Shown: positions 1 through 64,000 of the stretch, piece after piece
How the letters are laid out: each line of letters starts with the position of its first letter
How positions within the stretch are numbered: position 1 is the first letter of the stretch
Assembly: GCF_009857885.1 (NCBI RefSeq)
Contig: NZ_WWER01000008.1
Coordinates: forward strand, 62,001-126,000
Reading direction: 5' to 3'
DNA length: 64,000 nucleotides
DNA from: Pusillimonas sp. TS35
GTDB taxonomy: Bacteria; Pseudomonadota; Gammaproteobacteria; Burkholderiales; Burkholderiaceae_B
Translations under genes and position numbers: made by a program
The notes under the pieces: generated by a model
What the model was told of the DNA's origin: nothing
Databases searched by the model: none
What the model saw: the letters and a program-made list of their open reading frames with translations, nothing else

Positions 1-1842
1 GCCAGACCCTTCCAACGCACGCGCCAACAGCAGGCGGGCTGAGGCCGCCCCCACCGCCCCAGCCAGCAGCAGTTCGGTAAACCTGACCCATTCCGTGTCA
101 GCGCGCGCATCGGCGCTCAACGCATGGCCCTGCTCTGCAGCGCGCTCTTCAAATGCCTGCTGGGCGGTGCGCTCACCAACGACGCGGCTTGCCAGTGCGA
201 GCAGATCGGCTACCCGCACACTGCCGCGCCATTGACCTGCCTCCATGCTCCGCCTCGCGGCGTAGGGTTCGAGAAACGGTTCGGCGCGCAAGCGCTCGCC
301 CAAGCTCGGGCGCCAACGCGCCGACACCAGCATCATGGCCGCCGTGTTCAGAGACAATGACCAGAACGTGCCATGTGTGATGGGATCCCAGCCCTCCGCT
401 CCGAACAACTGCCGCGGCCGGAGCCACGACAGCCCGAACAGCCCGTGCTCCAGCCACGTATGATCCAGCCAGCCGGCTTCGGTAAAGGTAGGCAGCAGCA
501 ACGTGTAAACCCAAACTGCAAAGCCGATCATTAGGCCGGCTTCGACGCCTTGCCTACTCGCGCCACGCCAATACAGGCCGCCAATCAGGCCCGGGCCAAA
601 CTGTGCCATGGCGGCAAATGCCATCAACCCGAACGACGCCAGTGCCTCATCGCCCGAAATAGCCCGGTTGTAGCCATATGCCAATGCCGCAAGACTAATG
701 ATCGCTCCTCGCCGTATCCACAGTACGGTCGAGGCCACGTCACCGTGCAACGCCTTGCCGCCCCGCCGGCGCAGTAATACCGGCATGACGAGATCGTTGC
801 TTGCCATGGTGGCCAGTGCCACGCTGGCAATGATGACCATGCCGGTCGCCGCAGAAAAACCGCCGATATAGGCGATCACGGCCACCGCTGTCTGGTTCTG
901 CATCAACGGCAGCGCCAGCACGAAGCTGTCGGGCGCCACCTCGCCATGCGTGCCGAACAGCGCAACCCCTGCACTGGCAATAGGCAGCACCATCACGCAG
1001 ACAATAAGCAGGTAACCGCCGAACAGCCAGCGCGCGCGGCGGATGTCGCTGACATTGGCGCACTCGACGACAGCTACATGAAACTGCCGCGGAAGACAGA
1101 CCATGGCCGCGAACGCCAGCAACGTCTGGCCCACGAACCCTACCGGCGGAGTGTTTTCGATCAACGCCTGCGTAGCCCGTACGACGCCGCCGCCAAGGTC
1201 ATCGAGCCAACTCGCGGCAAACAGCCCCACCACCACCAAGGCCAGTAGCTTGACCAGTGATTCGAACGCCACCGCCAGCATCAGACCGGGCCGGTGCTCG
1301 GTGGCGTCGACCTGCCGGGTGCCAAACAGAATCGAAAACAACGCCATGACCGCCGCAACATAAAAGGCGGGGTCGCCCACGATGCTGGACGCCTGCGTGG
1401 TACCGCCCAGCACGCCCAGGCTGATGGCCACCGCCTTGTACTGCAGGGCAAGATAGGGGATGGCGGCAATGATCGCCATCACTGACACCAGCGCCGCCAG
1501 CCGCTGCGAACGGCCATAGCGCGCGGAGATGAAATCGGAGATGGAAACAGTATTCTGGCTCTGGGCGACCAGTGCAAGGCGTTCGAGAATACGCCAACCA
1601 AAAACAAGCAACAGCAGCGGCCCCAGATAAATGGGCAGGTAGCCGATGCCTTGGCGCGCCGCCGAGCCGACAGCGCCGTAGAATGTCCAGGACGAGCAGT
1701 ACACCGCCAGCGCCAGGCTGTAGACGGCCGGCCGCAGCCATGTGCGCTGCGGATAAAGTGGATATTTGTCTCCCGCCCAGGCCACGGCGAACAATAATGC
1801 CGCATAACCCAGAGACACCACCACCAGCCACACTGGCAGCAT
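1..1842 (-). CDS. Sodium/solute symporter-type sensor histidine kinase, N-terminal part
   Basis: This reading frame is open through the left edge of the window, so only the first 614 codons are seen. It starts at an ATG (1842) preceded by a GGGGGAG ribosome site. The protein begins with hydrophobic segments (MLPVWLVVVSLGYAALLF) and continues as about a dozen membrane helices typical of the SSS/PutP family, with motifs such as ISARYGRSQRLAAL and FGPGLIGGLYWRG. Near the edge it carries WVRFTELLLAGAVGAASARL, a segment I associate with the linker in PutP-like hybrid kinases (CbrA class), so the kinase domain should lie outside the window. Such proteins couple a transporter-like domain to a two-component pathway. 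A plain symporter is the alternative, but that linker argues against it. No ligand can be inferred. Confidence 0.8.
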   Translation of the reverse strand, partial: MLPVWLVVVSLGYAALLFAVAWAGDKYPLYPQRTWLRPAVYSLALAVYCSSWTFYGAVGSAARQGIGYLPIYLGPLLLLVFGWRILERLALVAQSQNTVSISDFISARYGRSQRLAALVSVMAIIAAIPYLALQYKAVAISLGVLGGTTQASSIVGDPAFYVAAVMALFSILFGTRQVDATEHRPGLMLAVAFESLVKLLALVVVGLFAASWLDDLGGGVVRATQALIENTPPVGFVGQTLLAFAAMVCLPRQFHVAVVECANVSDIRRARWLFGGYLLIVCVMVLPIASAGVALFGTHGEVAPDSFVLALPLMQNQTAVAVIAYIGGFSAATGMVIIASVALATMASNDLVMPVLLRRRGGKALHGDVASTVLWIRRGAIISLAALAYGYNRAISGDEALASFGLMAFAAMAQFGPGLIGGLYWRGASRQGVEAGLMIGFAVWVYTLLLPTFTEAGWLDHTWLEHGLFGLSWLRPRQLFGAEGWDPITHGTFWSLSLNTAAMMLVSARWRPSLGERLRAEPFLEPYAARRSMEAGQWRGSVRVADLLALASRVVGERTAQQAFEERAAEQGHALSADARADTEWVRFTELLLAGAVGAASARLLLARALEGSG

Positions 1843-1900
1843 CGTTGCTCCCCCTTGTTCTTTGCCGAATCGTCGTTATCTGATTTCCGTGTATTGTCCG

Positions 1901-3061
1901 CTATCCGCCATCGCTTGATGTCAGATAGCGCTTGCGCGCGAAATACAACAGCAGCGCGAAAGCGATCAGCGCCATCATGCCCAAGGACCACCAGAACCCC
2001 GATACGGTCCGCAAGCCAGGAATGAACTCGAAATTCATGCCGAAAATGCCCGCGATGAGGTTTAGCGGCAGAAATATTGCTGTAATTGCCGTGAGCGTGC
2101 GCATCACGTCGTTGGTGCGGTTGCTCTGGATATTGAAATGGATCTGCACAGCCGTTTCTGCACTGTTTTCCAGTTCGCGGATATGGCGCGACACACGCTC
2201 GATATGCTCCTGGATATCACGGCTGCGCACCAGCAGCAGCTCGTGCGCATAGCGGGCCGCTTCGCTTTGCCCCACCGGCCACTCGGCCAGCATATCCATC
2301 CATTGCGTCAACGCATTGCGCTGGTCTTCACACAAGTCGTACAGATGATGCAGCGCCTGCCTCGCTTTGAGCAGGCCGGACCAGTCATCGAACCGGCTGT
2401 CAGGCCGCAGCAGCTTCTGCTGCCAATGATCCAGCCGGCGCGACATTACCCGACGCAGATCCAGGTAGCCGTCTACCATCATGCTGATCATATGCAGCAT
2501 CAGCTCTGCCGGAGAACCGGGCAGACGCACGGCCCCATAGGCAACACCTTTGCCGTTGCCGCGCAAGGGCACTTCTTCCTCCAGCCTTTTCAGGCGTTCC
2601 TCATAAGCGTCAATGACGCTGAAATCTTCGGTATGCACTGTCAACAGCAACTGGTCGAACACCACAAAACCCACAGGTGTCGTCTGCACCTTCGCGGACG
2701 GCACCTTGCCGGCAGGGCCTGGTCTGGCAGGCTTGCCGGCCGTCCGCACAGCCGTCTCCGATGATCGGCCGCTTTCCCGCTCTTCGTCTGCCAATCCACG
2801 AAACACAAGTTGGTCGTAGTTCGACGTGAAATCGAAGTGCGATGGCAGGTTGTTGTTCAACAGATCCGAGATATGCAGATCCAGCAGGCGCCGGCCGGTC
2901 AACGCGTGCACCTGATCCTGCAGCGCATTAACGTTCTCTGCCAGATACGTTCGTGTACATACGAGCCACACAAAGGCGCCATCACCGATCTGGGCGGGGA
3001 TATCGTCGAGCACACGCAAGGCAGTGTCGGCCTCGATCAGGAAAACACGTGTTCGGCTCAT
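1901..3061 (-). CDS. CorA/ZntB-family divalent metal transporter
   Basis: The 386-residue product ends with the two membrane helices of the CorA superfamily. The signature GMN (followed by FEFIPGL) lies at about residues 341-343, just after the first helix. The long soluble N-terminal part carries acidic and leucine-rich helices as in CorA/ZntB funnels. Family members are homopentameric inner-membrane channels for Mg2+, Co2+ or, for ZntB, Zn2+; the substrate cannot be read from the sequence. The start at 3061 has AGGAG eight bases upstream, whereas an in-frame ATG at 3091 has none. An Ala/Pro/Lys-rich insertion of about 35 residues near residue 110 interrupts the cytoplasmic domain. The LysR gene upstream ends only 26 bases away on the same strand, so they may be cotranscribed. 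Confidence 0.85.
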   Translation of the reverse strand: MSRTRVFLIEADTALRVLDDIPAQIGDGAFVWLVCTRTYLAENVNALQDQVHALTGRRLLDLHISDLLNNNLPSHFDFTSNYDQLVFRGLADEERESGRSSETAVRTAGKPARPGPAGKVPSAKVQTTPVGFVVFDQLLLTVHTEDFSVIDAYEERLKRLEEEVPLRGNGKGVAYGAVRLPGSPAELMLHMISMMVDGYLDLRRVMSRRLDHWQQKLLRPDSRFDDWSGLLKARQALHHLYDLCEDQRNALTQWMDMLAEWPVGQSEAARYAHELLLVRSRDIQEHIERVSRHIRELENSAETAVQIHFNIQSNRTNDVMRTLTAITAIFLPLNLIAGIFGMNFEFIPGLRTVSGFWWSLGMMALIAFALLLYFARKRYLTSSDGG

Positions 3062-3087
3062 GCCAGGCTCCTTGGTTTTGGATTGCA

Positions 3088-4050
3088 TCATGGCGATAAA
3101 GGTATGGGCTCAGCGCCGCTTTGCAAAGCATGAAGCAGTGCCCTGCCCGCTGCGCCCAATCGGTCGGACGGGTAAATCGCGCCCAGCGGCTGCAGCATAC
3201 CTTGAGCCGGCAGCGCAATCGCGCCGATCTGGCCTGTGCGCATCAACGCCCCAGCCAGGCTGCGCGGCATCAGGCACAGCGCGGACTCGGCTTCGAAGAT
3301 GGCCACCATGACGGCAAGCGGCATGCTGGCGCCGCTGAACGGATAAACACGCGGCGACATACCCAGACGTCTGAACAATGCGTCGAAAACCGCACGGCCC
3401 GCGGTATGGTCGGGCGGCTGGATCCAGGGATAATCAGCGAGCGATTCGAGCCGATGGTCCACTTCCCCACGCGACAGCGGATGCCCCGGCCGACTGACAA
3501 TGATCGACTCATCGCTGAGTAGGGCTTTAAATAAAAAGCCATGGGGCAGGGAATCAGGCGGTCTGCAGAAGAGGATGTCAAACTCACCCTTGATCAGTGA
3601 TGGCAGCAATGCCATCCGTGTCCCCTCCTCGACACTCAGGTGTATGCCGGGGTTGCGCGCAATGAAATCTGGCAAGCGCACAGCCAGCAGGCTGCTGGCA
3701 GCAGCGGGGATCGCCCCCAGCCGCAGACGGGAAACTGCGCCGTCATTGAGCAAAGCCAAGCCCTCTGTCACCGAATACAGCGAGCTCAGCATATTGCGGG
3801 CGTAGTCTGCAACCAGTTGGCCCTTCTGGGTGAGACGCATGCCGCGGGCGTGGCGCTCGAACAACTGCGCCCCGATCAGCATTTCGATGTCTCGTATAGC
3901 GTGAGTGGCAGCGGGTTGGCTCATGCCGACGCGGGCTGCGGCATGTTGTATGCTGCCCATATCGGCCACCAGGCCGATCAGCTGCAGGTGCCGCAACCGG
4001 CCCTTGGCAAGCAAGCGGGCCATCAGAACATGATGCTGAGATGACGCCAT
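3088..4050 (-). CDS. LysR-family transcriptional regulator
   Basis: The 320-residue protein has an N-terminal winged helix-turn-helix at about residues 20-75 (GSIQHAAARVGMSQPAATHA, then LFERHARGMRLTQKG), followed by a periplasmic-binding-protein-like effector domain (RLRLGAIPAAASSLL onward). This is the canonical LysR layout. The start at 4050 is preceded by AGGAGAGGGG; an upstream in-frame ATG at 4122 would add 24 residues without a good ribosome site. It is transcribed away from the Bug receptor and amidohydrolase genes at 4315-6713, the usual divergent arrangement for a LysR regulator and its target. The effector is unknown. Confidence 0.9.
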   Translation of the reverse strand: MASSQHHVLMARLLAKGRLRHLQLIGLVADMGSIQHAAARVGMSQPAATHAIRDIEMLIGAQLFERHARGMRLTQKGQLVADYARNMLSSLYSVTEGLALLNDGAVSRLRLGAIPAAASSLLAVRLPDFIARNPGIHLSVEEGTRMALLPSLIKGEFDILFCRPPDSLPHGFLFKALLSDESIIVSRPGHPLSRGEVDHRLESLADYPWIQPPDHTAGRAVFDALFRRLGMSPRVYPFSGASMPLAVMVAIFEAESALCLMPRSLAGALMRTGQIGAIALPAQGMLQPLGAIYPSDRLGAAGRALLHALQSGAEPIPLSP

Positions 4051-4144
4051 GCCCCTCTCCTGATGACAGCCGGCCTTCGCGCCCGCGCCCTGTTCGCCGC
4101 GCGGCGGGAACGGGATGAGCAACGCATCAGTGCCGCCAAGATAT

Positions 4145-4201
4145 AAGAATTTTGAATACCAATGCCAATATAGTTATTGGAAATATAAATGTCAAATTCT
4201 T
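4145..4201. promoter_or_regulatory. Nested inverted repeats in the lysR/bug divergent control region
   Basis: The 264-base interval between the divergent lysR and bug starts is AT-rich at its centre. Two nested dyads are visible: AAGAATTTTGA (4145-4155) with TCAAATTCTT (4192-4201), and inside them CCAAT (4159-4163) with ATTGG (4176-4180). LysR proteins typically bind interrupted dyads of the T-N11-A kind between divergent promoters, so this is the most likely operator region. The assignment is inferred from position and symmetry only. Confidence 0.4.
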
Positions 4202-4314
4202 CATAATAAACAACCAAGTATTACCCCATCGCCCTCATCCGCCCAGGTGCGGGCAGCCCTTGCAAGGGTATCCCTCTTCGTCCCTGACTCTCAGACCCTA
4301 CACCAGGAGCCTAC

Positions 4315-5292
4315 ATGAACACTCGCCCCTTCCTGGCCGCGGCGTTTGCGCTATGCGCCGTCGCCAGCACACCGGCCCACGCTGCCGATGCCTATCCCGA
4401 CCACCCTATTCGCCTGATTGTGCCATTTGCGCCGGGCGGTTCCACCGATCTACTCGCGCGCGCTGTTGCCGAGGGGCTGCGCACCGAACTGGGCCAGACG
4501 ATTGTCGTGGAAAACGCGGCAGGCGCCGGTGGCCAGATTGGCACGCAGCAGGTGGAGCGCGCCAAGCCCGATGGCTATACGCTTGGCGTCGGTACCGTAA
4601 GCACACTGGTGGTCAACCCGCTGATCAAGCCCGGTCAGAACAACGAGCCGAAACTGGCGCCCATTTCGCTGCTGGCCGAATCACCCGCTGTGTTGATGGT
4701 CAACCCCTCTGTCAAAGCGAATACGCTCGACGAACTGGTCACCGCCATCAAGGCAGACCCGCAGGCATATTCCATGGGCTCGCCGGGCGTTGGCTCCGTG
4801 GGCCACTTGAACCTGGCCGCTTTCAATGCAAAGTTCAAGACTGACATTCTGCACGTACCCTATCGTGGCATGGGCCCAGCCATTACGGCGGCGCTCAGCG
4901 GCGAGACACCGCTGATCGTCGACCAATACGCCTCGGCCGCCGGCCAGGTAGCCGCTGGAAAACTGAAAGCGCTGGCCGTCTACGCCCATGAGCGTCTACC
5001 CAAGCTACCCAATGTACCGACCATGAAAGAGCTCGGCTATCCAGATCTGAACAGCCTCACCATCACCTGGTTCGGCCTCGTCGCGCCGCAAGGCACGCCG
5101 TCAGAGGTCATTGCGCGCCTGAACAAGGCGGTGAAAGACGCCCTGGCCAAGCCCGAAATGCAAAAAACCATGGAAAACATGGGTTTGACACCTATGCCCA
5201 GCACACCTGAGCAATTTACGACCCGCATTAGCGATACCTCGACAAACGTTCGCGCAACGATCAAAGAATCAGGCATCTCGCTGGCGGAGTAG
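4315..5292 (+). CDS. Bug (TctC)-family periplasmic solute-binding receptor
   Basis: The 325-residue product has a signal peptide with cleavage after about residue 23 (PAHA-ADAYP). The Bug core follows: YPDHPIRLIVPFAPGGSTD, then VVENAAGAGGQIGT and KPDGYTLGVG. Bug proteins are the extracytoplasmic receptors of tripartite tricarboxylate transporters and are greatly expanded in Bordetella relatives; ligands are usually carboxylates or amides. AGGAG lies eight bases before the ATG. The M20 amidohydrolase starts two bases after the stop codon, so the pair is translationally coupled and the receptor probably captures the substrate of that enzyme. No TctA or TctB membrane gene is nearby. Confidence 0.93.
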   Translation: MNTRPFLAAAFALCAVASTPAHAADAYPDHPIRLIVPFAPGGSTDLLARAVAEGLRTELGQTIVVENAAGAGGQIGTQQVERAKPDGYTLGVGTVSTLVVNPLIKPGQNNEPKLAPISLLAESPAVLMVNPSVKANTLDELVTAIKADPQAYSMGSPGVGSVGHLNLAAFNAKFKTDILHVPYRGMGPAITAALSGETPLIVDQYASAAGQVAAGKLKALAVYAHERLPKLPNVPTMKELGYPDLNSLTITWFGLVAPQGTPSEVIARLNKAVKDALAKPEMQKTMENMGLTPMPSTPEQFTTRISDTSTNVRATIKESGISLAE

Positions 5293-5294
5293 GC

Positions 5295-6713
5295 ATGGAT
5301 GAGCTCAAAGAACTGTCGCAGATGCTGGACGCGCAGCGCGAGCGCTACACCAGCCTGAGCGACCGGATATGGGAACTGGCGGAATTGCGGTTCCAGGAAA
5401 CCGAATCAGCCGCCATGCACGCCGACATGCTCGAGGCAGAAGGCTTTCGGGTACAGCGCGGCGTAGCAGGCATGCCCACTGCCTTTATCGCCGAAGCGGG
5501 CGACGGCGGCCCGGTGGTCGGTATCCTGGGCGAGTATGACGCCTTGTCGGGCATGAGCCAGGAAAGCGGTGCACTGGTCTGCACCCCCAGTACCGACATT
5601 CCAAACGGCAACGGCCACGGTTGCGGGCATCACTTGCTAGGCACTGCGGCGCATGCCGCGGTGGTGGCGGTAAAAGCGCTGCTGCAGGCGCAAGGTATGC
5701 CGGGGCGCGTGCGTTTCTATGGCTGCCCCGCTGAGGAGGGCGGTTCAGGCAAAACGTATATGGCGCGGGCGGGCCTGTTCGACGATGTCGACGCGGTTCT
5801 CACCTGGCACCCCGCGTCCTACACCGGCACCTGGACGCAATCGTCGCTGGCAAACCTGCAAGCCAGCTTCCGCTTCAAGGGTGTTGCGGCCCACGCCGCC
5901 AATGCTCCGCACCTGGGCCGCAGTGCCCTGGATGCCGTCGAGTTGATGAACGTCGGCTGCAACTACTTGCGCGAGCACATGCCATCGGACGCACGCTTTC
6001 ACTATGCGGTCACCAACACCGGCGGCATGTCGCCGAACGTAGTGCAATCCGACGCCGAGGTGCTGTATTTGATCCGCGCCCCGCGCAATGAGCAAGTCGA
6101 TGACCTGTATGCGCGCATACAGCGCGTGGCACAAGGCGCGGCGCTGATGACGGACTGCAAGGTCGAGATCATCTTCGACAAGGCGTGTTCCAACTATATG
6201 CCCAATCGCACGCTCAACGACGTACTTGATGAAACCCTGCGCGGGCTGGATGCGCCGCACTATTCAGAAGCAGAGCAGCAGGCCGCCCAAGGCCTGTTCG
6301 GTGTCATCAGCGACAGCGACATCGCGTCGGCCAATAGCAATCTTGGGCAGGTGTTGCGCCAGCCCAAGCCGCTATTCCAGGGCGTCGCGTCGTATAGGCG
6401 CGACGACGACCGGGTGATGTTCGGCTCCACCGATGTGGGCGATGTGAGCTGGGTGGCGCCCACGGCCCAGTTCTGGGGTGCCTGTTATGCCTACGGCACA
6501 GCTTTCCATTCGTGGCAGATGGTGTCGCAAGGGAAACAGGGCTTTGCGCACAAGGGCATGCTGTACGCCGCCAAAGCACTGGCCGCCACCGCCTACAGGC
6601 TGATGGGCATGCCCGAGACACTTGCACGCGCGAAGGCCGAACTGCAAGACGCACGCAACGGGCAGCCCTATAAATGCCCGATCCCGCCGACCATCGAACC
6701 GCGCCGGGCCTAA
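5295..6713 (+). CDS. M20-family amidohydrolase, AbgB-like
   Basis: The 472-residue product resembles the AbgB branch of M20 metallopeptidases, which cleave N-acyl or p-aminobenzoyl amino acids. Visible metal-site motifs are GNGHGCGHHLLG near residue 105, the acidic pair in CPAEEGGSGKTYM near 145, and the His in LTWHPASYTG. The lid/dimerisation region with AAHAANAPHLGRSALDAVEL follows near residue 195. There is no signal peptide, so it acts in the cytoplasm. The start is two bases after the Bug receptor stop, with GGAG inside the end of that gene. Together the two genes look like an uptake-and-hydrolysis pair for an amide or peptide-like substrate controlled by the divergent LysR. The exact substrate is unknown. 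Confidence 0.88.
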   Translation: MDELKELSQMLDAQRERYTSLSDRIWELAELRFQETESAAMHADMLEAEGFRVQRGVAGMPTAFIAEAGDGGPVVGILGEYDALSGMSQESGALVCTPSTDIPNGNGHGCGHHLLGTAAHAAVVAVKALLQAQGMPGRVRFYGCPAEEGGSGKTYMARAGLFDDVDAVLTWHPASYTGTWTQSSLANLQASFRFKGVAAHAANAPHLGRSALDAVELMNVGCNYLREHMPSDARFHYAVTNTGGMSPNVVQSDAEVLYLIRAPRNEQVDDLYARIQRVAQGAALMTDCKVEIIFDKACSNYMPNRTLNDVLDETLRGLDAPHYSEAEQQAAQGLFGVISDSDIASANSNLGQVLRQPKPLFQGVASYRRDDDRVMFGSTDVGDVSWVAPTAQFWGACYAYGTAFHSWQMVSQGKQGFAHKGMLYAAKALAATAYRLMGMPETLARAKAELQDARNGQPYKCPIPPTIEPRRA

Positions 6714-6735
6714 GCAACCGCCTCGCCCGCCGGCT

Positions 6736-7575
6736 TCAGCCGGCCACAGGCCCCGGCGGCGCCGGCAGTTGCACCATGTCAAGTTGTCGGTACACTTCTT
6801 CGCACACTCGCCAGAGCTCGTCGCGCGCCACTTCGCCTGAAAGCGCGTAGCCGAGCTTCCCATCGACCCAATAGAACACCCGCACGGCCCCCTCCTGGGC
6901 AAAGCGGAAAGCCGTTTGCCCGCCGCGCGCTTCACGCGTCACGTAGAGCGTCAGGCGCTGGCCCTGGCTATCACCATACATGAGCTGTGCCACTGCGCCC
7001 TGTTCGCCAGGCAGCACCCGCCCGCCCACCAGCGTGTACCCCACACTGGCCAATACAGGCACGCGCAGCGGCTCACCCAAGCGCCGGGACAGCCACCGCA
7101 CCATGGCCTGCTCCTGGTCCGCCTTCACTTCGACCGGCCGGCCCATGTCGCTGGCAAACACCTGGTGCGCCACAGCCGCGCGCTGGGCCAGCCGTTCACC
7201 CTCCACCGCCGAGGCCACGGCAACTGCCTGTTGAGCGTCCCAGACCCCGCGCGCCTGCCATGCAACCAGCGCCCCAATTGCCGTGCATACCAAGCCGGCA
7301 GCCAGTGCATGCCACCATGTGCGTGCCGGCTTGCGCGCCAACGACAGTCGCAGAGGGATGGGCTCGTCCTGCACGTCGTCCAGCGCTGTGCGCAACAGTT
7401 GATTCTGCCGCCGCCACGCTTCGACCTGCGTACGCGCCGACGCATGCGTGGCAATGTAAGCCTCTACCAAGCCGCTGCGTTCGCTACCCAGTTGGCCGTC
7501 TACATAGGCATGCAGGTCGGCCTCGGTAACCGGGCCTTCGTCAGCGGGATAAGAGCCGGAATAGCGCTCATTCAT
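6736..7575 (-). CDS. Anti-sigma factor, membrane-anchored
   Basis: The 279-residue protein has a short N-terminal cytoplasmic domain (TEADLHAYVDGQL near residues 17-29) typical of COG5662 anti-sigma factors, a single membrane helix at about residues 88-106, and a periplasmic C-terminal domain of about 170 residues. The ATG at 7575 follows the sigma-factor stop by one base; a longer reading from 7647 would overlap the sigma gene. By analogy it sequesters the adjacent ECF sigma factor at the membrane until a periplasmic signal arrives. The signal is unknown. No CXXC or HXXXCXXC zinc motif is visible in the N-terminal domain, which argues against a redox-sensing ZAS type. Confidence 0.85.
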   Translation of the reverse strand: MNERYSGSYPADEGPVTEADLHAYVDGQLGSERSGLVEAYIATHASARTQVEAWRRQNQLLRTALDDVQDEPIPLRLSLARKPARTWWHALAAGLVCTAIGALVAWQARGVWDAQQAVAVASAVEGERLAQRAAVAHQVFASDMGRPVEVKADQEQAMVRWLSRRLGEPLRVPVLASVGYTLVGGRVLPGEQGAVAQLMYGDSQGQRLTLYVTREARGGQTAFRFAQEGAVRVFYWVDGKLGYALSGEVARDELWRVCEEVYRQLDMVQLPAPPGPVAG

Positions 7576-7576
7576 A

Positions 7577-8119
7577 TCATTTGACCCTACGCAGCATGTG
7601 GGTTTGCGCTGCTGCTGCCAAGGTAGCCCCCGCCTGGGGCTCGGCATCCATCAGCGCAGCCAGGCGCTGGCGCGCCCGCGACAGGCGCGACATTACTGTA
7701 CCAATCGGTACATCGAGTACCTGCGCCGCCTCCTTGTAACTGAACGACTCGACCGCCACCAGCAGAATCACCGCACGCAACTCCGGCCCCAGCCTGATCA
7801 ACAAGGCGTCGAGGTCGCGCAATTCAAGCGCATCGGACTGCGTGGGCCGTACCCAACCGTCCGGCAGATCGCCACCCGTGTCCAGCTCGACTTGCCGCTG
7901 CCGGGCACGCGCGTGATCAATAAACTGATTGTGCATGATGCTGAACATCCAGGCCCGCAGCGGCCCGCGTCGGCGCCATCGGCTATAGCCGCTCCAAGCA
8001 CGCTCGAGCGTGTCCTGAACGAGATCGTCCGCCAGGTCGCGATCGCCGGTCAACCCGCGCGCGTAGCGGCGCAGGCTGGGGATGCAGGCGGTGATCTGGG
8101 CGGCAATCTCGTCAGACAT
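7577..8119 (-). CDS. ECF-type RNA polymerase sigma factor
   Basis: The 180-residue protein has sigma region 2 (RYARGLTGDRDLADDLVQDT, residues 18-37, and RAWMFSIMHNQFIDHAR) and region 4 (SYKEAAQVLDVPIGTVMSRL, about residues 126-145). It lacks regions 1 and 3, as ECF factors do. It is followed one base later by its probable anti-sigma gene and preceded, 26 bases upstream, by a small secreted COG4315-type protein, suggesting a three-gene operon. A GGAAT/CGTCTA element ahead of the first gene suggests autoregulation. Confidence 0.92.
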   Translation of the reverse strand: MSDEIAAQITACIPSLRRYARGLTGDRDLADDLVQDTLERAWSGYSRWRRRGPLRAWMFSIMHNQFIDHARARQRQVELDTGGDLPDGWVRPTQSDALELRDLDALLIRLGPELRAVILLVAVESFSYKEAAQVLDVPIGTVMSRLSRARQRLAALMDAEPQAGATLAAAAQTHMLRRVK

Positions 8120-8145
8120 GGCTCAACGCGTGATGTGATGTGCAA

Positions 8146-8523
8146 TCAGGGCTTGACCACGTGCCAGACATCCTTGACGTTGTCGCCTTTTTTATCGCCT
8201 GGTTTCGCGTCGTTCTTGAACAGATACAGCGGCATGCCCTTGTATGTCCACTGGCTGGTGCCATCCGTGCGCATAATCGTGGACCAATCCCCCTGCACCG
8301 CGGCGCCCGCCTCGGCCTTGAAAGGCGGCCAGTTCGTCGCGCACTGATCATAGCAGGCACTCGTGCCGCTGCCCGCCTTGTCTTTGTCGAAGGTGTACAG
8401 CGTCATGCCTTTCGCGTCGGCCAGCACACCGTCGTGAGTCTGTGCCGGTGCCTGGGCGTAGGCCGCGCCTGCCGTCATGGCGGCCGCAGCCAGAAGGGAC
8501 ATCAAAACGCGTGAAGTTGTCAT
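8146..8523 (-). CDS. Secreted protein with Yx(FWY)xxD repeats (COG4315)
   Basis: The 125-residue product carries a signal peptide (MTTSRVLMSLLAAAAMTAGA, cleavage after AYAQA) and the two characteristic repeats of COG4315: GMTLYTFDKD near residue 43 and GMPLYLFKND near residue 100. A conserved cysteine pair lies in ACYDQCATNWPPF. The family is periplasmic, common in proteobacteria and without a known function. The start at 8523 has AGGAG seven bases upstream. It is the first gene of an apparent operon with the ECF sigma and anti-sigma genes and is probably a target of that sigma factor. Confidence 0.88.
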   Translation of the reverse strand: MTTSRVLMSLLAAAAMTAGAAYAQAPAQTHDGVLADAKGMTLYTFDKDKAGSGTSACYDQCATNWPPFKAEAGAAVQGDWSTIMRTDGTSQWTYKGMPLYLFKNDAKPGDKKGDNVKDVWHVVKP

Positions 8524-8558
8524 GGTAAATCTCCTCATGAGGGTGGTTAGTATCAGGG

Positions 8559-8586
8559 TAGACGGACTGTCCCGCTGTTTTATTCC
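8559..8586 (-). promoter_or_regulatory. Putative ECF-sigma promoter
   Basis: Read on the minus strand, GGAAT (8586-8582, within GGAATAAA) is followed after 17 bases by CGTCTA (8564-8559), about 36 bases before the COG4315 start codon. GGAA(C/T)-N16/17-CGTC is a common ECF promoter pattern, so the operon is probably autoregulated. The match is by eye and needs transcript mapping. Confidence 0.45.
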
Positions 8587-8793
8587 AACTGGTCGTCATT
8601 AATGACCATCCTGACACCCCGACTGCACCGATCAGCATACTGAATGCCCGAACGTGAGAGGCGGGACGCGACTGGTTTCGGGCAGCGGGAATTCTGATGT
8701 AATCACCGCCGTTTAACCGGTGCCAGCCCCGTCGTTCCTCGTGACATACTGTCGCCATCCGTTTCTGGAGCATCCATCCCCAGGAGTGATGTC

Positions 8794-9672
8794 ATGCCAA
8801 CCGTACCCTTCAAGCAAGTGGACGTTTTCACACATATGCCGTTCAGTGGCAACCCCGTCGCCGTGATCCTGGGCACAGACGGGCTCGACTCAGTTCGGAT
8901 GCAGCAGATCGCGCGGTGGACCAACCTTTCGGAGACCACCTTCGTCATACCGCCTGCCGACCCGAAGGCCGACTATGGCGTTCGCATCTTTAGCCCCGGC
9001 GGCGAGCTGCCTTTTGCAGGGCACCCCACTATCGGCACCGCACATGCGCTGCTTGAGGCAGGCCTGGTCACCGAACATGACGGCATTCTGGTTCAGCAAA
9101 GCGCCATCGGGTTGGTTGCGCTGAGCATCCGGCGCCGTCATGGCGGGCGGCGCGTCATCGCCTTCGACCTGCCAGCGGCCAGCTTCACATCGCTGGGCCT
9201 GGAACACATCAGCCAACTCGATGCTGCACTCGGAAATGCCGTTCAGCGCACGCCGGCGCCACGCATTGTCAATGTCGGGCCGCGCTGGCTGGTTGCCCGG
9301 CTGGATACCGCCGCCGATGTACTGGCCTGCCGCCCCGACTTCCGGGCCATCGACGCTCTTTGCGTGGCCGTGGGCGCGAGCGGCGTCACCCTTTTCGGCG
9401 ACTACCCACCCGGCGCGCGCGTCCATATCGAAGTCAGGTCATTCGCTCCTGGCCAGGGCGTCAACGAAGACCCTGTGTGTGGCAGCGGAAACGGCTGCGT
9501 GGGCGCCTTCATCCATACCACCGGCCTGCGCCACTACGGAAACGCCATTATCGCCTCCCAGGGCGCCGCGCTGGAACGCAACGGGCACATAGAGATCGAT
9601 ATCGACGGCAGCACCATACGCGTCGGCGGCAGTGCAGTCACCTGCATAGACGGCCATATCAACACAGCATGA
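8794..9672 (+). CDS. PhzF-family isomerase-like protein
   Basis: The 292-residue protein has the two-domain PhzF fold. Diagnostic positions are the acid in TNLSETTFV near residue 48, SPGGELPFAGHPTIG near residue 68, and EDPVCGSGNGCVGAF near residue 228, which corresponds to the conserved aspartate and C-terminal glycine-rich turn. PhzF enzymes isomerise or epimerise small carboxylic acids; most genomic homologues, such as YddE, have no known substrate. AGGAG precedes the ATG. The gene stands alone, with no phenazine genes nearby, so a phenazine role is unlikely. Confidence 0.87.
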   Translation: MPTVPFKQVDVFTHMPFSGNPVAVILGTDGLDSVRMQQIARWTNLSETTFVIPPADPKADYGVRIFSPGGELPFAGHPTIGTAHALLEAGLVTEHDGILVQQSAIGLVALSIRRRHGGRRVIAFDLPAASFTSLGLEHISQLDAALGNAVQRTPAPRIVNVGPRWLVARLDTAADVLACRPDFRAIDALCVAVGASGVTLFGDYPPGARVHIEVRSFAPGQGVNEDPVCGSGNGCVGAFIHTTGLRHYGNAIIASQGAALERNGHIEIDIDGSTIRVGGSAVTCIDGHINTA

Positions 9673-9980
9673 CAAGCCGTGCCCGACACATACTCACGTA
9701 CTCCCTTCGCATGCGGGCTCCGGAACTTTTACCCAATCGATCCCGCTGCCGCTGCTTCGACCGCACCCGCCGCACAAGCAGGCCCACGCCCTCCTCGCCC
9801 CGGATCAACCACACGTGCCCGCCAGGGCCTTCGCCGCTCCGCGCAAGCTGCGTCCGCTGCAAAGTTTGTCAGCATAGATACGCGGAATAGTGTAGAATCT
9901 TGCTCTTTGTTGAGGGCAATACCCTCGCAACCACAACAAGCTCGTGTACCTCTGCGTACATATCGGCTTATCTCATCTGC
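9673..9980. other. Intergenic region upstream of tRNA-Cys
   Basis: No convincing gene is visible in these 308 bases. A TAGAAT -10-like box lies at 9893-9898, and TTGTCA at 9866-9871 could be a -35 only with an over-long 21-base spacer. The box may belong to the tRNA promoter, which would leave a leader of roughly 75 bases. Confidence 0.3.
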
Positions 9981-10054
9981 GGCGCAATGGCAGAGTGGTT
10001 ATGCAGCGGATTGCAAATCCGTGTACCCCGGTTCGATTCCGAGTTGCGCCTCCA
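9981..10054 (+). tRNA. tRNA-Cys (GCA)
   Basis: The cloverleaf closes with acceptor GGCGCAA (9981-9987) pairing TTGCGCC (10044-10050). The anticodon loop reads TTGCAAA with GCA at 10013-10015. The T arm contains GGTTCGATTCC. The discriminator is U and CCA is encoded (10052-10054), as expected for bacterial tRNA-Cys. Confidence 0.96.
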
Positions 10055-10530
10055 GTATTCATGCGGGTTCCCAGAAATTTTATAAATTTCCCCACCTCGC
10101 AAAACACAGATCAGGCCCACCATCAAGCGGCTTTTTTCGTCTGCCTACACAACGAACTCTCGGCAGAGTTCTTGGCCTTGAAGCCGTGTGCCGCCGGTAC
10201 GCGTTGTGAATGCCATAAGCGCAAGCACCGACGAATGCTTCAGTTTTAGTATATCGGCCCAAACGAGAACCCAAACCCCGCTTTGCTTTCAATTAAACGT
10301 TAGGATAATTGGGATAAAGCGAGTACTGTGTGGAAGTGTGGCCCATTGCCACGTCTGCATACTTAATGCCCCTCGCGCAGTAGACCTGCTTAAAGCTCTT
10401 CTCATCGGCAGGGACGATACCATCTAGCAGAACCGATACCAGCGCCCTGCAAGAGCTTCCGGAGATTCTAATGCTATCAAGCCGTCACAACCTCGGCTTA
10501 GCCCCGCGATTTCAGTGCGCATCCAATAAT
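10055..10530. other. Gene-poor stretch after tRNA-Cys
   Basis: This interval is less GC-rich than the flanks and shows no supported gene. Short frames exist but lack ribosome sites and recognisable sequence. I looked for a second copy of the tRNA 3' end that would mark an integration site and saw none. Confidence 0.4.
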
Positions 10531-10638
10531 ATGGACAACCCGCCCGCCCCGCCTTCGCCCTCGGATGAAGATATCCGTGATCGAAAACACGCGGAGGTTC
10601 GTAAGCACATAGTCCGACTGCTAAAACAGAGGTTCCCG
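10531..10638 (+). pseudogene. Short reading frame cut by the IS element
   Basis: A frame beginning MDNPPAPPSPSDEDIRDRKH runs into the left end of the insertion element. If the element and one copy of its target duplication are removed, the frame continues for only four codons (HLPY) to a stop at 11855, giving 40 residues rich in charged amino acids. No ribosome site is obvious and I do not recognise the sequence, so it may not be a real gene. It is recorded because the insertion lies inside it. Confidence 0.2.
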
Positions 10639-10694
10639 CGTAAGCTCCCCCTCTAAGTAGACGTTAGCCGGTAGAATTTCGGAGCCTCCCCGAT

Positions 10695-10973
10695 ATGGAG
10701 ACTCCCTTGAAGAAAAGCAGGTTTACAGAAAGCCAGATTGTGGCGGTGTTGAAGGAAGGCGAAGCCGGATTACCAGTGGCAGAGCTGTGCCGCAAGCATG
10801 GGATCAGCTCAGCCACGTACTACAACTGGAAGAGCAAGTATTCCGGCGTCGAAGTCTCGGAACTACAGCGCTTGCGTGAACTGGAAGCAGAGAATGCCCG
10901 GTTGAAACGCATGTATGCCGATTTGGCTCTGGAGAACGCGGCGATAAAGGATGTTTTGAATCGAAAATCCTGA
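10695..10973 (+). CDS. IS407-group transposase OrfA
   Basis: The 92-residue protein has the helix-turn-helix of IS3-family OrfA (KKSRFTESQIVAVLKEGEAG, then LCRKHGISSATYYNWKSKY) and a C-terminal leucine-zipper-like helix (LRELEAENARLKRMYADLAL) used for multimerisation. A start at the TTG of 10707 (giving MKKSRF, the usual family start) is possible, since GGAG lies seven bases before it. At the end, A-AAA at 10964-10967 would allow a -1 slip into orfB, giving the fused junction NRK-ILTPSARREV. Confidence 0.9.
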   Translation: METPLKKSRFTESQIVAVLKEGEAGLPVAELCRKHGISSATYYNWKSKYSGVEVSELQRLRELEAENARLKRMYADLALENAAIKDVLNRKS

Positions 10974-10993
10974 CGCCGTCGGCCAGGCGCGAA

Positions 10994-11824
10994 GTGGTCG
11001 AACAATTGGTGCAAGCCAAATTGTCGATCACACGCGCCTGTCAGATTACGGGCCTATCGCGGGCGGCGTACTACAAGAGGCCGATGCCGGCATCCGAACG
11101 GGATGCGCCGGTGATTGATGTACTCAATGCCATTGTGGCCAAACACGGGCGTTGGGGGTTCTGGAAGTGCTTTGATCGGCTCAGGCTTGATGGTCATTGC
11201 TGGAACAAGAAACGCGTTCATCGGGTGTATTGCGACATGGGTTTGAACTTGCCTCGACGTACTAAGAAGCGCCTGCCGGATCGGCCGCGTCAGCCATTGG
11301 ATCTTGCGACAGAGCCCAATCGTTGCTGGGCCTTGGACTTCATGCACGATGCCCTGTACTGTGGCCGTCGGTTCAGAACGCTCAACATCATCGACGAAGC
11401 CAACCGAGAATGCCTGGCTATCGAAGTGGGTACCTCCATCCCTTCAGCCCGCTTGATCCGTGTCCTGAATCGCCTTGTAGACTACTACGGCGCCCCCAAC
11501 GCTATACGCCTGGATAATGGGCCGGAGATGGTGTCTGGGGCGTTTACAGAATGGGCGGCCAGAAAAGGCATTGCGATCCGTTATATCCAGCCTGGCAAGC
11601 CGAATCAGAACGCATTTATCGAGCGTTTCAACCGCACCTACCGTACGGAAATCCTTGATGCCCATCTGTTTGCAAACATCGAACAGGTTCAGGCCATCAC
11701 GCATCAATGGCTAATCGATTACAACGAATACCGCCCACATGAAGCCTTGGGCGGACTTCCGCCGGTGCAATTTATGCCCCGGTTAACCTTTGCTCCGAAT
11801 CTCTATCAATCCGCGTCTACTTGA
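10994..11824 (+). CDS. IS407-group transposase OrfB (integrase core)
   Basis: The DDE transposase has an HTH_21-type segment (ITRACQITGLSRAAYYKRP) and a retroviral-integrase-like core. The catalytic residues are visible: Asp in ALDFMHDAL, Asp in IRLDNGPEMVSG, and Glu in PNQNAFIERFNRTYR. The listed start is the first GTG in frame, but the frame is open upstream to about 10958 and is probably expressed mainly as an OrfAB fusion by -1 frameshifting. No internal stop or frameshift is seen, so the enzyme should be functional. Confidence 0.92.
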   Translation: MVEQLVQAKLSITRACQITGLSRAAYYKRPMPASERDAPVIDVLNAIVAKHGRWGFWKCFDRLRLDGHCWNKKRVHRVYCDMGLNLPRRTKKRLPDRPRQPLDLATEPNRCWALDFMHDALYCGRRFRTLNIIDEANRECLAIEVGTSIPSARLIRVLNRLVDYYGAPNAIRLDNGPEMVSGAFTEWAARKGIAIRYIQPGKPNQNAFIERFNRTYRTEILDAHLFANIEQVQAITHQWLIDYNEYRPHEALGGLPPVQFMPRLTFAPNLYQSAST

Positions 11825-11885
11825 CGGGGGAGCTTACGCCCGCACCTTCCTTATTGATAAGGTTTGCAGGGCCCGCAGCCAACAA

Positions 11886-11942
11886 AAAAGCCCCCGTTTT
11901 GGGAAACACCCTATCAAGGTGCTACCACAAAACGGGGGCTTT
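11886..11942 (-). terminator. Rho-independent terminator of the cold-shock gene
   Basis: AGCCCCCGTTTT (11889-11900) pairs with AAAACGGGGGCT (11929-11940); on the minus strand the stem is followed by CTTTTTTGTT. A smaller inner stem (CACC/GGTG) is present. It lies just past the stop of the cold-shock gene and could also stop transcripts leaving the insertion element. Confidence 0.85.
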
Positions 11943-11959
11943 ATTTCAGGCGTTAAGCC

Positions 11960-12175
11960 TTAGACAGCCTGTATCGACTTGGCTTGAGGGCCTTTGGCGC
12001 CCATGCCGGAAACGAACGAAACGCGCTGGTTTTCTTCCAGGCTTTTATGGCCGTCGCCGATAATTTCGGTGTAATGCGCAAAAACGTCTTTACCACCAGA
12101 TTCGGGCGAAATAAACCCGAAACCCTTTTCGTTATTAAACCATTTGACGATGCCAAACTCTTTTTGACTACTCAT
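11960..12175 (-). CDS. Cold-shock domain protein (CspA family)
   Basis: The 71-residue protein is a single cold-shock domain. It has RNP1 KGFGFISPE near residue 17 and an RNP2 variant [10 protein letters not shown] near residue 29, where the usual VFVHF is VFAHY. The N-terminus [18 protein letters not shown] is the normal nucleic-acid-binding strand. CspA-type proteins bind single-stranded RNA and DNA and act as RNA chaperones. AGGAG lies before the ATG, a leader of about 120 bases is predicted from the upstream promoter, and a strong terminator follows. Long leaders are common for csp genes under temperature control. Confidence 0.95.
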
Positions 12176-12302
12176 TTTTAACTCCTGTTGATGTGAGCAA
12201 AGTGCTCGAGCAGGTCACCAGGCGTAAAAATGCAAAAATTGGCACACGTTGAAGTGCTAACTGTTCCAAATGAACTTACCTAAATAATTACCTGCAGTTA
12301 CT

Positions 12303-12331
12303 AGAGTAGGCTTAATAAAGAGCGCGGTCAA
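12303..12331 (-). promoter_or_regulatory. Putative sigma-70 promoter of the cold-shock gene
   Basis: On the minus strand TTGACC (12331-12326) and TACTCT (12308-12303) are separated by 17 bases. The predicted leader runs about 120 nucleotides to the start codon at 12175. Confidence 0.5.
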
Positions 12332-12394
12332 TCTAAATTGTGTAAATATTTGATTTTTTTATAAAAAACCACATACGACAATTCAACCACACAC

Positions 12395-12468
12395 GACAAT
12401 TCTTTCGCACCTGATCGGGCGGCTTTCAGAGTGCGTTCGGCGGCGTTGTTGTCTGTCAGGGCTTGCGC
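12395..12468 (-). mobile_element. Possible IS66-family transposase remnant
   Basis: In one minus-strand frame the peptide ALTDNNAAERTLKAARSGAK occurs. It resembles the C-terminal DNNAAERALR...GRKN signature of IS66 TnpC transposases. Only about 25 residues match; the rest is absent, and the fragment overlaps the 3' end of the DUF2892 gene. A 14-bp near-repeat (ATTGTCG-tatgtgg and ATTGTCG-tgtgtgg on the minus strand) follows. This is a weak call from a short motif. Confidence 0.3.
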
Positions 12469-12656
12469 GCTTTCAACGGACATGTATTCAAACCCAGAAT
12501 ACTGTACGCCGGGCACGTACCCGCGAAGCCCGTAAACAAGGGCACGACGCCGATCCAGCCCCACCATCCGACGGTGCCGGTGGCCGCCAGCCCGATCAGC
12601 ACTAGGCCAACGATAATGCGCAAGGCGCGGTCTATACCACCGATGTTGGTTTTCAT
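12456..12656 (-). CDS. DUF2892 (YgaP-like) small inner-membrane protein
   Basis: The 66-residue product matches the DUF2892 pattern: a start MKTNIGGIDRALRIIVGL, two membrane segments (about residues 13-30 and 35-50) and a cysteine-containing end TCPAYSILGLNTCPLK. The start at 12656 has GGGAG about nine bases upstream; a longer frame from 12830 has no support. DUF2892 domains often occur with rhodanese and sulfur-oxidation genes, which fits the divergent sulfide:quinone-reductase-like gene. Confidence 0.88.
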   Translation of the reverse strand: MKTNIGGIDRALRIIVGLVLIGLAATGTVGWWGWIGVVPLFTGFAGTCPAYSILGLNTCPLKARKP

Positions 12657-12860
12657 AGCGACTCCCACTTGAATAAAGTGCCGGTTCGACGGCAAACAGG
12701 TTATATCTCGCGCGCAAGCGCCGCGGCCGCTACTCTGGCCACGCCAGCCCCCTCCCCCGAAATCTCGGAACAACAACAAAGGTGGGAGAAAACGCAAACG
12801 TCCAGTTCTCAAAGCGCTATCCACGTTCATGCATTAAACGCCAGGCATTAGCACCGAACG

Positions 12861-12889
12861 TTGATGTAAATCAGCTTTGTTTATATTAA
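12861..12889 (+). promoter_or_regulatory. Putative promoter and operator region of the SQR-like gene
   Basis: TTGATG (12861-12866) and TATTAA (12884-12889) are 17 bases apart. Immediately downstream are the palindrome GATTAATC (12894-12901) and a TTGAA-N13-TTCAA dyad. Such AT-rich dyads at the start site would suit an ArsR-type sulfide sensor (BigR/SqrR class), but no such regulator gene is in the window. Confidence 0.4.
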
Positions 12890-12946
12890 TTCAGATTAAT
12901 CTAATATTGAAGCTTTTTGTAATATTCAAAGTGGCGGGAGGGCGAA

Positions 12947-14317
12947 ATGACGACCGAATCAAAACGTACGGACGCCTCGGCACATGCCGGCGGCCCGACA
13001 GGACAGCATCCCGATCGCCGCCGGCGGGCATTGTTGACGCTGGGTGCCGCTACCGCATTGGGAGTGGTGATCGGCCCGGCACACGGGGGCGCGGTTGACA
13101 AAATCAAGGCCCCGGCGCGCATCGTGATCGTCGGGGCCGGTGCCGCGGGGCTGGCGACCGCATCGCAACTGGCGCAGCGTCTGGACGGCGCGGCAATCAC
13201 GCTGGTGGACGCCCGCAAAACACATCTTTACCAACCGGGCTTTACCCTGGTGGGTGCTGGCATCAAACCGGTCAGTTATGTCGCAACGCAGACCCGCGAA
13301 TATATCCCTTCAGGCGTTGAGTGGGTTCAGGAGCAAGCCGCGGAAATCGATCCCGAGGCAAGCAAAGTTGTCACGGAAAACGGCACAGTCATTCCCTACG
13401 ATTATCTTGTGGTCGCCACCGGTATGGAGCTGGACTACAGCCAGATTCAAGGGATGGACACCAGCCTCATCGGAAAAGGCGGCATCGGCAGCATCTACCA
13501 CGGCCCTGAAGCGGCTGCGTCGACATGGCGCGCCATGTCGGCGTTTGCCAGCAAAGGCGGCCGCGGTGTATTCCTGCGACCGGACACCGAAATGAAATGC
13601 GCCGGTGCGCCCCTGAAGTACACCTTCATCACAGAAGACTATCTAACCCGCCGAGGCGCGCGGAGCAAGGCGGAAGTTGTCTATAACGCGCACAACAATG
13701 CCTTGTTCAGCGTGCCTATTGTGTCTGAGAAAGTCCGCATGCTTTATCAGGCGCGGGATATCAAGGTCAACTATCAGCGCGTGCTGCAGGCCATTGATCC
13801 CGGCAGGCGCATTGCCACTTTCCGCACGCCCGACGGCGCGGAAGAACAAGACTACGACTTCATCCACGTAATCCCGCCGATGCGCGCGCCGAAAGTTGTG
13901 CGCAACAGCCCATTGCCATGGCGCGAAGGTGCTTGGGCGGAGCAAGGCTGGATGGAAGTGGACAAAGGCACGCTGCGCCACCTCCGCTACCCCAATGTAT
14001 TCGGCGTGGGGGATGTTGCCGGTGTGCCCAAAGGCAAAACAGCAGCCAGCGTGAAGTGGCAAGCGCCCGTCGCGGTAGATCATCTGATCGCCGACATACA
14101 GGGCCGACAATCCAGCCTGGTCTATACCGGCTACACATCGTGCCCCCTGATTACCCGGTTGGGGCGCGCCATGCTGGTGGAGTTCGACTACCAGAACAAC
14201 CTGGTCCCTTCGTTTCCCGGCATTGTTGCGCCGCTGGAGGAGTTGTGGGTCACCTGGGTCATGAAAACCATGGGGCTGAAGCCCACCTATCTTGCCATGC
14301 TGCGCGGGCGCGCATAA
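12947..14317 (+). CDS. Sulfide:quinone oxidoreductase-like FAD protein, probable Tat substrate
   Basis: The 456-residue flavoprotein has a Rossmann dinucleotide site IVIVGAGAAGLATASQL near residue 60 and a second FAD motif YPNVFGVGDVAGVPKG near residue 350. Cysteines occur in EMKCAGAPLKYTF and YTSCPLITRLG, the positions used for sulfide oxidation in SQR-type enzymes. The C-terminus has an amphipathic stretch (LEELWVTWVMKTMGL), as expected for membrane attachment. The N-terminus carries an RRRRALLTLGAATALG segment resembling a twin-arginine signal, which suggests export to the periplasmic face; many SQRs lack one. GGGAGGG precedes the ATG. A 13-base gap links it to a small membrane protein gene. 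It likely passes electrons from sulfide or a related sulfur compound to quinone. Confidence 0.85.
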   Translation: MTTESKRTDASAHAGGPTGQHPDRRRRALLTLGAATALGVVIGPAHGGAVDKIKAPARIVIVGAGAAGLATASQLAQRLDGAAITLVDARKTHLYQPGFTLVGAGIKPVSYVATQTREYIPSGVEWVQEQAAEIDPEASKVVTENGTVIPYDYLVVATGMELDYSQIQGMDTSLIGKGGIGSIYHGPEAAASTWRAMSAFASKGGRGVFLRPDTEMKCAGAPLKYTFITEDYLTRRGARSKAEVVYNAHNNALFSVPIVSEKVRMLYQARDIKVNYQRVLQAIDPGRRIATFRTPDGAEEQDYDFIHVIPPMRAPKVVRNSPLPWREGAWAEQGWMEVDKGTLRHLRYPNVFGVGDVAGVPKGKTAASVKWQAPVAVDHLIADIQGRQSSLVYTGYTSCPLITRLGRAMLVEFDYQNNLVPSFPGIVAPLEELWVTWVMKTMGLKPTYLAMLRGRA

Positions 14318-14329
14318 CGAGGATCCACC

Positions 14330-14716
14330 ATGAAAGAACTTGATCCGCTTATTCTTCTGGCGGTATTCCAGGAGATGTTGGGGCCATTGCTGTGGATACT
14401 GATCGCCATCATCGTGCTGGGGCTGACCGCCTTTGTTGCACTGCTGTTGACAGAGCGCCGGTTTGTGTCGGGCAGGCTGGTACGCGCGCAGGCGGGGGGC
14501 GTGATCGGCGGAATACTTGCACTCGTTCTGAAGGCACGCGTGTCTTCATCAGGTTTTACCGATGCAGGGGGGCCGATCGACTGGCTGCTGATCGCCTCTG
14601 TTTTTGGCGTGGGGCTGATCGGATCAACAGTTCTTCTCTATACACTGGCCGGCTGGTGGGTTCGCCTGAGGCAGCGTTGCGCGCCGCAGGCACGCACCAT
14701 ACCAGGCCGGATATGA
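14330..14716 (+). CDS. Small membrane protein, DUF5368-like
   Basis: The 128-residue product has an N-terminal amphipathic segment, a strong helix at about residues 18-40, another at about 55-67, and a third at about 85-107, with a short basic tail. I associate the start (LILLAVFQEMLGPL) and the segment KARVSSSGFTDAGGPIDWLL with DUF5368, a family of unknown function, though this is from memory. It follows the SQR-like gene by 13 bases with GAGGA upstream, so the two are probably cotranscribed; it may anchor or assist the flavoprotein. Confidence 0.7.
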   Translation: MKELDPLILLAVFQEMLGPLLWILIAIIVLGLTAFVALLLTERRFVSGRLVRAQAGGVIGGILALVLKARVSSSGFTDAGGPIDWLLIASVFGVGLIGSTVLLYTLAGWWVRLRQRCAPQARTIPGRI

Positions 14717-14819
14717 CGCGAGATATGACAGCGGGCTATATCCACCTGCAATATCGGTAGTTCGGCTATCCGGCGCTGTTCTCTACAATTTGCGGGACTT
14801 CAACAACCAGGCGCAGTCC

Positions 14820-15500
14820 ATGTCCCGCCTCTTTGCCGAACTGTTTTTCGTCGCCTTCAGTGAAACGCTGCTGATGGTGTCTGTCGCCGGGCTGGCCGGC
14901 TTGCTGCTGGGCGCTCCCTTGGGATGGGCAATGTATGCGACGAGCCGGCACAACGAAACCGCGAAGCGGCCCTGGCGGGTGATACTGCTTGCCGCCTATG
15001 TGGCGCACGCATTGCGCGCAACGCCTTCCATCATCATTCTGGCGACAGCCATCCCACTGTCTCATCTGCTTGCTGATGCGGTGACGGCGTTGAGTGCGAC
15101 CCTGCTTCCGCTCGTCCTGATCGCCGCGCCGTTCATGGCCCGCCAGACTGAGACAGCACTGCGCCAAGCCAGGGCGCGCCTGCCAAACGAAATTCCTAGC
15201 ACCCCTCGCGCGCTCATCAGCACAGCCGCACCCGGCATTGCCGTGGGCCTTGGGCTGACACTGGCCAGCCTGGTCGGCTACGCCGCCCTGGCAGGCGCAT
15301 TGGCTGGCACTGGGCTGGGAGGGTTCGGTTTTCACCATGGCTATCAGGAATTTCGGCCGCTCGTGCTGCTGACGGTTGCCGCAACCTTGCTCGTATTGGC
15401 CGAAACAGGCCAGGTACTCGGCTATGCATTGGCACGCCGCCTGGGCGGCACACAGGCGCGCAATCGCGCACTTCCTTTTGGTGTCACGCGCGGCCGTTGA
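14820..15500 (+). CDS. Orphan MetI-like ABC transporter permease
   Basis: The 226-residue protein aligns with the methionine permease MetI throughout: SETLLMVSVAGLAGLLLGAP near residue 13, HALRATPSIIIL near 65, LPLVLIAAPFMARQTE near 96, and LVGYAALAGALAGTGLGGFG near 150. The loop that should carry the EAA motif and dock the MetN ATPase reads ARLPNEIPSTPRALISTAAP; it is about eight residues shorter than in MetI and lacks the EAS-RAMGA core. No metN or metQ is adjacent. An upstream TTG (14790) is in frame, but the ATG is the more natural start. It is either decayed or works with a distant or unusual partner. Confidence 0.75.
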   Translation: MSRLFAELFFVAFSETLLMVSVAGLAGLLLGAPLGWAMYATSRHNETAKRPWRVILLAAYVAHALRATPSIIILATAIPLSHLLADAVTALSATLLPLVLIAAPFMARQTETALRQARARLPNEIPSTPRALISTAAPGIAVGLGLTLASLVGYAALAGALAGTGLGGFGFHHGYQEFRPLVLLTVAATLLVLAETGQVLGYALARRLGGTQARNRALPFGVTRGR

Positions 15501-15531
15501 GCACCTCTTCAACAACCGGCCTGCGCAGCGT

Positions 15532-16716
15532 TTACGACGCGAACCGCGCAGCGTCTTCTTGGGAGTAGCCCAGCTCGCGCAGCACCTGTGCGGTATGCTC
15601 GCCCAGTAGCGGCGGCGCCAGCCGTATGCCGCCCGGAGATGCAGACAGCCGCATCGCAACATCCGGCATATGCAGCGCACCTTCAGTGCGATGCTCCACC
15701 GTCCTGAAAAACCCACAATCGGCGAGATGAGGGTCGTGCCAGACAGCCTCCAGGTCATTGATGGGCCCTGCGGGAATATCCGCCTGTTCGCACTTGGAGA
15801 GCCATGCGGCCGTCGTGTCCGTCATCAGGCGTGGCTGCATCTGCGCATGGAGCGCATCCAGATTGGTCATCCGGCTGCCGATGGTGGCAAACCGCGCATC
15901 GTCCGCCAGCGCATCCAGACTGAGCATCGCAAACAGCCTGCGCCATTGCGCATCTGTATTGGCAATAATGCATATTGCGCCGTCGCGCGTGTCAAAAGGG
16001 CGATGGTTTGGGCTGAACGCACGCGGATACCCCAACGCAGGCTCCTGGCCCGGGGGTGCAGGGAACACACCATCCGCCATGTGTTCGAGCATATTGAAGG
16101 CGACCATGGATTCAAGCATAGGTACCACCACCTCCTGCCCCTTGCCCGACCGCTCGCGATGCAACAGCGCCGTCACGATAGCCGAATAAAGAAAGACGCC
16201 GCACAGCTTGTCGGTGAGCAACATAGGCGCATAGGCAGGCACGCCGTGCGCGCGCTGGTTCAAACCGGCGATACCCGATAAGCCTTGAATCACATCGTCG
16301 TAGGCAGGCCGGTCAAAGTACCGACCCCCGGCGCCAAAACCTTGTGCCGATGCGTGTACCAGCCTGGGATACTTGGCCCCCAGGCGCGCATAGTCCAGCC
16401 CCAGCCGGGCTGCGGCGCCGGATCGCATGTTGTGAACAAAAACATCGGCACTCGCAAGCAGGCGATCAAGTACCGCCTGCGCATCGGGCTGTTTGAGATC
16501 AAGCACGACGCTGCGCTTGTTGCGGTTCAGGTTGAGAAAGAATGATCCCATTTTTCCCGATTTTCGCTCGCCTATGCCGCGGGTCGGATCCCCTTCGGGC
16601 GGCTCGATCTTGATGACGTCCGCCCCCATGTCACCGAGCATCTGGGTCGCCACAGGCCCGAAAACAAAGTTGGAAACATCCACCACGCGCAGCCCCTGCA
16701 ATGCCCCTGTCGTCAC
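15532..16716 (-). CDS. Family III CoA-transferase (CaiB/BaiF)
   Basis: The 394-residue protein shows the family III CoA-transferase signature: LRVVDVSNFVFGPVATQMLG, GADVIKIEPPEGDPTRG and NRNKRSVVLDLKQPDAQ. The likely catalytic aspartate is in MLLTDKLCG near residue 175. Such enzymes move CoA between carboxylic acids such as formyl/oxalyl, succinyl/malyl or carnitine derivatives. The GTG start at 16716 has AGGAGG seven bases upstream; a frame extended to 16791 would run through the operator region. It is divergent from a second family III transferase, with a palindromic operator between, so both sides may be controlled by the TetR gene at 18008. Confidence 0.9.
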   Translation of the reverse strand: MTTGALQGLRVVDVSNFVFGPVATQMLGDMGADVIKIEPPEGDPTRGIGERKSGKMGSFFLNLNRNKRSVVLDLKQPDAQAVLDRLLASADVFVHNMRSGAAARLGLDYARLGAKYPRLVHASAQGFGAGGRYFDRPAYDDVIQGLSGIAGLNQRAHGVPAYAPMLLTDKLCGVFLYSAIVTALLHRERSGKGQEVVVPMLESMVAFNMLEHMADGVFPAPPGQEPALGYPRAFSPNHRPFDTRDGAICIIANTDAQWRRLFAMLSLDALADDARFATIGSRMTNLDALHAQMQPRLMTDTTAAWLSKCEQADIPAGPINDLEAVWHDPHLADCGFFRTVEHRTEGALHMPDVAMRLSASPGGIRLAPPLLGEHTAQVLRELGYSQEDAARFAS

Positions 16717-16741
16717 CCGTCGCCTCCTATTCGTTTGCTCG

Positions 16742-16770
16742 TTGACAAAATAATACCACGTAGTATTATT
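16742..16770 (+). promoter_or_regulatory. Promoter overlapped by a 22-bp palindromic operator
   Basis: TTGACA (16742-16747) and TATTAT (16764-16769), 16 bases apart, form a strong sigma-70 promoter toward the CoA-transferase operon. A 22-bp palindrome (16749-16770; half sites AATAATACCAC and GTAGTATTATT, one mismatch) fills the spacer and the -10 box. This is the classical placement of a TetR-family operator. The TetR gene is second in the operon, so autorepression is likely. Confidence 0.65.
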
Positions 16771-16837
16771 AATTAATAAATGCCAAATCACCGCTCAACG
16801 TCAAAGGCGTTCAGCGCCTTTTCCAGGGGACAAAAAC

Positions 16838-18004
16838 ATGACATTGCCACTGAAAGGCATACTCGTCGTCGCAATCGAACAAGCTGCCGCAGCCCCCTAT
16901 GCCTCATCGCGCCTCGCAGACGCCGGGGCACGGGTCATCAAGATAGAGCGGCCGCAGGGCGATTTTGCACGCGGCTACGATTCCGCGGTAAACGGCGACA
17001 GCACCTACTTTGTCTGGCTCAATCGCGGCAAGGAATCCATTGTCCTGGATTACACCAAACCCGATGATGCCGAGCTGCTGCAGCGCCTGATCGGCAAAGC
17101 CGACGTGTTGATCCAAAACCTGGGACCGGGCGCGGCCGAACGCGCGGGCTTCGGCTGGCGCGCGATGCGCGAAAAACATCCCCGCCTCATTACCTGCGAC
17201 ATCACCGGCTATGGTGAACAAGGCCCCTATGCCGCCATGCGCGCTTACGACCTGCTGGTACAGGCGGAAACCGGCATCGCATCCGTCACCGGCACCCCCG
17301 AGGCACCGGGGCGAATCGGCGTTTCGGCCTGCGATATCGGTACAGGCATGTATGCGCACGCGGCCATCCTTGAAGCGCTGATTCAGCGCGGCATCACCGG
17401 CCAGGGTAGCGCTATTCATGTGTCGCTCTTCGACGCCATGAGTGACTGGATGTCCGTACCACTGCTGCATTATGACTATGCGGGCACCGTCTGGCCGCGT
17501 GTCGGCCTGGCGCACCCCACCATCGCCCCTTATGGCGCGTTCGAGGTGGGCGGCGCGACCGATCAGGCTGCCACACTGCTGATCGGCATCCAGAATGACG
17601 GTGAGTGGTTGAGGTTTGCGAACGACGTGCTGGAGCGCCCCGAGCTGGGGGCCGACACGCGCTACGCCACAAATGGCCTGCGTGTCCAGAACAAGCAGAA
17701 ACTCGACCAAACGCTGTCAACCATACTGTCCGGCATCAGCGCACAGGTTCTGCGCGAGCGCATGATGCGCGCCGGCGTCGCATTCAGTCATTTGAACGAC
17801 GTCAGTGGGCTGTCCAAGCACCCGCACCTGCGCCGCGCCACAGTCTCGACCGTGCACGGTGAGGCACGGATCGTGGCGCCGCCGGCGCAGTTCCGCGACA
17901 ATCCGCGCCAACTTGGCCATGTACCCGGAATCGGCGAACACACAGCAGCCATCCGCCAAGAATTTTCTGCATCGTCCCCTGTCTCCCACGGCCAAGGAGA
18001 CTGA
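16838..18004 (+). CDS. Family III CoA-transferase (CaiB/BaiF)
   Basis: The 388-residue product has the family start (LKGILVVAIEQAAAAPYASS), GARVIKIERPQGDFARGYD, and a likely nucleophilic aspartate in GVSACDIGTGMYAHAAI near residue 168. The NGDSTYFVWLNRGKESIVLD stretch is typical of the family. It differs clearly from the divergent transferase at 15532, so they are paralogues and not a recent duplication. It is the first gene of an operon with TetR, crotonase, quinone oxidoreductase and Bug genes. The operon probably activates an imported carboxylate as a CoA thioester, but which acid cannot be read here. Confidence 0.9.
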   Translation: MTLPLKGILVVAIEQAAAAPYASSRLADAGARVIKIERPQGDFARGYDSAVNGDSTYFVWLNRGKESIVLDYTKPDDAELLQRLIGKADVLIQNLGPGAAERAGFGWRAMREKHPRLITCDITGYGEQGPYAAMRAYDLLVQAETGIASVTGTPEAPGRIGVSACDIGTGMYAHAAILEALIQRGITGQGSAIHVSLFDAMSDWMSVPLLHYDYAGTVWPRVGLAHPTIAPYGAFEVGGATDQAATLLIGIQNDGEWLRFANDVLERPELGADTRYATNGLRVQNKQKLDQTLSTILSGISAQVLRERMMRAGVAFSHLNDVSGLSKHPHLRRATVSTVHGEARIVAPPAQFRDNPRQLGHVPGIGEHTAAIRQEFSASSPVSHGQGD

Positions 18005-18007
18005 CAC

Positions 18008-18658
18008 GTGGCCAGAAAACGCCTGTCAGGAACCCCAGAGGGCGAAGAAAAGCGCCTGGGCATATTGGATTCCGCCGCGTCAGTCTTCATGCGCAAAGGC
18101 TTTGCCGCCACGTCGCTGGACGACATCAGCGAGGCCTACGGGGCCACCAAAGGCATCATCTATTACCACTTTCGCAACAAGACGGTGCTGTTCTATGAGG
18201 TGCTGCGCCGCGCCATGGCGCTTACCCGCGCAGCCATCGAACCCGCTGCGACGGGAGAAGGCAGCGCCCGTACACGCCTCTATGCCATGGCGTTCGCGCA
18301 CACGCTGCTGATCATGGAACACCTCGATTACCTGCGGGTATCCGGGCTGGGCGCGCAGCTTCATACCAGCGGCCGCATGAGCGACAACGAACGTGCGGAA
18401 ATGGCGCAAATAACGGCCATGCGGGACGACAACGAGCAGCTCTATCTGCACGTGCTAGAGGAAGGCATCGCCGCGGGCGAGTTCCGGCCCTGCAACGCGC
18501 GCATCGCGGTCAAGCCGCTGCTCGGCGCCCTGAACTGGACCTCTCGCTGGTATCGCCCCCGCGAACACGAAACCCGACGGGATCGCGAAGCCATTGCAAA
18601 AGACATCGCCGAGTTTGCAGTCAGCGCCCTTCTTCCTGGAACAACACCCAAGTCATGA
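18008..18658 (+). CDS. TetR-family transcriptional regulator
   Basis: The 216-residue protein has an N-terminal TetR helix-turn-helix: LDSAASVFMRKGFAATSLDD, ISEAYGATKGIIYYHFRNKT at about residues 39-58. A C-terminal ligand/dimer domain follows. The start codon is a GTG with AAGGAG upstream, three bases after the preceding stop. Its last codons overlap the crotonase start by four bases (ATGA), so it is translated as part of the operon. The 22-bp palindrome in the operon promoter is its probable operator, with an acyl-CoA or related compound as likely inducer, as for several TetR regulators of acyl-CoA pathways. Confidence 0.92.
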   Translation: MARKRLSGTPEGEEKRLGILDSAASVFMRKGFAATSLDDISEAYGATKGIIYYHFRNKTVLFYEVLRRAMALTRAAIEPAATGEGSARTRLYAMAFAHTLLIMEHLDYLRVSGLGAQLHTSGRMSDNERAEMAQITAMRDDNEQLYLHVLEEGIAAGEFRPCNARIAVKPLLGALNWTSRWYRPREHETRRDREAIAKDIAEFAVSALLPGTTPKS

Positions 18659-19407
18659 AAATCATCACTGAAAAAAACGGGCCGGTCACCACGATCATCA
18701 TCAACCGCCCAGAGGTCAGGAACGCGCTCGACAAAGAAGCCACCGTGCTATTGGCCCAAGCCTTCCGCGATTTTGAACAGGACGAAAGCGCGCGCGTGGC
18801 AGTGCTTTGCGGCGCCGAAGGCGCATTCTGCGCAGGCGCCGACTTGAAAGAGTTGGCCACTGGCGAGCAGTACGAAGCATGGGCAGGTGCGGATGGGCCG
18901 CTGGCGCGCCCCGCGGCCAAACCCGTCATTGCCGCCGTGTCAGGCCACGCCTGCGCGGGTGGGTTAGGCGTTGCCTTATGGTGCGATATCAGAATCGCCG
19001 AACAGTCCGCCTCTTTTGCCGTATTGTCCCGGCGCTGGGGTGTGCCCATGAGCGACGGCACAACAGTACGCCTGTCGCGCATCATCGGACGGGGCCGCGC
19101 ACTGCACATGCTGCTGGCGGCTCGCCCGGTCAACGCCGATGAAGCGCTGGCATATGGGCTTGTCACGCAGATCGTTCCAGATGGCCGCGCACGCGCCGAG
19201 GCGGAAGCACTGGCCAACACCATCGCAGGTTTTCCCCCTATCGCCATGCAGTCGGATCGCCAGTCGGCCTACGAGCAGGAAGATATGCCAATGGCTGCGG
19301 CGCTCATCCGCGAAGCCGCCCTCGCTCAAGATGCCAAGGCAAGGGAGGCGCAGGCGGGCGCGCAACGCTTTGCGCAGGGCGCCGGACGGCACGGGAGCAT
19401 ACGATGA
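18655..19407 (+). CDS. Crotonase (enoyl-CoA hydratase/isomerase) superfamily protein lacking catalytic glutamates
   Basis: The 250-residue protein has the crotonase fold: VTTIIINRPEVRNALDKE, the oxyanion-hole segment GAFCAGADLKEL near residue 60, and HACAGGLGVALWCDIRIAEQ near 100. Compared with rat enoyl-CoA hydratase, the two catalytic glutamates (Glu144 and Glu164) are replaced: the first position is Gly in AGGLGVALWCD and the second is Ser in SFAVLSRRWGVPM. The RRWGVPMSDG pattern recalls a common subgroup of uncharacterised EchA-like proteins. The fold should still bind acyl-CoA, but simple hydration by the standard mechanism is unlikely. It overlaps both neighbours by four bases (ATGA), showing tight coupling. 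Confidence 0.88.
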   Translation: MKIITEKNGPVTTIIINRPEVRNALDKEATVLLAQAFRDFEQDESARVAVLCGAEGAFCAGADLKELATGEQYEAWAGADGPLARPAAKPVIAAVSGHACAGGLGVALWCDIRIAEQSASFAVLSRRWGVPMSDGTTVRLSRIIGRGRALHMLLAARPVNADEALAYGLVTQIVPDGRARAEAEALANTIAGFPPIAMQSDRQSAYEQEDMPMAAALIREAALAQDAKAREAQAGAQRFAQGAGRHGSIR

Positions 19408-20399
19408 AAGCCGTTGTTTGCGCCGGATTCGGCCTTGACCACGCCGCCGTGCGAGAGGTTGGCACGCCGTCGCTCAGCGACGACGGCGTATGCATACACG
19501 TCAAATCCTGCGGCGTCAGCTTTGCCAACCTGCTGGTGATCGAAGGCAAACACCAAAACCGCTGGGAGCCGCCCTTCACGCCGGGTACCGAAGTGGCTGG
19601 CATTGTACTAGCGTGCGGTGCCCAGGTACGGCATGTCAGCCCTGGAGACCGCGTCGTTGCCGGCGTACGCACCGGAGGTTACGCGGAACAGGTCGTCGCA
19701 CCTGAAAGCACTGTCTTCAAGCTTCCCGACGCGGTTGACTTTGATGCGGCGGTGCATTTTCCCACCATCTATGCCACGGCGTACGCCGCCCTGATCTGGC
19801 GCGCCGCACTCCAGCCCGGCGAAACACTGCTTGTGCATGGCGCCGCTGGCGGCAGCGGCCTCGCGGCCATCGAGATTGGCAAGATTCTCGGCGCCCGTGT
19901 CATCGCTACCGCTGGCGGCGCGGACAAGGCCAAGGCCGCCAGCGAGCATGGCGCCGATATCGCCATCGACTACCGTACACAAGATTGGCGCGCCGCTGTG
20001 CTCGAAGCAACCGGAGGACGCGGCGCCGATGTCATCTTCGACCCGGTCGGCGGCACAACCTTCAATACATCGCTGCGCTGCATCGCCCCTGACGGCCGCA
20101 TTATCCCCATCGGCTTCGCAGGCGGCGAAATCCCCCAGATCCCCGCCAATATCGTGCTGGTCAAAAATATCACCGTGATCGGTTTGTATTGGGGGTACTA
20201 CATGGGCTGGGCCCGCCAGCGCCCGCTGCCGGGCACCGAAGCGCGCGTGCGTGAAGCCTTCACGGAACTGCTGGGCTGGGCTGCGCAAGGCCGGCTCAAG
20301 CCCAGCACATTCGCCGTTTATCCGCTTGCGGACTTTCGCGAGGCCTTGGCGGCGCTGGCCGGCCGCCACGTAATCGGCCGCATCGCGCTGCGGCCCTGA
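19404..20399 (+). CDS. NADPH:quinone oxidoreductase-like, zinc-independent MDR family
   Basis: The 331-residue protein is a medium-chain dehydrogenase/reductase of the quinone-oxidoreductase branch. It has the GroES-like N-terminal domain (PPFTPGTEVAGIVLACGAQV) and a nucleotide-binding domain with VHGAAGGSGLAAIEIGKILG near residue 143. The cysteine and histidine ligands for catalytic zinc are absent, as in QOR and enoyl reductases. It may reduce an enoyl or quinone-like intermediate of the pathway encoded by the operon. The start overlaps the crotonase stop by four bases. Confidence 0.9.
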   Translation: MKAVVCAGFGLDHAAVREVGTPSLSDDGVCIHVKSCGVSFANLLVIEGKHQNRWEPPFTPGTEVAGIVLACGAQVRHVSPGDRVVAGVRTGGYAEQVVAPESTVFKLPDAVDFDAAVHFPTIYATAYAALIWRAALQPGETLLVHGAAGGSGLAAIEIGKILGARVIATAGGADKAKAASEHGADIAIDYRTQDWRAAVLEATGGRGADVIFDPVGGTTFNTSLRCIAPDGRIIPIGFAGGEIPQIPANIVLVKNITVIGLYWGYYMGWARQRPLPGTEARVREAFTELLGWAAQGRLKPSTFAVYPLADFREALAALAGRHVIGRIALRP

Positions 20400-20481
20400 C
20401 CGGCACAGCAGCCGGAACCCCTAGCCTCAAAAGATTCAGAACCCACTGAGCATCAAACCAAAGAGAACAGGAGACAAACTC

Positions 20482-21450
20482 ATGAAACTACGCATTTTAG
20501 GTGCGACACTGCTAGCCTCCGTCGGCCTGCTGGCCGGCATGCCATCAGCTAGTGCGGCATATCCCAAACAACCGCTCAAGCTCGTTGTACCCTACCCTCC
20601 GGGTTCGGGCACGGACACTATTGCGCGTTATGCCGCCGCCAAGCTGGAAAGCAAGCTCGGGCAGCCCGTCATCGTGGAAAACAAGACAGGTGGCAACGCA
20701 ATCATTGCGGCAGAAGCCGTCATCAGGAGCAAGCCCGACGGCTATACCCTGCTCTGGGCGGCCAACGGCCCCGTCACCACTAACGTCGCGCTCTACAAGA
20801 AGCTCTCGTACGATCCAATAACCGACTTGGCGCCCGTGGCCCGCCTGGCGTTCTCGCCCATGGGTGTTTATGTGCCTGCCACATCCAAGTTTTCCAGCGC
20901 CCAGGCGCTGTTCGAGGCGGCCAAGCAGACTCCGCCGACGCTCAACTACGGGAGCGGCAGCGCAACCTACAACATCGCCACTGAGTGGCTAATGTCGCTC
21001 GTTGGCGGGCACGCCAACGCCATCAATTACAAGGGCAGCGCGCCTACCATCTCCGATCTGGCCGGCGGCCAAACCGATTTCGCCATCGTCGAATACAGTG
21101 CGGGCCTGCCGCTGGTAAAGGCAGGAAAGATAAAACTGCTCGCCGTCACATCCGACCAACGCATGCCGTCGGCACCCGATACGCCAACAGTACAGGAACT
21201 CGGCTATCCCGACTTCTTCCAGGTGGCCTGGTGGGGAGTATTCGCGCCTGCCGGCACGCCCGCCCCGATCATCAGCACGCTGGAACACGCACTGCTCGCC
21301 ATTTTCACTGATAAAGAAACCGAAGCTTGGTTGCTTGAGCGCAACTTCAGCACCTTCACCGGCACCGGGCAGGAGCTGAACGCGTTCCAGAAGAAAGAAA
21401 TCGAGCGGGAGCGCAGGCTGGTCAAGCAGTTCAATATCCCTCAACTCTGA
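20482..21450 (+). CDS. Bug (TctC)-family periplasmic solute-binding receptor
   Basis: The 322-residue product has a signal peptide (MKLRILGATLLASVGLLAGM, cleavage after SASA) and Bug motifs KLVVPYPPGSGTDTIARY, VIVENKTGGNAIIAAE and KPDGYTLLWA. It follows the oxidoreductase by 82 bases with CAGGAGA before the ATG, and is probably the last gene of the TetR-controlled operon. The context suggests that it captures the carboxylate that the CoA-transferase activates. No TctAB membrane subunits lie nearby; such subunits are commonly shared in this family. Confidence 0.93.
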   Translation: MKLRILGATLLASVGLLAGMPSASAAYPKQPLKLVVPYPPGSGTDTIARYAAAKLESKLGQPVIVENKTGGNAIIAAEAVIRSKPDGYTLLWAANGPVTTNVALYKKLSYDPITDLAPVARLAFSPMGVYVPATSKFSSAQALFEAAKQTPPTLNYGSGSATYNIATEWLMSLVGGHANAINYKGSAPTISDLAGGQTDFAIVEYSAGLPLVKAGKIKLLAVTSDQRMPSAPDTPTVQELGYPDFFQVAWWGVFAPAGTPAPIISTLEHALLAIFTDKETEAWLLERNFSTFTGTGQELNAFQKKEIERERRLVKQFNIPQL

Positions 21451-21564
21451 CCTTTCGCGCCGATCGCCCGCGCTTATGCGCCGCGCCTGCGGATACCTCA
21501 TCTATACTTGGTATCTATGCAACTGCGTGCCGTGCCGCCCCACAAGGCGGCGCGGCAACACATC

Positions 21565-22302
21565 ATGGACAAGACCGTACTCGATGCCATGGCGCGCTGG
21601 CCAAATGTGCCGGACGTTTACGGCTGGCTCTCACTGAATGAACACGGGCACTGGCGCCTGCATCCACTTGGCGACGCGCTGCGCGCGGACGCAGCCACTG
21701 GCACTATACCGATGGGCGAGGCCATTACCAGCCCGCCGATTCTGCAGTTCATCAGCCGCAATTATGCCTGTGACGCCCAAGGACAATGGTTTTTCCAAAA
21801 TGGCCCCCAACGCGTCTATGTACGGCTGGACGCCGCTCCCTTCATCCTGCACACCGCCGGCAATCATGGCAGCAATAGCGGGGGCGCCCCGCCGCTGCGT
21901 ACGCAGAACGGCCTTGATGCGGGGCGGGTCCGGCGCTGGTTGCTGGCCAGCGATGGCCGCCTGTATGCCGACGCTGACGCCGGCCCGGGGCTGATCGAAG
22001 GCCGTGACCTGGAAGCGGTACTCGACCGGCTGCGTACGCCTGACGGCGCAGCCCTGCTGGATACGCTGGACGGCGACACATCACACGCAACACGCATCAT
22101 GATCCTGTCGCAGGATGCCGCGGGCGTCGAGCCCACCGCATGCCCAGCCATAGCACGCAACGTACCCCCGTCTGCGCCCGGGCTTACCGCACAAGGCGGC
22201 GCGAAGCAAGGCGCCGTACGGGTGCCCCTGGACTTCTGCCCGGCCGACGATGTGCCCGCGCAACTCGGGTTCGTCCGCTATCCCCGCCCCCCGGCATCCT
22301 GA
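21565..22302 (+). CDS. Conserved-looking protein of unknown function
   Basis: The 245-residue product begins MDKTVLDAMARWPNVPDVYG, with further blocks ITSPPILQFISRNYACDAQG and QRVYVRLDAAPFILHTAG. I do not recognise an enzymatic motif. There is no signal peptide or membrane helix. The sequence looks like a real protein for about 180 residues, then becomes low-complexity (Ala/Pro/Gly). An upstream ATG at 21517 would add 16 residues, but the chosen start gives a more natural N-terminus; neither has a strong ribosome site. The NUDIX gene starts 31 bases downstream, so they may be cotranscribed. Confidence 0.65.
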   Translation: MDKTVLDAMARWPNVPDVYGWLSLNEHGHWRLHPLGDALRADAATGTIPMGEAITSPPILQFISRNYACDAQGQWFFQNGPQRVYVRLDAAPFILHTAGNHGSNSGGAPPLRTQNGLDAGRVRRWLLASDGRLYADADAGPGLIEGRDLEAVLDRLRTPDGAALLDTLDGDTSHATRIMILSQDAAGVEPTACPAIARNVPPSAPGLTAQGGAKQGAVRVPLDFCPADDVPAQLGFVRYPRPPAS

Positions 22303-22333
22303 CATGCCTCGGGCCATTGGTTAGAATCTGCGG

Positions 22334-22921
22334 ATGACATCGCACGCACCCAATTTCTATTTCCCGGCACCCCGCAAGCAGACGTTCTGCAGCCAATGCG
22401 GGGCGCGGCTTACCCGGCGCGTTCCGCCAGACGACAACCGCGAACGCGATGTCTGCGAGAACTGCGGCGCGGTGCATTACCAAAACCCGCGCAATGTCGT
22501 GGGTGTGCTGCCGGTATGGAACGATAAGGTGCTGCTATGCCGCCGCGCAATCGAGCCACGCGCCAACAAATGGACACTACCGGCCGGCTTTATGGAGTTG
22601 GGCGAAACCACTGCCCAGGGCGCCATGCGCGAAACCCAGGAAGAAGCCGGCGCCCAGATCGAGCTGGGCCCGCTCTACACCGTAATTGATGTGCCGCACG
22701 CCGAGCAGGTACACTTTTTCTACCTGGCCAACGTGCTCAGCGAAGAGCTCTTCCCCGGCCCCGAAAGCCTTGAGGCGGCCTTTTTCAGCATCGATGACAT
22801 CCCCTGGGGCGAACTCGCATTCCGGACCATCGTCACCACGCTCGAACACTACGTGGCCGACCGGCGCACTGGCAACTTCCCCATTCATTTTTACGACATA
22901 CCCTATCCGCCCCCGAAGTGA
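22334..22921 (+). CDS. NUDIX hydrolase with N-terminal zinc ribbon
   Basis: The 195-residue protein has a four-cysteine zinc ribbon (CSQCGARL near residue 19 and CENCGAVHY near 41) and a full Nudix box GFMELGETTAQGAMRETQEE followed by AGA near residue 85. This layout resembles NudC-related and ADP-ribose-type pyrophosphatases that cleave nucleotide diphosphate derivatives. The substrate cannot be fixed. The aat gene begins 12 bases downstream, consistent with one transcript. Confidence 0.92.
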   Translation: MTSHAPNFYFPAPRKQTFCSQCGARLTRRVPPDDNRERDVCENCGAVHYQNPRNVVGVLPVWNDKVLLCRRAIEPRANKWTLPAGFMELGETTAQGAMRETQEEAGAQIELGPLYTVIDVPHAEQVHFFYLANVLSEELFPGPESLEAAFFSIDDIPWGELAFRTIVTTLEHYVADRRTGNFPIHFYDIPYPPPK

Positions 22922-22933
22922 CAAGGCACTGCC

Positions 22934-23731
22934 ATGGGCACCCTGACCTGGCTCGAAGACAACACTCCGTTTCCACCCGTCCACCAAGCCCTGCCTGAAG
23001 GGCTGCTTGCCGCAGGCGGTGATCTCTCCGTAGCACGATTGCGCGAAGCTTATCGGCACGGGATATTTCCCTGGTTCAATGAAAATGACCCGGTGCTGTG
23101 GTGGAGCCCCGACCCGCGCATGGTGCTGGCCTGTGAAAACCTGCGCATCTCGCATTCCCTGTCCAAGCGATTGCGCCAGATCGCCCGCACCGAACGCCAA
23201 CCAGATGCCCACATCCGCATCCTGACCGACACCGCCCTGCCGGACGTGCTGACAGGCTGTGCCGGCCACCGGCGCGACCAGCACGGCACCTGGATCTCAC
23301 CCTATGTCAAGCAGGCGTACCTGGTCTGGGCCGAAGCCGGTGCGGTGCACAGCGTGGAAACCTGGATCGATGGCCAGTTGGCCGGCGGCTTGTACGGTAT
23401 CTGTATGGGGCGTTTTTTCTTTGGCGAATCCATGTTCGCACGTACGACCGATGCCAGCAAACTGGCCCTAGCCTATCTTGTGCGCTTTCTGCTGGCCAAC
23501 GACATTCATCACATAGACTGCCAGCAACAGACCCGGCATCTGGCCACGATGGGCGCCCGTCCACTGTCGCGCGATGCGTTTATGGCTCTCCTTGCGGCGT
23601 CGGTGGACCTGCCCGCGCCGCACTGGACGGCGGGGCAGTTGCTGCACGACGGCACCCTGGTACCCCATAAGCCCCCAGCCGTGGAGCAAGCGCAAGGGAC
23701 AACCGCGGGCGCCCTTGCGCCGCCCGCCTGA
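22934..23731 (+). CDS. aat: Leucyl/phenylalanyl-tRNA-protein transferase
   Basis: Aat moves leucine or phenylalanine from its tRNA onto proteins with N-terminal Lys or Arg, marking them for ClpAP through ClpS. The 265-residue product has the family blocks [20 protein letters not shown] near residue 38, [17 protein letters not shown] near 154 and [20 protein letters not shown] near 195. The last 30 residues after the family domain are Ala/Pro-rich and probably dispensable. It lies between a NUDIX gene and bpt, giving both branches of the bacterial N-end rule in one cluster. Confidence 0.95.
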
Positions 23732-23776
23732 AAGGCCGGATAATGGGCTGAACGCATCTGCGCACGCATGCCCGCC

Positions 23777-24544
23777 ATGACACATCTGACCGAACCCGGC
23801 CTGCACACGCTGCAGTTCTACGCAACAGCCATCTATCCCTGCAGCTATCTGCCCGGCTTCGATGCGCGGTCGCAAGTGGCAGCGCCCACACACCTCATCG
23901 ACAGCCATGTCTACTCGGGCCTGGTCAACCAAGGCTTCCGGCGCAGCGGCCTGTTCACCTACCGTCCGCATTGTGATCACTGCCAGGCCTGCCTGCCTAT
24001 CCGCGTCAACGTGGCGCGCTTCCATCCCAACCGTTCGCAGCGGCGCAGCGCCCGCCTTCATGGCGACCTGGTCGCGCGCGAAATGCCGCTGCACTGGAAT
24101 GCCGAGCACTTCGATCTCTACCAGCGTTACCAGGCCGCACGCCACCCTGGCGCGGGCATGGACGAAGACAGCCACGTACAGTACACCCAGTTCCTGCTGA
24201 CCAGCCGTGTAGATACGCGCCTGATCGAGTTCCGCCAGCCCGGCGGCGAACTGCGTATGGTATCCATCGTCGATATACTCGACAATGGCCTTTCGTCGGT
24301 CTATACGTTTTTTGATCCGGACGCAGCCGGCGGGCTGGGCACGTATGGCGTGCTATGGCAGATCAATCACTGCCGCACATTGGGCCTGCCCTGGCTGTAC
24401 CTGGGATACTGGATCGCGCAAAGCCGTAAAATGGCATACAAATCGCAATATCGCCCCGCGCAGATATTGCAAGATGGCAATTGGGTCGACCTCAGCATCG
24501 CGCAAACTGCGCAACGCGCGGGTGCAAGTGCTCAATCAATATAA
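23777..24544 (+). CDS. bpt: Aspartate/glutamate leucyltransferase
   Basis: Bpt, homologous to eukaryotic arginyltransferase ATE1, adds leucine to N-terminal Asp or Glu. The 255-residue product shows [20 protein letters not shown] near the start, the cysteine cluster in [16 protein letters not shown] near residue 70, and [20 protein letters not shown] followed by the [17 protein letters not shown] region near 220. The in-frame ATG at 23768 would add three residues; [18 protein letters not shown] is the usual family start. Its neighbour aat supplies the other N-end transferase. Confidence 0.93.
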
Positions 24545-24570
24545 ACACCGCCCCTCTCCGCTCATACCCC

Positions 24571-25608
24571 ATGTCACTGTTATTCAATACCTACGGCCTG
24601 GCGCGCCAGGCCCTGTTTACGCTTGACGCCGAAAAGGCACACGAACTCACACTGGCCGCCCTCAAGCGCGCCTACGATTGCCGCCTGACGCGCGGCTTGC
24701 TCTCCTCGCACCCTCAAAAGCCAATTACGCTCATGGGGCTCGCGCTGCGCAATCCTGTCGGGCTGGCCGCGGGCCTGGACAAAAATGGCGAATACATCGA
24801 TGCCCTGGCCAACCTGGGCTTTGGCTTCGTCGAAGTCGGTACCGTCACCCCCAAGCCACAAGCCGGCAATCCGCGCCCGCGCATGTTCCGCCTGCCGCGC
24901 GAACAGGCGCTCATCAATCGCATGGGTTTCAACAATCAGGGCCTGTCCGCGTTCATCGACAACGTCCGGCGCAGCCAATGGCGCAGCCAGGGGGGCATAC
25001 TCGGCCTGAATATCGGCAAGAACGCCGCCACGCCCATCGAACAGGCGGTGGATGACTACCTGACCGGCCTGGAAGGCGTCTACCCTTACGCCGACTACGT
25101 CACCGTGAATATATCGTCGCCCAACACCAAGAACCTGCGCGCACTGCAAGGGCAGGACGAGCTCTCGGCTTTGCTGGCCGCCTTGCGCGACAAGCGCACC
25201 GCACTGCAGGCACAGCACGGGCGCCGGGTGCCGCTCGTGGTCAAGATCGCACCGGATCTGGAAACACACCAGATCGATGCCATCGCCGACGCGCTGACAA
25301 AATACGAGATGGACGGTGTCATTGCCACCAATACCACACTATCGCGCGATGCCGTGCAAGGCCTGCCCTACGCCAACGAAGCCGGCGGGCTCTCTGGCCC
25401 GCCAGTACATGAGCGCTCGCTAGTCGTCATTGCCCGCCTGCGTGCCCAGCTCGGGCCCGGCTTCCCCATCATCGGAGTAGGCGGCATCGTATCGGGCAAG
25501 CAGGCCCGTGAAAAAATCCAGGCCGGCGCCAACGCCGTCCAGCTATACACTGGCCTGATCTATCGCGGCCCGGAGCTCATCCAGGAGTGCGTGCGCGCGC
25601 TGTCGTAA
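24571..25608 (+). CDS. pyrD: Dihydroorotate dehydrogenase (quinone), class 2
   Basis: PyrD oxidises dihydroorotate to orotate with quinone as acceptor at the inner membrane, the fourth step of pyrimidine synthesis. The 345-residue protein starts with the class 2 N-terminal helices ([20 protein letters not shown]) used for membrane contact. It contains [40 protein letters not shown], the catalytic serine in [12 protein letters not shown] and FMN-site [11 protein letters not shown] near residue 302. The start at 24571 agrees with family length; a frame extending upstream to 24481 is not needed. It follows bpt by 26 bases. Confidence 0.96.
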
Positions 25609-25711
25609 ACGGCAAATTGAAGCCTGGGCCGTACCATGCAGGCCTGCACACCGCATGGCGCGCATAGCGCCACCTGCGCCCGGTGTCGATATCGCCCGGC
25701 CTGAACGCCAG

Positions 25712-25781
25712 CCCGCCCACTTAATCTACCCCCTGAAGCTGGCGCCATGCCTAGCTTCAGGGGGTAGATTAAGTGGGCGGG
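25712..25781. repeat. Perfect 29-bp inverted repeat with 12-bp loop
   Basis: The arm at 25712-25740 is the exact reverse complement of 25753-25781 (inner end AGCTTCAGGGGGTAGATT); the loop is GGCGCCATGCCT. No run of T follows on either strand, so it is not a canonical terminator. It sits between the convergent pyrD and phasin genes and could be a transcription barrier, the trace of a mobile element or a miniature inverted-repeat element. Confidence 0.9.
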
Positions 25782-25798
25782 TGTGGTAAAGCTTAAAC

Positions 25799-25832
25799 CG
25801 CTGGCTGCCGCCGTGTTGTGCGGCAGCCAGCG
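25799..25832 (-). terminator. Hairpin after the phasin gene
   Basis: CGCTGGCTGCCGC (25799-25811) pairs with GCGGCAGCCAGCG (25820-25832) around an 8-base loop. On the minus strand it is followed by GTTTAAGCTTT, a weak U-rich tail. Placed 15 bases past the phasin stop, it is a plausible terminator. Confidence 0.6.
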
Positions 25833-25847
25833 CGCCAGGCGCTTGCC

Positions 25848-26420
25848 TTAGGCGGTGGTGCGGCGCGCAGCGCGCGGCGCTGCCTTGGACGCGGCGGCGG
25901 CGGCGTCAGAGGCAACCTTGGCGGCGGCGGCAATATTGGACTCAGCCGCGTCGGCAGCCTGACGGGCGGCCTTGACAGCGGTGTCGTAGGCGTTCTGGGC
26001 GGTGGCCACAGACGTCTTTACCAGGGCAATAGCGCCTTCGGAGCCGGTAGGCGCGTTCTTGGCGTACTCGTCCAATACTTCGCTGACCTGCTGTTGATTG
26101 CGGGCGATCTGATCTTCGGCCAGTTTGGCCAGATCGACTTGGACGCCATTCAGGATGTCGTAGACATGCTTGCTGTAGGCCAGGGCCTTTTCAGCGGTAG
26201 GCTGAGCGAGGGCCGAGGTAAAGGCAAGCGCTTCCTGGGGGTCTTTGAGTTCGATGGCCTGTTGGGTCTTTTCGGTGGCTTCGTCCAGCGAAGCCTTGAT
26301 GACTTTAAGGTTCAGGTCGATCAGCTTTTCGAAGCCGGTGAACATGGCGCCTTGGGCAGCCAGCAGATTGTTCAACGAAATCTTGTGGCCATTCAGGATC
26401 TGTTCGGGGATTGCGCTCAT
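25848..26420 (-). CDS. phaP: Phasin (polyhydroxyalkanoate granule protein)
   Basis: The 190-residue protein is a helical phasin of the betaproteobacterial phasin_2 type: MSAIPEQILNGHKISLNNLL, FTGFEKLIDLNLKVIKASLD and an extended amphipathic region, ending in an Ala/Lys-rich tail (AAAKVASDAAAAASKAAPRA). Phasins coat polyhydroxybutyrate granules. It is a single-gene unit with a near-consensus promoter and a TGC-rich site at the start point, as for phasin genes repressed by PhaR. No pha synthesis genes are in the window. Confidence 0.93.
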   Translation of the reverse strand: MSAIPEQILNGHKISLNNLLAAQGAMFTGFEKLIDLNLKVIKASLDEATEKTQQAIELKDPQEALAFTSALAQPTAEKALAYSKHVYDILNGVQVDLAKLAEDQIARNQQQVSEVLDEYAKNAPTGSEGAIALVKTSVATAQNAYDTAVKAARQAADAAESNIAAAAKVASDAAAAASKAAPRAARRTTA

Positions 26421-26570
26421 GATGATTTCCTTGCAAGAGTGCGCCGCCGGGGGGGCGGACAGATAAGGGTTGAAACGAGGTTCTAACCAATAATTAAAAA
26501 GGAAGCGTAGGCTCGGCGCGCGAGCTGGGCCTGGACATCAGACCCTCACCGAACGATTGAGGCCTACATA

Positions 26571-26618
26571 TGCTGCATTGCACAATTGATATTCTACAGT
26601 GCTGCGGCCTGATGTCAA
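26571..26618 (-). promoter_or_regulatory. phaP promoter with possible PhaR-type operator
   Basis: On the minus strand TTGACA (26618-26613) and TAGAAT (26596-26591) are 16 bases apart. At the predicted start lies TTGTGCAATGCAGCA (26585-26571), similar to the TGC-rich, CTGC-N3-GCAG-like sites bound by PhaR repressors. The leader to the ATG is about 160 bases. Confidence 0.5.
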
Positions 26619-26906
26619 GCATTTTGTTGCGTCGCAGCATCCTGCTCTGTTTATTGTTTTTCTGACCAGCGTAGCGCGACGATCAGACATTTTTATGACA
26701 CCAGACATTAACCCCAGGCTGATCCCCGGAACTGATGGCCATCACGGCCGGCCAAGCCAGCATTCATGCGGTTCGTGCCGCCGCATACAGACAATCCCGT
26801 ATAGACGCCGACGGGTCTTTTCCCCTAGCATCCGCTCCGGCTGTCGCCGCTCCCTCAACAGGATGGAAGCATGCAACGGCCCTTGAACCACAGTAATGGA
26901 GACACC

Positions 26907-27887
26907 ATGAAACCCTTCACCCTGACGTTCGGTTCCGCCCTGTTTTTTACTGCAATGATAGGCGCGGCTCCGGCACAGGCGGCCGACTACCCGGAACGGC
27001 CCATCAATATGGTTGTACCGTTCTCGGCAGGCGGGCCTACCGACAACGTCGCACGCTCCCTGGGCGAGGCCATGCGCCCCACGCTGGGCGAAACTGTCGT
27101 AGTCGAAAACAAGGCCGGCGCGGGCGGTACGATCGGCACCAGCCAGGTGGCACGCGCCAAGCCGGACGGCTACAGCATTCTGCTGATGCACATCGGCTTT
27201 TCCACCGCCCCTTCGCTGTACAAAAACCCCGGCTACGATCCCAACACCAGTTTCGAGCCCATTGGCCTGGTGGTCGACGTGCCGATGACGATCATTGCTC
27301 GGGCCGACTTCCCCGCCAACAACATCAAAGAGCTGATCGAATACGTCAAAGCCAATAAAGACAAGGTCACGTTGGCCAACGCCGGCATTGGCGCCGCCAG
27401 CCATCTGTGCGGCACCATGTTCTCCAAGGCCATCGGCGTCGATCTTCTGACCATCCCCTACAAGGGCACCGGCCCGGCCATGAACGACCTGCTGGGCAAA
27501 CAGGTAGACCTTCTCTGCGATCAAACCACCAATACAACCCAGCATATCAAGGCGGGCACGGTCAAGGCCTACGCGGTTACCAGCAAGCAGCGCGTGCCTA
27601 CTCTACCCGACTTGCCCACCATGCAGGAATCGGGCTACGACGGCTTTGAAGTCGGCATCTGGCACGGCATGTGGGCCCCCAAGGGCACCCCCAAGCCGGC
27701 GCTTGATAAGCTCGGTGCCGCGCTGCAGGCAGGCCTGAAAGACAAGGCCTTCAACGATCGCATGGCGGCGCTGGGCGCACGCGTGCTGGCCGACGAAGCG
27801 ACACCCCAGGCACTTGAGGCGAAAGTCAAGCAGCAAGTGCCGCAGTGGGCCGAGCTGTTCAAGCAGGCGGGCATCCAGCCCCAGTAA
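26907..27887 (+). CDS. Bug (TctC)-family periplasmic solute-binding receptor
   Basis: The 326-residue product has a signal peptide (MKPFTLTFGSALFFTAMIGA, cleavage after APAQA) and core motifs ERPINMVVPFSAGGPTDNVA, VVVENKAGAGGTIGTSQVAR and KPDGYSILLM. The ATG at 26907 has GGAG seven bases upstream; an in-frame ATG at 26871 lacks one. It is monocistronic with a strong terminator and faces the IclR gene at 28117, which may regulate it. Ligand unknown; no TctAB partner is adjacent. Confidence 0.93.
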   Translation: MKPFTLTFGSALFFTAMIGAAPAQAADYPERPINMVVPFSAGGPTDNVARSLGEAMRPTLGETVVVENKAGAGGTIGTSQVARAKPDGYSILLMHIGFSTAPSLYKNPGYDPNTSFEPIGLVVDVPMTIIARADFPANNIKELIEYVKANKDKVTLANAGIGAASHLCGTMFSKAIGVDLLTIPYKGTGPAMNDLLGKQVDLLCDQTTNTTQHIKAGTVKAYAVTSKQRVPTLPDLPTMQESGYDGFEVGIWHGMWAPKGTPKPALDKLGAALQAGLKDKAFNDRMAALGARVLADEATPQALEAKVKQQVPQWAELFKQAGIQPQ

Positions 27888-27960
27888 GGCTGATGGCTCT
27901 TCTTGCGCCGAGCGTCTCCGGCGCAGGCATACACAGGCACAGGCGGCGGCCCACGCAATA

Positions 27961-28006
27961 ACGCCCCGAAAGCCGGTTTGTTATCCGGCTTTCGGGGCGT
28001 TTTTTG
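27961..28006 (+). terminator. Rho-independent terminator after the Bug gene
   Basis: ACGCCCCGAAAGCCGG (27961-27976) pairs perfectly with CCGGCTTTCGGGGCGT (27985-28000) around an 8-base loop and is followed by a run of T. It ends the Bug receptor transcript. Confidence 0.93.
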
Positions 28007-28116
28007 GTGCCGGCACTAGGCGGGAGACCTACCGCAAGGCAGGCCCACGACCATGGGCACCAAAGGCGATATGAACGGCAAGGCAAGCCAGAGGCCGTCA
28101 AAACGGCGGCCGCCGG

Positions 28117-28938
28117 TCAATGCGTGGCTTCGTAGCCTAACTCTTCGGAAATATGCGCCGCCGTCTGCATCAGGATGGGGATCCATTCGTCGCGCATACG
28201 CTCGGCCGGCGCCGACAGCGACAGGCCCGCCTGCAGCTTGCCAGTGTCGTCGTAGATGCCTGCGGCAATACAGCGCACACCCAGTTCGAGCTCTTCGTTG
28301 TCGCGCGAGTATCCCAGGCGACGTACCAGTGCCAATTCGCGGTCGAGCTGGGAGGTTTCGGTGATGCTGTTTCGAGTAGTGCCTGCAAGGCCGGTGCGCA
28401 TGGCGTACGCGCGCACCTGCCGCGCATCCCAGACCGACAGAAACAGCTTGCCGGTTGACGTGAGATGCAGCGGTGCCCGCCCACCAATGGCCCGCACCAC
28501 CTGCATGCCTGATCGCTCGCTCCAGGCCCGCTCGATGTAGACAATCTCGTCGCCTTGCTGGAGCGACAGATTGACGGTTTGGCCGGTAAGCTTATGCAGT
28601 TCGCGCATGTGGTTGACAGCTACTTCGCGGACATTGAGCCTGCCCTTGACCAAGGACCCCAGCTCGAGCAGCCGCATACCCAATTGATACAGGCCGCTGT
28701 CAACGCGTTCGACATAGCGGCCGACAACCAGATCGTTGAGAATGCGGTGTGTCGTGGACGTATGCAGGCCTGTTGCCGCAGCCAAGTCTTTTAGCGGTAC
28801 GGGATCAGGCCGAGTGGCCAGGACGTCGAGCAAAAGCATGGCACGCTCGAGCACCTGTATGGTGATATGCGTGTCGTTGAGAGCGGCCTGCCCATTGGGG
28901 GCCGCCGGGAGCACGGAAGTTCGTGGCATAGTCGTCAT
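28117..28938 (-). CDS. IclR-family transcriptional regulator
   Basis: The 273-residue protein has an N-terminal winged helix (VPLKDLAAATGLHTSTTHRI near residues 46-65) and the IclR effector domain (LQQGDEIVYIERAWSERSG, GVRCIAAGIYDDTGKLQAGL, with LSAPAERM near the end). IclR proteins bind small carboxylates and act as repressors or activators of catabolic genes. It is convergent with the Bug receptor gene, so control of that gene is possible but not shown. The start chosen is the first ATG; a second, MPRTSV, lies three codons later. Confidence 0.93.
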   Translation of the reverse strand: MTTMPRTSVLPAAPNGQAALNDTHITIQVLERAMLLLDVLATRPDPVPLKDLAAATGLHTSTTHRILNDLVVGRYVERVDSGLYQLGMRLLELGSLVKGRLNVREVAVNHMRELHKLTGQTVNLSLQQGDEIVYIERAWSERSGMQVVRAIGGRAPLHLTSTGKLFLSVWDARQVRAYAMRTGLAGTTRNSITETSQLDRELALVRRLGYSRDNEELELGVRCIAAGIYDDTGKLQAGLSLSAPAERMRDEWIPILMQTAAHISEELGYEATH

Positions 28939-29154
28939 TGATGCAATGCAACAATTCCATATTATGGGAAATCGCGGCCGTTTGGCAAGTGTTTTTTGTT
29001 TTTGTCACGACTCTACCCTTCTGGCTGCTGTGCCGGAACGCGCGCCTGAGGATACCCGAGAACGATGCCTCGGGCGTGTCTCCTCAGCGCCGCGTCGAGC
29101 TTGCCACCCTTGGGCGTCGCTGCGTGAACCCCGCAGTGTCACGCTGCGAAGGCA

Positions 29155-29955
29155 TCATGATTGCGGCGGGGTGAGCACCCCGCCCAGGCGCAACACTTCG
29201 TCGCGCAGGAACGCCAGTGCCTGAGCCGCTGCTTCGGGCTCGCCCTTTACGCCGAGGTCGATGTGCGGACGCCCACTGCCACCCACGCTGGGCAAGCTGA
29301 AGGCCTTGACACCGGGCCAGCGGGCCTCGAGCGCCTCGAGTGTCGGGATGATCCGGGACTCTGGCAGTTCGAAGGCCAGGAAGGAATGCTCGACCCGTGT
29401 GACTTGATGCTGCAGGTGGCGATAGCGGTTGTCCAGCGTCCATTCCATCATCGGCCAAGCCATGACGGGAAAGCCCGGCATAAAGGTGTGATCGTTGATA
29501 AAAAAACCCGGGATCTTGTTATAGGGATTGGGCACGATCTCAGCCCCTTGCGGAAACACCCCCATTTGCAGGCGCTGCTGGTTCTCGGGCAGCGACATAT
29601 CGGCGCTACCCTGGCCGCGGCGCGCGTTGTCCGCGCAGCGCTCGGCGATCAGGCGCTCGGCCTCGGGATGTAGCGCCAGCGGCACGCCCAGCGCCTGGGC
29701 GGCAGCCTGACGGGTTTGATCATCAGGCGTGGCCCCAATGCCCCCACAACAAAAGACGATATCGGGCGTAGCGAAGCTGCGGACAAGCTCGGCGGCAATG
29801 GTGGCGCGATCGTCCGATACGAACTGCGCACCACCCAGTTGCATGCCGCGCTGCGACAACAGCTCGATGAGCTTGGAAAAATGCTTGTCCTGGCGGCGGC
29901 CGGACAGGATCTCGTCGCCAACGACAATCAGGCGAATAGTGCGGGTTTCGGGCAT
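29155..29955 (-). CDS. CinA-like molybdopterin-binding-domain protein
   Basis: The 266-residue protein consists of the MoCF-like N-terminal half of CinA: IRLIVVGDEILSGRRQDKHF at the start, GGAQFVSDDRATIAAELVRS, and VFCCGGIGATPDDQTRQAAA near residue 66. It lacks the C-terminal PncC nicotinamide-nucleotide amidase domain of full CinA (about 410 residues). Such short forms are common in proteobacteria, and their function is uncertain (ADP-ribose or nicotinamide nucleotide processing is proposed for the family). The EI24 gene lies one base upstream, so both are on one transcript. Confidence 0.85.
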   Translation of the reverse strand: MPETRTIRLIVVGDEILSGRRQDKHFSKLIELLSQRGMQLGGAQFVSDDRATIAAELVRSFATPDIVFCCGGIGATPDDQTRQAAAQALGVPLALHPEAERLIAERCADNARRGQGSADMSLPENQQRLQMGVFPQGAEIVPNPYNKIPGFFINDHTFMPGFPVMAWPMMEWTLDNRYRHLQHQVTRVEHSFLAFELPESRIIPTLEALEARWPGVKAFSLPSVGGSGRPHIDLGVKGEPEAAAQALAFLRDEVLRLGGVLTPPQS

Positions 29956-29956
29956 G

Positions 29957-30775
29957 TCAGGTCACCCTCACGGCTTGAACATCGATGATGTCTTGTGCGC
30001 GCAACTGGCGCAGCGCTTCCAGGCTGAAATGCGCAAACACGAGCGCGGAAAACACCGGCAGCACCAGCCAGGCCGGCGGAAACAAATTGATGACGGCCAG
30101 GATACCGCCGATGAGCCAGAGCTCACGCCGGTGCTGGCGCAAGAGAATGCGCCGCTCTTGAGTGCTGGCGTGTTCGACGATAGCATCGACACTGAGCATG
30201 CGCTTGAACGCGAAGGCCCACCACAAAATGGGTAGCAGCACTGGCAGCGGCGGTATCAGCCACAAAGGCATGGTAAGCAGCCAGCCCAGGGCAAACAGCC
30301 CACCCACCCAGACCGCATTCCAGCCGCTCACGGCCATGGAATAGCGGCCCTGGCGCTTCAGGCCGGGGTAATCGCGACGGTCTAGATGGCCCAGCACAAT
30401 AGGCATGACAAAGACGGCGGCGATCACCAGCCCGAGGATGCCGGAAATGGGCAATAGAATGCCAACAGCCAGCATAGGGATGAGATACAGCTTGATGGAA
30501 AATAGGCCCACCGCCAGCAGCCACTGGTCAAATTCGTTGACCATGTCCCACTGGCTGGCCTGGACGTTGAGCCACTCGGTCAGCGGCGTCCAGAATGCCC
30601 ACAGCAACACAACGGCGCCCAGAAAGGCGATGAAGAAAGGAAGCAGAATAGCGCCCAGCATTTTGGGCTGGATCTGCGAGACGGCGGCCCGCTTGAAGGC
30701 CTGGAAGACAGCTGGCGCACCGGTAAGATTGCGCCGAGTGGATCGGACAGCGGCAGATTGACTCATTTCACTCAT
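29957..30775 (-). CDS. EI24/CysZ-like integral membrane protein
   Basis: The 272-residue product has about five to six hydrophobic helices (LGAILLPFFIAFLGAVVLLW, LYLIPMLAVGILLPISGILG, VGGLFALGWLLTMPLWLIPP) and the pattern LDRRDYPGLKRQGRY in a loop, typical of the EI24 domain that includes CysZ. CysZ transports sulfate, but most EI24 proteins in betaproteobacteria are uncharacterised. Starts at 30775 or 30766 are both possible; no strong ribosome site marks either. It shares one transcript with the CinA-like gene and is divergent from the thioredoxin-like gene. Confidence 0.8.
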   Translation of the reverse strand: MSEMSQSAAVRSTRRNLTGAPAVFQAFKRAAVSQIQPKMLGAILLPFFIAFLGAVVLLWAFWTPLTEWLNVQASQWDMVNEFDQWLLAVGLFSIKLYLIPMLAVGILLPISGILGLVIAAVFVMPIVLGHLDRRDYPGLKRQGRYSMAVSGWNAVWVGGLFALGWLLTMPLWLIPPLPVLLPILWWAFAFKRMLSVDAIVEHASTQERRILLRQHRRELWLIGGILAVINLFPPAWLVLPVFSALVFAHFSLEALRQLRAQDIIDVQAVRVT

Positions 30776-30863
30776 GGATTCGCCCGGAATGGCAATAGGA
30801 CCTATCATAGTCGCATTCCGTTCCGGCAACGACACCCCGACCGACCTACCCCGGATACCCCGC

Positions 30864-31256
30864 ATGACCGTTTTCAACCCGCAGCACGACTCGCCGGCGC
30901 TGGCCGCCCGCCTGACCGACAACCCCGAAGGCCTGGTGGTTGCCTGTTATTGCGCCGCTTGGTGCGGCACGTGCAACCAGTACCGCCCGGCCTTCGACGC
31001 GCTGGCACAGCGCTGGCCGCAGCATACGTTCGTGTGGATCGATGTCGAAGAGCTGCCCGAACTGCTGGGCGATGAAGAAATCGAAAACTTTCCCACGCTG
31101 CTTATCCAGAACCAAGCCGGCAATGCGTTCTTCGGCACCCTATTGCCGCATATCAGCCACCTGGAGCAGTTGATCGAACGCTACGACCAAGACACGCCCC
31201 CCGTGGCGCAGGGGCCTGCTCAACTAGCAAGCATGTTGCCTGATGCGGCAAACTGA
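30864..31256 (+). CDS. Thioredoxin-like protein
   Basis: The 130-residue protein has a thioredoxin fold with active site AAWCGTCNQYRPAF near residue 37 (CGTC, where thioredoxin has CGPC), IDVEELPELLGDEEIENFPT with the cis-proline, and LLIQNQAGNAFFGTL. There is no signal peptide, so it is cytoplasmic. The Thr in place of Pro alters the expected redox potential. It is a single gene divergent from the EI24 gene; its partner is unknown. Confidence 0.88.
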   Translation: MTVFNPQHDSPALAARLTDNPEGLVVACYCAAWCGTCNQYRPAFDALAQRWPQHTFVWIDVEELPELLGDEEIENFPTLLIQNQAGNAFFGTLLPHISHLEQLIERYDQDTPPVAQGPAQLASMLPDAAN

Positions 31257-31382
31257 TTAACATCTTGTCAGTCGGCTCACCAAGGCTCGCGCATCGAACC
31301 GGCGCGGCCAAGCCTGGCCACGCCGCAAAGCGTTTGGGGCAATGCCAGCCAATAAGGGCTACGATGCGGCGCGCTGCAATCG

Positions 31383-32759
31383 CTAGCGGCCACCACCCAG
31401 CAATACACCGACAGACCGCTTGGCCGGGGACGCCGGCGCAGGCTGTTTACGCTCGGCCGACGTGGCCGCAGGCGACGGCACATAGGGCTTGAGAAAAAAA
31501 TCATCGACCGGCGCGGCAGACGCGGAATAGCCGTAGCCGCCGTGGCCGCGGCGCTCACCACGCCCACCCGTGACCGGGCGGCGGCCTGGTGCCGGGAGAT
31601 CCAGCGTACCGCGCGGGATACTGGCCTTGATAAGTTTTTCGATGTCCAACAGGTAACGCTCTTCGTCAGGCGTGAAGAATGCGATGGCCTCACCCTTGTT
31701 GCCGGCGCGGCCGGTGCGGCCGATGCGGTGAACATAGTCTTCGGCGTTATACGGCAGATCGTAGTTGATGACGCAAGGCACACCCGCCACGTCGAGCCCA
31801 CGGGCTGCCACATCGGTCGCCACCAGTACTTCGAGTTCGCCGGCCTTGAACGCTTCAAGTGCCTTCATACGGTCGAGCTGGGTCTTGTCGCCGTGAATGG
31901 ACTCGGCACGCACACCGTCGCGGACAAGTTCGCGCGCAAGGCGGCTGGTGCCGATTTTGGTATTCGAGAACACAATCACCTGATTGAACCCGCGCGATTT
32001 GACCAGATGCACCACTGCGGCACGCTTTTGCGAGCCTTGCAGCGGATAGGCGATTTGCGTGACCGTGTCGGCCGTGGCGTTGCGCGCAGCCACCTCGATT
32101 TCGACCGGGTTGCTTAGATACGTACGGCCCAGCTTGCGGATTTCGTTGCTGAACGTGGCCGAGAACAGCAAGCCCTGACGCTTGGCCGGCAGCAATCGCA
32201 CGATGCGGTCCAGATCGGGCAAAAAGCCCATGTCCAGCATTCGGTCGGCTTCGTCGAGTACCAGAATACCCACCTGGCCCAGGTTGACGTTTTTCTGCTC
32301 GACGTGATCAAGCAGACGACCCGGCGTAGCGATGAGCACTTCGCAGCCACGGCGCAGTGCTTCGCGCTGCGGGCCGATGTCTACCCCGCCGAACACCACA
32401 GCCGAGCGCAGCGGCACATGCTTGCTGTAGATGGCTACGTTTGCGGCGACTTGGTCGGCGAGCTCGCGCGTGGGGGTGAGGATGAGTGCCCGCACTGGAT
32501 GGCGGGCCGGCGACGCGCTGGTATTGGCAAACTGCATCAGACGATGCAGGATGGGCAGCGTGAATGCCGCTGTCTTGCCCGTGCCCGTCTGGGCCGCGCC
32601 CATGACGTCCCGCCCATCTAGCACCTTGGGGATAGCCTGGGCTTGAATAGGCGTGGGAGAAACATACCCTGTTTCGGTAACAGCTTGCAGGATGCCAGGG
32701 TGCAGGCCGATATCGACAAAGGTTGCGGCGGCGGTATCAGAAGAGGTCTGTTCTTTCAT
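31383..32759 (-). CDS. rhlE: DEAD-box ATP-dependent RNA helicase
   Basis: The 458-residue protein has all helicase motifs: Q motif (YVSPTPIQAQAIP), I (AQTGTGKTAAF), Ia (LTPTRELADQ), II (DEADRMLDMG), III (LFSATFS), V (VATDVAARGLD) and VI (HRIGRTGRAG). The tail after about residue 390 is Arg/Gly-rich and then basic, as in RhlE. RhlE-type helicases remodel rRNA precursors and help RNA turnover. The symbol is given from overall similarity in length and core motifs; another DEAD-box subfamily remains possible. Confidence 0.9.
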   Translation of the reverse strand: MKEQTSSDTAAATFVDIGLHPGILQAVTETGYVSPTPIQAQAIPKVLDGRDVMGAAQTGTGKTAAFTLPILHRLMQFANTSASPARHPVRALILTPTRELADQVAANVAIYSKHVPLRSAVVFGGVDIGPQREALRRGCEVLIATPGRLLDHVEQKNVNLGQVGILVLDEADRMLDMGFLPDLDRIVRLLPAKRQGLLFSATFSNEIRKLGRTYLSNPVEIEVAARNATADTVTQIAYPLQGSQKRAAVVHLVKSRGFNQVIVFSNTKIGTSRLARELVRDGVRAESIHGDKTQLDRMKALEAFKAGELEVLVATDVAARGLDVAGVPCVINYDLPYNAEDYVHRIGRTGRAGNKGEAIAFFTPDEERYLLDIEKLIKASIPRGTLDLPAPGRRPVTGGRGERRGHGGYGYSASAAPVDDFFLKPYVPSPAATSAERKQPAPASPAKRSVGVLLGGGR

Positions 32760-32875
32760 AAGCTTTCCATTTTACCCGTCGCACACAATTCCAGCCACAA
32801 GTATCAGCATTTTGCAAGCTGGTATTGCCCCGTATTGGGGCAAGATGTCGTGAAAAGCAGACGCTGACCGCGCGT

Positions 32876-33205
32876 TCAGATAGGGATCAGGGCCCGCAGC
32901 ACCCAGAAAGCCACCATACCGGCCACGATGACGTGCACTGCATTGCCGGTACGCAGGAAGACGAGCACAGCAACCGCAGCCGCAAGCACCTTGACATCGA
33001 ACACCGGCCCCGCGCCCGCCTGCCACGGCAGCACCTCGGGCACCACGATCCCTACGAGCGCGGCGGTCGGCGCATACCGCAGGGCCTTGCGCACGCCGTC
33101 GGACAATTGAAAGTGGTCGCCCCACAAGAAATAACCCGCGCGGGTCAGGAAGCTGCACAGAACCAGGGCGGCAATGGCACCTGCAATGTATAGGGCGTCA
33201 CTCAT
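32876..33205 (-). CDS. azlD: AzlD-family branched-chain amino acid exporter subunit
   Basis: The 109-residue product has three to four membrane helices and the AzlD pattern CSFLTRAGYFLWGDHFQLSD, VRKALRYAPTAALVGIVVPE. AzlD and AzlC form a small two-component efflux system for branched-chain amino acids (BrnFE in Corynebacterium). Its ATG overlaps the azlC stop by four bases. A longer minus-strand frame covering this region in part of its length reads azlC out of phase and is not used. Confidence 0.88.
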   Translation of the reverse strand: MSDALYIAGAIAALVLCSFLTRAGYFLWGDHFQLSDGVRKALRYAPTAALVGIVVPEVLPWQAGAGPVFDVKVLAAAVAVLVFLRTGNAVHVIVAGMVAFWVLRALIPI

Positions 33206-33945
33206 GGCTGCCGCCCCGTGCGCCGCTGCAACTGATCGGTGAACACCCCCGCCAGCACGCCGCCGACCACCGCCGCCAGCAGGCCCAGGCGCAGCGGCAG
33301 CAGTTGCCCCACCCATGCAATCGAGGCGGCAACCAGCAGACACATCAGCATAGGGCGGGTACGGACCAGCGGAATAATAATGGCGAGCAAAGCAAGTATG
33401 GCGGCAAAATCGAGCGACCACGCGGCCGGCACGAACCCGCCCGCGAATACACCAAGCAGGGAAAAGGCGTTCCAGCACAGCCAGCCCGGCACAACGATGC
33501 CCAGGTAGTACCACAGTTGGGACGCGGTGGCCTGGCCTGACGTGTCCCCGTAACGGCCCATGAACACGACGAAGGAAATATCGCTGGACACATAGCCAAG
33601 CGCCAGACGCTGCCGCCAGGAAAGATGTCGAAAATATGGCTGGAGCGCGGCGCCGAAAATCACAAAACGCAGATTGACCACCATAGCCGCCAGAAAGATC
33701 AGCCACAGCGGCGACGAAGAGGCGATCAGCGGCAAGGACGTGAGCTGGGCGGAGCCCGCGTACACCAGCAGCGTGATGACACTGGCGGCGCTTTCGCTCA
33801 GGCCCGCCTTGACCATGGCGATGCCGGTGACAAAGCCCCATACGCCGCTCGCAATGAGCGCCGCACGCACATCGGCAAACCCGGCAAGAAAACTTTGCTG
33901 CAGGGCGGCATCAGGCCACCAATTGGGATATCGAATCTGACGCAA
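33202..33945 (-). CDS. azlC: AzlC-family branched-chain amino acid exporter subunit
   Basis: The 247-residue product has seven to eight helices with AzlC motifs GVWGFVTGIAMVKAGLSESA, VYAGSAQLTSLPLIA, AAMVVNLRFVIFGAALQPYF and YVSSDISFVVFMGRY. It is the larger subunit of the AzlCD exporter. It overlaps azlD by four bases, and ilvE, which makes branched-chain amino acids, is divergent 192 bases away, fitting a role in balancing their pool. Confidence 0.92.
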   Translation of the reverse strand: MRQIRYPNWWPDAALQQSFLAGFADVRAALIASGVWGFVTGIAMVKAGLSESAASVITLLVYAGSAQLTSLPLIASSSPLWLIFLAAMVVNLRFVIFGAALQPYFRHLSWRQRLALGYVSSDISFVVFMGRYGDTSGQATASQLWYYLGIVVPGWLCWNAFSLLGVFAGGFVPAAWSLDFAAILALLAIIIPLVRTRPMLMCLLVAASIAWVGQLLPLRLGLLAAVVGGVLAGVFTDQLQRRTGRQP

Positions 33946-34137
33946 GGGATGAACGCCTGGAAAAGATTACTTGGTAAACGCTGCCGGACGACGATTGAAT
34001 GGCCCACAGGCCGGCCGCTGCGACAAAAACCCGCCGCTGCACCGCGCCTGCCCGCGGGCCATTGCGCCCGCTATTGTATGCTGCGCACGCTTGGTACAAT
34101 CGCATCATCCTCATTCAGAGTTGCGCTGGAGCCCACC

Positions 34138-35058
34138 ATGTCCATGTCCGATCGCGATGGTTTCATCTGGTTTGACGGCAAGCTCGTGCCCTGGCGCGAG
34201 GCAACCACCCACGTGCTGACGCACTCTCTGCACTATGGCCTGTCCGTCTTCGAAGGGGTGCGAGCCTATAACGGCACACTGGGCACAGCCATCTTCCGCC
34301 TGCGGGATCACACCCGACGCCTGTTCGATTCGGCCCACATCTACCAGATGCCCATTCCGTACGACCAGGAAACCATCAACCAGGCCCAACTGGAAGTCGT
34401 GCGCGCCAACAAGCTCGAGTCCTGCTACATCAGGCCGCTGGTGTTCTACGGTTCCGAAAAAATGGGCGTGTCGCCCAAGGGCGCATCGGTGCACGTCGCC
34501 ATCGCCGCCTGGCCGTGGGGCGCCTACCTGGGCGAATCCGCCCTGCAGCAGGGCATACGCGTCAAAATTTCGTCCTACGCGCGCCAGCACGTCAACGTCA
34601 CCATGCCGCGCGCCAAGGTCGCCAGCACGTACGCAAACTCCATCCTGGCCAATGCCGAAGCACTCGACCACGGCTACGACGAAGCCATCCTGCTCGACAC
34701 CGAAGGCTTTGTGGCCGAAGGCTCAGGCGAAAACATCTTCATGGTGCGCGACGGTGTGCTGTGCGAACCCGAAATCGCCTCAGCGCTCACGGGCATCACA
34801 CGCGACACCATCCACGCCATCGCGCGCAACCTCAGCATCCCGCTGCGCACCAAACGCATCACGCGCGACGACCTCTACATCGCCGACGAAGCCTTCTTCT
34901 CAGGCACCGCCGCCGAAGTCACGCCCATCCGCGACATTGACGGGCGTCAGGTCGGCAAGGGCTCGCGCGGCCCCATCACCGAAAAAATCCAGCAGGAGTT
35001 CTTTGACATCGTCAACGGCAAGAACGCCAGCTACCATCACTGGCTGACCAAGGTCTAA
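34138..35058 (+). CDS. ilvE: Branched-chain amino acid aminotransferase
   Basis: The 306-residue PLP enzyme transfers amino groups between glutamate and the keto acids of Leu, Ile and Val. It has FDGKLVPWREATTHVLTHSL, the PLP lysine in MPRAKVASTYANSILAN near residue 160, and GFVAEGSGENIFMVRDG near 195. GGAG precedes the ATG at 34138; the frame stays open far upstream without support. Length fits class IV IlvE. The zinc-finger protein gene follows by 44 bases. Confidence 0.94.
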   Translation: MSMSDRDGFIWFDGKLVPWREATTHVLTHSLHYGLSVFEGVRAYNGTLGTAIFRLRDHTRRLFDSAHIYQMPIPYDQETINQAQLEVVRANKLESCYIRPLVFYGSEKMGVSPKGASVHVAIAAWPWGAYLGESALQQGIRVKISSYARQHVNVTMPRAKVASTYANSILANAEALDHGYDEAILLDTEGFVAEGSGENIFMVRDGVLCEPEIASALTGITRDTIHAIARNLSIPLRTKRITRDDLYIADEAFFSGTAAEVTPIRDIDGRQVGKGSRGPITEKIQQEFFDIVNGKNASYHHWLTKV

Positions 35059-35102
35059 ACCTTGCCCGCCCCTACCCGATAATTTGCAGGATCACGCCGA
35101 CC

Positions 35103-35315
35103 ATGAGCAGCGCCCCCGAAAACGCCATCCCCAAAGACGAAACCATTTACGTCGAAGCCAAAGACCTACCCGTTTACTGTCCAGGCCCGAAGGCGCCGTT
35201 ATGGAGCATGCACCCACGCGTCTACATCGAAGTCGTCAAAACGGGCAAGACCAAATGCCCGTATTGCGGCGCCATCTATCAGCTCAAGGAAGGCGAGAAA
35301 GTCCTCGGCCACTAA
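35103..35315 (+). CDS. Zinc-finger (zf-CHCC, NDUFS6-like) small protein
   Basis: The 70-residue product has the CHCC zinc pattern: Cys in VYCPGPKAPLWSMHPRVYIE with its His, then KCPYCGAIYQL near residue 52. This matches the domain of the complex I accessory subunit NDUFS6 and of small bacterial proteins of unknown role. It lies directly downstream of ilvE, an arrangement I believe is common in betaproteobacteria. Confidence 0.9.
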   Translation: MSSAPENAIPKDETIYVEAKDLPVYCPGPKAPLWSMHPRVYIEVVKTGKTKCPYCGAIYQLKEGEKVLGH

Positions 35316-35376
35316 CCTGCGCCACGGCCGTGCGCAACCGCGCACGGCGCTTCTCCTCTCATCACTGCCCCCGCAC

Positions 35377-35799
35377 ATGTTTACCACGCCCCAGGAAGCT
35401 GAACAGGCCTTTTACGAAGCGCTCAGACGAGCAGATCTCACGCTGATGATGAATGTATGGGCGGACGAAGACGAGGTCGTCTGTATCCATCCCGGCGGCA
35501 TGCGGGCGGTGGGGCACGACGCCATGCAGAGCGCATGGCAGCAGATTTTCGCCAATGGGCCGGTCTCCATCCTGCCGCTGCGGCCCATGATCATGACCAG
35601 CGTCATGACATCTGTGCACGTACTGCTCGAACAGCTCACCGTGCAAACCATGAACGGCGAGCACACGGCGCATTGCTACACCACCAACGTCTTCAACAAG
35701 GGGCCGTCGGGTTGGAAGATGGTGCTGCATCACGCATCGCACGCACCGCGGGAAGCAGGCCTGTTCGATTTGCAAGACTTTCCTGACACTCTGCACTAA
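35377..35799 (+). CDS. NTF2-like/SnoaL-like small protein
   Basis: The 140-residue product has the alpha+beta cone-fold features of SnoaL/DUF4440 proteins: EQAFYEALRRADLTLMMNVW, CIHPGGMRAVGHDAMQSAWQ and a C-terminal strand FNKGPSGWKMVLHHAS. Family members range from isomerases to binding proteins; no catalytic pair can be assigned with confidence. It sits 61 bases after the zinc-finger gene and nine bases before the hydrolase gene, so it is probably part of one transcript. Confidence 0.85.
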   Translation: MFTTPQEAEQAFYEALRRADLTLMMNVWADEDEVVCIHPGGMRAVGHDAMQSAWQQIFANGPVSILPLRPMIMTSVMTSVHVLLEQLTVQTMNGEHTAHCYTTNVFNKGPSGWKMVLHHASHAPREAGLFDLQDFPDTLH

Positions 35800-35807
35800 A
35801 GGCCTAC

Positions 35808-36902
35808 GTGACAGCGCAGACCGATTCCAGCCCCTGCCCGTGCCCTCCTTGGCTGCCCGGCAGTCATTTGCAGACCTTGTACGGCGCCTTGGTGGCCCGC
35901 TACCACCGCATTGCCTTCGTGCGCGAGCGCGTCGATACACCCGACGGCGACTTTCTCGATTTCGACTGGACGGCACCGGGCATATTTTCCGACCGCCTGG
36001 CCAATGGCAGCATGACCACGCCCGATCCGCGTCTGGCACATACGGCCGCGCGGCGCTGGATGCAGCCCGAAGACTGGGCCGCTGTGTCCTCGCTGGCGGG
36101 CACCCCGGGTCTCATTCTCTTCCACGGGCTGGAGGGCAGCAGCCGCAGCCATTACGCCCAAGCGATCGCGCAGCATTTCCGCGCGCGCGGCTGGGTGGTT
36201 GTCATCGCCCACTTCCGCAGTTGCTCCGGGTTCCCTAACCGCATGGCGCGTGCTTACTATTCCGGAGACTCCGCCGATATCGCCTATATGCTGCAGGTGG
36301 TGCGCGAACGGGTGCCGGGCGCGCGCTGGCATGCGGTGGGGGTCTCCATGGGCGGCAACGCCATGCTCAAATACATTGGCGAACAGGGCGCCGCCGCCGG
36401 CACACTTATCCATGCAGCGGCCGGCATCTCGGTGCCGCTCGACCTGGCTGCCTGCGGCCGCCACCTCTCCGAAACCCGGCTCGGCAAGTCGCTGTATTCG
36501 CATTACTTTCTGCGCAGCATGAAGGCCAAGGTCCAAGAAAAGGCCAGGCGCTTCCCCGCCAGCATCGACATGCTCCGGCTGACACACGCGCGCACGCTGC
36601 GCGAATTCGACGACGCTTACACGGCGCCCATGCATGGCTACAAGAATGCGCTCGATTACTGGACCCGGGCGGCCAGCAAGCCGCTCCTGGCCGCTATCGA
36701 GGTACCCACGCTGGTGCTGAACGCGCGCAACGATCCTTTCGTTCCCGCATCATCGCTGCCCACAGCGCAAGAATGCTCGACGCGCGTGCTGCTGCATCAG
36801 CCTTCCGACGGCGGGCATGCGGGGTTTGTAACGGGCGGATTCCCTGGCAACCTCGGTTGGCTGCCGGCGCGCCTGGCGCGCTATTTCGATAGCCGCAGCT
36901 GA
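35808..36902 (+). CDS. Alpha/beta hydrolase, YheT family
   Basis: The 364-residue protein belongs to the YheT/ABHD1-3 branch. It has an N-terminal block PPWLPGSHLQTLYGALVAR, the oxyanion region LFHGLEGSSRSHYAQ near residue 105, and nucleophile elbow GVSMGGNAMLKY near 180. The Asp and His of the triad are probably in NARNDPFVP and DGGHAGF near the end. The start is a GTG. The physiological ester is unknown; family members include lipases and esterases. Confidence 0.9.
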   Translation: MTAQTDSSPCPCPPWLPGSHLQTLYGALVARYHRIAFVRERVDTPDGDFLDFDWTAPGIFSDRLANGSMTTPDPRLAHTAARRWMQPEDWAAVSSLAGTPGLILFHGLEGSSRSHYAQAIAQHFRARGWVVVIAHFRSCSGFPNRMARAYYSGDSADIAYMLQVVRERVPGARWHAVGVSMGGNAMLKYIGEQGAAAGTLIHAAAGISVPLDLAACGRHLSETRLGKSLYSHYFLRSMKAKVQEKARRFPASIDMLRLTHARTLREFDDAYTAPMHGYKNALDYWTRAASKPLLAAIEVPTLVLNARNDPFVPASSLPTAQECSTRVLLHQPSDGGHAGFVTGGFPGNLGWLPARLARYFDSRS

Positions 36903-37027
36903 CTCAGGGGCCAACACCGCGGCCCTCATCAGCCTTCGCTGCAGCCGCCTTTGCGGTCGCAACCCGGGCCGACACTCAGCCACACCCCAAACCGTTGCCA
37001 AAGCCAGTTCCGAGGGCAGCCCCGTAC

Positions 37028-38578
37028 CTAGCTCTTCTTGAAGCGCTCCAGCAGCACCCGGTCGGACTCCAGCTTTTCTTTCAATGTGCGGATGCGCACG
37101 TCGAGTTCCGACTGCGCATAGAAATCATTGGTCATGCCACGCGCCTGGGTAAGCTGCTCGACCGCCGTGGGCAGCGCCCCTGTCAGCTCGTAATATGTCG
37201 CCATGCTCTTGCGGGCCTCGACCTTGCGCCCGAGGCGCTCCTGCCCTTGGGCCCGCAGTTGATATAGCCGCGCCATGTCGGGCCAGCGCCGAGTGAGTTC
37301 GTCCAGCACCTGCAGCGCCTGCATGTCGCGGCCCGTTTTCTGCAGGGATTCGACCCTGGCCAGCGCAATACCCTGGCTGTCTGGCCACTTGCGCCACGCC
37401 TCGGCGGCCAAGGCATCAGCCTGGGCCGTATCACCCTGCGCAGCTGCCAGCTCGATAGCCAAGCTGGCAATCTGGGGCGAAGCATGCCCGCCAGCCCGAG
37501 CCTTGCCCAGGGCGTCCGCCGCCTGGGTATAGTCGCGTTTCTGCCAAGCCGCGTAAGCCAGGCCGTACCATGCGGCGCCTTGCTGTGCGCCGGAAGCCTG
37601 GCTAGCCTCACGCCTAAGCGCTTCGAGCGCACCGCGCTGCGACGCGCCCGAACCTGCCTGTAGAACCCGCATCTTGGCCCGCACATACCAGAAGCCATCG
37701 CTGCTGCTGCCCCCTCCTGCGCCAGCGGTGCGAGACAACCGGGACTGAATGTCGGACAGTCGCTGGAGGGACAGCGGGTGGGTGCTGGCATAGCCCCCAC
37801 CCCGTCCTTCGTTCAGGCGAGCAGCATTGTTCAACCGTTCGAACATGCGTACCATGCCATGCGCATCGTAGCCCGCCTTGGTCATCATCTCGAAGCCCGC
37901 GCGATCGGCTTCCTGTTCGGCCTGCCGCGAAAACCCCAGTTGGCGATCGACCGCAGCCGCTTGGCCGAATGCGGCCACGCCCATGGCCAGGTCGCCGCTG
38001 CCCGACAAGGCAGCCAGCAGCGCCCCGGCAATCGCCGCAACCATCGCATGGTTGGTTTGGTTCTGCTGTGTCATGCCGCGCGCAATATGGCGCTGCGCGA
38101 CGTGGCTGATTTCGTGCGCTACGACCGAGGCAAGCTCGGATTCCGATTCAGCCTGTACCACCAGCCCGGTATTCACCCCGATATACCCGCCCGGCATGGC
38201 AAAAGCGTTGATTTGCGGATCCTTGACGGCAAATACCGTAATCTGCTGCGAAAGGGCGGTTGGAGAATAGGCAGCCAGCTTGCGGCCAAGGCTGGTCAGG
38301 TACTGGTTGACGTCGGCATCCGACACGTAGGTGGGATCGCGCCTGCCCTGCTCCATGATGGCATCACCCAGGGTGCGCTCCAGCGATGGGGAGAGCTCGG
38401 CCCCTGAGGCGGGGCCCATACTTGGCAGGCCAACCGGCTGCGCCACGGCTGAGGGCGACCCACTCACCGCGAACACCACTGCAAGGGCCAAGACAGCAGG
38501 CCGGACTGAGCCGGCCAGCGACTCAACGATGCGCGCCGACGACCGCACAGCCAGCAAGCCAAGTGGGAGTGTAATCAT
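37028..38578 (-). CDS. M48-family metalloprotease with TPR repeats, BepA-like
   Basis: The 516-residue protein has an N-terminal signal-like segment (VRPAVLALAVVFAVSG, cleavage after SAVAQ), the zinc protease motif VVAHEISHVAQRH near residue 150 with the third ligand in FSRQAEQEADRAGF, and a C-terminal TPR domain of about 200 residues. This is the layout of BepA/YfgC, a periplasmic protease and chaperone that assists LptD and BAM assembly. The start at 38578 gives a sensible signal peptide; the frame extends upstream without support. Confidence 0.9.
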   Translation of the reverse strand: MITLPLGLLAVRSSARIVESLAGSVRPAVLALAVVFAVSGSPSAVAQPVGLPSMGPASGAELSPSLERTLGDAIMEQGRRDPTYVSDADVNQYLTSLGRKLAAYSPTALSQQITVFAVKDPQINAFAMPGGYIGVNTGLVVQAESESELASVVAHEISHVAQRHIARGMTQQNQTNHAMVAAIAGALLAALSGSGDLAMGVAAFGQAAAVDRQLGFSRQAEQEADRAGFEMMTKAGYDAHGMVRMFERLNNAARLNEGRGGGYASTHPLSLQRLSDIQSRLSRTAGAGGGSSSDGFWYVRAKMRVLQAGSGASQRGALEALRREASQASGAQQGAAWYGLAYAAWQKRDYTQAADALGKARAGGHASPQIASLAIELAAAQGDTAQADALAAEAWRKWPDSQGIALARVESLQKTGRDMQALQVLDELTRRWPDMARLYQLRAQGQERLGRKVEARKSMATYYELTGALPTAVEQLTQARGMTNDFYAQSELDVRIRTLKEKLESDRVLLERFKKS

Positions 38579-38604
38579 GACGTGCCGTACCCCGCCCGTG
38601 ATGC

Positions 38605-39468
38605 TCAGGAAATGGGTGCAATCACGCCGCCGCGCGCGCCCCTGGGGCTGCGCCCGGCAGGCAGGCGATTTTTTGCCGATAGCCGCATCAGCGTGGACAA
38701 GGCGTACAGCAGGCCGAATACTTCGACAAAGCCAGCCAGTACCCACATGGTGAGGCCGCCGATAGCCTGATCGGTGACTGCGGACATGCCGGGTATGGCA
38801 CGGCCGCAAAGGTCAAAGATAGGGTAAAGGTCGTGTTCGGTGAAGGTGATAATGGCGCCGACAATCATCTGAGGCACCATAGTAACGATGGGCGAAATCA
38901 CGCGCCCTCCTGGCGACAGCGCAGCAGGCGGGCTCGGACGGCGATCGAGGATCAGATTCCAGTACATGAAACCGCTGATGACGACAGACCAGTTCATGAA
39001 ACGGTACAGGCGCCAATCAAGCATGGAGTAGAACTGCACTGTGGGCAATAAAAAGCCCACCACCAGAATCACGAATAGAAACGGAACCAGAAACCGGTTG
39101 GTTAGCACGGCTTCGACGGCGCGGCCGGTGGTGGTGGCCCGGAAGTCGCGCAGGCGTATACGCCACGACATGGGCAACCCCGCACGCATGACCTGCCCCG
39201 GATAAGCGCCCATGATGAGCAGGGGCCCGAGGTGGTGCAGCACCAAGTGCTGCACCCGGTGGATAAAGAACATGCGCTCGGCGTAGTAGTCGAGGTGGGT
39301 GTGCAGCGACAGATACAGGATGACCATACCCGCCCAGAACAAGCCCTGCCGGATTTTGCCGACCCGATGCACCCGAACGCCCCGCACGAACAGCCAGCTA
39401 CCGAAAAAAAACATCAGCAGCAGCGTGGGGGAAAACTCCCAGGGCTTGAGCCAGTCAATTAAATCCAT
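38605..39468 (-). CDS. Cytochrome c oxidase assembly protein, CtaG/caa3-type
   Basis: The 287-residue product has about seven membrane helices and histidines at helix ends: LYLSLHTHLDYYAERMFFIH and RVQHLVLHHLGPLLIMGA near residue 80, which match caa3_CtaG-domain proteins. These proteins help insert copper into the oxidase. An upstream ATG (39492) would add eight residues. It lies 26 bases from the downstream metalloprotease gene and on the same strand. Confidence 0.85.
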   Translation of the reverse strand: MDLIDWLKPWEFSPTLLLMFFFGSWLFVRGVRVHRVGKIRQGLFWAGMVILYLSLHTHLDYYAERMFFIHRVQHLVLHHLGPLLIMGAYPGQVMRAGLPMSWRIRLRDFRATTTGRAVEAVLTNRFLVPFLFVILVVGFLLPTVQFYSMLDWRLYRFMNWSVVISGFMYWNLILDRRPSPPAALSPGGRVISPIVTMVPQMIVGAIITFTEHDLYPIFDLCGRAIPGMSAVTDQAIGGLTMWVLAGFVEVFGLLYALSTLMRLSAKNRLPAGRSPRGARGGVIAPIS

Positions 39469-39498
39469 GAAGGAAAATCCGGTGAGCGCCAATGCGCC

Positions 39499-39834
39499 CT
39501 AGTTTACTGCACACAGGCTCCGGTCACCCCAATGCACCTGCTGCACACCGGGAAACGCCCGCAGTTGGCGGGCTTGAGACATCAACACACCGCGCTTGTC
39601 AGGCGGACAATCTACCGTGACACAAGCGCGCGCCATGTCGTGTTGCCGGGCGTTGTCGACCCGCAAGCCCGACACACGCAGGCCGGCAGCCTCGAAATCC
39701 AAGTAGATCTGCCGGCGCACGTCAGCCATCAGATGACGCGGACAGACAACAGTAAACCGGGATACCGGGTTGGGGACGCGCGCGGGAGCCGGACGCACAC
39801 CGACGCGACGCATAAACAGATCGAAGAAACGCAT
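39499..39834 (-). CDS. Small stand-alone ACT-like domain protein of unknown function
   Basis: The 111-residue product starts MRFFDLFMRRVGVRPAPARV and then forms one compact domain (RFTVVCPRHLMADVRRQIYL, DKRGVLMSQARQLRAFPGVQ). The beta-alpha-beta pattern resembles the ACT-like C-terminal domain of MgtC-family proteins, but there are no membrane helices here. The ATG at 39834 has GGAGGG five bases upstream. It is preceded by a roughly 270-base leader with its own promoter, several hairpins and a short upstream reading frame, so expression is probably controlled after initiation. Confidence 0.6.
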   Translation of the reverse strand: MRFFDLFMRRVGVRPAPARVPNPVSRFTVVCPRHLMADVRRQIYLDFEAAGLRVSGLRVDNARQHDMARACVTVDCPPDKRGVLMSQARQLRAFPGVQQVHWGDRSLCAVN

Positions 39835-40104
39835 GACGCCCTCCATGAATTGAACACGCCGCATGCACGGCGCCGAATCCGCCACACACAGGGATAGGCG
39901 GATTCAGAACAATGGAATGGCGGGAGTTCGAATACAGGAGAGTATTCTTGGAACTACCACGCCCACTGGTACCAGGGGCGCGGCCGGGGAGCTTGGGTGA
40001 GCTGCCTTAAGCGGAGGCGCGCCTGGAGATTTCAAAGCCGACGTAAGATCGACTACTATCGCCGGGGTCGGAATTCACCACGGAGCTCCTTTAGTTATGA
40101 ACAC
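39835..40104 (-). promoter_or_regulatory. Structured 5' leader with candidate attenuator hairpins
   Basis: The leader between the promoter at 40111-40139 and the ACT-like gene holds several inverted repeats on the minus strand. These are CTGGTACCAG flanked by GCCC/GGGC (around 39961-39980), GAATAC-TCTCCT-GTATTC (39944-39927 region), whose loop could mask ribosome sites, and GAATCCGCC with GGCGGATTC (39905-39897 and 39883-39875). I compared it by eye with the cores of the yybP-ykoY, M-box, cobalamin and SAH classes and saw no match. Confidence 0.45.
40007..40078 (-). CDS. Upstream short reading frame (leader peptide candidate)
   Basis: Twenty-three codons starting at a GTG (40078; an in-frame GTG immediately precedes it) are placed seven bases after AAAGGAG (40092-40086), the strongest ribosome site in the region. 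The peptide reads NSDPGDSSRSYVGFEISRR plus ASA. It ends in TAA at 40009-40007, just before the leader hairpins. The arrangement resembles leader peptides that couple translation to downstream expression. Confidence 0.5.
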   Translation of the reverse strand: MNSDPGDSSRSYVGFEISRRASA

Positions 40105-40110
40105 GCGCGT

Positions 40111-40139
40111 ATTGTAACTGGCAGATCTGTCAGGGACAA
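40111..40139 (-). promoter_or_regulatory. Putative sigma-70 promoter of the leader transcript
   Basis: On the minus strand TTGTCC (40139-40134) and TACAAT (40116-40111) are exactly 17 bases apart. Transcription would start near 40104, about 25 bases before the upstream reading frame. Confidence 0.6.
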
Positions 40140-40163
40140 CCCTTATGTCGCAATTTTGCAGCC

Positions 40164-40709
40164 CTAAAGCTTGAGGCCTTCCAGCCAGCCCATTTCGGTA
40201 TAGACGTGGATGACGATCAGGGCGATGCCGAACATGAGCACCATAGCGCCTACGAAAGTGGAAAATATCGCCACCAGCACCGCGTCCCAGCCGGTGCGGT
40301 TGTGACGGGCGGAGCCGGGGTTGTAACGGGCATCGAACCACTCATCGGGCTTGAGCGCCAGAACGAGCGACTCAATGAAGCCGGCAGAGATGGGAATAAT
40401 GAGCAGCAGAAATGGGGGGCTATCCCACCAAACGGGATAGAAACGCGAAAATACCAGCATCAGCGCCCCAGCCAACGTGGCTGCCCAGGCATGGCGCCGG
40501 CCCAGATACCACCAATGCAGGCTGAACACCCCAAAAAGGGCCGCCAACCATGCGGCGGCAACCTTGCCGCGAAAAGGCGGACGCCCGCCAGCGGTATCGG
40601 ACCAGGCCTTGAGAGCAGGCCCGGCTGGCTGGCCGTTCGCAGGCGCATCTTCTTCAGTGTCGCCGACGAGGTCAGAGGGGCCGTCGTCTCGCAATGGGGG
40701 CTGATTCAT
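40164..40709 (-). CDS. Membrane protein with TM2-like domain
   Basis: The 181-residue product has a polar N-terminal 45 residues, then WLAALFGVFSLHWWYLGRRH, which fits the TM2 pattern (hydrophobic helix, H-x-x-YLG turn), a second helix to about residue 90, and two more helices (LLLIIPISAGFIESLVLALK and VAIFSTFVGAMVLMFGIALI). Function unknown. It is upstream of the leader region on the same strand but is separated from the ACT-like gene by that gene's own promoter. It is divergent from the UbiH-like gene. Confidence 0.75.
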   Translation of the reverse strand: MNQPPLRDDGPSDLVGDTEEDAPANGQPAGPALKAWSDTAGGRPPFRGKVAAAWLAALFGVFSLHWWYLGRRHAWAATLAGALMLVFSRFYPVWWDSPPFLLLIIPISAGFIESLVLALKPDEWFDARYNPGSARHNRTGWDAVLVAIFSTFVGAMVLMFGIALIVIHVYTEMGWLEGLKL

Positions 40710-40831
40710 GCAAACCTCTGGGAAAATCGGCGCGGCTGCGCGCCGGTCGTCTTAAAATCAGGCATTGTAGACAACCACAGGCCGCCCGACAGCCCTTTAT
40801 GGCGCTGGCGACAGCCGGATGCACGATCCCC

Positions 40832-42058
40832 ATGCCCACGTACGATATTGCCATCAGCGGCGCCGGCCCGGTCGGCTGCACACTTGCCCTATTACTGGCC
40901 CGCCGCGCCCCCCACCCCGAGCGCATCCTGGTGCTGGGGCGCGGGCTGGCGTCAAATACCGCGCAGCGCCCGCCCGTACCATCCGGTAAGGCCATTCCCC
41001 CGGCGTTCCAGGATCCAGGTAGCGTAAACGCACCCAAGGCGGCCAGCAATGCGCGCGCAGGCAATACCCAACGTAACGTTTCCAGTGGGCCACAGTTCGC
41101 GCCGGATCCGCGTACCTTGGCGCTCAACCAGGGTAGCCGCGCATTGCTGGACCAACTCGGCGCCGCACCCGCCAACGCCTCAGATATCCTGACGGTGCAC
41201 GTCTCCCAACAAGGCCGGCTGGGCCGAACGCTAATCCAGCACAAGGAGCTGGGTGTGCCCCGGCTGGGATGTGTGGCGGGGTATGACGCTGTCGTGGCAG
41301 CCCTTCGTGCCGCCCTGGGGCGCAGCGGTGTCACCCTGTCCGACGAAGACACCGCACCTGAAGCAATCGTCACGGTGCGCTCGGACGGCGCGCGGCCCAG
41401 GGGGCTCGAGCGCGAATATGGCCAGCACGCCTTGTTGGCCACAGTCAGGGCCGCGCGCCCGCGGGCGGGCTGGGCATTCGAACGTTTTACCCGGCATGGG
41501 CCTTTGGCTCTGTTGCCGCACCCCGCTGGCCCGGGTATCTACAGCCTGGTCTGGTGCAACCCGCCAGAACTGGCGGAGCAACTGCGGCAACTGTCACAAG
41601 CCGAATTCGAGCAGCGCCTGCACGACGCCTTCGGCGACCGCATGGGTGCGCTATCCAACCTGGGCGAGCGGCACGTGTTCCCCCTAAGCCTGCATGCCGG
41701 CCCGACACTGAACGGCGCCCGCAGTGTTGCCATCGGAAACGCCGCGCAAACCCTGCACCCGGTGGCTGGCCAGGGGCTCAACCTGGGCTTGCGGGACGCC
41801 GCGCAACTGGCCATTGCCTTGCGGCCGTGGATGGCACAGCCCAGCATCGACCCGGCGCCGCTGCTGGCCGAATTCGCCACCCGCCGTCGGCCCGACCGCT
41901 GGCTGACGATGGCTGTTACAGACTTCCTGCCCCGCATCTTTGCGACGGGCAACCCGCTGGTGGAGCACGCGGCGGGCCTGGCGCTGCTGGGCATGGATGT
42001 CATCCCTGCCCTGCGCACACCGCTCGCCCGCCACCTGCTGCAAGGCCTGCGCGCATAA
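40832..42058 (+). CDS. UbiH/UbiF/VisC-type FAD monooxygenase
   Basis: The 408-residue flavoprotein is of the ubiquinone-hydroxylase family: GxGxxG-type site ISGAGPVGCTLALLLARR at the start, DPRTLALNQGSRALLDQLGA, and the second FAD motif VAIGNAAQTLHPVAGQGLNL near residue 298. The family hydroxylates the aromatic ring of ubiquinone precursors. Between the first strand and DPRTLAL there is an extra stretch of about 45 residues rich in Pro, Ala, Asn and Ser (about residues 40-88) that typical UbiH proteins do not have. The ATG at 40832 follows GATCCCC without a strong ribosome site. dusB follows by 16 bases. Confidence 0.88.
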   Translation: MPTYDIAISGAGPVGCTLALLLARRAPHPERILVLGRGLASNTAQRPPVPSGKAIPPAFQDPGSVNAPKAASNARAGNTQRNVSSGPQFAPDPRTLALNQGSRALLDQLGAAPANASDILTVHVSQQGRLGRTLIQHKELGVPRLGCVAGYDAVVAALRAALGRSGVTLSDEDTAPEAIVTVRSDGARPRGLEREYGQHALLATVRAARPRAGWAFERFTRHGPLALLPHPAGPGIYSLVWCNPPELAEQLRQLSQAEFEQRLHDAFGDRMGALSNLGERHVFPLSLHAGPTLNGARSVAIGNAAQTLHPVAGQGLNLGLRDAAQLAIALRPWMAQPSIDPAPLLAEFATRRRPDRWLTMAVTDFLPRIFATGNPLVEHAAGLALLGMDVIPALRTPLARHLLQGLRA

Positions 42059-42074
42059 AGGTTAAAATCGTCCG

Positions 42075-43091
42075 ATGCGCATCGGCTCCTGGTCTTTTTC
42101 CAACCCCGTCTTTGTGGCACCCATGGCGGGCGTCACTGATCGCCCCTACCGCAAGCTTTGCAAGGCACTGGGGGCGGGCTATGCCGTGTCCGAAATGGCA
42201 GCCAGCAACCCGCGCCTGTGGGATAGCGTCAAGACCTCACGCCGCCTGAACCACGATGGCGAGATCGACCCGATCGCCGTGCAGATCGCCGGGTCAGACC
42301 CGTCCATGATGGCCGAGGCCGCCGTATTCAACATTGGCAAGGGGGCCCGCATCATTGACATCAATATGGGGTGTCCGGTCAAAAAGGTCTGTAACGTGGC
42401 TTCCGGCTCCGCCCTTCTGCGCGATGAAAAACGCGTGGCCGACATCCTGCGCGCCGTCGTCCAGGCCTGCCGCCCGTTGGGCGTACCTGTTACCCTCAAA
42501 ACCCGCACCGGCTGGGACCACAACACGCGCAACGCCGTACACATCGGCCTGATGGCGCAAGACATCGGCATCGCTGCCCTCATCCTACACGGCCGCACCC
42601 GTTGCGACTTGTACCAGGGCGTCGCCGAATACGACACCCTGCGGGAGGTGAAACGGGCGCTTGATATCCCGGTGGTTGCCAATGGAGACATCGACAGCCC
42701 CGAGAAAGCCCGTTTTGTACTAGACTACACAGGCGCCGATGCCATCATGATCGGGCGCGCGGCGCAGGGCAGGCCCTGGATCTTTCGCGAGATCAACCAT
42801 TACCTGTCCACCGGCACCCATCTACCGCCCCCCACATATGGCGAGTTGCGCGACTGCCTGCTGGACCACCTCGAAGACCACTATCAGTTCTACGGCGAAT
42901 TCACTGGTGTACGATCCGCGCGCAAGCATATTGGCTGGTATCTGGCTGATATTCCGCAAGCAAGAGAATTCCTGCCGCGCATCAACCAGATCGACACAAC
43001 GCATGCGCAGTCCCGGGCCATCGAGGAATGGTTCGGCCGCCAGCCGCTCGACCAGCCGATCACGGCGGCCACCCCTGCATTGCCCCACTGA
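42075..43091 (+). CDS. dusB: tRNA-dihydrouridine synthase B
   Basis: DusB reduces a specific uridine in tRNA to dihydrouridine using FMN. The 338-residue product has NPVFVAPMAGVTDRPYRKLC, AVQIAGSDPSMMAEAAVFNI, the catalytic cysteine in DINMGCPVKKVCNVASGSAL near residue 99, and HGRTRCDLYQG with DAIMIGRAAQGRPWIFREI later. It is followed after 56 bases by fis, the conserved dusB-fis pair of proteobacteria. Confidence 0.95.
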   Translation: MRIGSWSFSNPVFVAPMAGVTDRPYRKLCKALGAGYAVSEMAASNPRLWDSVKTSRRLNHDGEIDPIAVQIAGSDPSMMAEAAVFNIGKGARIIDINMGCPVKKVCNVASGSALLRDEKRVADILRAVVQACRPLGVPVTLKTRTGWDHNTRNAVHIGLMAQDIGIAALILHGRTRCDLYQGVAEYDTLREVKRALDIPVVANGDIDSPEKARFVLDYTGADAIMIGRAAQGRPWIFREINHYLSTGTHLPPPTYGELRDCLLDHLEDHYQFYGEFTGVRSARKHIGWYLADIPQAREFLPRINQIDTTHAQSRAIEEWFGRQPLDQPITAATPALPH

Positions 43092-43147
43092 TTCAATAAA
43101 ACAAACTCAATAAAACAAACACATAACGTCCTCAACCGCCAAGAATC

Positions 43148-43387
43148 ATGAGTACTCCCAACCCGCTTGAACAATCCGTCCGCGATCAACTTGAACGCTA
43201 CCTGGCCGATCTGGGCGAATCCGAACCGCGCGACATGCTGGCTATGGTCGTGAATTGCGTCGAGCGTCCGGTGCTGCAGATCGCGCTGGAACAATCCCGC
43301 GGCAACCAATCCAAGGCCGCCGAAATGCTCGGCATAACCCGCAGCACGCTGCGCAAGAAGCTGCTTGCCCATAACCTGCAACCCTGA
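43148..43387 (+). CDS. fis: DNA-binding nucleoid protein Fis
   Basis: The 79-residue protein has the Fis C-terminal helix-turn-helix (GNQSKAAEMLGITRSTLRKK, about residues 55-74) and the shorter N-terminus usual in betaproteobacteria; the E. coli protein is 98 residues. Fis bends DNA and organises the nucleoid, influencing rRNA promoters and recombination. It lies downstream of dusB, most likely in one operon. Confidence 0.95.
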   Translation: MSTPNPLEQSVRDQLERYLADLGESEPRDMLAMVVNCVERPVLQIALEQSRGNQSKAAEMLGITRSTLRKKLLAHNLQP

Positions 43388-43420
43388 TTTTTTACATACC
43401 CATCCTACGTTTCCCTGCCC

Positions 43421-45013
43421 ATGAAAATCCAGACTGCCCTGATTTCGGTTTCCGACAAAACCGGCATCGTCGAATTCGCCCAGGCCTTGGCGCAACGCGG
43501 CGTGCGCCTGCTCTCGACTGGCGGCACCGCCAAATTGCTGGCTCAGGCCGGCCTGCAGGTTACTGAAGTAGCCGCGCACACCGGTTCGCCAGAGATTCTC
43601 GACGGCCGCGTCAAGACGCTACACCCGAAAATCCACGGCGGCCTGTTGGCGCGCCGCGACAGCGCCGAGCATATGCGCACCATCGAAGAACACGGCATCG
43701 ACCGCATCGACTTGCTGGTGGTCAACCTGTACCCCTTTCGCGAAACCATTGCCAAACCCGGCTGCACCTTTGCTGACGCGGTCGAAAACATCGATATCGG
43801 CGGCCCGGCAATGCTGCGCGCGGCCGCCAAGAACCACGGCACAGCCGAGGGTGGCGTTGCGGTGGTGATCGATCCGGCCGATTACCGCCGCGTACTGGCC
43901 GATATCGACGGCCCGGCGGGCATGCCCTCATATGCACTGCGCCTGGAACTGGCGGCAAAAACCTATGCCCACACCGCAGCTTACGACGGTGCCATCGCCA
44001 CCTACCTCACCAGCCTCATCGAAGCCGAGCCAGCACAAGAAGCCGAGCCAGCACGCGAAGCCTGGCCGCGCGTGCTCACCATCCAAGCCACCCGGCAGCA
44101 GGCTTTGCGTTATGGCGAAAACCCGCACCAGGGCGCGGCCTTTTATGTCGACCAACCGGTGCGCCCCGGCCTGCTGGGCAGCTACCGCCAGTTGCAGGGC
44201 AAAGAACTCTCCTACAACAACATTGCCGACGCTGATGCCGCATGGGAGTGCGTACGCAGCTTCCAGGAAAGCGCCTGCGTGATCGTCAAGCACGCCAACC
44301 CCTGCGGCGTCGCTGTGGCAGAATCCCCCCTGGCGGCCTACCAAAAGGCTTTCAAGACCGACCCCACCTCCGCCTTCGGCGGCATCATCGCCTTCAACCG
44401 CCCGGTGGACGCCGCCGCGGCCGAGGCCATCAGCAAGCAGTTCGTTGAAGTGTTGCTGGCCCCGGGCTACTCGTCCGAGGCGCTGGCTATCTTTGCCGCC
44501 AAGAAGAACGTCCGCGTGCTGGAGATCCCCCAGGGCGACGCCCAGAACGCCTTTGACGTCAAGCGTGTAGGCGGCGGATGGCTGATACAGGATCCAGATG
44601 CGCACCTGCTGGCCGACAGCGAATTCAAGGTGGTCACCGATCTTGCCCCCACCGCCGAACAGATGCGCGACCTGCGCTTTGCCTGGAAGGTGGCCAAGTA
44701 TGTCAAATCCAATGCCATCGTGTTCTGCGGCGACGGCATGACGCTGGGGGTGGGCGCAGGCCAGATGAGCCGCGTCGACTCGGCCCGCATCGCCTCCATC
44801 AAGGCCGAGAACGCGGGCCTGACGCTGGCCGGTTCGGCCGTGGCATCCGACGCCTTCTTTCCCTTCCGCGACGGGCTCGACGTGGTGGTGGACGCTGGTG
44901 CACGCTGCGTCATCCAGCCAGGCGGCAGCATCCGCGACGACGAGGTGATCGCAGCAGCCAACGAGCGTGGCGTCGCCATGGTGTTCACGGGCATGCGCCA
45001 CTTCCGCCACTAA
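43421..45013 (+). CDS. purH: Bifunctional AICAR transformylase/IMP cyclohydrolase
   Basis: PurH performs the last two steps of IMP synthesis. The 530-residue protein has the N-terminal MGS-like cyclohydrolase domain ([37 protein letters not shown]) and the C-terminal AICAR formyltransferase domain ([20 protein letters not shown] near residue 287). Between them, residues 201-212 carry a tandem repeat [12 protein letters not shown] from an 18-bp duplication at 44021-44056. The stop codon overlaps the ruvC start by one base (TAATG). Confidence 0.96.
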
Positions 45014-45555
45014 TGCGTATCCTGGGCATCGATCCCGGCCTGCGCCGGACCGGCTTTGGCGTCATCGATGTCCAGGGCACTCGCCTGCGCTATGTCAGCA
45101 GCGGCACCATTGTGGTGCCGCCCGACCAGCCATTGGCCGGGCGCCTGAAGATCATTCTCGACAACATCCGCGAAGTCGTACAAAACACCCGGCCAACCGT
45201 GGCCGCGCTGGAAAAGGTGTTCGTCAACGCCAACCCCACCTCCACCCTGCTGCTGGGCCAGGCACGCGGCGCGGCACTGTGCGCGCTCGCCGACAGTCTG
45301 CTCGACGTGCATGAGTACACGGCGCTGCAGATCAAGAAGTCGGTGGTGGGCAATGGGCACGCCGCCAAGGAGCAGGTGCAGGCTATGGTGCGGCACCTTC
45401 TGTCGCTGGACGGCACGCCAGCGCCAGACTCGGCCGACGCCCTGGCCTGCGCCATCTGCCACGCCCATTTCGCGCCGCTGTCCGACCGCCTGCGGCAAAC
45501 GGGCCAGTTGGCCGGCTCTCAAGGGCGCGTGCGTAACGGGCGGCTGACGAGCTAA
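45013..45555 (+). CDS. ruvC: Holliday junction resolvase RuvC
   Basis: RuvC cuts Holliday junctions brought by RuvAB. The 180-residue protein has the four acidic active-site residues: Asp in [12 protein letters not shown], Glu in AALEKVFV, and the pair in [12 protein letters not shown]. The start overlaps the purH stop, and ruvA follows 66 bases later. Confidence 0.96.
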
Positions 45556-45621
45556 CCCGCAAGATGGCCGAACATCGCACCCTGATTCTTCCGAACTGAT
45601 TCCGCCAACAGGATCCGCCCC

Positions 45622-46203
45622 ATGATTGGACGCATTACTGGAACATTGCTCGAAAAAACACCGCCGGTCGTCTGCATAGACGTGGGCGGCGTGGGCTATG
45701 AAATCGACGTGCCCATGAGCACGCTGTACGATCTGCCCGAGACGGGCGGTCGCGTCACCCTGTACACCCATCTTGCGGTGCGGGAAGACGCCCATACTTT
45801 GTATGGCTTTTTGTCGAACAAAGAACGCAGCGCATTTCGCGCACTGATCAAGGTCACCGGCATCGGCGCCCGCACCGCGCTGGCCGTGCTGTCGGGGATG
45901 TCGGTAGACGAGCTGGCCGTCGCCATCACCGAGCAGGAAACCGGCCGCCTGACGCGCGTGCCCGGCATCGGCAAAAAAACCGCCGAACGCCTGCTGCTCG
46001 AATTGCGCGGCAAGCTGGGCGCAGACCTGCCCAGCACACCGGGTACCAGTGTCGGCAGCGGCCGCGACGACATCCTCAATGCCTTGCTGGCGCTGGGCTA
46101 TTCTGCCAGCGAATCGCAGGCGGCGCTCAAAAAGGTGCCAGAAGGCACCGGCGTGTCAGATGGGATACGCCTGGCGTTGAAATCCCTTTCACGCGTGGGC
46201 TGA
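45622..46203 (+). CDS. ruvA: Holliday junction branch-migration protein RuvA
   Basis: RuvA binds four-way junctions and loads RuvB. The 193-residue protein has the N-terminal OB domain ([20 protein letters not shown]), paired helix-hairpin-helix motifs ([19 protein letters not shown] and [20 protein letters not shown]) and the C-terminal RuvB-contact domain ([20 protein letters not shown]). ruvB is not immediately downstream: an oppositely oriented dehydratase gene is inserted between them. Confidence 0.96.
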
Positions 46204-46234
46204 ACCCTGCGGCACCGTGGCCTTTCCGAAGCCC

Positions 46235-47203
46235 TCAATCGGCCTGCAAAAAGCGGGCGTACGTCGCCAAGTCCATATTGCCGCCGCTGAGCACCACACC
46301 CACGCGCAGGCCCTTGAGCGGGATGGCACTGTCCATGACAGCAGCCGCGCCCAGGCAGCCGGTGGGTTCAACCACGATTTTCATGCGCTCGGCAAAAAAC
46401 CGCATGGCCTTGACCAACTGCGCGTCCTGCACCGTCAGGATATCGCGGGCGTGGCTGCGGATGATGGGGAACGTAATCTTGCCCAGCGCCTGTGTCAGCG
46501 CGCCATCGGCGATCGAATCCGGCGGGCCGATACGCACGACGCTGCCGCTGCGGAACGACTGCTGGCCGTCCGAGCCCGCTTCGGGCTCGACGCCATAAAC
46601 GGCGCAATCGGGGCTGATGGCATGGGCGGACAGCAAGGAGCCCGACAGCAGCCCGCCGCCGCCCAGGGGCGTAAGCAGCACATCAAGCCCACCCACGTCT
46701 TCGAGCAATTCTTTCACTGCCGTGCCCTGCCCGGCAATCACGTCCGGGTGATCGAAGGGCGGGATCAATGCGCGCCCTTCCTTTTCCACCAGCGCGCGAG
46801 CAACCGCCTCCCGGTCTTCAGTGGCACGGTCGTATTCAACCACGGTGGCGCCATAGCCCTGGGTAGCCTGCTTCTTGGCGCGCGGCGCGTCGGACGGCAT
46901 CACAATGGTGGCGGATACCCCCAGCAGCCGCGCGGCCAGCGCCACCGCCTGGGCGTGATTGCCCGATGAAAACGCCACCACGCCCGCACGCCGCTGCTCG
47001 GGCGTCAGGTTGAACACGGCGTTATAGCCACCACGAAATTTGAACGCGCCCATGCGCTGCAGGTTTTCGCACTTGAAGAACACCTGGGCGCCCAAGCGCT
47101 CATCCAGCGTGCGGGATGTCATCACCGGCGTGCGGTGCGCCACCCCTTCCAGCCGCTCCGCGGCACGGGCAACATCGTCGTAGGTGGGCAGAGTACTGGC
47201 CAT
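46235..47203 (-). CDS. Threonine/serine dehydratase (PLP fold type II)
   Basis: The 322-residue PLP enzyme has the lysine motif [12 protein letters not shown] near residue 53, [18 protein letters not shown] near 80, the phosphate-binding glycines [14 protein letters not shown] near 183, and VLSGGNMDL near the end. It lacks the C-terminal regulatory ACT domain of biosynthetic IlvA, so it is a catabolic threonine/serine dehydratase, hydroxyaspartate dehydratase or serine racemase-like enzyme. It stands alone between ruvA and ruvB on the opposite strand. Confidence 0.9.
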
Positions 47204-47548
47204 GGGAAGGCGTCCTTCGCGAGAGAGGTGGAAAGCATGACGGGATTATCCGATTATGCAACATCCGCGGCGGAATCCTCCGAATCGCCACAATGCATGC
47301 GTACCTCACACCTTTCGTCAGCGCGGCCACGACCGCAGTTGGTAGAGGCTGCACGCTGGCGCAGGTGCATGGTGGACGCACGACTTGGGCTGACCGTCCA
47401 ATCGAAGGCTTTACGCTGGTGTGGGTGCAAGCCAGCGCGGCTTGAGTTACCATCACACTGTAAATTTATTCAGCATCACGCACACCCGGTGCACGCGCAC
47501 TTTGCCCCATGTGGCATGCCGCGCCGCAGCCGTCCCGTCCTGTACACC
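47204..47548. other. Intergenic region between the dehydratase and ruvB
   Basis: These 345 bases carry no clearly supported gene. The one candidate is a 50-codon frame on the plus strand (47293-47445, [20 protein letters not shown] at its start) with moderate GC3 but no ribosome site. Promoters for both flanking genes must lie here; I could not assign them. Confidence 0.35.
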
Positions 47549-48616
47549 ATGGCCATACACTCTGATTCGCTGTCTAGCACGCCCGCGCCGGAACGCATCG
47601 TCGCACCGCAGAGCGCGTCGCCCAACGAAGCGTCCATCGAACGCGCGCTACGGCCCCGCGAACTCAGCGACTATGTCGGCCAGCAGCGGGTGCGCGACCA
47701 ACTACAAATCTTCATCCAGGCCGCGCGTCAACGCCAAGAGGCACTGGACCACGTGCTGCTGTTCGGCCCGCCCGGCTTGGGCAAAACCACACTCGCTCAC
47801 ATCATCGCCCACGAAATGGGCGTGCAACTGCGCCAAACGTCCGGCCCCGTGCTCGAACGCCCGGGCGACCTGGCCGCCCTACTCACCAACCTCGAGCGCA
47901 ACGATGTCCTGTTCATCGACGAAATCCATCGTCTGTCGCCTGTCGTCGAAGAAATCCTCTACCCCGCGCTTGAAGACTTCCAGATAGACATCATGATCGG
48001 CGAAGGGCCTGCCGCGCGCAGCGTCAAGCTCGACCTGCAACCTTTTACGCTGGTAGGCGCCACCACGCGGGCCGGTATGCTCACTAATCCGCTGCGCGAT
48101 CGTTTCGGCATTGTTTCGCGGCTCGAGTTCTACAACGCACAAGATCTCACCCACATTGTCTCGCGCAGCGCGGGGCTGCTGAACGCCGGCATCACGCCCG
48201 ACGGTGCGGCCGAGATCGCACGCCGGGCACGCGGCACGCCGCGCATCGCTAATCGCCTGCTGCGGCGCGTGCGCGACTATGCCGAAGTCAAGGCTGGCGG
48301 CCGCGTGGACGTCGACGTGGCCAACGCCGCACTCGCCATGCTGGAAGTTGACCCGCAAGGGCTGGATCTCATGGACCGCAAGCTGCTCGAAGCCATCATC
48401 CATAAGTTCGATGGCGGGCCCGTGGGCGTGGACAGCCTGGCCGCCGCCATCGGCGAAGAGCGCGACACCATCGAAGACGTAATCGAACCCTACCTGATCC
48501 AGCACGGCTATCTGCAGCGTACGCCGCGCGGCCGCATGGCCACGCAAACCACGTGGCGCCACTTAGGCCTCGCGCCGCCGGCGTCGTCGGGCAATACGCC
48601 AGATCTGTTCACCTAG
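47549..48616 (+). CDS. ruvB: Holliday junction helicase RuvB
   Basis: RuvB is the hexameric AAA+ motor of branch migration. The 355-residue protein has [20 protein letters not shown], Walker [20 protein letters not shown] near residue 73, Walker [18 protein letters not shown] near 122, and the C-terminal winged helix ([20 protein letters not shown]). The ATG at 47549 gives the usual family length; the frame is open upstream. It is separated from ruvCA by a reverse-strand dehydratase gene. Confidence 0.96.
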
Positions 48617-48727
48617 CATCCGCCCCCAGCAGGCGCGCGGCACCGCGTCCGCCTCAACCACGCATGGCGTGGCGCCCGTTTTTCCGCCACATCACCGCAC
48701 CTCGCCCGAAGGCACCATCAACGTGCG

Positions 48728-50551
48728 CTAAACACCGTTACGCACGCAGCGCAGGAGATCTTCGCCGTAGGCATCGAGCTTGCGCGCACCCACGCCGCTG
48801 ATGCCCGCCAGGTCGTTCAACGAGCCGGGCTGGGCCACAGCAATTTCGCGAAGGGTGGCATCGTGGAAAATGACGTAGGCGGGCACGCCGTGCCCTTTGG
48901 CAACCTCGGCACGCCAGGCGCGCAGGGCCTCAAAGCGCAACTGTGCTTCGCCCGGCAATGCGGCCGGCGCCTCTTTGCCGCGCGCCGACGCCGACCGCCC
49001 GCCACGCGCTTTCTTTTCGGCTTCGCGGCGAAACATCAGCCGCTGCTCGCCCTTGAGCACCGATCGGCTTCCTTCGGTAAGCGCGAGCGTGCCATATCCC
49101 TCGCCGTCGACCGCCAGCAGGCTTTGCGCAAGCAATTGCCGCAACACGCCTCGCCAGGCATTTTCGGACAAATCCTCGCCAATACCGAAGACGCTGAGCG
49201 TGTCGTGACCGTATTCTTTGATGCGGTCGGTCGACTTGCCACGCAGGATATCGATCAAGTGTGCGGCGCCGAAGCGCTGGCCGCGCTCACGCCACAGCCG
49301 GTACACGGCCGACATGATTTTTTGGGCCGCCACTGTGCCATCCCAGGCCTGGGGCGGCTCCAGGCAGGTGTCGCAATTGCCGCAGGGTTCAATCGACTGG
49401 CCGAAATATGCCAGCAGCCGCTGACGCCGGCAGGAGACGGTTTCACACAGCCCAAGCATGGCGTCCAAATGCGACGCCAGACGCCGGCGAAACACCTCGT
49501 CGCCCTCCGACTGGTCGATCATGCGGCGCTGCTGCACCACATCCTGCAGGCCGTAGGCCAGCCATGCCGTAGCGGGCTGGCCATCGCGCCCCGCCCGGCC
49601 GGTTTCCTGATAGTAGCCTTCCACCGACTTGGGCAGATCAATATGGGCAACAAAACGCACATCGGGTTTATTGACCCCCATGCCGAAGGCAATGGTGGCC
49701 ACCATCACCATCCCCTCTTCGCGCAGGAAACATGCCTGGTTGCGGGTGCGCACCGCCACATCCAACCCGGCGTGATAGGGCAGCGCCGGTATGCCGTGCT
49801 GGGTGAGGAAATCGGCGGTTTCCTCGACCCGCGCGCGCGACAAGCAATACACGATGCCGCAGTCGCCCGCGTGCTCGGCCTGGATGAAGGCCAGCAGTTG
49901 CTTGCGCACTTCATTTTTCTCGATGATGCGGTAGCGGATGTTGGGCCGGTCGAAGCTGGCCACGAAATGCGGCGCAGCGTTGAGCATGAGCCTTTCAGCA
50001 ATCTCGCGCCGGGTGGCCGCAGTGGCCGTTGCCGTCAGGGCGATACGGGGCACCTCGGGCCAACGCTCGTGCAGCACCGAAAGGCCCAGGTACTCGGGGC
50101 GAAAATCGTGGCCCCACTGCGACACACAGTGCGCCTCGTCGATGGCGAACAAAGCAATGCGCCCCTGCGACAAAAGCTCCATGCAGCGGTCTGTGAGCAG
50201 GCGCTCAGGCGCAACGTACAGCAGATCGAGTTCGCCCGCCATATACGCCCGCTCGACCTCGCGTGCGGCGCGCCAGTCTTGCGACGAGTTCAGGTAAGCC
50301 GCCCGCACGCCCAGCTCCTGCAGCGCATCGACCTGATCCTGCATTAACGCGATCAGCGGCGAGATGACGATGCCCGTTCCGGGGCGCACCAACGCCGGGA
50401 TCTGGTAGCACAGCGACTTGCCGCCGCCGGTGGGCATGAGCACCAGCGCATCCCCACCCTCCACGACATGATCGATAATGGCCTGTTGGTCACCACGGAA
50501 GGAATCGTAGCCGAAGACATGCTGTAGGGTTTCCAGTGAGGTGGCGGTCAT
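48728..50551 (-). CDS. recQ: ATP-dependent DNA helicase RecQ
   Basis: The 607-residue protein has the RecQ helicase core ([20 protein letters not shown] near residue 36, [17 protein letters not shown] near 135), the RQC zinc site ([16 protein letters not shown] and [11 protein letters not shown] near 370-390) and a C-terminal HRDC domain ([20 protein letters not shown]). RecQ initiates recombination and processes stalled forks. The first ATG gives the full family N-terminus ([20 protein letters not shown]). Confidence 0.95.
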
Positions 50552-50659
50552 GCGGAGTGTGCGGAAAACAGGAAGGGGTTGAGTAAAAAAACCGGAGGGT
50601 TTAGGCTGGGCAATGGGGCTGTTTAAACCGATTCGGTTGATCGTGCCGGGGATACGTAA

Positions 50660-51892
50660 TCAAAAAACAGGAACAGAAAAACGGATGCTTACATCGTAGT
50701 TGCCGCCTGATGGCTCGGTGCGCGCCTGCAGCCCGATGCGCAGATTGGGGCTGTACCAGAACTGCTGGGTATAGCCGAAGCGCTCTCGCAGATCGCCTGA
50801 AGCGAGCATGGTGCGTTCATAGCTGCCGGTGACGTCGCCCCAGCCCTGTACAGGTACGGTGGCGGACCACTGCTGGCGGCTGGCGGACCCCTGCGCCGCC
50901 CCCGTTTCGTATGAGGACAGGTCGCTGAACCCGGCCGTAGTGGCTTCGCCCAGCCAGCTCAGGGCGATATCGTCCAGCACATTGACAGAATACCCCGCCT
51001 GGTAGCGCCAGCCCTGATACAGACTGCCGCTGGCCCGCGCCACGCCGGCCGTCCATGCGCCCCATTCGGTACGCAGCGTACCCCCTGTGCCGGTGGAAAG
51101 CAGTTGAGGCGCCGCCTCGATTTGCGTTTCGAGCGAAAGCGAAGCACTGACATCATAGCCCAGCAGGGCATAACCCGCCTGCGAGCCGAAAGCCAGATCG
51201 CCCGATTGCCGGCCTGGCGCAGTGTCGATGGCCCCCAGCGCCACTGAATAGCGCCACGTATCCGCAGCGCCCGGCGCGGCCCGCTCGCTGACACGCACGC
51301 CGCCCAGCGTTGCATTGCGCGCCCACTGCGGGTCGCCGATGGACTGGCTGCCCACGGAGATCAGCGTGCCGCCTTCGGTTGTCATGGACCAATTGCGCGC
51401 GCCGGTCGTCCAGGGCAGCGTACGCGGCACCGCCCGCCCGTCGTTGAGCCTGGCTCTCACCCCACGCAGCCCGGGAGACGATCTCGACAATGGCTGTACC
51501 GGCCTCGGTTTAGCGATATACGCCCAGGTGTAACGATCCGGGATGACGGCCGGGCCAGTACGGGGCGGCGCGGTATAAGGCTCCGCCCCCGCCAGCGGCA
51601 AACCAGGTGCGGAGGCGCCATAGCTGGCACCATCATCCTGCGCCAGCGCCTGTTCAATTGGATCGGACGATCGCGAACCCACATCCAGCGGCAGGGGCGG
51701 CAAGGCGCGCACTGTGACCATGTCGGTCGGCGCCACCGGGTACGTCGTGGCGTTGGCCCAGCTGTGCCAGCCCTGATTACCGCTTGGGCTGCCTTCACCC
51801 GGCAGCGGTTGCGCCCGTATGTCGCCCGCCTGGCCGGTGAGGGCCAGCGCAACACAACCGACGAACCAAGAACCCAAGCTGCGCACAAACAT
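50660..51892 (-). CDS. Predicted exported, probably outer-membrane protein of unknown function
   Basis: The 410-residue product has a signal peptide (MFVRSLGSWFVGCVALALTG, cleavage near AQ-PLP). A Pro/Ala-rich linker to about residue 130 follows, then about 250 residues of alternating polar/aromatic strands (WRYSVALGAIDTAPG, YALLGYDVSASLSLETQIEA, GDVTGSYERTMLASGDLRER). It ends in NYDVSIRFSVPVF, a terminal phenylalanine strand typical of outer-membrane beta-barrels. I do not recognise the family; a resemblance to fimbrial usher or autotransporter barrels is only general. The ATG at 51892 was chosen because it gives a clean signal peptide. Confidence 0.6.
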   Translation of the reverse strand: MFVRSLGSWFVGCVALALTGQAGDIRAQPLPGEGSPSGNQGWHSWANATTYPVAPTDMVTVRALPPLPLDVGSRSSDPIEQALAQDDGASYGASAPGLPLAGAEPYTAPPRTGPAVIPDRYTWAYIAKPRPVQPLSRSSPGLRGVRARLNDGRAVPRTLPWTTGARNWSMTTEGGTLISVGSQSIGDPQWARNATLGGVRVSERAAPGAADTWRYSVALGAIDTAPGRQSGDLAFGSQAGYALLGYDVSASLSLETQIEAAPQLLSTGTGGTLRTEWGAWTAGVARASGSLYQGWRYQAGYSVNVLDDIALSWLGEATTAGFSDLSSYETGAAQGSASRQQWSATVPVQGWGDVTGSYERTMLASGDLRERFGYTQQFWYSPNLRIGLQARTEPSGGNYDVSIRFSVPVF

Positions 51893-51903
51893 AAAAAACC
51901 TGA

Positions 51904-51952
51904 CAATGCGAAATGCGAAATGCGTATTGAGAAATGCGTATCGGGAAATGCG
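51904..51952. repeat. Cluster of GAAATGCG micro-repeats
   Basis: GAAATGCG occurs four times at 51910, 51917, 51931 and 51945, spaced 7, 14 and 14 bases, with a partial copy at 51904. It lies just upstream of the outer-membrane-like gene start and could vary in copy number. Confidence 0.8.
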
Positions 51953-52044
51953 TGCTGCCAAGTGTATATTGCCTGCTACGCCCCTCGTGCTGCGTTGGCA
52001 TGCCGCCAGCCGCGCCGCCCCGACCGGCGGCGCGAGGCAGACGC

Positions 52045-53832
52045 TTAGCGTTCTCGCCGGCTCGAGGCGAAGTCGAACATAGCCTCCGCGCTGGCATCCA
52101 TGGACCGCTTCAGGGCACTGTAGCGCTCAAGTACAGCCGACTTGTAAACGACACCCAGCAGCTTGGGCTGCTCGTCGCCGCTGACCACCGGCAGGCGCTC
52201 GCCGCGAAACTCAACGAAGTATTCCTGGGCCTGATCCAGCGACATATCCGCGTTCAGCGTTTTGACGTAATCGCGCCGAAGCACGTCGCCGGCAAGCTTG
52301 CTGGCCAGGTCACCCTCGCCCACCAGCAAACCCGTAAGGTCGCCCTGAGCGATCACGCCCTGGAACACGTTGTCGTCATTGACCACGTAAAGGTAGCGCA
52401 CCGGGTACTCGATGAACAAGCGCACGGCCTCGCTGAGCGGTGCCGACGTCTTGACCACCGTGTCGGCGGGGCGAACCAGATCGCGGATCAGTGTCTGCCT
52501 GAGCTTCAGGCGCAATAACTTGTCGCGCTCGCGCACGATCGTGACGTCGTACATCGCCACCTCGGCCACCGCGCGCGAGATGAAATAGGCCACTACACCG
52601 GCCAACATCAGCGGCAACACGATTTGGTAGCTGAGCGTCATCTCAAAAATCATGAGGATGGCCATTAACGGCGCGCTGGTTGCCGCGCCCAGAAAGCTGC
52701 CCATGCCAACCAAGGTATAGATGTACACCGGCAACTGCGCCTCGGGCCAGAACAGGTTCATCCCCATGCCGAACAGCGTGCCGACCGCGCCGCCAACAAA
52801 CAGCGCGGGGGTGAACACCCCACCGACTGCACCCGAACCCACCGTAAGCGCAGTGGCCAGAATCTTGCAGACCAGCACCAACGCAATGGCCTGCCAGGTG
52901 AAGGATTGATGCAGAAAACCGACCACGACGCTGTAGCCGTTGCCGGCGACCTGCGGCATGAAAACGAGGACAGCGCCCAGCAGCAGCCCGCCCAGAGCCA
53001 TGCGCAGCGGCAGAGGCAGCCCCGACCGCTTGAATACGCCCTTGACGGTATCGATGAACTTGAGGAACAGCGGCGCCCCGAGGCCAGTGACGACCCCCAG
53101 AAACACAAAGGGCAGCACCTGCGCCGCCGGAATCTGCGGGATATCAGGCATGACATAGATGGTGTGGTAGTAGCCCGATGCGCGCATGACAATATTGGAC
53201 GTGGCCGCCGCCATCATCAGCGGGCCGAAAGACTGCATCGTCATCGTGCCCAGCACGATCTCGGCCACGAACAGCGCACCGGCGATCGGCGCGCCATAGG
53301 CTGCAGCCACACCGGCCGCCGCCCCACAGGCCACCAACAGGCGCAGCCGCGCAGTACTGAAATACGTGAACCGCCCTATGCACGAGGCGCCCAGCGCCCC
53401 CAGGTGCACCATAGCACCTTCGCGGCCGATGGAGCCGCCCGACACCACAGTGATCAGCGATGACAGGGAGCGCAGCAACCCTTGCCGCACCGACAACCGC
53501 CCGTCGCCAATGGCAACAGCTTCCATATAGTCGGAATTTGAACGGGTGCCGACCCGCCCGGCCACCCAGAGCAGGCAACCCGCCACGAGGCCGCCGGCCA
53601 CCGGCAACAGCAGCCGGCCCTCCCAGCCCAGCCCGCGAACGGCCGTTACAATGGACTTACCTTGCCCGCTGTATACATACAGCAGCGCATGCATGCCCTC
53701 ATGGAAGGCAATAGTGGACAACGCCCCCAACGTACCCACGATGGCCGCCCAGCAAAGCATGGCGGGCAGGTCGGACAACCACGAGTAGCCCGCGAGCTGG
53801 CGCCGCACGTTTTGTACGCGCTTGCGTATCAT
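52045..53832 (-). CDS. ClC-family chloride channel/antiporter with CBS domains
   Basis: The 595-residue product has a ClC membrane domain of about 440 residues. Selectivity motifs are VVSGGSIGREGAMVHLGALG near residue 143 (the gating glutamate in REG), AYGAPIAGALFVAEIVLG near 200, and VGSGAVGGVFTPALFVGGAV near 355. Two CBS domains occupy the C-terminus (about residues 455-590: LIRDLVRPADTVVKTSAPLS and LRRDYVKTLNADMSLDQAQE). The CBS pair suggests nucleotide-sensitive gating. It may be a Cl-/H+ exchanger or a channel; I cannot decide. Confidence 0.93.
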   Translation of the reverse strand: MIRKRVQNVRRQLAGYSWLSDLPAMLCWAAIVGTLGALSTIAFHEGMHALLYVYSGQGKSIVTAVRGLGWEGRLLLPVAGGLVAGCLLWVAGRVGTRSNSDYMEAVAIGDGRLSVRQGLLRSLSSLITVVSGGSIGREGAMVHLGALGASCIGRFTYFSTARLRLLVACGAAAGVAAAYGAPIAGALFVAEIVLGTMTMQSFGPLMMAAATSNIVMRASGYYHTIYVMPDIPQIPAAQVLPFVFLGVVTGLGAPLFLKFIDTVKGVFKRSGLPLPLRMALGGLLLGAVLVFMPQVAGNGYSVVVGFLHQSFTWQAIALVLVCKILATALTVGSGAVGGVFTPALFVGGAVGTLFGMGMNLFWPEAQLPVYIYTLVGMGSFLGAATSAPLMAILMIFEMTLSYQIVLPLMLAGVVAYFISRAVAEVAMYDVTIVRERDKLLRLKLRQTLIRDLVRPADTVVKTSAPLSEAVRLFIEYPVRYLYVVNDDNVFQGVIAQGDLTGLLVGEGDLASKLAGDVLRRDYVKTLNADMSLDQAQEYFVEFRGERLPVVSGDEQPKLLGVVYKSAVLERYSALKRSMDASAEAMFDFASSRRER

Positions 53833-53916
53833 CAGTGTTCCCTAAGCTGTGTATCTATTTCAATCTGTTTCCACGCGCTTGCCTGAGCCTGCCGAGGCGG
53901 GGCACACTTGAACACT

Positions 53917-54618
53917 ATGGAAACCCCTCTTATAAAAGTACTGGTGGTCGATGACGACCCAGCATTGCGCCAACTGCTTGCCGATTACCTGAACCGGCAT
54001 CAGTATGACACCCTGCTTGCGCCCGACGCCAGCGATCTGCCTACGCGCATTCAGCGCTACTCGCCGGATCTGATCGTACTCGACCGCATGCTCCCCGACG
54101 GCGACGGCGCCGAGGCGTGCCGGCGCCTGCGCCAGCAAGGCGAAGACATCCCCGTTATTTTACTGACCGCGCGGGACGAAACCGTGGATCGGGTGATCGG
54201 CCTGGAGGCCGGCGCCGACGACTACCTGGGCAAACCCTTCGACCCGCGCGAACTGCTGGCCCGCATCGAAGCCGTCCTGCGCCGCAAAAAAGGGGCGTCG
54301 GCACTCAACAAAGACAAGCCCGTTGCCTTCGGCCCCTTCGTCTTCGACCCGGCAACGCGGCAGCTATACAGGGGTGAAGACGTCATCAAGCTCACCGGGG
54401 GCGAGGTCAACCTGCTCGAGGCGCTGGTCGCCAACCCCGGCAAACCACTCTCGCGCGACCGCCTGCTGGCGCTTGCGCGCGACGATGACGACGGGGAGCG
54501 CAATGATCGTGCCATCGACATCGCCATCCTGCGTCTGCGGCGCACCATCGAAGAAGACCCGAAGCAACCGCGCTGGATCCAGACGGTCTGGGGCGTAGGC
54601 TACCGGTTCTCGCCCTGA
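53917..54618 (+). CDS. OmpR-family response regulator
   Basis: The 233-residue protein has a receiver domain (VLVVDDDPALRQLLADYL at the start, phosphoacceptor Asp in LIVLDRMLPDGDGAE, the Lys in DYLGKPFDPREL) and a C-terminal winged helix (LTGGEVNLLEALVANPGKPL, IQTVWGVGYRFSP). The frame could start at a TTG at 53908; the ATG at 53917 is preferred. It is followed after three bases by its sensor kinase. By domain order and the kinase type it is OmpR/EnvZ-like, so osmotic or envelope control is plausible but unproven. Confidence 0.93.
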   Translation: METPLIKVLVVDDDPALRQLLADYLNRHQYDTLLAPDASDLPTRIQRYSPDLIVLDRMLPDGDGAEACRRLRQQGEDIPVILLTARDETVDRVIGLEAGADDYLGKPFDPRELLARIEAVLRRKKGASALNKDKPVAFGPFVFDPATRQLYRGEDVIKLTGGEVNLLEALVANPGKPLSRDRLLALARDDDDGERNDRAIDIAILRLRRTIEEDPKQPRWIQTVWGVGYRFSP

Positions 54619-54621
54619 TTC

Positions 54622-56061
54622 ATGTCCTTCCGTTCACTGTTCCGGTCTGTGGTGCGCGCGGTGCTGCCGCGCTCGCTCAATGCGCGCATGGTGCTGCTCA
54701 CGCTGGGCACCATCCTGCTGGTGCAGGCCGCCACCTTTGGCACCGCCACCTATTACCGCAAAAAGTTCACCGAAGATGTCGCGGTGGAGCTTACCGCCAC
54801 CACCATCCGTACCCTGCGCGCTTCGCTGGCCACGATCCCCGCCGAGGAGCGTGGCGACTTCGTGCGTCAGGCGTCGCAGAACGAATGGCATTTGTGGTCG
54901 CGAACGCTGCCCGCCAATGCCAATCTTGAACGCTATCGTCCTCCGCACCGGCGCCCACCGCCAACAGCCAATGACATCCGCGACAACCTGCGTGATTTTG
55001 TCGGCGCCCTGAACCGCCGCCTGAACGATGACACCCGGGTGGCCTTGTCGCGCGGGCCCACGCCCCGCCTGTATATTTCTTTGCTGCCCGACGCTGTCGC
55101 CAACGATGCCGAGCGGCCACGCGAATGGCTGGTCATCCCGCTGGACCGCATCGCCCCCCCCGTCTCAACCCCTGTGATTGTGGTGTGGCTGGCGGGTATG
55201 GGCCTGCTGCTGTTGATTTCAGCGGCGTTTTCATGGAACATCACGCGCCCGCTGACCCGTCTGGCCAACGCGGCCGACCAGTATGCGGCCGGGCGCCCGG
55301 AGCGGGTCAAACCCTCAGGCCCGCGCGAAACCCGCATACTAGGTGAGCGCTTCAACGCCATGCTGGACACACTGGAAGAAAACAACACCGTCCAGCGCAC
55401 CATGCTTGCCGGCCTCCCGCACGACCTGAAAGGCCCGCTCTCACGCATGTGGCTGCGCATCGAGATGGCCAACGACCCTACCTTCCAGGAAGGCATGCGC
55501 AAAGACCTGCAGGACATGCAGCGGATGGTGGATCAATTCATCGGTTTTGTACGCGGCACGGACCCCGGCTCATACAATTTTGCGCCACTGATGCTGAACA
55601 CGTGGATCGAAGAACAAGTATTTGCATGGGAAAGCGCCGGCAGCCCGGTCCGGCTTGCGCGCGGGGCGGTGCGCCCCCTGCGCGTCAGCGCAGACAAGGC
55701 TGCCCTGGGCCGATTGCTGGACAACCTGATCACCAACGCCCTGAATCATGGCGCACCACCCGTTGACATTGCATTGCGCGAGGATAATGGCCGCGCTGTG
55801 GTGACAGTGAGTGACCACGGCAAAGGCATCAGCGCCGAACGCCGCACCGAGGCACTGCGGCCATTCTCGCGGCTTGACGATGCGCGCACCCTAACGGGCT
55901 CAGTAGGCCTGGGGCTGGCATTGGCCCAGGCCATCGTGGGTGCCCATGGCGGCGAACTGACGTTGGGCGAAGCAGCAACCGGCGGCCTGGAAGTGCGTGT
56001 TTCGCTGCCGCTGAGCCTTGGCAAGGGGCCAGGAGCAGCAGTCAGTCGCCGTCGCGGCTAA
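54622..56061 (+). CDS. EnvZ-like sensor histidine kinase
   Basis: The 479-residue kinase has two membrane helices (about residues 21-40 and 190-210) around a periplasmic domain, and a HAMP region (ITRPLTRLANAADQYAAGRP). The H-box is LAGLPHDLKGPLSRMWLRIE near residue 265, then N-box LLDNLITNALNHGAPP and G-boxes VSDHGKGIS and GSVGLGLALAQAIVGAHGGE. It is the partner of the preceding regulator. Its 3' end overlaps the 3' end of the cydB-like gene on the other strand by 20 bases. Confidence 0.93.
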   Translation: MSFRSLFRSVVRAVLPRSLNARMVLLTLGTILLVQAATFGTATYYRKKFTEDVAVELTATTIRTLRASLATIPAEERGDFVRQASQNEWHLWSRTLPANANLERYRPPHRRPPPTANDIRDNLRDFVGALNRRLNDDTRVALSRGPTPRLYISLLPDAVANDAERPREWLVIPLDRIAPPVSTPVIVVWLAGMGLLLLISAAFSWNITRPLTRLANAADQYAAGRPERVKPSGPRETRILGERFNAMLDTLEENNTVQRTMLAGLPHDLKGPLSRMWLRIEMANDPTFQEGMRKDLQDMQRMVDQFIGFVRGTDPGSYNFAPLMLNTWIEEQVFAWESAGSPVRLARGAVRPLRVSADKAALGRLLDNLITNALNHGAPPVDIALREDNGRAVVTVSDHGKGISAERRTEALRPFSRLDDARTLTGSVGLGLALAQAIVGAHGGELTLGEAATGGLEVRVSLPLSLGKGPGAAVSRRRG

Positions 56062-57169
56062 CCGGTTCGAACGCCTCGGCCACAGGCGCAGCCGGCGCCC
56101 GGAGCATTGCGAGAGGCTTGCGCGGCCGGAAGGCGGGCATCTCAGGTGGGCGCGACAGGCCGAACATGTGCCAGTACACACGCAGATTGAAGATCAGCGC
56201 AACCGGCATCGCGATTGCCACGCAGGACAGCACCAGGCGCTGCGACTGCACCGACGCAGCGGCATCCCAGATGGTCAGGTCATCGAGTACCAGATAGGGA
56301 AAGAAACTGTAGCCCACCCCGCCCAGCATCACCAGAAACACCACCAGCGTCATAACAAAAGGCAGCGCCGTATTGCGGTAGCTGCTCAAGACCATGCGCT
56401 GCAGGCACATTTCAGTTGACACAAAGCAGACCAGCAGCACAGCACCAATGACAGGCACGGCCAGCGGAGGGGTGGCGTTGCTCCATTTCAGGAACACACC
56501 GCTGTTCGCGAAGGCCAGCACCACCATCACGCCCGCCGCCCCGGCGGCTGTCCAGCGCACCGCATGGCGCCCGCAAGCCACGGCACGAACGCGCAGCTCG
56601 CCGTCCACTCGCATGATGAGCCAGGCGGCGCCAAGCAGGCAATAAGCTGCAAGTGCGCATATGCCCAGAAACAGCGCAAACCAGAGGTAGCCGGCCTCGG
56701 TACGATAAGACACCACGATACGCGCCAGCACAAAGCCGTGAGACACGGCGGTAAGCAGCGAGCCGGCGGCAAACCCGGCCAGCCAATAGCGTTGCATGGC
56801 GGCCGGCGCCCTTAGGCGCATTTCGAACGATACTGAGCGCAGCATGACCCCCACGGCCAACATGCACAGAGGCAGATACAACTGGCCCATGACCGGCCCC
56901 CAGGCGCCGGGGAAGGCGGTAAGAAACAAGCCCAGCCCCAGCAGCAACCAGAATTCGTTGGCGTCGCGCCATGGCCCCAGGAGTGACAGCATGCGCGGAC
57001 GCAGATGCGGTGGCGCGAACAGCACCAGGCAGCCGACGCCGATATCGAAACCGTCGAGTATGGTGGCGGCAACAATGGTAATAAACAGAAGCGCCACGAA
57101 GACCAGCGGCATCCAGAAGGCTGGATCGTTGGCGCCAAAACCCAGGAAACTTGCGAGCGCATCTATCAT
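56042..57169 (-). CDS. Cytochrome bd oxidase subunit II (CydB) family protein
   Basis: The 375-residue product aligns with CydB: VAATILDGFDIGVGCLVLFA near residue 33, a W-x-D/A-N-E-FW stretch (GPWRDANEFWLLLGLGLFLT), YLPLCMLAVGVMLRSVSFEM and late LTIWDAAASVQSQRLVL. About eight membrane helices are present. In E. coli CydB stabilises CydA. The subunit I gene overlaps it by four bases upstream. The pairing is unusual because that subunit lacks haem ligands. Confidence 0.85.
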   Translation of the reverse strand: MIDALASFLGFGANDPAFWMPLVFVALLFITIVAATILDGFDIGVGCLVLFAPPHLRPRMLSLLGPWRDANEFWLLLGLGLFLTAFPGAWGPVMGQLYLPLCMLAVGVMLRSVSFEMRLRAPAAMQRYWLAGFAAGSLLTAVSHGFVLARIVVSYRTEAGYLWFALFLGICALAAYCLLGAAWLIMRVDGELRVRAVACGRHAVRWTAAGAAGVMVVLAFANSGVFLKWSNATPPLAVPVIGAVLLVCFVSTEMCLQRMVLSSYRNTALPFVMTLVVFLVMLGGVGYSFFPYLVLDDLTIWDAAASVQSQRLVLSCVAIAMPVALIFNLRVYWHMFGLSRPPEMPAFRPRKPLAMLRAPAAPVAEAFEPVSRDGD

Positions 57170-58506
57170 GCACGCCCCCTGTGACGAGCCACCGGCACGA
57201 CGCCATGGCGCGCCGTATGCCAGAGCATGCGCAGAAAGCCGGCAATAAACAGCATATAAAGTACTGCATAGGCAAACAAACCGCCGGCCACCACCCTGTG
57301 AGAGGCCGAGCCGGCGATTTCAGCGATGGTAATCGTGCCCGCCACTGCAAAGGGATACGCGCCAACCAAGGTATACGCGATGCCTGCCAGCGCCATGGCC
57401 CATGGCCCAAAAACCAGCGCCATCAAGAGCTTGCGCCATCCGGGAGACAACGCGGCGGGATCATAGCCGCCACGGCGCACTTCAAGCCAGGTGAGGCCCG
57501 CGGCAAGCGCCAGCAGCATGCCGGCCAGCAAGGCGATTCGATACAGCCAGAATGTAGCCGCCACGGGTGGCGCCATGCCGGCGAACCTATCCAGCCCCAG
57601 TAACGTGCCATGGCTGTCGCGCCCCAGCCACCGCCCGCCCGCATGCCGCCATCGCAACGTGCCGCGATTAGTGGACGAAGCGGCGTCGGGCCATCCGGCA
57701 ATGATCAGATCGGGTTGTGTGCCGCTTTGCCAATACGCCGCCGTGGCGGCGGCCTTGGCCGGCTGATAGCGCGCCATTATCAACCCGCCCCCCGCTGTGC
57801 AAACCACTTGAAGGACAATGGCCGCCAACGCCAGCCAGACGGCGCTGCGAAACGCCAGCCGTTCGCTGGGCTCGGCCGGCCTGCGCAGCGACTGCGCCGC
57901 CACGACCCCCATGACAAGAAACGCGGCCACCAGCGCCGCTGTGCCGGCAAACAGACCCGCATACCAAGGCAATGCCGGGTTGAAAATGACATTTTCCCAA
58001 TCGATGACATGATATTGCTCGCCCACGAGCACGGCGCCCTCGGGCGCATGCATCCACGACAGCAACGCCAGCAGCCAGAATGACATGAGGGCGGTACCCA
58101 CAGCCACCATAACGACCACCGCCGCATGCGCGCGCCCCGACAAGCGCCTCTCGCCAAACAGCATCGCCCCCATGAAACACGACTTGAACACGAATACCGT
58201 AGTGAGCGCCGCCGCCAGCAGCGGGCCGGCCACGTCGCCGATCTTGCTCATCAATGCCGGCCACAGGCTGCCCAGTTGCAGCAGCACCGGCAGCCCTGCG
58301 GCAAAACTGAGGACAAAGGCCAGGGCGAACACCCGCACCCAGAAACGGTAAGCGGCCATCCAGGGGCCGGCCGGCTCGGCCAGTGACCGGATGCGAAAAT
58401 AAGCCAGCAAGCCGCCCAGGCCGAGTTCCATCATGAGGAATACAGCCAGAAAAGCCAGGCTGGCATAGAACTGGATTTGTGAAAGCCAGAGGGTCGCTTG
58501 CGTCAT
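57166..58506 (-). CDS. Divergent CydA-like (bd oxidase subunit I) protein without canonical haem ligands
   Basis: The 446-residue product has CydA architecture: LWLSQIQFYASLAFLAVFLM aligns with the first CydA helix, FVFKSCFMGAMLFGERRLSG with helix 3, and VGTALMSFWLLALLSWMHAP with helix 4. By eye alignment to E. coli CydA, His19 is Leu, His186 is Ala (in NPALPWYAGLFAG), Met393 is Ala (after YRI), Glu99 is Ala, Glu107 is Lys, and the GRQPW quinol motif reads GAYPF. It keeps the fold but not the haem b558, b595 and d ligands of known oxidases. A longer N-terminal frame (to 58710) is not supported. It is divergent from glnS. Confidence 0.75.
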   Translation of the reverse strand: MTQATLWLSQIQFYASLAFLAVFLMMELGLGGLLAYFRIRSLAEPAGPWMAAYRFWVRVFALAFVLSFAAGLPVLLQLGSLWPALMSKIGDVAGPLLAAALTTVFVFKSCFMGAMLFGERRLSGRAHAAVVVMVAVGTALMSFWLLALLSWMHAPEGAVLVGEQYHVIDWENVIFNPALPWYAGLFAGTAALVAAFLVMGVVAAQSLRRPAEPSERLAFRSAVWLALAAIVLQVVCTAGGGLIMARYQPAKAAATAAYWQSGTQPDLIIAGWPDAASSTNRGTLRWRHAGGRWLGRDSHGTLLGLDRFAGMAPPVAATFWLYRIALLAGMLLALAAGLTWLEVRRGGYDPAALSPGWRKLLMALVFGPWAMALAGIAYTLVGAYPFAVAGTITIAEIAGSASHRVVAGGLFAYAVLYMLFIAGFLRMLWHTARHGVVPVARHRGRA

Positions 58507-58651
58507 GGGCCGTAGTGTAGAGCCAGACGCGGGCTTGTGGGTGCACCCGCCACGCTTGACTGCAAAATTGCATAGGGGCGCGAACAGGGGGCAAAAATTC
58601 ACGAACGTGGCAAAATGCATACTTTGCACCCGAAGTATTCTTTTCACCGGT

Positions 58652-60418
58652 ATGACATCCCCGTCCACTCCTGCTCCCGTCTCGAATTTCCTGCGCACCA
58701 TCATCGACAACGACCTCGCGCAGGGCAGCTATGCCGATAAGCGCTGGGCAGGCCGGCCTGGCCCCGCCTCCGTCCAGGCCCAGGGCCAGGCAGACCCGGC
58801 GCGCATCCGCACACGGTTCCCGCCCGAGCCCAATGGCTACCTGCATATCGGCCACGCCAAGAGCATCTGCCTGAATTTCGGCCTTGCGCGCGACTACGGC
58901 GGCGTCTGCCATCTGCGTTTCGATGACACCAATCCCGAAAAAGAAGAAGACGAATACGTGCACGCCATCATCGACATGGTGAAATGGCTGGGCTTCGACT
59001 GGCATCGGGGCGAAGAAAACAACTGCTACTTCGCCAGCGACTACTTCGGCTTCATGTATCAGTTCGCCGAGGCGCTGATTGGCGCCGGCCTAGCCTATGT
59101 CGACGAGCAAAGTGCCGACGAAATGCGCGCCACCCGCGGCACGCTCACCGAAAAAGGCAGCAACTCGCCCTGGCGCGACCGCCCGGTCGACGAATCCCTG
59201 CGCCTGCTGCGCGAGATGCGCGACGGCAAGCATCCTGACGGCGCCATGGCGCTGCGCGCCAAGATTGACATGGGCTCACCCAACATCAATATGCGCGACC
59301 CGGTGCTGTATCGCATCCGTCACACGCCGCACCATCGCACGGGCGATCAGTGGTGCATCTACCCCATGTACAGTTGGGCCCACCCGGTCGAAGACGCACT
59401 CGAAGGCATCACACACAGCATCTGCACACTCGAGTTCGAAGACCAGCGGCCTTTCTACGACTGGATCCTGAACCATCTAGCCGATCTGGGCCAACTGGCC
59501 CGCCCTCTGCCGCGCCAGTATGAGTTCGCGCGCCTGAATCTCACCTATGTGGTCACCAGCAAGCGCAAGCTGCTTCAGCTCGTGCGAGAGGGTCGCGTCA
59601 GCGGCTGGGACGACCCGCGCATGCCCACCCTCGTGGGCCTGCGCCGCCGCGGCTATACACCGTCGTCCATCCGCCTGTTCTGCGACCGCCTGGGTGTTTC
59701 CAAGGCCGATTCGCGCATCGACTACAACGAACTCGAACAGGCCCTGCGCGACGACCTTGATCCCGTCGCGCCACGCGCGGTGGCGGTGCTCGACCCCATC
59801 CGCCTGGTCATCACCAACTACCCCGAGGGGCAAACCGAAAACTGCCACGCGCCGCGCAACCCGCACGACCCAGCCGCCGGGCAGCGCGAATTCCCCTTCT
59901 CGCGCAATCTGCTGATCGAGCGAGACGATTTCCGCGAAGATCCGCCCAAAAAGTATTTCCGCCTCTTCCCGGGCAACACTGTGCGCCTCAAATATGGCTA
60001 TGTGGTGCGCTGCACGGGTTGTGTAAAAGATGATCAGGGCAATGTCGTCGAGGTTCACGCCGAATACCTGCCGGACACCAAAAGCGGCACGCCCGGCGCA
60101 GACAGCGTCAAGGTAAAGGGCAATATCACCTGGGTCAGTACGGCCCACGCTGTGCCAGCCGAAGTGCGCCTGTACGACCGCCTGTTCCTCGATCCGCGCC
60201 CCGATAGCGGCAACAAGAACTTCCTGGACGCCATCAACCCCGATTCCTGCAAGGTTATCCACGCCTGGCTGGAACCCGGCGTCGTCGCCGAGCCTGGCAA
60301 TACCTGGCAGTTCGAGCGCTTGGGCTACTTCGTAGCCGATCGCGAAGTCTCCACCGCCGCCAAACCGGTCATCAATCGCGCGGTCACGCTGCGCGATTCC
60401 TGGGTACAAAAGGCTTGA
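58652..60418 (+). CDS. glnS: Glutaminyl-tRNA synthetase
   Basis: The 588-residue class I synthetase charges tRNA-Gln. It has RTRFPPEPNGYLHIGHAKSI (HIGH motif) near residue 55, the KMSKS-like VTSKRKLLQLVREG near 302, and two C-terminal anticodon-binding beta-barrels (RLFPGNTVRLKYGYVVRCTG). The ATG at 58652 matches the usual N-terminus (SNFLRTIIDNDLAQGSYADK). A terminator follows directly. Confidence 0.96.
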   Translation: MTSPSTPAPVSNFLRTIIDNDLAQGSYADKRWAGRPGPASVQAQGQADPARIRTRFPPEPNGYLHIGHAKSICLNFGLARDYGGVCHLRFDDTNPEKEEDEYVHAIIDMVKWLGFDWHRGEENNCYFASDYFGFMYQFAEALIGAGLAYVDEQSADEMRATRGTLTEKGSNSPWRDRPVDESLRLLREMRDGKHPDGAMALRAKIDMGSPNINMRDPVLYRIRHTPHHRTGDQWCIYPMYSWAHPVEDALEGITHSICTLEFEDQRPFYDWILNHLADLGQLARPLPRQYEFARLNLTYVVTSKRKLLQLVREGRVSGWDDPRMPTLVGLRRRGYTPSSIRLFCDRLGVSKADSRIDYNELEQALRDDLDPVAPRAVAVLDPIRLVITNYPEGQTENCHAPRNPHDPAAGQREFPFSRNLLIERDDFREDPPKKYFRLFPGNTVRLKYGYVVRCTGCVKDDQGNVVEVHAEYLPDTKSGTPGADSVKVKGNITWVSTAHAVPAEVRLYDRLFLDPRPDSGNKNFLDAINPDSCKVIHAWLEPGVVAEPGNTWQFERLGYFVADREVSTAAKPVINRAVTLRDSWVQKA

Positions 60419-60425
60419 TCCAGCG

Positions 60426-60449
60426 CCGGCTCCCGCGAGCCGGTTTTTT
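60426..60449 (+). terminator. Rho-independent terminator of glnS
   Basis: CCGGCTC (60426-60432) pairs with GAGCCGG (60437-60443), followed by six T. It lies eight bases past the glnS stop and separates it from minCDE. Confidence 0.9.
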
Positions 60450-60475
60450 GTAATGTATTTTTTGTTGTCTCCAGA

Positions 60476-61297
60476 GTGACACACGCAGTGAAAGAATCCT
60501 CATCGCCCCGCAAGAACCCCACCGCGCTCGACTTCAAGAGTGCCACGCTGTATGCCGTGCGCGTGGTCCTGCACAGCGCGGACACCGCAGCGCTCATCGC
60601 GGCGCTCGATACCCGCATGAAAGACGCCGGCGCATTCTTTGAAAACGAACCGGTCGTGGTAGATGCCAGCCAGGTAGAAGGCACGATCGACTGGGCGGCC
60701 CTGCTCGCCAGCCTGAAGGGCCACCGCCTGCATCCGGTCGGCGTTGTTGCCGAAGGCGACTGCCTGCTGGCCGCGCAGGCTGCGGGCCTGCCCGCCGTCG
60801 ACCTGGCCAATCCAGTGCAGCGCCCGAAGGCCGAGCCAGCGTCTGAGGCCGACATGCCGGTGGTTGCACCGGCACAGGCCCAAGCCCAGACACAGGCGCA
60901 GGCCGAGCCTGCTGAGGCGCCAGCCGCGGCGGCAGCCCACGAGCCGGCGGCGCCCCAGTTGGCCCCCGCCGCCATGGTGATCAATCGCCCTCTGCGGTCG
61001 GGGCAGCGCATCTATGCCCGCAACACAGACCTGATCGTGATCGGTGTGGTGAGCCAAGGCGCCGAAGTCATTGCCGACGGCAACATCCACGTATACGGGC
61101 CTCTGCGCGGCAAGGCCATGGCGGGCGCCCGGGGTGACACCTCGGCACGCATTTTCACCACGCAGCTCGATCCCGAACTGCTGGCCATCGCAGGCGTATA
61201 CCGCGTGCTTGAAACCCGCATGGATAAAACCCTGCAAAATCGGCCCGCCATCATCCAGCTCGATGACGACAGGCTGCAGATCAATCCGCTCGATTGA
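60476..61297 (+). CDS. minC: Septum site-determining protein MinC
   Basis: MinC inhibits FtsZ ring assembly away from mid-cell. The 273-residue product has the N-terminal FtsZ-binding domain ([20 protein letters not shown]) and the C-terminal beta-helix ([40 protein letters not shown]-like region near residue 200). The two are joined by a long Ala/Gln/Glu/Pro linker (about residues 118-160, with [19 protein letters not shown]). The start is a GTG at 60476 or 60488; neither has a strong ribosome site. minD follows after 159 bases. Confidence 0.92.
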
Positions 61298-61456
61298 CCC
61301 TTGCCGGCGGGTGCAGGTTGCCGGCCGGTGCAGACGTAACAGTTTCTGTATTCTTGCCAGAATTTTTTAATTTCATGCATACACCATCAACCATGCTGTG
61401 GTTATGCATTACGATTACGTGATTTTTCAGAATAACCATTAAGGATATTTATTGTC

Positions 61457-62272
61457 ATGGCGCGAATTGTTGTGGTGACTTCCGGCAAAGGCGGGGTGGG
61501 CAAAACAACCACCAGCGCAAGTTTTTCCGCAGGCCTTGCCATGCGGGGCCATAAAACGGTTGTCATCGACTTCGACGTCGGCCTGCGCAACCTCGATCTG
61601 ATCATGGGCTGCGAACGCCGCGTCGTTTATGATTTTGTCAACGTTATCCAGGGCGAAGCCTCGCTCAACCAGGCCCTGATCCGCGACAAGCAGCTTGAAA
61701 ACCTGTTCATTCTGCCTGCCTCGCAAACACGCGACAAAGACGCACTCACCCGCGAAGGCGTGGGCAAGGTGCTCGAAGACCTCGCCGCCATGGATTTCGA
61801 CTATATCGTCTGCGATTCGCCGGCGGGTATCGAAACTGGCGCGCTGATGGCCGCTTACTTTGCCGACGACGCCGTCGTTGTCACCAACCCCGAGGTGTCG
61901 TCGGTGCGCGACTCCGACCGCATCCTCGGCATTCTTTCCGCCAAGTCGCGCCGCGCCGAAAAGGGCGAAGAGCCGATCCAGGAAAGCCTGCTGCTCACCC
62001 GCTATAACCCCAAGCGCGTGGCCGATGGCGAGATGCTTTCGCTGAAAGATATTGAAGACATCCTGCGCATCAAGCTGATTGGCGTGATTCCAGAATCCGA
62101 ATCCGTGCTGCAAGCGTCCAACCAAGGCATCCCGGCCATTCACCTGCGTGAAACCGAAGTCGCTCAAGCTTACCAGGATGTCGTGGCACGTTATCTCGGC
62201 GAAGAAAAACCGCTGCGTTTCGTCGACTACGAAAAACCCGGCCTGTTCAAGCGCCTGTTCGGAGGGAAATAA
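61457..62272 (+). CDS. minD: Septum site-determining ATPase MinD
   Basis: MinD is the membrane-binding ATPase that recruits MinC and oscillates with MinE. The 271-residue protein has the deviant Walker A motif [17 protein letters not shown] at the start, the switch region [20 protein letters not shown], and a C-terminal amphipathic helix ([11 protein letters not shown]) for membrane contact. minE starts one base after the stop. Confidence 0.97.
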
Positions 62273-62273
62273 C

Positions 62274-62537
62274 ATGTCCCTCCTGTCTTTCTTTCGCGGC
62301 CAGAAGAAAACGTCCGCCAGCGTCGCACGCGACCGCCTGCAACTAATCCTGATCAACGAACGCGGCACGGGCGTCACGCCCGATTACCTGCCGCGCCTGC
62401 AGAAAGAACTCGTCGAAGTGATCTCACGCTACGTCAAAATCAACCCAGACGACATCAAGGTCAACCTCGACCGCCAAGATTCGCTGGAAATTCTCGAAGT
62501 CAAGATCGAGATGCCCCAGCCCGAAACCAAAGACTGA
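62274..62537 (+). CDS. minE: Cell-division topological specificity factor MinE
   Basis: MinE stimulates MinD ATPase and restricts MinC to the poles. The 87-residue protein has the N-terminal membrane/MinD-contact helix ([20 protein letters not shown]) and the dimerisation domain ([20 protein letters not shown]). GGAGGGAAATAAC precedes the ATG and the gene is coupled to minD. Confidence 0.96.
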
Positions 62538-62595
62538 TGCAGGACTGACGCAGGCCCGTCTACACACCAGCGTTTGCGCAGCCCGCAACAAAAAC

Positions 62596-62666
62596 AGCCC
62601 GCTGCGAACCATACCCCAAAAAGTTGGACACCGATCCAACATTTAAGGTGTGGTGCGCAGCGGGCT
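62596..62666 (+). terminator. Long-loop hairpin after minE, possibly with an IS-end fragment
   Basis: AGCCCGCTGCG (62596-62606) pairs with CGCAGCGGGCT (62656-62666), followed by ATTGTTATTG, suggesting the minCDE terminator. The 49-base loop contains CCCCAAAAAGTTGGACACC, which resembles the terminal repeats of some IS3-family elements, and a smaller GTTGG/CCAAC stem. Confidence 0.5.
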
Positions 62667-62752
62667 ATTGTTATTGTGATTGTTTTGGGTATTGCTGCAT
62701 CAGCGTCTGTTTGCGCACCCGGACGCGGTGACAGCGCGAGGGGTTAAAACGA

Positions 62753-62782
62753 AAACCGGCGCCGTTGTAACGGCGCCGGTTT
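62753..62782 (-). terminator. Rho-independent terminator of the lipoprotein gene
   Basis: AAACCGGCGCCGTT (62753-62766) and AACGGCGCCGGTTT (62769-62782) form a perfect 14-bp stem with a 2-base centre. On the minus strand it is followed by TTCGTTTTAA. It lies 70 bases past the lipoprotein stop. Confidence 0.75.
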
Positions 62783-62851
62783 GGCTACGGATAATGTGCG
62801 CCGCGTGTTTCATCGCGGAAACAGGCGCGGCGCCTGTGCCTTGCGTGGGTA

Positions 62852-63079
62852 TCAGCGATTCTTGCCGATCTGGTCGCCGATCACACCACCGACGGCTGCG
62901 CCGCCGATCGTACCCAGCACACCGCCACCCGTCAGCACCGCCCCGGCCAGGCCACCGATACCGGCACCCGTCACCGTGCTACGCTGGCGATGGCTCATGC
63001 TGTCCCAGGACGAGCAGCCTGCCAACGCTACAGCCAGAATACCCACAGCACTAAATTTGCTTATCGTTGCCAGTTTCAT
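62852..63079 (-). CDS. Glycine-zipper lipoprotein
   Basis: The 75-residue product starts MKLATISKFSAVGILAVALA and has a lipobox LAGC (Cys20), followed by a short polar stretch and a glycine-zipper segment (GAGIGGLAGAVLTGGGVLGT, GGAAVGGVIGDQIGKNR). Such small proteins are osmotically inducible or SlyB/OsmB-like outer-membrane lipoproteins. The ATG at 63079 has AAGGAGAATC upstream. Function unknown. Confidence 0.88.
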   Translation of the reverse strand: MKLATISKFSAVGILAVALAGCSSWDSMSHRQRSTVTGAGIGGLAGAVLTGGGVLGTIGGAAVGGVIGDQIGKNR

Positions 63080-63256
63080 ATCTTGATTCTCCTTCTGATG
63101 CGGCCTCGGCGCGTATCGCGTGCGCCGCCCAGCCGTTGTCGTCACGTTACCCGAATGGCCGGTGCCAAATCAAACAAAACCCGGATGCGCTTGTGAGCGG
63201 GCGCAACAGATGTATCACGCAGGCCTGAAAATTGCTGATGGCGACGCGCCGGCCAC

Positions 63257-63799
63257 CTAACCCGCCTTGACCAGCGCAAGCATATCGCGGAATTGCGGGT
63301 GGCTGGGCGTGACCAACCATTCGAACATCACCATCTCTGCACAGACACGCTCCAGGCCATTGTCGGCCCACCGCTCGCAGGCAGCGGCATGGCACGACGG
63401 CTGGCGCGAGCCGATGCAATCAGTGACCAGGTATGGCTTCAGGCCCAGACGCGCCAGCCCCAGCCCGGTTTGTAACACGCACACATGCGCCTCGGTGCCG
63501 ATCAACAACACATGATGGCGTCCGGTGGGGATCTCGGGCAGAAAATGGTGTTCACGCGTGGCATCGAAATGCGTCTTGTGGATGACGTGGTCGGCCTGCG
63601 CCCGGAGCAGCGGATGCGTGTGCCCGATCTTGTCGGCGCAATGCTCGGTGGCGATGACGGGTACACCCACCAGCTGGGCGGCCTTGAGCAGGCGCTCGGC
63701 CCGCGCCACCAGAGCATCGGCATCGTGGATGGCGGCCAGCAGCGCCGACTGCATGTCGACCATCAGGACCATGGAATCGTGTGCGTTCAGAATACCCAT
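63257..63799 (-). CDS. Isochorismatase-family cysteine hydrolase
   Basis: The 180-residue protein has the triad of the isochorismatase/nicotinamidase family: Asp in MVLMVDMQSALLAA near residue 14, Lys in DHVIHKTHFDA near 74, and Cys in GTEAHVCVLQTGLGLARLGL near 108. It is of the YcaC-like size class. The substrate is unknown. The ATG at 63799 is preceded by GGGAGACTAAA, and a longer frame to 63841 is not needed. Confidence 0.88.
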   Translation of the reverse strand: MGILNAHDSMVLMVDMQSALLAAIHDADALVARAERLLKAAQLVGVPVIATEHCADKIGHTHPLLRAQADHVIHKTHFDATREHHFLPEIPTGRHHVLLIGTEAHVCVLQTGLGLARLGLKPYLVTDCIGSRQPSCHAAACERWADNGLERVCAEMVMFEWLVTPSHPQFRDMLALVKAG

Positions 63800-63969
63800 T
63801 TTAGTCTCCCGCTTTATGGCTGACGCCGCCGCCCAATACACACAACGGGCCGCCGCTATGACCCGGCCGATAAGCAGCGGCCGGGCAGCGCGATGCCGGC
63901 CTCACGCACCCCACGGCGACCCTTGGGCCCAAATGGCCGGGCACGCACGGCAGCCTGGCAGTTGCCCGC

Positions 63970-64000
63970 TTACTTCAGCGCTTTATAGCGCAGGCGATGG
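63970..64000 (-). CDS. 3' end of a gene, possibly ettA (partial)
   Basis: The last bases read, on the minus strand, as HRLRYKALK followed by TAA (63972-63970). This matches the C-terminal pattern of the ABC-F protein EttA (ending in H/K-R-I/L-R/K-YK...), but only nine residues are inside the window. The identification is a guess; the reading frame continues past the edge. Confidence 0.35.
   Translation of the reverse strand, partial: HRLRYKALK

Follow-up and report, generated by a model that had tools for sequence, protein, structure and literature searches.

Among the relatives of CydA, the archaeal CydAA′ and the OR-N families have changed haem or quinol sites. Both reportedly reduce oxygen, and CydAA′ consists of CydA plus CydA′ and has no CydB. 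A functional bd oxidase is expected to carry the axial haem ligands His19, His186 and Met393 (E. coli numbering), the oxygen-site residues Glu99 and Glu445, and Lys252, Glu257 and the GRQPW motif at the quinol site. Of the three ligands, His186 and Met393 bind haem b558 and His19 binds haem b595. His186, Met393 and Glu99 are named as such functional residues in PMC5322542, and Glu99 and Glu445 in PMC6853902. By gene order, a close described system is that of Bordetella, in which BP3224-25 has been published as a second bd oxidase of B. pertussis. BP3222 is described as an OmpR-like regulator and BP3223 as the kinase RisK (PMC5020355), BB4011 is listed opposite BP3224 (PMC1891110), and BB4012-4011 is given as cydAB3 of B. 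bronchiseptica (PMC11257404).

We analysed a window of 64,000 nucleotides, by which we mean the whole stretch of Pusillimonas sp. TS35 DNA under study, in which a cydA- and cydB-like gene pair lies between a two-component pair and glnS. The features of this locus are the following:

53908-54618, plus strand: OmpR-type response regulator
54622-56061, plus strand: EnvZ-type sensor kinase, convergent with cydB
56042-57169, minus strand: cydB-like gene, 375 aa
56966-56968, minus strand: codon of CydB Arg68, at the place of Trp57 beside Asp58 (from clade counts)
57166-58506, minus strand: cydA-like gene with the haem ligands replaced, 446 aa
57367-57369, minus strand: codon of CydA Leu380, at the place of Glu445 (MAFFT alignments)
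57532-57534, minus strand: codon of CydA Ala325, at the place of the haem b558 ligand Met393 (MAFFT alignments)
57952-57954, minus strand: codon of CydA Leu185, at the place of the haem b558 ligand His186 (MAFFT and HMMER alignments)
58183-58185, minus strand: codon of CydA Lys108, at the place of Glu107 (alignment and clade counts)
58207-58209, minus strand: codon of CydA Ala100, at the place of Glu99 (MAFFT and HMMER alignments)
58447-58449, minus strand: codon of CydA Leu20, at the place of E. coli His19 (MAFFT and HMMER alignments)
58658-60418, plus strand: glnS, divergent from cydA, which marks the conserved locus

Both subunits are full-length homologues of cytochrome bd oxidase subunits: the CydA-like protein matches PF01654 with 277.1 bits (E = 2.6e-82, model positions 1-417 of 418) and the CydB-like protein matches PF02322 with 184.8 bits (E = 3.1e-54). 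The frame had been described as intact and overlapping cydB, and translation indeed gives 446 residues with zero internal stops and a 4-bp overlap, which has the same length in 73 of the 80 named relatives (80 of 146 confirmed). The convergent ends of cydB and the EnvZ-type kinase gene overlap by 20 bp (window 56042-56061).

Compared with E. coli CydA, the window protein has Leu20, Leu185 and Ala325 in place of the axial ligands His19, His186 and Met393, so that neither His nor Met is found at any of the three haem positions, and Ala100 and Leu380 in place of Glu99 and Glu445 at the oxygen site. Glu107 is replaced by Lys108, Trp441 by Ile376 and Arg448 by Ala383. At the quinol site Lys252 is kept, Glu257 is exchanged for Ala256 and the GRQPW motif reads GAYPF; Arg391 is retained as well. 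The original prediction, aligned by hand, had already given these residues for His19, Met393, Glu99, Glu107 and the quinol motif, and the MAFFT alignments return all of them, with HMMER in agreement for His19, Glu99 and Glu107; at the place of His186, however, it had put an alanine, and the alignment gives leucine. A second CydA gene of the same genome (G000:C11) has all of these residues, ligands included, and since related genomes share the losses (below), they are more than chance. The prediction had also noted that neither cydX nor cydDC lies nearby. For cydX this extends to the whole window genome, in which the CydX profile has zero matches, and of cydDC the CydD part extends likewise, as none of the 101 matches of a genome-wide CydD search exceeds the curated cut-off.

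When the window CydA was searched against 151 genomes of its family, 142 gave matches, canonical paralogues included. A ligandless copy was read from at least 96 of these 151 sampled genomes, a lower bound in that candidates were chosen among the matches listed and the weaker matches were partly read. The 97 loci read from the 96 genomes include 94 copies in which each of the six sites (His19, Glu99, Glu107, His186, Met393 and Glu445) can be read; the three incomplete rows are the two halves of G027 and the copy of G119. In none of the 96 genomes does the copy have all six canonical residues. Glu99, Glu107 and His186 are each lost in 94/94 copies, Glu445 in 92 (retained in 2), His19 in 91 (His in 3, of which the one from G137 is doubtful owing to its cut first helix) and Met393 in 83 (retained in 11), and 80 of the 94 have none of the six left. 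Site 107 is occupied by Lys in 91 copies and by Arg in 3. A larger set agrees with these counts. It comprises 104 ligandless and 33 canonical rows, after removal of duplicates over the final 150 residues and of rows shorter than 380 aa, and its canonical rows have Glu at site 107 in 33 of 33 cases. Outside the family, all six residues are kept in 72 of the 72 loci read (24 + 48, the latter being 20 at order and 28 at class level, from searches that listed more matches).

A contig scan with two clade motifs confirmed 146 relatives. The titles of 80 of them belong to the same family or read Alcaligenaceae or Burkholderiaceae bacterium; names among the relatives include Allopusillimonas, Pollutimonas, Candidimonas, Achromobacter, Bordetella and Alcaligenes and point to the Alcaligenaceae as the family concerned. 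One of the copies, L052 (G008:C1:3519000-3532000, gene at about 5828-7150 on the plus strand), keeps His19, Met393, Trp441, Glu445, Arg448 and a GRQPY motif, with Lys at 107, Ala at 99, Ser at 186 and Arg57 in its CydB. By its residues it looks like a transitional or intermediate copy, in which partial haem binding is possible.

In all 31 flanked ligandless loci glnS adjoins, compared with 0 of 9 flanked canonical loci, and we therefore regard the locus as old. On the other side, the neighbour of cydB is the OmpR/EnvZ pair in 17 of the 31, ClcA in 9 and neither in 5, two of these five being on cut contigs. That the genes adjoin an OmpR/EnvZ pair thus holds for the window and not as a general trait, and with 17 of 31 loci we rejected a general functional link to this pair. 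In L041, ompR is distant and inverted relative to glnS-cydAB, and in L052 ompR-envZ and minCDE are on swapped sides of it.

In a rapidly computed tree with 57 rows (29 of the 104 ligandless, 27 of the 33 canonical, and E. coli), drawn from ligandless and canonical bd genes, the 29 ligandless rows form one clade with an SH-aLRT support of 100 and a stem of 0.77. A phylogeny had been proposed as a check, and this one sets the ligandless CydAs beside a canonical short-Q-loop gene: next to the clade stands L055, which comes from a genome in this family and keeps all the residues that the clade has lost. The canonical gene of the window genome (L073) is on a separate branch. Long branches are seen for L058, L065 and L051. 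The sampled ligandless clade has a single origin. The short-Q-loop or CIO-like label is given on the length of the Q-loop.

By published locus-tag order, the window pair corresponds to CydAB3/BP3224-25 of Bordetella. As expected of an orthologue it stands beside a pair of the ompR-like/RisK type, and by the same order the window EnvZ-type kinase is at the place of Bordetella RisK. We rejected the length of the published cydAB3 deletion (2373 bp) as proof of identity: most relatives give 2372 or 2375 (2366-2384, 80 of 146), but 2374 was also obtained from a canonical gene read from an alternative start. The identity therefore rests on locus-tag order. All 11 Bordetella-titled orthologues read lack His19, Glu99, Glu107 and His186, while B. 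bronchiseptica and B. pertussis are linked by tag order only. McKay and others found that deletion of cyd3 had no growth effect in ambient air, that a strain of B. bronchiseptica with cyd3 as its only oxidase could not be made and that cyd3 transcripts were low (PMC11257404). These authors offer low expression as the reason, and strains with cco, cio, ctaD2 or cyo2 alone failed too; the failure of the cyd3-only strain may thus reflect low expression. The main text of PMC11257404 has no word beginning with ‘ligand’. In B. pertussis, a mutant of cydAB (bp259-260) grew poorly under copper limitation (PMC13038864). This is in line with BP3224-25 giving no back-up, although this latter operon is described as unexpressed. 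A BP3222 mutant is reported, as data not shown, to have a nearly identical transcriptome (PMC5020355).

Two rival explanations concern the losses themselves. Membrane-helix alignments made by hand can slip, as the earlier residue at site 186 did, and the ligands might be present but misaligned. The MAFFT sets, however, agree with an HMMER alignment to 6rko_A at sites 19, 99, 107 and 186, the landmarks Trp150, Pro154, Arg391 and Pro450 hold in both groups, and there is no conserved His near the old ligand sites. The gene might instead be a decaying pseudogene that is open in the window by chance, and broken copies do exist: in L067 (G119, 4836-6089) a stop splits cydA into two reading frames, a sign of occasional loss; in L263 (G137, 71-1360) the cydA frame lacks the first helix, being truncated or misassembled; and cydB3 is disrupted in 7 of 14 B. 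pertussis strains (PMC11257404). Against this stand the 94 copies readable at six sites, the presence in the clade of new residues at a fixation of 95% or more, and the median NG86 dN/dS over 272 pairs, which is 0.116 for cydA, 0.052 for cydB and 0.071 for glnS (non-independent pairs of named relatives, with cydA identities of 80-99.5% and dS below 1.5). The corresponding median for envZ is 0.102 (225 pairs, with mis-hits up to 1.448). Because dN/dS is low across the 272 pairs, the cydA-cydB pair is under purifying selection, as the original prediction had supposed from the intact frame. With concordant alignments and purifying selection, we rejected both explanations and consider either of them almost certainly wrong. 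The same prediction held that the fold is kept, and an AlphaFold2 model of the window CydA (pLDDT 90.5) superimposes on the solved CydA 7ose_A with Z 49.3 and an r.m.s.d. of 2.1 over 429 residues, so that it has the fold of the CydA superfamily and the CydA fold is predicted to be intact. The CydB model has a pLDDT of 78.4.

Could haem still be bound through other ligands, in an unusual oxidase or redox protein? The original prediction allowed for this, the fold is kept, Arg391 is present in 104 of 104 rows, and Met115 (0.99), His127 (0.98), Cys110 (0.93) and His430 (0.89) are conserved; moreover, archaeal CydAA′ works with a changed haem content. Yet in the clade His exceeds 50% at His127 and His430 only, His127 and Met115 are equally conserved in canonical enzymes, the new His430 (canonical Tyr) lies where the last predicted helix ends, and the Glu257 site is acidic in 0 of 104 rows. 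Ranked by variability within the clade among 116 columns that are fixed in canonical enzymes, Trp441 (4), Lys183 (6), Arg448 (7) and Glu445 (15) are among the most variable, followed by His186 (21), Glu99 (30), Met393 (35) and His19 (40); His19, Glu99 and Met393 are thus not the freest columns. Arg391 is invariant, and Glu107, at rank 97, has switched to a new fixed state. Of the earlier suggestion, the part on different ligands fares poorly, and we consider haem binding of this kind very unlikely. Another explanation is that the protein is a regulatory or assembly partner in mixed complexes with the true bd oxidase of the cell, for which archaeal CydA′, which forms complexes with CydA, is a model. 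The window genome has a canonical CydA, and most genomes among the matches listed, which were partly read, show at least two CydA matches. On the other hand, the ligandless CydA has its own CydB, which is more conserved than cydA, and G042, G127 and G006, drafts of 40-60 contigs that are nevertheless 99% complete, each have one CydA by the bd family model, which in all three is the ligandless one (L189, L188 and L191). Because of these three genomes there is no apparent need for a canonical bd oxidase: the ligandless pair seems to be independent of it, judging from gene content, we rejected an obligate partnership, and we regard mixed complexes in general as rather unlikely.

We therefore favour the explanation that the pair, a paralogue of a short-Q-loop (CIO-like) bd oxidase, is free of haem, still kept as a CydA-CydB pair and re-used as a non-oxidase, which on the sequences we consider likely. 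Because of what the lost residues are known to do, it is very likely not a terminal oxidase, and quite likely it has no bound haem. With the ligands gone, haem would not be bound in the normal way, electrons would not flow and O2 would not be reduced; the pair would then have been re-used after the loss of its redox chemistry while still being made as CydA-CydB. That the pair may be a non-oxidase had been suggested before, and the loss of Glu99, Glu107 and His186 in every readable copy together with the conserved position by glnS adds weight to it. We infer that its job is probably other than the oxygen respiration for which it is annotated.

What might such a pair do? In bd oxidases an H-channel, by which protons enter from the cytosol, runs at the CydA-CydB interface. 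PMC13189123 assigns to it K53(A), K57(A), D105(B), D58(B), E107(A) and E74(A), with Glu107 as the proposed terminal proton donor, and PMC6853902 assigns D119(A), K57(A), K109(B), D105(B), Y379(B) and D58(B). At ten columns that are fixed in canonical enzymes, the clade has a different residue, itself fixed at 95% or more. CydA accounts for 3 of its 115 such columns (K57R, E107K and S74L, a site that is Glu74 in E. coli) and CydB for 7 of its 74, including W57R and K109R. In the 104 rows CydA site 107 is Lys in 102 and Arg in 2, site 57 is Arg in all 104, site 53 Arg in 103 and site 119 Arg in 98. The partner CydBs have Arg at site 57 in 103 of 103 cases, compared with Trp in 32 of 32 canonical CydBs; they keep Asp58 in 102 of 103 and have Glu at site 105 and Arg at site 109 in all 103. 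Arg57(B) is already present in L052 and L062. From the basic residues at 107(A), 57(B), 53(A) and 119(A) it follows that the channel that delivers protons in the oxidase has become basic. Overall, a basic residue became fixed or nearly so at 10 of 784 columns, of which 3 belong to the 8 named channel positions; the enrichment (hypergeometric 8e-5) was computed post hoc and is to be read as a lead only. Elsewhere in CydB, site 205 is basic (Arg205) with a frequency of 1.00 in ligandless and 0.03 in canonical proteins, and site 253 acidic (Glu253) with 1.00 and 0.06; the two charges may form a pair and point to another new site.

Among the hardest-fixed changes are thus Glu107(A) to Lys in the proton channel and Trp57(B) to Arg beside Asp58(B). 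The channel could have become a basic pocket open towards the cytosol, with a role in binding or conducting an anion or in holding an acidic lipid or a partner in place. This idea was formed post hoc, and basic residues near the cytosol may reflect only the positive-inside rule; that the pocket is the working site of the pair is accordingly a tentative suggestion, and transport through it appears unlikely. An explicit version, in which the pair would be a haem-free membrane device with the old proton-uptake channel as an anion pathway or an anion-gated switch, we likewise put forward as speculative and improbable. Were it true, the cytochrome bd superfamily would, to our knowledge, gain its first non-redox member.

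The favoured haem-free pair resembles the CioAB-type bd oxidases in its fold, its CydA and CydB subunits, its short Q-loop and its Lys252 and Arg391, and its nearest tree branch is a canonical gene of that kind (L055); it differs from them in lacking the haem ligands, Glu107, Glu257 and GRQPW and in having its own CydB with W57R. Unlike archaeal CydAA′, in which CydA joins CydA′ in place of CydB, the window CydA keeps an overlapping and conserved cydB, with its ligands gone. Chain C of alternative complex III is a related membrane bundle (Z 18.0-20.7), but at 6-9% identity it is not of the bd family. Bordetella CydAB3 shares the locus order and differs in having been published as a bd oxidase. 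In the titles and abstract openings that it covered, our literature search found no report of a CydAB pair without its ligands; the superfamily paper of Murali 2021 stood outside that search, and prior notice is therefore possible.

In Bordetella, annotation and publications alike treat the gene as a bd oxidase, and oxidase counts inform the reasoning on infection and copper dependence. If the pair binds no haem, these counts would include one oxidase too many, and there would be a simple cause for the failure of the cyd3-only strain. For the family as a whole, the pair, if the reading is true, would be a natural experiment in which CydB and the subunit interface have been kept once the redox chemistry was gone.
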